Assembly (NCBI GenBank): GCA_023398855.1
Contig: JAEWRS010000400.1
Coordinates: forward strand, 1-13,275
Direction of reading: 5' to 3'
DNA length: 13,275 nt
Source of the DNA: Bacillota bacterium
Lineage (GTDB): Bacteria > Bacillota > Clostridia > Lachnospirales > Lachnospiraceae
Of this stretch, positions 1-13,275 are shown piece after piece (position 1 is the first letter of the stretch; every line of letters begins with the position of its first letter). The notes beneath the pieces were generated by a model. It saw only the letters and a program-made list of their open reading frames with translations. It was not told the origin of the DNA and did no database searches. A program made the translations under genes and the position numbers.

Positions 1-1254
1 CTTAAATACCTCCAAAAGTTCCTTATGTGGCGCGCCCGCTATTTCGGCTCCATAGGAACAATTAATAAACCGGATCCGCTTCTGGTCCTTGTAAATGGTG
101 ATGTAGTGTTCCAGCCTTTTTCGGTAATGCTCCAGGGTGACCGTTGTACCCACCGGTTTTCCGTAAACATCCTTTACTAGGGTTGTGGCACGGTATGCCA
201 GGCTTTTATCGTAATCAAAGACCGCACTGTCCGCGTGGTGTTTGCGATAAGTGTGGGCAAAATCCTGACCAAGGAATATAATGGGAGAGCAGCCCATCAT
301 GTTTGCAATATCAATACAGGCGTGGGCAACGGAGCCTCCGCAGTACACTGCCTGGTATTGTTCAAAGCCCTCCACTGTGTGGGAGAACAGGAGAGAGATG
401 AAGACTTTTTCTCCTTTATATTCCCTTACTAAATACCTGTTGCTGTATTCGTAAAATGCAAGGGGGACCGAAAGATCCAGGCTGTTCTTCATCATATCAA
501 AGTTTGCATCAACAGGGTCCACGGATACGATCATATCAGGAATAATCCCGTTTTTCGTCAAAGCTTCCACTGTCCTGCTTCCGGTGATGATAAAATACTG
601 GTCAAGCAGCTCCTTTTGGTCAAGCATATCTTTTAGGTTGCTGTCCAGGGAAGGCCCCCCAGATACCACCAGAGCCGGTACATTTAAGTTGGAAAATCTG
701 CAGCGGTGGATCGGTGTGGATAAGTCCAGTGCCTTCATATTAGCAATCATATTCTGAATAAAAACTTTTTTAAAGCGCTTTGCAAGATCAACCTGGGAAG
801 CTGCATTAATGATGGACCAATCCAGCAGCTCGGTCAATCGCTGGTATTCTTCCTTATAAATGCTTTGGTAGTTGCCAAATGCGTGAAAGAAGATGTTATT
901 AATATTTTTAAAATGAATGAAGCTGTTAAAGATTTGTCTGACCTGGTTTTCTTCATAAGGAACAAGAATAATATTATCTCCCAATCCAGAACTGTTTTTT
1001 TTCAGTATTTCGAGGTTTGGTTCAAAAATAATCACCTTGTTTCTATCACAAATCACATTTTTTACATGGGGAAGGTATGCCCCTGTATCAATTCCAAATA
1101 ACAGAATCAGGGAGTCAAAATTTAACCCCTCTAAGTTATCCAGCAGTTTATCAATATCCTTTTTATAATTGCTTTGGTCGGCTAAAAAGAGCAGTTCCTT
1201 TTCTTTCTTTATCCCATAGACATGATATCCATCTATTGTTTTATAAGCTTTCAT
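1..1254 (-). CDS. Maf-type motility-associated glycosyltransferase-like protein (MAF_flag10/DUF115), 3' end outside window
   Basis: The frame is open without a stop from the ATG at 1254 down to base 1, giving 418 residues of a longer protein. The start is set by GGGAGG at 1260-1265, five bases before the ATG. The N-terminal part (about 1-190) holds an acidic/aromatic region with FGIDTG near residue 60. The core then shows VVSGGPSLD (196-204), SVDPVDANFD, CGGSVAHAC and FLGQDFAH (327-334). SGGPSLD plus GQDFAH is the hallmark of the MptE-like domain of the Maf family, which in clostridia, Campylobacter and Aeromonas takes part in adding nonulosonic acids to flagellin. The protein would therefore be cytoplasmic and act on flagellin before export. 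It is the third gene of a leftward group, 38 bases after the preceding stop codon. The family call is firm; the sugar and the acceptor are inference, and no flagellin gene is visible in the window. Confidence 0.82.
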   Translation of the reverse strand, partial: MKAYKTIDGYHVYGIKKEKELLFLADQSNYKKDIDKLLDNLEGLNFDSLILLFGIDTGAYLPHVKNVICDRNKVIIFEPNLEILKKNSSGLGDNIILVPYEENQVRQIFNSFIHFKNINNIFFHAFGNYQSIYKEEYQRLTELLDWSIINAASQVDLAKRFKKVFIQNMIANMKALDLSTPIHRCRFSNLNVPALVVSGGPSLDSNLKDMLDQKELLDQYFIITGSRTVEALTKNGIIPDMIVSVDPVDANFDMMKNSLDLSVPLAFYEYSNRYLVREYKGEKVFISLLFSHTVEGFEQYQAVYCGGSVAHACIDIANMMGCSPIIFLGQDFAHTYRKHHADSAVFDYDKSLAYRATTLVKDVYGKPVGTTVTLEHYRKRLEHYITIYKDQKRIRFINCSYGAEIAGAPHKELLEVFK

Positions 1255-1292
1255 TACAACCTCCCTGCTCGTTGGTTATACGTTGTTCCTGT

Positions 1293-1583
1293 TTATGCGG
1301 GCGAATAAGCAATTAATTTATATTTCTTTTCACCAATTCTGGGAAGTGATATTCCATAAGAACCATCATGAAGAGTAAAAGTCACGCCTAAGCAGGTTTC
1401 TTCTGCAGGAATCCTGGAATCATCTACCAATCGTATTTCAACGGCAGCATTTGACAAAGGTTTTCCGGTGGGGCTGTATACAGTTCCCGTGATCAATAGA
1501 TACGAATTATTTGACAGGGTAATATCTGCTGTCACGATTCTGGTACAAATGATCTGACAGCCTGTGAAGGTTACTTTTGGCAA
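1293..1583 (-). CDS. Small single-domain carboxypeptidase-regulatory-like (CNA-B-type) protein, TTG start
   Basis: I place the start at the TTG at 1583 because AAAGGAGG lies just upstream at the right distance. The longer frame from an ATG at 1658 has no ribosome site and would read through one arm of an inverted repeat. The product is 96 residues. Its second half, LITGTVYSPTGKPLSNA followed by VEIRLVDD, then GVTFTLHDGSYGISLP and KYKLIAYSPA, follows the pattern of a beta-sandwich carboxypeptidase-regulatory-like/CNA-B domain: GTV-x-GxPLxxA-V, then DGxYxxxLP. Such domains usually serve as stalks in secreted or surface proteins, but here it stands alone with no signal peptide or membrane segment. 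It lies between an unknown small gene and the Maf gene, so a role as a structural or surface-filament accessory is possible but unproven. The domain assignment is by eye. Confidence 0.65.
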   Translation of the reverse strand: MPKVTFTGCQIICTRIVTADITLSNNSYLLITGTVYSPTGKPLSNAAVEIRLVDDSRIPAEETCLGVTFTLHDGSYGISLPRIGEKKYKLIAYSPA

Positions 1584-1625
1584 TAGTTCTCCCCTCCTTT
1601 GTGATAAATAATTTTTATTGATGAA

Positions 1626-1739
1626 AAGGCGCCTCAAAGGTTCCTTTTCAAATCCCATACATGCCTGTTATCATCATATTACTTTGGCTGGTCCGTATTT
1701 GGCGAGCGTGCTGTAGGATTTTGGGCTTTGAGGCGCCTT
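1626..1739 (-). promoter_or_regulatory. Intercistronic element bounded by a perfect 14-bp inverted repeat
   Basis: AAGGCGCCTCAAAG at 1626-1639 is the exact reverse complement of CTTTGAGGCGCCTT at 1726-1739. Inside these arms, AAATCC (1650-1655) and GGATTT (1716-1721) can pair too. On the minus-strand transcript this makes a long closed stem with an 80-base interior, followed by a short U run (complement of 1624-1627). It fills most of the gap between the 94-residue gene and the TTG-start gene. It could be an intrinsic terminator/attenuator, an RNA processing site that sets different levels for the two genes, or a structured regulatory RNA. I do not recognise a known riboswitch class in it. 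Confidence 0.5.
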
Positions 1740-1748
1740 ATTTATTAA

Positions 1749-2033
1749 TTAGTGAGCATAGAATTTTACGATCAGCCGTACTCCTGCTCTGCAGGTGATG
1801 CCATAGTTTGCATTAGCATCTGTAAATGTCTGCCGGCTTGGAGCCCCAGTGGTTGGTTTAGTACTTTCCCATACCGCTACGGCACCGCTTTTTAAAATTG
1901 TGTTGTTAAATAATGCGGAACCTCTTAATAAAAGTAATCCCCAGCTTGTTGTAGAAAGATCAGCGGGAACCATTACTCCTGAAATTGCAGAAGTAGATGA
2001 AATTGTTTTTGCTATCGGTTTATAGTTAGCCAT
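1749..2033 (-). CDS. Small protein of unknown function (94 residues)
   Basis: The start is taken as the ATG at 2033 (MANYKPIAK), with a GGGGG ribosome site eight bases upstream. An in-frame ATG at 2054 would lie upstream of that site. The protein is rich in Ser, Thr, Ala and Gly, with a hydrophobic WGLLLLRGSALF stretch near the middle and an RLIVKFYAH end. No signal peptide, lipobox or clear membrane helix is visible. The alternation of small polar and hydrophobic residues suggests a beta-rich fold. I do not recognise the family. It is the first gene of the leftward group that leads to the Maf gene, with an AT-rich promoter region and a perfect palindrome just upstream. A link to flagella or surface structures rests on position only. 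Confidence 0.6.
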   Translation of the reverse strand: MANYKPIAKTISSTSAISGVMVPADLSTTSWGLLLLRGSALFNNTILKSGAVAVWESTKPTTGAPSRQTFTDANANYGITCRAGVRLIVKFYAH

Positions 2034-2059
2034 GAAAATGCCCCCTTTTAACATATTGT

Positions 2060-2075
2060 AGAAATACGTATTTCT
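2060..2075. promoter_or_regulatory. Perfect 16-bp palindrome, candidate operator
   Basis: AGAAATACGTATTTCT is fully self-complementary. It lies 27 bases upstream of the ATG of the 94-residue gene. The minus strand just upstream has the A/T-rich TATTATAAAT (complement near 2078-2087), which could serve as a -10 element. A site here would sit around the transcription start of the leftward genes, fitting a repressor operator. No matching regulator can be named. Confidence 0.35.
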
Positions 2076-2203
2076 TATTTATAATATGTCCTAAAAAATG
2101 GAAAGTTACTGACAGGCAGCGGACCAGTCATTTGAGCCATTCATACTATTTCGACAGTTTATGACAATTTTTACCAATATTCGCTTTTATTTCCACAAAA
2201 CTA

Positions 2204-2233
2204 TTGTTTTTTACTCGAAATCGGTTATATTAT
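2204..2233 (+). promoter_or_regulatory. Candidate sigma-A promoter of the chemoreceptor operon
   Basis: TTGTTT at 2204-2209 is followed, 16 to 18 bases later, by overlapping -10-like hexamers TATATT (2226-2231) and TATTAT (2228-2233). The ATG follows about 45 bases further. The match is moderate. I looked for the flagellar/chemotaxis sigma-D pattern (TAAA, about 15 bases, GCCGATAT) and saw no convincing copy. The divergent spacer 2034-2277 holds nothing else that I recognise. Confidence 0.35.
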
Positions 2234-2277
2234 TTTTAAGTGTTTAATTACTTATGTAATATTACAAAGGAGGATAT

Positions 2278-4260
2278 ATGAATTTAAAAGGAATTCGGCA
2301 GAAAATCATTTTAAACACATTAATTGTCACATTAATCATTTCTGCAGTGACAACCGTTGTATTATCTGTTTCTGCCATGTCTCTGACTAATGCCACATTA
2401 ATGGAAACCCTTATCCCATTTGCAAAAACTGCATCAAAAAGCGTTGAAAGCAGTCTGCATATTATGGCAGACCGCATATTGTTGATCGGAGAAAACCAGG
2501 AACTGTTATCAGAGGAAGCATCTCTGGAACAAAAGCGTCAGGTTCTCAATAAAGCTGCTTCGGGCATAGAATTTGTGTGGCTGGCTCTATACACCCAGGA
2601 TGGCAAACGATACACCGGCTATGGAAACAGTCCTGAAGACATTTCCGGCAGAGACTTGCACCGTATGATGGAGGAAACCCAGAACATAGTCATTGGGGAT
2701 ACTTTTGAAGGAGAAAACGGACTTGAGGTATCCGTGGGAACACCTATTTCCACTGACAAGCAGAACACTTATTACCTGGTGGGAAGCTATAAATATGACA
2801 TGCTTGACGATGTGATCAGCAGCATACATATCGGCTACAGCGGCCATGCGTTTATTATAAACGAAAGCGGCCAGGTGGTTGCCTATCCTGATACCGGCAT
2901 TATTAAGAGTGGTGAAAATGTATATTCTCTGTACAAGGATCATCCAAAGATTCTGGAAGTTTTCGATGCAATGAAAACAGGAAGAATCGGATCGGCTTCC
3001 GTGTCCATGGATGGAAAGGATACCCTTGTGGTTTATGCACCGGTACGGGGAGCTAACTGGTATTTGGCCATTATGACCCCTAAATCAGATTTTACCGGCA
3101 TTGTTAAGTCCGCAGTAATGATCAATATAGGAATTATTATTACCCTTACACTTCTTGCAATCCTGTTTATTGCCCGTTTTTCTGGAAAGATAGCAAAGTC
3201 ATTGGGGAGCGTAACAGAACGGATACAAAGGCTGGCCCAGGGAGATCTCACAAGCCCGGTGGAAGTAATGATGACAAACGACGAGGCCCAGACTCTCTCA
3301 GATTCCTTAAAGGATACGATTGAAAAGGTGAGCGGATATATTTCCCAGCTTCAAAATGCCCTGGAACAGCTTTCTGCCGGAAATTTAGATGTGAGCGTCA
3401 GCAATCAGTTTGCAGGAGATTTTGTGATTATGAAAGACTCCATACAAAACATAACTGATTTCCTCAATCAGCTGATCCAGGACTTGCAGCAGACGGCAGA
3501 GACCTTAAACCGTGCAGCCCAGGGAGTGTCTCAAAGCGCCCGGTTTATGAACGAATCCTCGGCTCATCAGTCGTCGGCTATTGACAGGCTTTTAGAGGAG
3601 ACCGACTCCATATCCAAAGACATCGTTATTGTGGATGATCATGCAAGAACCGCCCGGGAGCTTATGGAACAGTCCATGGAAAAGCTGTCCATGGGTGATG
3701 AACACATGGAAAATACCCTTCAGGCCATGAAAAATATCAGCCACAATGCTTCTGAAATAACAAAGATCACTAAATTCCTTGAAGAAATAGCCTTCCAGAC
3801 AAACCTGCTTGCCCTTAATGCAAGTGTTGAAGCCGCCCATGCAGGCGAGACTGGGAAAGGTTTTGCTGTAGTGGCAAATGAAATCCGTGACCTTGCTGAA
3901 AAAAGCGCGGAATCTTCCAAGCGCACGGCCGAAATGATTGGAAATTCCCAGAGAGCTGTGGAAGAGGGCTCCCGGTATGCCAATTTAACAGCCAGCTTCT
4001 TAAACGAGCTGACGGATATATCAAGGCAGACCTATGAGATTACGGAGGACTTAGCAAGGCTGGTAGGAAATGAGAAGTCCAGCCTGGAAAATGCGTCTTC
4101 AGACATAGCACGGATTTCCCAGCTGGCCCGCCAGAACCTTGAATCAAGCAGTGATGTGGCTTCCTTAAGCGGGGATTTAGCAAAGCAGGCCCAAAGCCTT
4201 GAAGAAATGTCCGGACGTTTTCGTCTGCGTACCGGTTCCGAAGGGAGAGATGCTGAATGA
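2278..4260 (+). CDS. Methyl-accepting chemotaxis protein with dCache sensor
   Basis: This 660-residue transmembrane chemoreceptor starts at an ATG with AAAGGAGG seven bases upstream. TM1 spans about 10-33 and the extracellular sensor about 34-278. The sensor has a Cache-type pattern ([17 protein letters not shown]; then [21 protein letters not shown]). TM2 spans about 279-303, followed by HAMP (about 303-357) and a second HAMP-like segment ([10 protein letters not shown]). The signalling coiled coil has the canonical hairpin tip [18 protein letters not shown] (503-520), then [19 protein letters not shown]. The tip contacts CheA/CheW and controls the flagellar motor. No CheR-binding pentapeptide is seen at the C terminus, which ends GSEGRDAE. 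The ligand cannot be read from sequence, although dCache domains often bind amino acids, organic acids or amines. The gene overlaps the next one by ATGA, so the two are translationally coupled. Confidence 0.95.
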
Positions 4261-4709
4261 ATAAAAGAAAACGCTATTTCATGATTTTCCTGCTCCTTCT
4301 TGTGATGTTACTCCTAAGCGGCTGTAAAAAACAGGAGAGCAGGATGGAGGATGGCTTTTATTCGGTGGAGATGTCGGATTACAACAAAGGCTGGAAGGAA
4401 TTTGTTACCATCCGGGTCAGCGACGGCAAAATCGTAACCGTTGAATACAATGCCAGAAATGCCAGCGGGTTCATAAAATCCTGGGATATTCCATATATGC
4501 GCATGATGAATGAGGAAAAGGGAACCTACCCCAACCGTTATACCCGCGCTTATGCAGCCAGCTTCCTGGCGGTCCAAAGCGATAAAGGAATTGATACAGT
4601 GAGCGGAGCTTCTACTTCAGGCGGCAATTTTCAGAAAATGGCTTCCTTGCTTATGGAAAAAGCAAGAGAGGGAGATACTTCACTGGGTATTGTAGAAGCA
4701 GGACAATAA
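4257..4709 (+). CDS. FMN-binding-domain lipoprotein coupled to the chemoreceptor
   Basis: The 150-residue protein starts inside the stop of the chemoreceptor gene (ATGA). It has a positively charged N terminus (NKRKR), a hydrophobic helix and a lipobox LLSGC with Cys23, so it should be anchored on the outer face of the membrane. The remainder matches the small FMN-binding domain (PF04205 type, as in RnfG/NqrC): DGFYSVEM, then [15 protein letters not shown], and the flavin motif DTVSGAST at 113-120. Proteins with covalently bound FMN usually read D-x-x-S-G-A-T; here the acceptor position carries Ser119, with Thr120 next to it. The likely role is extracellular or membrane-surface flavin redox chemistry. 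Coupling to a chemoreceptor suggests that it takes part in redox or electron-acceptor sensing, which is inference. It is followed by a weak and then a strong terminator. Confidence 0.85.
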
Positions 4710-4710
4710 A

Positions 4711-4736
4711 TAAACAGCAGAGCTTTTCTGCATTTA
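4711..4736 (+). terminator. Weak hairpin just after the FMN-lipoprotein stop
   Basis: AATAAA...GCAGA pairs with TCTGC...TTTATT around a short loop (4711-4736), directly after the stop codon. It is AT-rich, has a mismatch and lacks a clean U tract. It is probably a weak terminator or an mRNA 3'-end structure ahead of the stronger one downstream. Confidence 0.3.
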
Positions 4737-4783
4737 TTTATTTAAATCATATATCCATTCCAAAAATTATATAGACTTATTAG

Positions 4784-4837
4784 AAAAAAAAGAGAGACTG
4801 CCCAATCCATGATGTGATAAGGCAGTCTCTTTTTTTA
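4784..4837 (+). terminator. Strong Rho-independent terminator, possibly bidirectional
   Basis: AGAGACTGCC (4793-4802) and GGCAGTCTCT (4821-4830) form a perfect 10-bp stem with an 18-base loop. The stem is preceded by an A run and followed by a run of seven T. It ends the chemoreceptor/FMN-lipoprotein transcript. The A run on the other side would allow termination of leftward transcription as well. Confidence 0.9.
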
Positions 4838-4865
4838 TATGGAATTCCTTTGTATGGAATATAAA

Positions 4866-4935
4866 ACCGGTAATCCCGGCCGAATCATTAGGTTGAGCCG
4901 GCAAAGAAGCCTTTCAGGGCAACTCTGCCGACTTA
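4866..4935 (+). ncRNA. GC-rich hairpin-forming leader segment, possible cis-regulatory RNA
   Basis: The gene-free stretch 4840-5176 holds a segment clearly richer in G and C than its surroundings, with several possible short stems: CCGGC (4876-4880) with GCCGG (4897-4901), and GGCA (4918-4921) with TGCC (4926-4929). It lies between a strong terminator and the DUF3793 gene, about 240 bases before that gene's start, where a riboswitch or leader RNA would sit. I compared it from memory with c-di-GMP, c-di-AMP, cobalamin, glycine, TPP and SAM consensus features and found no match. The rest of the stretch is AT-rich, with possible promoter elements near 4990-5045 that are too weak to call. Confidence 0.3.
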
Positions 4936-5176
4936 GTAAAAACATGTATGTAAGCACTCTGACCGCTTTTTCCTGATCTCTTATGTTTATATTATTATGA
5001 TACAGGATAAATGTGAAGGAATTTTGACCTGGTTATAAAAAATGTATGAAAGAAATGAAGAAATTCTGACAAAAATTGGAAAAGTATCCAAGCTGATGCT
5101 GCTTATAATAATCATAACAAAAATTTTTCTGCAAAAAGAATCTCCATGGAGCAGGAAAACAGGCGGAGGTACGGAT

Positions 5177-5743
5177 ATGCTGCTTGAAAAGAATTTAATT
5201 GAATATTGTTCTCCCACACTGGCATCCCTTAAGACAGCAAGCCTGTTTAACCATACCTTTTCCTCGGAACAGGAACTGGAAAACCAGTTGGCAGTCTTAA
5301 ACAGCCAGCTAAAAGGGAAAGGCATCTCTCTTCAGGTGCTATGCAGGCGAAGAAATAAGGCGCTGATCTATGTCTATCGGAGATCCCATCTGCAGGCGGA
5401 TTTAAGCCGGCCGGAAGTAGGCAGGTTTTTAAAGGCCTACGGCTATGAGCAAATGGAGGTGGAGGGCGCTCTTAACAGGCTGAAGGAGCGTTTGAATCAG
5501 GAAGGGGGATTTCCCCATGAAATCGGGGTATTTCTGGGCTATCCTCTGGAAGATGTGGTGGGGTTTATCCAAAATGAGGGAAAGAACAGCAAATGTACCG
5601 GCTGCTGGAAGGTATATGCCGATGAGCGGGAGGCTGCCCGGCTGTTTGCCAGGTACCGGAAATGCAGGACCGTGTATGTGCGTCTGTGGCAGAATGGAAG
5701 GACGGTCTGGCAGCTTACCGTAGCGTCTTCCTCCGTTCCATAA
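5177..5743 (+). CDS. DUF3793 family protein
   Basis: I start this gene at the ATG at 5177, which has GGCGGAGG seven bases upstream. A longer frame from 5042 exists, but its first 45 residues (a lysine-rich stretch with an isoleucine run) are not part of the family and no ribosome site precedes that ATG. The 188-residue product has the expected size and ends of DUF3793: MLLEKNLIEYCSPTLASLK at the start, then HEIGVFLGYPLEDVVGFI, CTGCWKVYAD and RYRKC towards the C terminus. It should be a soluble cytoplasmic protein. The family is common in Firmicutes and has no established biochemical role that I know of; members are sometimes found near iron or flavodoxin genes, but none lies here. It appears to be monocistronic, since a strong promoter for the next operon starts 175 bases downstream. 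Confidence 0.88.
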   Translation: MLLEKNLIEYCSPTLASLKTASLFNHTFSSEQELENQLAVLNSQLKGKGISLQVLCRRRNKALIYVYRRSHLQADLSRPEVGRFLKAYGYEQMEVEGALNRLKERLNQEGGFPHEIGVFLGYPLEDVVGFIQNEGKNSKCTGCWKVYADEREAARLFARYRKCRTVYVRLWQNGRTVWQLTVASSSVP

Positions 5744-5917
5744 AGTTCCCCGGTCTGATTTTGATTTTTTTTCGTATCATATCCTTTTTCTGCAATAAAG
5801 CTCTATGGGCAAAAATCGGCACAGGTATGACCTTGATATTCCATTTGCTAAATTGTAAAAAATGCATAAAAATAGCGCTAATATTTTGAGAATAATATAC
5901 AAAATTCAGATATGAGA

Positions 5918-5946
5918 TTGACAATAATAACATAAACAGCTATAAT
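5918..5946 (+). promoter_or_regulatory. Consensus sigma-A promoter of the sugar operon
   Basis: TTGACA (5918-5923) and TATAAT (5941-5946) are both perfect consensus hexamers with the ideal 17-base spacing. Transcription should start near 5953, leaving a leader of about 47 bases before the ROK gene. A promoter this strong in front of a catabolic operon normally needs a repressor, which fits the palindrome just downstream. Confidence 0.92.
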
Positions 5947-5952
5947 TAGAGT

Positions 5953-5970
5953 AACTTAATTAATAAAGTT
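5953..5970. promoter_or_regulatory. Near-perfect 18-bp palindrome at the start point, candidate ROK-regulator operator
   Basis: AACTTAATTAATAAAGTT is palindromic at 16 of 18 positions (AACTT ... AAGTT arms). It begins seven bases after the -10 box, so it overlaps the predicted start point. ROK repressors of the XylR/NagC type bind AT-rich inverted repeats in such positions. Autoregulation by the first gene of the operon is the natural inference. AT-rich sequence yields palindromes by chance, so the confidence is moderate. Confidence 0.5.
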
Positions 5971-5999
5971 TATAAAGTAAGTGTGAGGTGGTTTAAATT

Positions 6000-7121
6000 A
6001 TGGCTGAGATGGTTGGAAAACCAAGTGTAATAAAATTATTAAATAAAGATGTGGTAGAAGGAATTATTCGTGGAAATGGTCCAATCACAAAACCGGAAAT
6101 AGCGAAACGATCACAATTAAGTCTGGTAACAGTAAATAAAACAGTAGCTGCACTGATTCAAGAAGGTAAGGTAAGAGTCAGCGGAGCCAGCGAATCCACC
6201 GGCGGCAGGAGAGCAGCGTCCTTTGAAATTAATCATGAGTCAAATTTTTATATCGGGCTTTATTATTATAAGAATCATTATATTGGAGCCATTTCTGATT
6301 CCATAGGTGGATTAATTTACGAGCAGGAATTTCGTGCCAGGGTGGATGTCTATGAAGAGATCATGGAAGATACCTATGCTGCGCTGGACGGCCTCATTGA
6401 AAAGTGTGGTGATCATAAGATAAAAGCCATAGGTATTGGTGTTCCCGGAGTTGTAAAGGAATGTACCATTACTAATATTCCCAATATCCCTTCCTGGGAG
6501 GGGAAAGATATTTCGGGTATTTTATCGGATAAATACCAGCTTCCGGTTCTGCTTGAGAATGATATTAAGCTGACTACGTTAGGAATTTATACTACAGAGT
6601 ATCAGAATAATAAAGTCAGAAACATGGCATTGATTTATCTGGATCAGGGAATTGGATCTGGATTTATCATTAACCGGTCATTATTTAAAGGTTTCAGTAA
6701 TTTTGCCGGAGAGTTAGGTTACATACCGGTGAAGCAGCATTTTCCTATAAAAGGAAAAGAAAGCAGGTATAAAGGAAACTTTGAAACACAAATATCATTG
6801 ATCAGTGAGGCAATTGAACAATCATTGGGACTGCCAGAGCAAGAGATGTATAAAGATATGCTGATTCGGACGATCACGGAAGGCCTATTAAGTGTTATTT
6901 GTGTTTTGAATCCTGAAATCATCGTGATGAAGCATAGCTGTCTTACAGAACATGATTGTCGAAAGATACAGCGGGAACTGTCCGACTGGTTGGATGAGAG
7001 CAACGTTCCATTCATTGTAAATGAGGCTGATTTGAGTAAGAGCAGTATTCAGGGTGTAATCAGCATGTGCATCAGGGAGAGTACTTCTGCCTATTCATTA
7101 TCAAATAAAAAACGAGGTTGA
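6000..7121 (+). CDS. ROK-family transcriptional regulator, degenerate kinase domain
   Basis: The product has 373 residues; GAGGTG precedes the ATG by nine bases. Residues about 10-60 form a winged helix-turn-helix (KPEIAKRSQLSLVTVNKTV, then a wing near STGGRR). The rest is a ROK fold with GVPGVV (147-152), END (186-188, with the Asp in the usual catalytic position) and DQGIGSGF (215-222). Two hallmarks are altered. The ROK motif GExGH reads AGELGY (236-241), so the zinc- and sugar-binding His is a Tyr, and the Cys-rich zinc loop that normally follows is absent. The protein is therefore probably a sugar- or glycoside-responsive repressor without kinase activity. It heads the operon, sits next to a palindrome at its own promoter, and is followed after four bases by the kinase-hydrolase fusion gene, whose substrate or product is the likely inducer. 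Confidence 0.9.
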   Translation: MAEMVGKPSVIKLLNKDVVEGIIRGNGPITKPEIAKRSQLSLVTVNKTVAALIQEGKVRVSGASESTGGRRAASFEINHESNFYIGLYYYKNHYIGAISDSIGGLIYEQEFRARVDVYEEIMEDTYAALDGLIEKCGDHKIKAIGIGVPGVVKECTITNIPNIPSWEGKDISGILSDKYQLPVLLENDIKLTTLGIYTTEYQNNKVRNMALIYLDQGIGSGFIINRSLFKGFSNFAGELGYIPVKQHFPIKGKESRYKGNFETQISLISEAIEQSLGLPEQEMYKDMLIRTITEGLLSVICVLNPEIIVMKHSCLTEHDCRKIQRELSDWLDESNVPFIVNEADLSKSSIQGVISMCIRESTSAYSLSNKKRG

Positions 7122-7125
7122 TAAG

Positions 7126-9234
7126 ATGAAATATTTATTGTCAGTAGATGGGGGAGGAACCAAAACAGAATTTTATATCAGTGATTTACAAGGTAATATG
7201 ATAGATATTTTTACAACTGGATCAACTAGTATCAAGTCGGTTGGAAGGGAAAAATCCTATGACCAGCTAAAGGCAGGGATTGATCGGCTAAAAGAGGAAT
7301 ATCAAATTATCCCTGATGATATTTTAATGGGAGTATTTGGAATGTCAGGATGTGATTCTGATAAAGATTATCAGATGATTCTTGATCAGATTTTGAATCT
7401 GGGATTTACAAAAAACAATGTTCATTTATGTAACGACGGTGTACCGGCATTTTATGCTCAAACACTGGAACCGGGAGTTGTAGTGATTGCAGGAACCGGT
7501 TCAATCGTAATGGGGATAGATAAACAGGGGGAGGTCAGACGTTCGGGAGGTTGGGGATATCATTTCAGTGATATTGGATCCGGCTATTGGATTGGATGCG
7601 AGATATTAAAGAGAACTCTTCTTTATTGTGATAACTGTTACCCATATGCACCTGTATTTGAACGGGTCAGAGGCTATTTCCAGGCGGAAAGATATACAGA
7701 ACTTCCATATACAGTGACGGAAATTAAAGATAGTTATAAAATTGCGGGCTTAGCTTATGAAGTTGTAAAAGCAGCCGAAGAGCAGGAAGAATTATCCATT
7801 GAAATTTTAAAAGATGGAGCCAAACAATTGGCTGATCAGGTTGTGGGTATGGTAAAACAACTGGATTTATCAAAGTCTCCAAAGATCGTTTTTTCAGGCG
7901 GCGTATTAAAAAGTAAGGTTTATCAAGAGATGCTTAAGTCGGAAATCAGAAAATTAATTCCTGATCAGGATATTCAGTTTTATATTCAGAAGAATAAGCC
8001 ATCCTTTGGAGGGATAAAGTTAGCACAGCGGCTGCTGGATAAGAGGAAAGAAATTGTCCTGCAGGTATTTACCGGAGGATATTTGAATAAAGAGACTACT
8101 TATGAAGAAGTGGAAAGCAAATTAAAACCAATACTGGAAAATATAAGGGTGACAAAGGTAATTATCGGATGGTTTGCTGATGAGGAGCTATATAAAAAAA
8201 TAAAAATAATGATACATATGTATCAGGCAGAATTATATTTATGGATGCCGGTTTTTTCAGAGACAGGATTGCTGGAACCGGTAAGTTTCCTGCAGGATTT
8301 CCGGGGGGAAGAAGTAAAAAGTTATCGGCTGAATGACGGAGAAAATTTTGAGTTTTATTGCCCTAATGTAAAGCAAAACAGAGAAAGTGTAAAACATATT
8401 TATGAAAAACATTTTAGTAAAGTAGGCTTTGATGGAATATTTTTAGATAAAATCAGGTATTCTTCCTTTTCCAATAAAATTACCGGAGTGTTTAGCTGCT
8501 TCTGTCCTGAATGTATGAAGAAGTATGAGGAAAGACAACTGGATGCCGATGAATTACGTATGGAGATGGATAAAGTTGTTGATGGACTGGAAGGTTATGA
8601 CAGACACCCGTTAAAATGCTTATCTTATGAAGCTGGAAGATATGGGTTTGATAATCCCATCTGGAAAAAATTTTTTGACTGCAAAGCAGATTTTATCTAT
8701 GATTCGTTAAAAGAAATTACCGGTTACTTCCGGGGGCAGGGGCTGAAGATCGGCATGGATGTGTTATCACCTTTTTTAACACATTTTACCGGACAGGATC
8801 TGTCAAGACTCAAAGGATTAACAGATTTTATGAAACCTATGATGTATCGGATTACTAGTGCTCCGGCAGGACTTCCATTTGAATATGACAGCTTCCTGTC
8901 TGGCACCACCAGCTTTGATACTCATACGGTAAGGAGAGAGTTTAATGAGCTGATTGGAATTAGGCCAAGCGGGGAGAACCAGTTTGATCTTGATTTTGTG
9001 AAATCAGAACTGGAGATTATGGAACGAATGGATATACCGGTATATTGCGGGATCGAGGTCAACAGAATTAAGGATGTTGTACAGGCAGATCCGGAATATA
9101 TAAAAGATACAATTAATACTCTGTCTCAAACAAATATTAAAGGATTTGTGTTATCCTGGAATATCCTATCGGCACCGGAAGAAAATATTGAGGCAGTCTA
9201 TCATTGCTTTGGAAGCAGGGGTGAAATGCAATGA
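7126..9234 (+). CDS. Fusion of BadF/NAGK-type sugar kinase and glycoside-hydrolase-like TIM barrel
   Basis: This is one uninterrupted 702-residue frame. Residues 1-305 are an ASKHA sugar kinase of the BadF/BcrA or N-acetylglucosamine kinase family: DGGGTKTE (8-15), ND (103-104), AGTGS (122-126), GGWGYHFSDIGSGYWIG (141-157) and FSGGV (256-260). After a short charged linker, residues about 312-702 resemble uncharacterised glycoside-hydrolase-like barrels. They show FDGIFLDKIRY (435-445), a small Cys group CFCPEC (458-463), IGMDV with Asp545, YCGIEVN with Glu644, and a final strand GFVLSWN with Trp678. The candidate catalytic acids are Asp436, Asp441, Asp545 and Glu644. There is no signal peptide, so both halves should act in the cytoplasm on an imported substrate, perhaps hydrolysis followed by phosphorylation of the released (amino)sugar. 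The kinase half is secure. The barrel assignment is by motif pattern, and the substrate is unknown. It overlaps the ABC ATPase gene by ATGA. Confidence 0.85.
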   Translation: MKYLLSVDGGGTKTEFYISDLQGNMIDIFTTGSTSIKSVGREKSYDQLKAGIDRLKEEYQIIPDDILMGVFGMSGCDSDKDYQMILDQILNLGFTKNNVHLCNDGVPAFYAQTLEPGVVVIAGTGSIVMGIDKQGEVRRSGGWGYHFSDIGSGYWIGCEILKRTLLYCDNCYPYAPVFERVRGYFQAERYTELPYTVTEIKDSYKIAGLAYEVVKAAEEQEELSIEILKDGAKQLADQVVGMVKQLDLSKSPKIVFSGGVLKSKVYQEMLKSEIRKLIPDQDIQFYIQKNKPSFGGIKLAQRLLDKRKEIVLQVFTGGYLNKETTYEEVESKLKPILENIRVTKVIIGWFADEELYKKIKIMIHMYQAELYLWMPVFSETGLLEPVSFLQDFRGEEVKSYRLNDGENFEFYCPNVKQNRESVKHIYEKHFSKVGFDGIFLDKIRYSSFSNKITGVFSCFCPECMKKYEERQLDADELRMEMDKVVDGLEGYDRHPLKCLSYEAGRYGFDNPIWKKFFDCKADFIYDSLKEITGYFRGQGLKIGMDVLSPFLTHFTGQDLSRLKGLTDFMKPMMYRITSAPAGLPFEYDSFLSGTTSFDTHTVRREFNELIGIRPSGENQFDLDFVKSELEIMERMDIPVYCGIEVNRIKDVVQADPEYIKDTINTLSQTNIKGFVLSWNILSAPEENIEAVYHCFGSRGEMQ

Positions 9235-10724
9235 AGCGGATATTAGAGATGAAGCACATATATAAAGATTTTGGAAGTGTAAAGGTGTTGAATGATATTG
9301 ATTTTTCACTGGAAAAGGGGGAAGTCAGAGCTCTTTTAGGCGCGAATGGTGCAGGAAAATCTACATTGATAAAAATAGTGGGCGGTGTTCATGCTCCATC
9401 CAAAGGTGATATTTACTTAAGAGGAGATAAGATAAATTTTAAGGACAGTTATCATTCAAAACAATCAGGCATTAGTGTGATCTATCAGGAACTAAGTCTA
9501 GTACCTACACTATCGGTAATTGACAATATCTTTCTTGGCAGGGAAGTGACATCCGGTGTCTTTTTAAAAAAAGAGGAGATGAGAAAAGAATATGAAGATA
9601 TTTGCCGGCGTTTTTCATTTGATATTCCTGCAAATGCGATTGTGTCAAAGCTGAGCATTGCCAGGCAGCAGATGGTAGAGATTATGAAAGCAGTATCCTG
9701 TGATACTGAGATCATTATTATGGATGAGCCTACAACTTCACTTACTAATAATGAGAAAGCAAGCCTTTTTGGAATTATTGCAAAGCTAAAAGAAGTTGGG
9801 AAAAGTATTATTTATATATCACATATCTTAGATGAGATTTTTATAAATTGTGGTAGCGCCAGCATTATGAGAAATGGCATTATGGTGGGAAGCTATGATG
9901 TAAAGGATCTTACAAAAGAAAAAATCACTCAGTTGATGACTGGCATTGACAGCAGCAATATTGCAGGAAAAAAACAGACCTTTCATGCAGATTATACAAG
10001 CGAACCAGTTTTGGAAGTCAGAAATCTTGGTCGGGGAAATGTGGTAAAAGATGTGTCCTTTAAAGTTCATAAAGGGGAAGTGGTAGGAATTGCCGGCCTG
10101 GTCGGTTCTAAACGAACGGAGATCATTAATCTGATTTATGGAGTGGACCATTGTGACCGGGGTGAAATTTTAAGAAATGGAACAGTTGTAAAGATAAGAT
10201 CACCTAAGCAGGCGATTCACCATAAAATCGGTTTCATTCCGGAAGACAGAAAACATCTTGGCCTGATACTGGGACAGGAAATCTATAAAAATTCTACGGC
10301 TGTCCAGGTTGGAAAGTTTAAGACGTCAGGCTTCCTGAATAAAGGGAAAGAAATAGAATTCGCTGAATTTGCAGTAAAGAAACTGGGCATTAAGATCAGC
10401 AATGTAAAACAGAAGGTAAAAAACTTAAGCGGCGGCAATCAACAGAAGGTTGTAGTATCCAAATGGCTGAATCAGGATATGGATTTGATTATTTATGACG
10501 AACCTACCAAAGGAATTGATATTGCGGCAAAGGAAGACATTTTTCGTACTGTAGAGGAATTCTCAGGACAGGGAATAGGGGTCATATTTATTTCATCCGA
10601 TTTAGAGGAAGTGATCCGTGTTGCAGACCGGGTACTGGTAGTCAGAGATGGAACGGTTGTTAGTGAGTTGAATAATGACAAGCTTACAGTTCAGGAAATT
10701 ATGGATGAGATATTTGATGTATAG
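9231..10724 (+). CDS. Sugar ABC transporter ATPase, two-domain RbsA/MglA type
   Basis: The 497-residue protein has two nucleotide-binding domains in tandem, as in RbsA, MglA and XylG. Domain 1 has Walker A GANGAGKST (37-45; most relatives have GENGAGKST), a Q-loop in VIYQELSLV, the signature LSIARQQ (141-147), Walker B IIIMDEPTTSL around Asp165-Glu166 and a switch His in ISHILDEI. Domain 2 has the usual degenerate P-loop GLVGSKRTE, the proper signature LSGGNQQK (399-406) and YDEPTKGID (422-430). It energises import through the permease encoded next and works on the inner face of the membrane. The start codon lies in the stop of the fusion gene (ATGA), showing tight coupling of kinase/hydrolase and transport. 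The substrate class is a monosaccharide or a small glycoside; the exact sugar cannot be told. Confidence 0.94.
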   Translation: MKRILEMKHIYKDFGSVKVLNDIDFSLEKGEVRALLGANGAGKSTLIKIVGGVHAPSKGDIYLRGDKINFKDSYHSKQSGISVIYQELSLVPTLSVIDNIFLGREVTSGVFLKKEEMRKEYEDICRRFSFDIPANAIVSKLSIARQQMVEIMKAVSCDTEIIIMDEPTTSLTNNEKASLFGIIAKLKEVGKSIIYISHILDEIFINCGSASIMRNGIMVGSYDVKDLTKEKITQLMTGIDSSNIAGKKQTFHADYTSEPVLEVRNLGRGNVVKDVSFKVHKGEVVGIAGLVGSKRTEIINLIYGVDHCDRGEILRNGTVVKIRSPKQAIHHKIGFIPEDRKHLGLILGQEIYKNSTAVQVGKFKTSGFLNKGKEIEFAEFAVKKLGIKISNVKQKVKNLSGGNQQKVVVSKWLNQDMDLIIYDEPTKGIDIAAKEDIFRTVEEFSGQGIGVIFISSDLEEVIRVADRVLVVRDGTVVSELNNDKLTVQEIMDEIFDV

Positions 10725-10738
10725 AGGAGATGTGTGAT

Positions 10739-11704
10739 ATGAAGAATAAAATGGGTGTACTGAAAAAAATGAATTTTCGGGAATATGGTGTTGTTATTGG
10801 TTTTATTCTGCTGTGTGTGGTCATCTCATTTGCAACTCCGGCCTTTGCAACTCAAAAGAATATCTTAAACCTGTTACGGCAGTCTTCCATCATCGGCATT
10901 ATCGCAACAGGAATGACATTTGTAATTATATCAGGAAGCTTTGATATCTCCGTTGGGGCGGTAGCTGCTTTGTCAGGTGCGGTAACAATGAAACTGATAA
11001 CAATGGGGAATGGAGTTCCGGTAGCAATCGCTGTTTTGGCAGCTCTTGGAATCAGTGCAGTGGTGGGACTAATTAATGGTATTGCAGTTGCCAAAATTAA
11101 TGTACCTTCCCTGATTGCAACCATGGCAATGGTAAGTGTAGTAAAAGGTGCCATGCTGATGTTTACCGGAGGTTATCCAATTACAAGAACAATTCCGGTA
11201 CTGGATACCATCGGAAATGGATATGTGGCTGGAATTCCCATTCCTGTCATCATATTTGCAGCAGCGGTTGCCATAGCTTTTGTAATTCTTACAAAAACAC
11301 GATTTGGAAGATATGTTTATTCTGTTGGCGGCAATGAAGAAGCCAGTAAATTAAATGGAATCAATGTAGACTCTTATAAAATAAAGGTATTTGTAATCAA
11401 TGCAGTTTTAGCGGCATTGGCCGGGATTGTACTGGTAGGCAGAATGGGAACGGCCAGTCCGGTAGCGGGAGATGGTTATGATATGGATGCAATTGCATCA
11501 GTAGTAATTGGCGGTACTTCTGTTGCAGGCGGATCAGGATCTGTACTGAAAACAGTCATTGGAGTGCTGCTTATGAGCGTGATTAATAATAGTTTTAACT
11601 TACTTGGTGTAGATATGTATTTTCAATATATATTTAAAGGATTAATTATATTAATCGCAGTGGGAGCAGATTCATTTAGTAAAAAGCAGATGGCTTCAAG
11701 TTAA
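10739..11704 (+). CDS. Sugar ABC transporter permease, RbsC type
   Basis: The start is the ATG at 10739 because AGGAG at 10725-10729 lies nine bases upstream. The in-frame ATG at 10730 touches that site directly and cannot be used. The 321-residue length is typical. The protein is a multispanning membrane protein with the conserved RbsC patterns GMTFVIISGSFDISVG near residue 60, NEEASKLNGIN (the cytoplasmic coupling loop that contacts the ATPase) and SVVIGGTSVAGGSGS, followed by the closing helices ending in FKGLIILIAVGAD. It presumably forms a homodimeric channel. It lies 14 bases after the ATPase gene and 27 bases before the binding-protein gene. Confidence 0.94.
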   Translation: MKNKMGVLKKMNFREYGVVIGFILLCVVISFATPAFATQKNILNLLRQSSIIGIIATGMTFVIISGSFDISVGAVAALSGAVTMKLITMGNGVPVAIAVLAALGISAVVGLINGIAVAKINVPSLIATMAMVSVVKGAMLMFTGGYPITRTIPVLDTIGNGYVAGIPIPVIIFAAAVAIAFVILTKTRFGRYVYSVGGNEEASKLNGINVDSYKIKVFVINAVLAALAGIVLVGRMGTASPVAGDGYDMDAIASVVIGGTSVAGGSGSVLKTVIGVLLMSVINNSFNLLGVDMYFQYIFKGLIILIAVGADSFSKKQMASS

Positions 11705-11731
11705 GCCCAAAAAAGAAAAGGAGAGAATAAT

Positions 11732-12748
11732 ATGAAGAAGAAAATGAAAAAAGTATTAGCATTTGGATTGGCAGTGGTGATGGCGGCGGGTATGACTGCT
11801 TGTTCTACCCCAACTCCAACCAAAGAAGAGACTACAGCAGCTACAGAGGTCCAAGAAACAGAGGCAGCCGGTGGGACAAAAGACGAGTATAAAATCGCAG
11901 TTTTACTTCCCGGCCCAACAGGTTATTTTGTAGCTACAAAAGAAGGAATTGATGCAGCTGCAAAAGAAAATAATGTAAAGATTGAATATGCAGATGCACA
12001 GTGGGATGCTTCCAAACAGCTTGCTCAGGCAGAAGATTTTATTGTAAAAGGTGTGGATTTAATCGCAATATGCTCTGTTGATTCAGGATCAGGTGAGAAG
12101 ATTGTAAAATCTGCTAATGAATCTAATATTCCAATTCTTGCATTTACCAATGCAATTGGTGAGGAGGAAAACGGACAATATGATGGTCTTGTATCTTATG
12201 TAGGACAAAATGAAGTAAATACAGGTGCAGTAACCGGTGAACTTGCTAAACAGTTGTTAGGTGAAAAAGGCGGAAAGGCAGTTCTCATTGAAGGCGTTCC
12301 GGGAACAACACCACAGATCAATAGAAAAAAAGGATTAGAGCAGGCATTGGAAGGCAGCGATATTAAAATTATTTTTAATCAGACATCAAACTGGGAAAAG
12401 GAACAGGCACTTAGAATAGTAGAAGATATGATTCAGAAAAAAACTGAGTTTGATATTGTAATCTGTCAGGATGATAACTCTGCAACTGGGGCAGGACAGG
12501 CTTTAAAAGAAGCAGGATTAAAAGATACTGTAAAAGTTATCGGTCTGGGCGGAAGTATTGATGGTCTACAGGCAGTTAAAGCTGGTTTAATTGATGGTAC
12601 TACCTATATGTCAGCAGTTGAAGAAGGGCATGTAGCTATTGTAACAGCAGTTAATTTCTTAAAAGGTGAAACAGTTGCTCCTGTTACAGAAATTAAACAG
12701 GTTGAAGTAAATAAAGATAATGTAGATACTTTTAAAGGGGAGTGGTAA
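11732..12748 (+). CDS. Sugar-binding lipoprotein of the ABC importer (RbsB-like, Peripla_BP_4)
   Basis: The 338-residue protein has an AAGGAG ribosome site eight bases before the ATG. The signal is KKKMKK, a hydrophobic stretch and the lipobox MTAC with Cys24, then a Thr/Glu-rich linker (about 25-50). Residues about 52-338 are a type I periplasmic-binding fold: YKIAVLLPGPTGYFVATKEG, WDASKQLAQAEDFIVKGVD, ILAFTNAIG, VLIEGVPGTTPQINRKKG, FDIVICQDDNSATGAGQAL and VKVIGLGGSIDG. This is the extracellular receptor that hands sugar to the permease. The aromatic residues at the usual ligand positions (Phe after TGY, Trp in QWDAS) suggest a pyranose ligand, but identity cannot be deduced. It is the last gene of the operon, and transcription should continue into the hairpin-rich region downstream. 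Confidence 0.94.
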   Translation: MKKKMKKVLAFGLAVVMAAGMTACSTPTPTKEETTAATEVQETEAAGGTKDEYKIAVLLPGPTGYFVATKEGIDAAAKENNVKIEYADAQWDASKQLAQAEDFIVKGVDLIAICSVDSGSGEKIVKSANESNIPILAFTNAIGEEENGQYDGLVSYVGQNEVNTGAVTGELAKQLLGEKGGKAVLIEGVPGTTPQINRKKGLEQALEGSDIKIIFNQTSNWEKEQALRIVEDMIQKKTEFDIVICQDDNSATGAGQALKEAGLKDTVKVIGLGGSIDGLQAVKAGLIDGTTYMSAVEEGHVAIVTAVNFLKGETVAPVTEIKQVEVNKDNVDTFKGEW

Positions 12749-12880
12749 GATTTTTGCAAAAAAAAATCACTGCACAGTTCATATGGCTTTAGCATCTTTT
12801 GAACAGTCTGTGCCGGAAGTGGCCAGCTGGGAAAAAGCTAAAAATTAGCATCAATGAAATTTGATTGATGTAAGCGGTCG

Positions 12881-13144
12881 TTGGTAATTGATTGGACAGG
12901 TACTTATGAATTTCCCCAGGTACTGATGATCCAATACGCCAACGGTCGCTTTCATTTTTATTCAGTATTTTGGAAACAAGGCGAAAACCATTTTAAGAGT
13001 AGCCGCCATCCTTATATTGCGGCTCAGTATACAGCAGATGGAGATTATCAGTCTTCTCTAATCCGTAACGAAACGGATAAAATATCAAAAGAGACTGTAA
13101 CAAATGCGGAAGCTTTAAAATTGCCCTATAAATCGGTATCATAA
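12881..13144 (+). CDS. Doubtful 87-residue reading frame (TTG start), possibly a gene remnant
   Basis: This frame begins at a TTG with no ribosome site. The frame opens only four codons earlier, after a TGA, so no ATG is available. The product is Tyr-, Phe- and Trp-containing (FHFYSVFWKQGENHF, then HPYIAAQYTADGDY) and has an ordinary amino-acid mix, so it could be the tail of a decayed gene. I recognise no family. The sequence also forms several perfect hairpins, which a small RNA would explain as well. Its stop codon lies inside the terminator stem at 13124-13161. Confidence 0.2.
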   Translation: MVIDWTGTYEFPQVLMIQYANGRFHFYSVFWKQGENHFKSSRHPYIAAQYTADGDYQSSLIRNETDKISKETVTNAEALKLPYKSVS

Positions 13145-13171
13145 GAGCAATGATTATAGGGATTTCTTTTC
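13124..13171 (+). terminator. Rho-independent terminator at the end of the sugar operon region
   Basis: CCCTATA (13124-13130) pairs with TATAGGG (13155-13161), and ATCAT (13138-13142) pairs with ATGAT (13150-13154) inside. The structure is followed by ATTTCTTTTC. It should stop rightward transcription coming from the binding-protein gene and the hairpin region, ahead of the oppositely oriented tRNA gene. Confidence 0.6.
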
Positions 13172-13187
13172 AAAGCAATTAAAATTA

Positions 13188-13233
13188 TAAAAAAACACTG
13201 TATAATCCTGGTAAATATAAGGAAGATACAGTG
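13188..13233 (-). terminator. Terminator of the leftward tRNA transcript
   Basis: On the minus strand, CACTGTAT (complement of 13226-13233) pairs with ATACAGTG (complement of 13196-13203), with a further TCC/GGA pair inside. It is followed by a run of T (complement of the A run 13188-13195). It begins nine bases after the tRNA 3' end, the usual arrangement for a tRNA operon end. Confidence 0.8.
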
Positions 13234-13241
13234 CTTACCTA

Positions 13242-13275
13242 TGACCTATCCGAGAATCGAACTCGGGTTTCCGCC
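13242..13275 (-). tRNA. 3' part of a tRNA gene (identity not determinable)
   Basis: On the minus strand the edge sequence contains a perfect T arm: stem CCGAG (complement of 13262-13266), loop TTCGATT, stem CTCGG (complement of 13250-13254). It is followed by a seven-base acceptor strand ATAGGTC and discriminator A at 13242. No CCA is encoded. The anticodon lies beyond base 13275, so the amino acid cannot be read. The expected 5' acceptor strand is GACCTAT. Confidence 0.88.

Follow-up and report, generated by a model that had tools for sequence, protein, structure and literature searches.

What does a single polypeptide that begins as a sugar kinase and continues as a predicted barrel do, and is the joined gene real? 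In the window (the whole stretch of 13,275 nucleotides analysed here), positions 7126..9234 (+) form one ATG-initiated frame without internal stop that encodes a protein of 702 aa (P0001), as a first-pass annotation of this DNA had proposed; we also agree with it, judging by eye, that the protein has no signal peptide. Residues 1-305 (7126..8040, +) form a BadF/NAGK/MurK-type sugar kinase domain, assigned from PF01869, PDB and fold matches, and residues 306-702 (8041..9231, +) form a predicted glycosidase-like (beta/alpha)8 barrel domain. The full-length AF2 model of P0001 has a pLDDT of 93.1 and a pTM of 0.69. The junction, at about residue 305/306, is also the point at which stand-alone barrels start.

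Using the barrel half, we searched 5.8 billion proteins, with candidates limited to 386-1228 aa, and obtained 195 relatives, the best 120 of which were listed. Among these 120, the architecture sought by the first-pass annotation in other genomes recurs in four further kinase-barrel fusions (P0002, 92%; P0003, 77%; P0028, 48%; P0041, 46%), alongside one barrel-RbsA fusion and 115 stand-alone barrels of 386-419 aa. The name of P0002 comes from Lacrimispora, and the record represents a cluster of 50 member sequences. In P0035 (894 aa), a single record among the matches listed, the barrel is fused to an RbsA-type importer ATPase and not to a kinase. A sequencing or assembly error could in principle have joined two genes, as the two genes either overlap or are separated by a few bases, and use different frames, in all seven of the separate kinase-barrel pairs inspected; however, the independent records P0002 and P0003 share the window junction, and P0028 and P0041 represent a second, separate fusion. 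The error near 8041-8060 that the annotation had considered is thus not borne out; its expectation that homologues would encode the halves separately holds for most listed relatives, but not as a sign of error, since the fusion recurs. We consider an artefact extremely improbable and are all but certain that the kinase-barrel fusion is real. Among the papers listed by a literature search, none describes this architecture by title and opening of the abstract.

The separate barrels in most listed relatives, together with a kinase gene as the direct neighbour of the barrel in 10/56 loci (see below), indicate a lineage-specific fusion of operon partners. In a barrel tree of 32 chosen rows the five fusions are not united; a tree constrained to group them is worse by 40.3 log-likelihood units (AU p 0.001), and the grouping appears in 0% of 200 bootstrap trees. 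A quick barrel tree of 80 rows likewise needs two changes. The kinase-half tree (24 rows) unites the five fusions at 65/88, which is without support, so the case for two origins is drawn from the barrel tree. Two separate fusion origins are likely on these alignments; a single fusion that was later split again is also conceivable. Sequence comparison describes a recurrent fusion of two neighbouring operon genes, in which the kinase looks intact and is of the amino-sugar type.

Residues 7-283 match PF01869 (BcrAD_BadFG) with an E value of 5.2e-39 and 134.8 bits, passing the cut-off of 31.5, and the phosphate motifs DGGGTKT and GTGS are present together with an N103-D104 pair. In an alignment of 19 kinases (5 fused and 14 separate), D8, G10, K13, N103, D104, G123, G125 and S126 are invariant in all 19, so the kinase half looks intact, in keeping with the complete BadF/NAGK-type kinase of the earlier reading. 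Asp104 (codon 7435..7437, +), which follows Asn103 and is invariant in 19/19, is the candidate catalytic base, a role taken from the sugar-kinase alignment. The nearest solved proteins by sequence are the Sulfolobus tokodaii hexokinase (2e2n, 3.8e-30), MurK (8zo3, 8.8e-25) and human NAGK, and fold comparison of the predicted kinase places 8zo3 nearest (TMt 0.86), with 2e2n at TMt 0.85. The 8zo3 structure is the Clostridium acetobutylicum MurK with GlcNAc, 26% identical to the window kinase half. The Asn-Asp pair and the phosphate motifs are common to MurK, the NAGK/BadF-type kinases and the window kinase; the solved representatives, however, are single-domain proteins, whereas the window kinase is fused. 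Against the NagK_SO3507 equivalog model (NF046058) the window protein scores 83.4 bits, far from the cut-off of 370. From these comparisons the kinase is very probably active on a hexose or hexosamine. In a comparison with Tannerella forsythia MurK, residues of the Asn103/Asp77 type are reported to disfavour MurNAc. We dropped the exclusion of MurNAc on the basis of Asn103 and Asp77, as the clostridial MurK, a MurNAc/GlcNAc kinase according to its PDB entry, aligns with identical letters at these positions; MurNAc use is therefore not inferable from these residues of the window kinase.

Fusion of this kinase domain to another amino-sugar enzyme is known from the BadF kinase-MurQ and BadF kinase-AnmK proteins. 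Among kinase relatives of 386-1228 aa (n=96, table count), 56 carry MurQ/SIS-type domains, 6 carry AnmK and one carries both. The partner in the MurQ and AnmK fusions is an etherase or a second kinase, whereas in the window it is a barrel. Separately, P0187, a predicted protein of 675 aa, combines a BadF-type kinase with a GH20 domain and is possibly a second kind of kinase-glycosidase fusion.

The barrel half (residues 306-702) has no Pfam or NCBIfam match below E 0.1 and no significant PDB sequence match (best 0.049). Plasmids gave no match at 1e-5, nor did PHROGs at 0.001. Foldseek matches of the predicted barrel are moderate (best TMq 0.58, rmsd 6.4), and the listed fold neighbours are nearly all glycosidases or their non-catalytic kin, with some transferases and a pyruvate kinase; the barrel-like second half suggested earlier is in this sense supported by a predicted glycosidase-like barrel fold. 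The C-terminal strand ends are the catalytic face of such (beta/alpha)8 barrels. Four acidic residues had been singled out as barrel motifs that might share one pocket. Three of them, Asp441, Asp545 and Glu644, are conserved and lie at or near C-terminal strand ends in the predicted model, with strand ends serving as the measure; the fourth, Asp436, is kept in only 123/168 rows and was ruled out as a catalytic residue. Asp441 (codon 8446..8448, +; barrel D136, at the end of beta4, 132-136) is kept in 169/169 rows and is a candidate catalytic acid, and Glu644 (9055..9057, +; barrel E339, at the end of beta7, 334-339), kept in 168/168 rows with one gap, is the candidate second catalytic acid. 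Asp545 (8758..8760, +; barrel D240, near the end of beta5, 236-241) is kept in 168/169 rows, and Glu586 (8881..8883, +; barrel E281), absent from the earlier list, in 169/169. The alignment also strictly keeps Arg, Gln, Trp and Tyr residues, one of each. We regard the barrel as probably a glycosidase, and the searches suggest that it belongs to a GH-like family without prior description, with predicted chemistry.

Comparison with known barrel families places this family near several of them and inside none. The highest profile-profile link (94.9%, 165 columns) is to DUF4015 (PF13200), a putative glycosyl hydrolase domain. In this alignment D441 falls on the Asp of F-D-Y-V-R-F and D545 on the Asp of S-A-D-V-F-G, a GQ and a PM-x-Y are common to both, and the aligned DUF4015 consensus has a gap where the barrel has its four-cysteine stretch. 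DUF4015 is found at E 1 or better in 27/35 barrel relatives (best 9.7e-06), and with a raised limit in the window protein at E 0.1 and 12.1 bits, short of the cut-off of 27; as judged from profiles, the link is one of kinship, not membership. The one paper that a literature search found to name DUF4015 assigns it no function. The C-terminal, GH153 domain of PgaB (E. coli, B. bronchiseptica) is 11% identical to the barrel. PgaB works in the periplasm on a polymeric substrate, and the E. coli PgaB domain has in its sequence no Cys4 site like that of the barrel. The GH153 model PF14883 has no match in the window protein, matches 6/35 relatives (best 0.011) and is absent from the eight carrier genomes searched (0/8). 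The GH153 catalytic Asp ends beta4 (D474 in B. bronchiseptica); D441 is placed at the end of beta4 in the barrel, but the profile alignment with PgaB breaks off at FDGI, immediately before D441. E585 of PgaB has a binding role and is not regarded as catalytic, so the two-acid reading (D441 and E644) is drawn by analogy. For GH42, PF02449 has no match in the window protein; the acid/base of GH42 is the Glu of an Asn-Glu-Tyr on beta4 (PMC8573354), whereas beta4 of the barrel ends in F-L-D, so that Asn-Glu is absent. GHL6 (PF14871) likewise has no match in the window protein and matches 2/35 relatives (best 0.027). Membership of the barrel in GH42, GH153, DUF4015 or GHL6 was ruled out on family scores.

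A further conserved feature of the barrel is a predicted structural metal site at 8359..8514 (+), formed by Cys412 (8359), Cys458 (8497), Cys460 (8503) and Cys463 (8512), which are kept in 167, 167, 166 and 167 of 169 rows. Their spacing of 46, 2 and 3 resembles the Cys-zinc site present in part of GH42, a match of pattern only, with the metal predicted; profile alignments pair C412 and the CxCxxC with GH42 and the CxCxxC with GHL6. In a study of the GH42 enzyme Gal42, zinc is reported to be bound by Cys113, 153, 155 and 158 and to stabilise the fold while taking no part in the catalytic cycle, and the cluster is described as not general in GH42 (PMC8573354). By analogy, we infer that the four cysteines would hold a structural zinc. 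In the barrels of L171 and L173 all four cysteines are replaced together and the acids are retained. That the site is lost solely as a block is mostly true, but one further row has a Phe at the third cysteine alone. As a separate observation, a Bacteroidales barrel (L023:4209-5357) seems, by eye, to carry a lipoprotein-like signal at its start, so some members of the family may be exported.

In the window, importer genes adjoin the fused gene, as the cytosolic uptake reading of the first-pass annotation expects. A CUT2 ABC importer ATPase of the RbsA/AraG type lies at 9231..10724 (+; PF00005 1.4e-49; NCBIfam sugar-importer models below their cut-offs), its ATG at 9231 overlapping the stop of the fused gene, and is followed by an RbsC-type CUT2 permease (10730..11704, +; PF02653 2.7e-43) and an RbsB-type CUT2 substrate-binding, lipoprotein-like protein (11732..12748, +; PF13407 9e-52) whose best PDB match is the D-ribose-binding protein 7e7m (2.4e-39). 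Upstream, a ROK-family transcriptional regulator (HTH plus ROK; 6000..7121, +; PF00480 2.6e-23; NagC model 79.2 bits, below the cut-off of 650) is likely the operon regulator, and is preceded by a sigma-70-type promoter, TTGACA-17-TATAAT (5918..5946, +; 12/12 matches). Promoter-like sites in 5700-13000 number 23 against a shuffle mean of 24.8, hence not above it, and that at 5918-5946 is the sole 12/12 match. CcpA-type cre sites with at most one mismatch number 11 in the window versus 6.6 by chance, a count reached in 11/200 shuffles, and we gave these sites no weight.

CUT2 importers usually carry monosaccharides. This usual cargo and the ribose-binder-like RbsB are a poor fit with an imported disaccharide, and they lend some weight to the alternative that the barrel is a non-hydrolase enzyme (lyase, isomerase, epimerase or transglycosidase) acting before or after phosphorylation, as does the fact that the barrel meets no GH family cut-off. 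A GH-like fold does not fix the reaction, given the transferases and the pyruvate kinase among the fold matches; yet glycosidases and their non-catalytic kin make up nearly all of the fold neighbours listed, the positions of the conserved carboxylates are the strand ends usual for catalysis in such barrels, and the lipoprotein-like start of the L023 barrel is as in exported GHs. We hold such a non-hydrolase to be distinctly unlikely.

To follow the barrel across genomes, we scanned genome contigs, where the single protein gave no relative and the alignment gave 46 loci; whole-genome searches added 10 analysed loci (L167-L176), making 56 in all. L166, on the same contig as L002, and the further matches in the C. 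difficile family, L068-L075, were left out of the counts. Several of the 56 are near-duplicates of one another, among them four records from C. difficile, two from Terrisporobacter and some pairs in other groups, so fewer than 56 are independent. A barrel ORF was called in 54/56 loci (absent in L024 and L175), and contigs end directly upstream of the barrel in four loci and directly downstream in two. The family is patchy in distribution: the family sample of L001 has it in 15/397 genomes at E 0.001, only 4 of them below 1e-100, the C. difficile family sample in 10/71, the class of the Treponema locus L011 in 9/297 at 1e-20, and the phylum of L001 in 2/398 at 1e-20, one being the centre genome itself.

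An RbsA-type gene lies directly 3' of the barrel in 17/56 loci (L001-L006, L008, L009, L012, L016, L017, L025, L167, L168, L170, L172 and L173). A BadF kinase gene lies directly 5' of the barrel in 10/56 (L001-L008, L012, L016); with the range widened to four genes upstream and five downstream, the count rises to 14/56 (adding L011, L013, L018 and L044); nine of the 56 loci have the kinase directly before and RbsA directly after. L017, L025 and L167 have no BadF kinase in range and carry a single-domain ROK kinase-type gene after RbsB, possibly a non-orthologous replacement. The L017 and L025 ROK proteins score best with a glucokinase subfamily model (139.5 and 145.2 bits), missing its cut-off of 260.35. 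BadF and ROK were the kinase types sought near the barrel, and neither is in range in L009, L168, L170, L172 and L173 (5 of the 17 CUT2 loci), the L173 contig ending just upstream of the barrel; the barrel thus adjoins importer genes also where these kinases are absent nearby. In the Spirochaetia loci L168, L170 and L172 the order is RbsB-barrel-RbsA-RbsC, with a second ABC ATPase and, by eye, response-regulator-like genes near. In two Oscillospiraceae loci, L018 (8015-9982) and L044, a protein of 640-656 aa is encoded directly before the barrel, and the L018 copy has no Pfam match.

These arrangements bear on whether the barrel might be a non-catalytic sugar sensor or an importer assembly factor that also regulates the kinase. 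The adjoining ABC ATPase gene in 17/56 loci, five of them without a near BadF or ROK kinase, and the fusion to the ATPase in P0035 would fit such a role; however, strict conservation of the acids and of the Arg, Gln, Trp and Tyr is typical of catalysis, and many loci, above all in Erysipelotrichaceae, have no query-panel gene, importer genes included, beside the barrel, and this speaks against a constant role alongside the importer. We judge this alternative very unlikely.

Clues to the substrate come from genes beside the barrel. Directly before the barrel, the Treponema locus L014 encodes what is clearly a chitobiose phosphorylase (1056.9 versus 485.9 bits), and L015 has a chitobiose phosphorylase-type gene 79% identical to it. 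In L011, L013 and L015 (the latter two by similarity to L011) the barrel has a convergent GH20 hexosaminidase gene as its neighbour, and L007 combines the kinase and the barrel with a GH9, a CUT1 importer and a GlcN6P-deaminase-like gene (nagB model, 150.1 bits, below the cut-off of 236.9). Altogether an amino-sugar link is found in 6/54 loci (L007, L011, L013, L014, L015 and L037). Against an amino sugar stand the GH94 of L037, which is nearer cellobiose phosphorylase, the GH9 of L007, nearest endoglucanases, the stop within the L007 barrel match, the GH2 mannosidase-type neighbour in L013, the GH8 in L018 and the ribose-binder-like RbsB of the window, and the core ROK-kinase-barrel-RbsABC operons hold no chitobiose phosphorylase- or GH20-type amino-sugar gene. 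The L014 and L015 genes, the GH20 neighbours and a kinase of the kind fused elsewhere to MurQ and AnmK make an amino sugar the leading class, and we lean slightly towards it as the substrate. The barrel match in L007 (10001-11161) holds one stop codon and a neighbouring permease is seemingly split in two ORFs, which reflects either a pseudogene or poor assembly.

As a plausible mechanism, the CUT2 ABC importer would take up a small glycoside, most likely one containing an amino sugar. The barrel, distant kin of DUF4015, the PgaB GH153 domain and the Cys-zinc barrels of GH42 and GHL6, would cleave it in the cytosol with the carboxylates D441 (beta4) and E644 (beta7), aided by D545 and E586, its four cysteines holding a structural metal. 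The MurK/NAGK-type kinase would then phosphorylate the freed sugar at O6, trapping it for glycolysis, and the fusion would hold the cutting and phosphorylating activities at a fixed ratio. Of this account, computation shows the fusion, the kinase family, the predicted barrel fold, the conserved residues and the linkage in the operon, whereas hydrolysis, the metal, the amino-sugar substrate and the order of steps are inferred from them. We give this explanation as a whole an even chance, and that cutting precedes phosphorylation is fairly likely.

The order could also be reversed: the kinase would first phosphorylate the imported glycoside on its non-reducing sugar, and the barrel would then act as a 6-phospho-glycosidase. 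Many GH4 enzymes act on phosphorylated glycosides, and a BadF kinase gene comes after a GH4 gene in L011, L013 and L018, but for the L011 and L018 copies of GH4 the nearest model is that of alpha-galactosidase, whose cut-off they do not reach. With a beta-glucoside kinase model, the L017 and L025 ROK proteins reach 107.5 and 118.3 bits, far below the cut-off of 550, against their better glucokinase scores, and the nearest PDB protein of the L017 copy is an N-acetylmannosamine kinase. The five operons without a near BadF or ROK kinase fit a barrel that acts on unphosphorylated sugar. We rate the reversed order as unlikely and retain cleavage before phosphorylation.

Our analysis identifies a glycosidase-like family that lacks annotation, is strictly conserved and has a predicted metal site as well as predicted catalytic residues, and ties it to one uptake route by its operon and by two kinds of fusion, to the kinase and to the importer ATPase. 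The substrate of this importer operon, present also in C. difficile, becomes directly testable. In the C. difficile loci a ROK regulator is the first of six genes in a row, and this run is followed by genes that we take to be kdpABC. A C. difficile CcpA study reports CD1584-CD1589 as a CcpA-bound operon (PMC3510511). From gene count and order, this is probably the C. difficile barrel operon; a literature search by CD630_1584-type locus tags found nothing. Tentatively, and short of an even chance, the barrel may found a new GH family of Bacillota, Spirochaetota and Bacteroidota, cytosolic and acting on a CUT2-imported amino-sugar glycoside, with the fusion as the first one-chain glycosidase-kinase and its C. 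difficile counterpart probably in CD1584-CD1589. If true, the known GH families could gain a member, and the known enzymes one that performs both cutting and phosphorylation in a single chain.

The remainder of the window holds other genes. At its end (13240-13275), what by eye looks like the 3' part of a tRNA gene lies on the minus strand, cut by the window end; ARAGORN found none. An MptE-like protein (1-1254, minus strand; PF01973 4.1e-43) is cut by the opposite end. At 2278-4709, a chemotaxis receptor with dCache, HAMP and MCP signal domains is followed by an overlapping small gene whose match to an FMN-binding model is weak (0.009, below cut-off), and a DUF3793 protein (1.9e-62) is encoded at 5042-5743.
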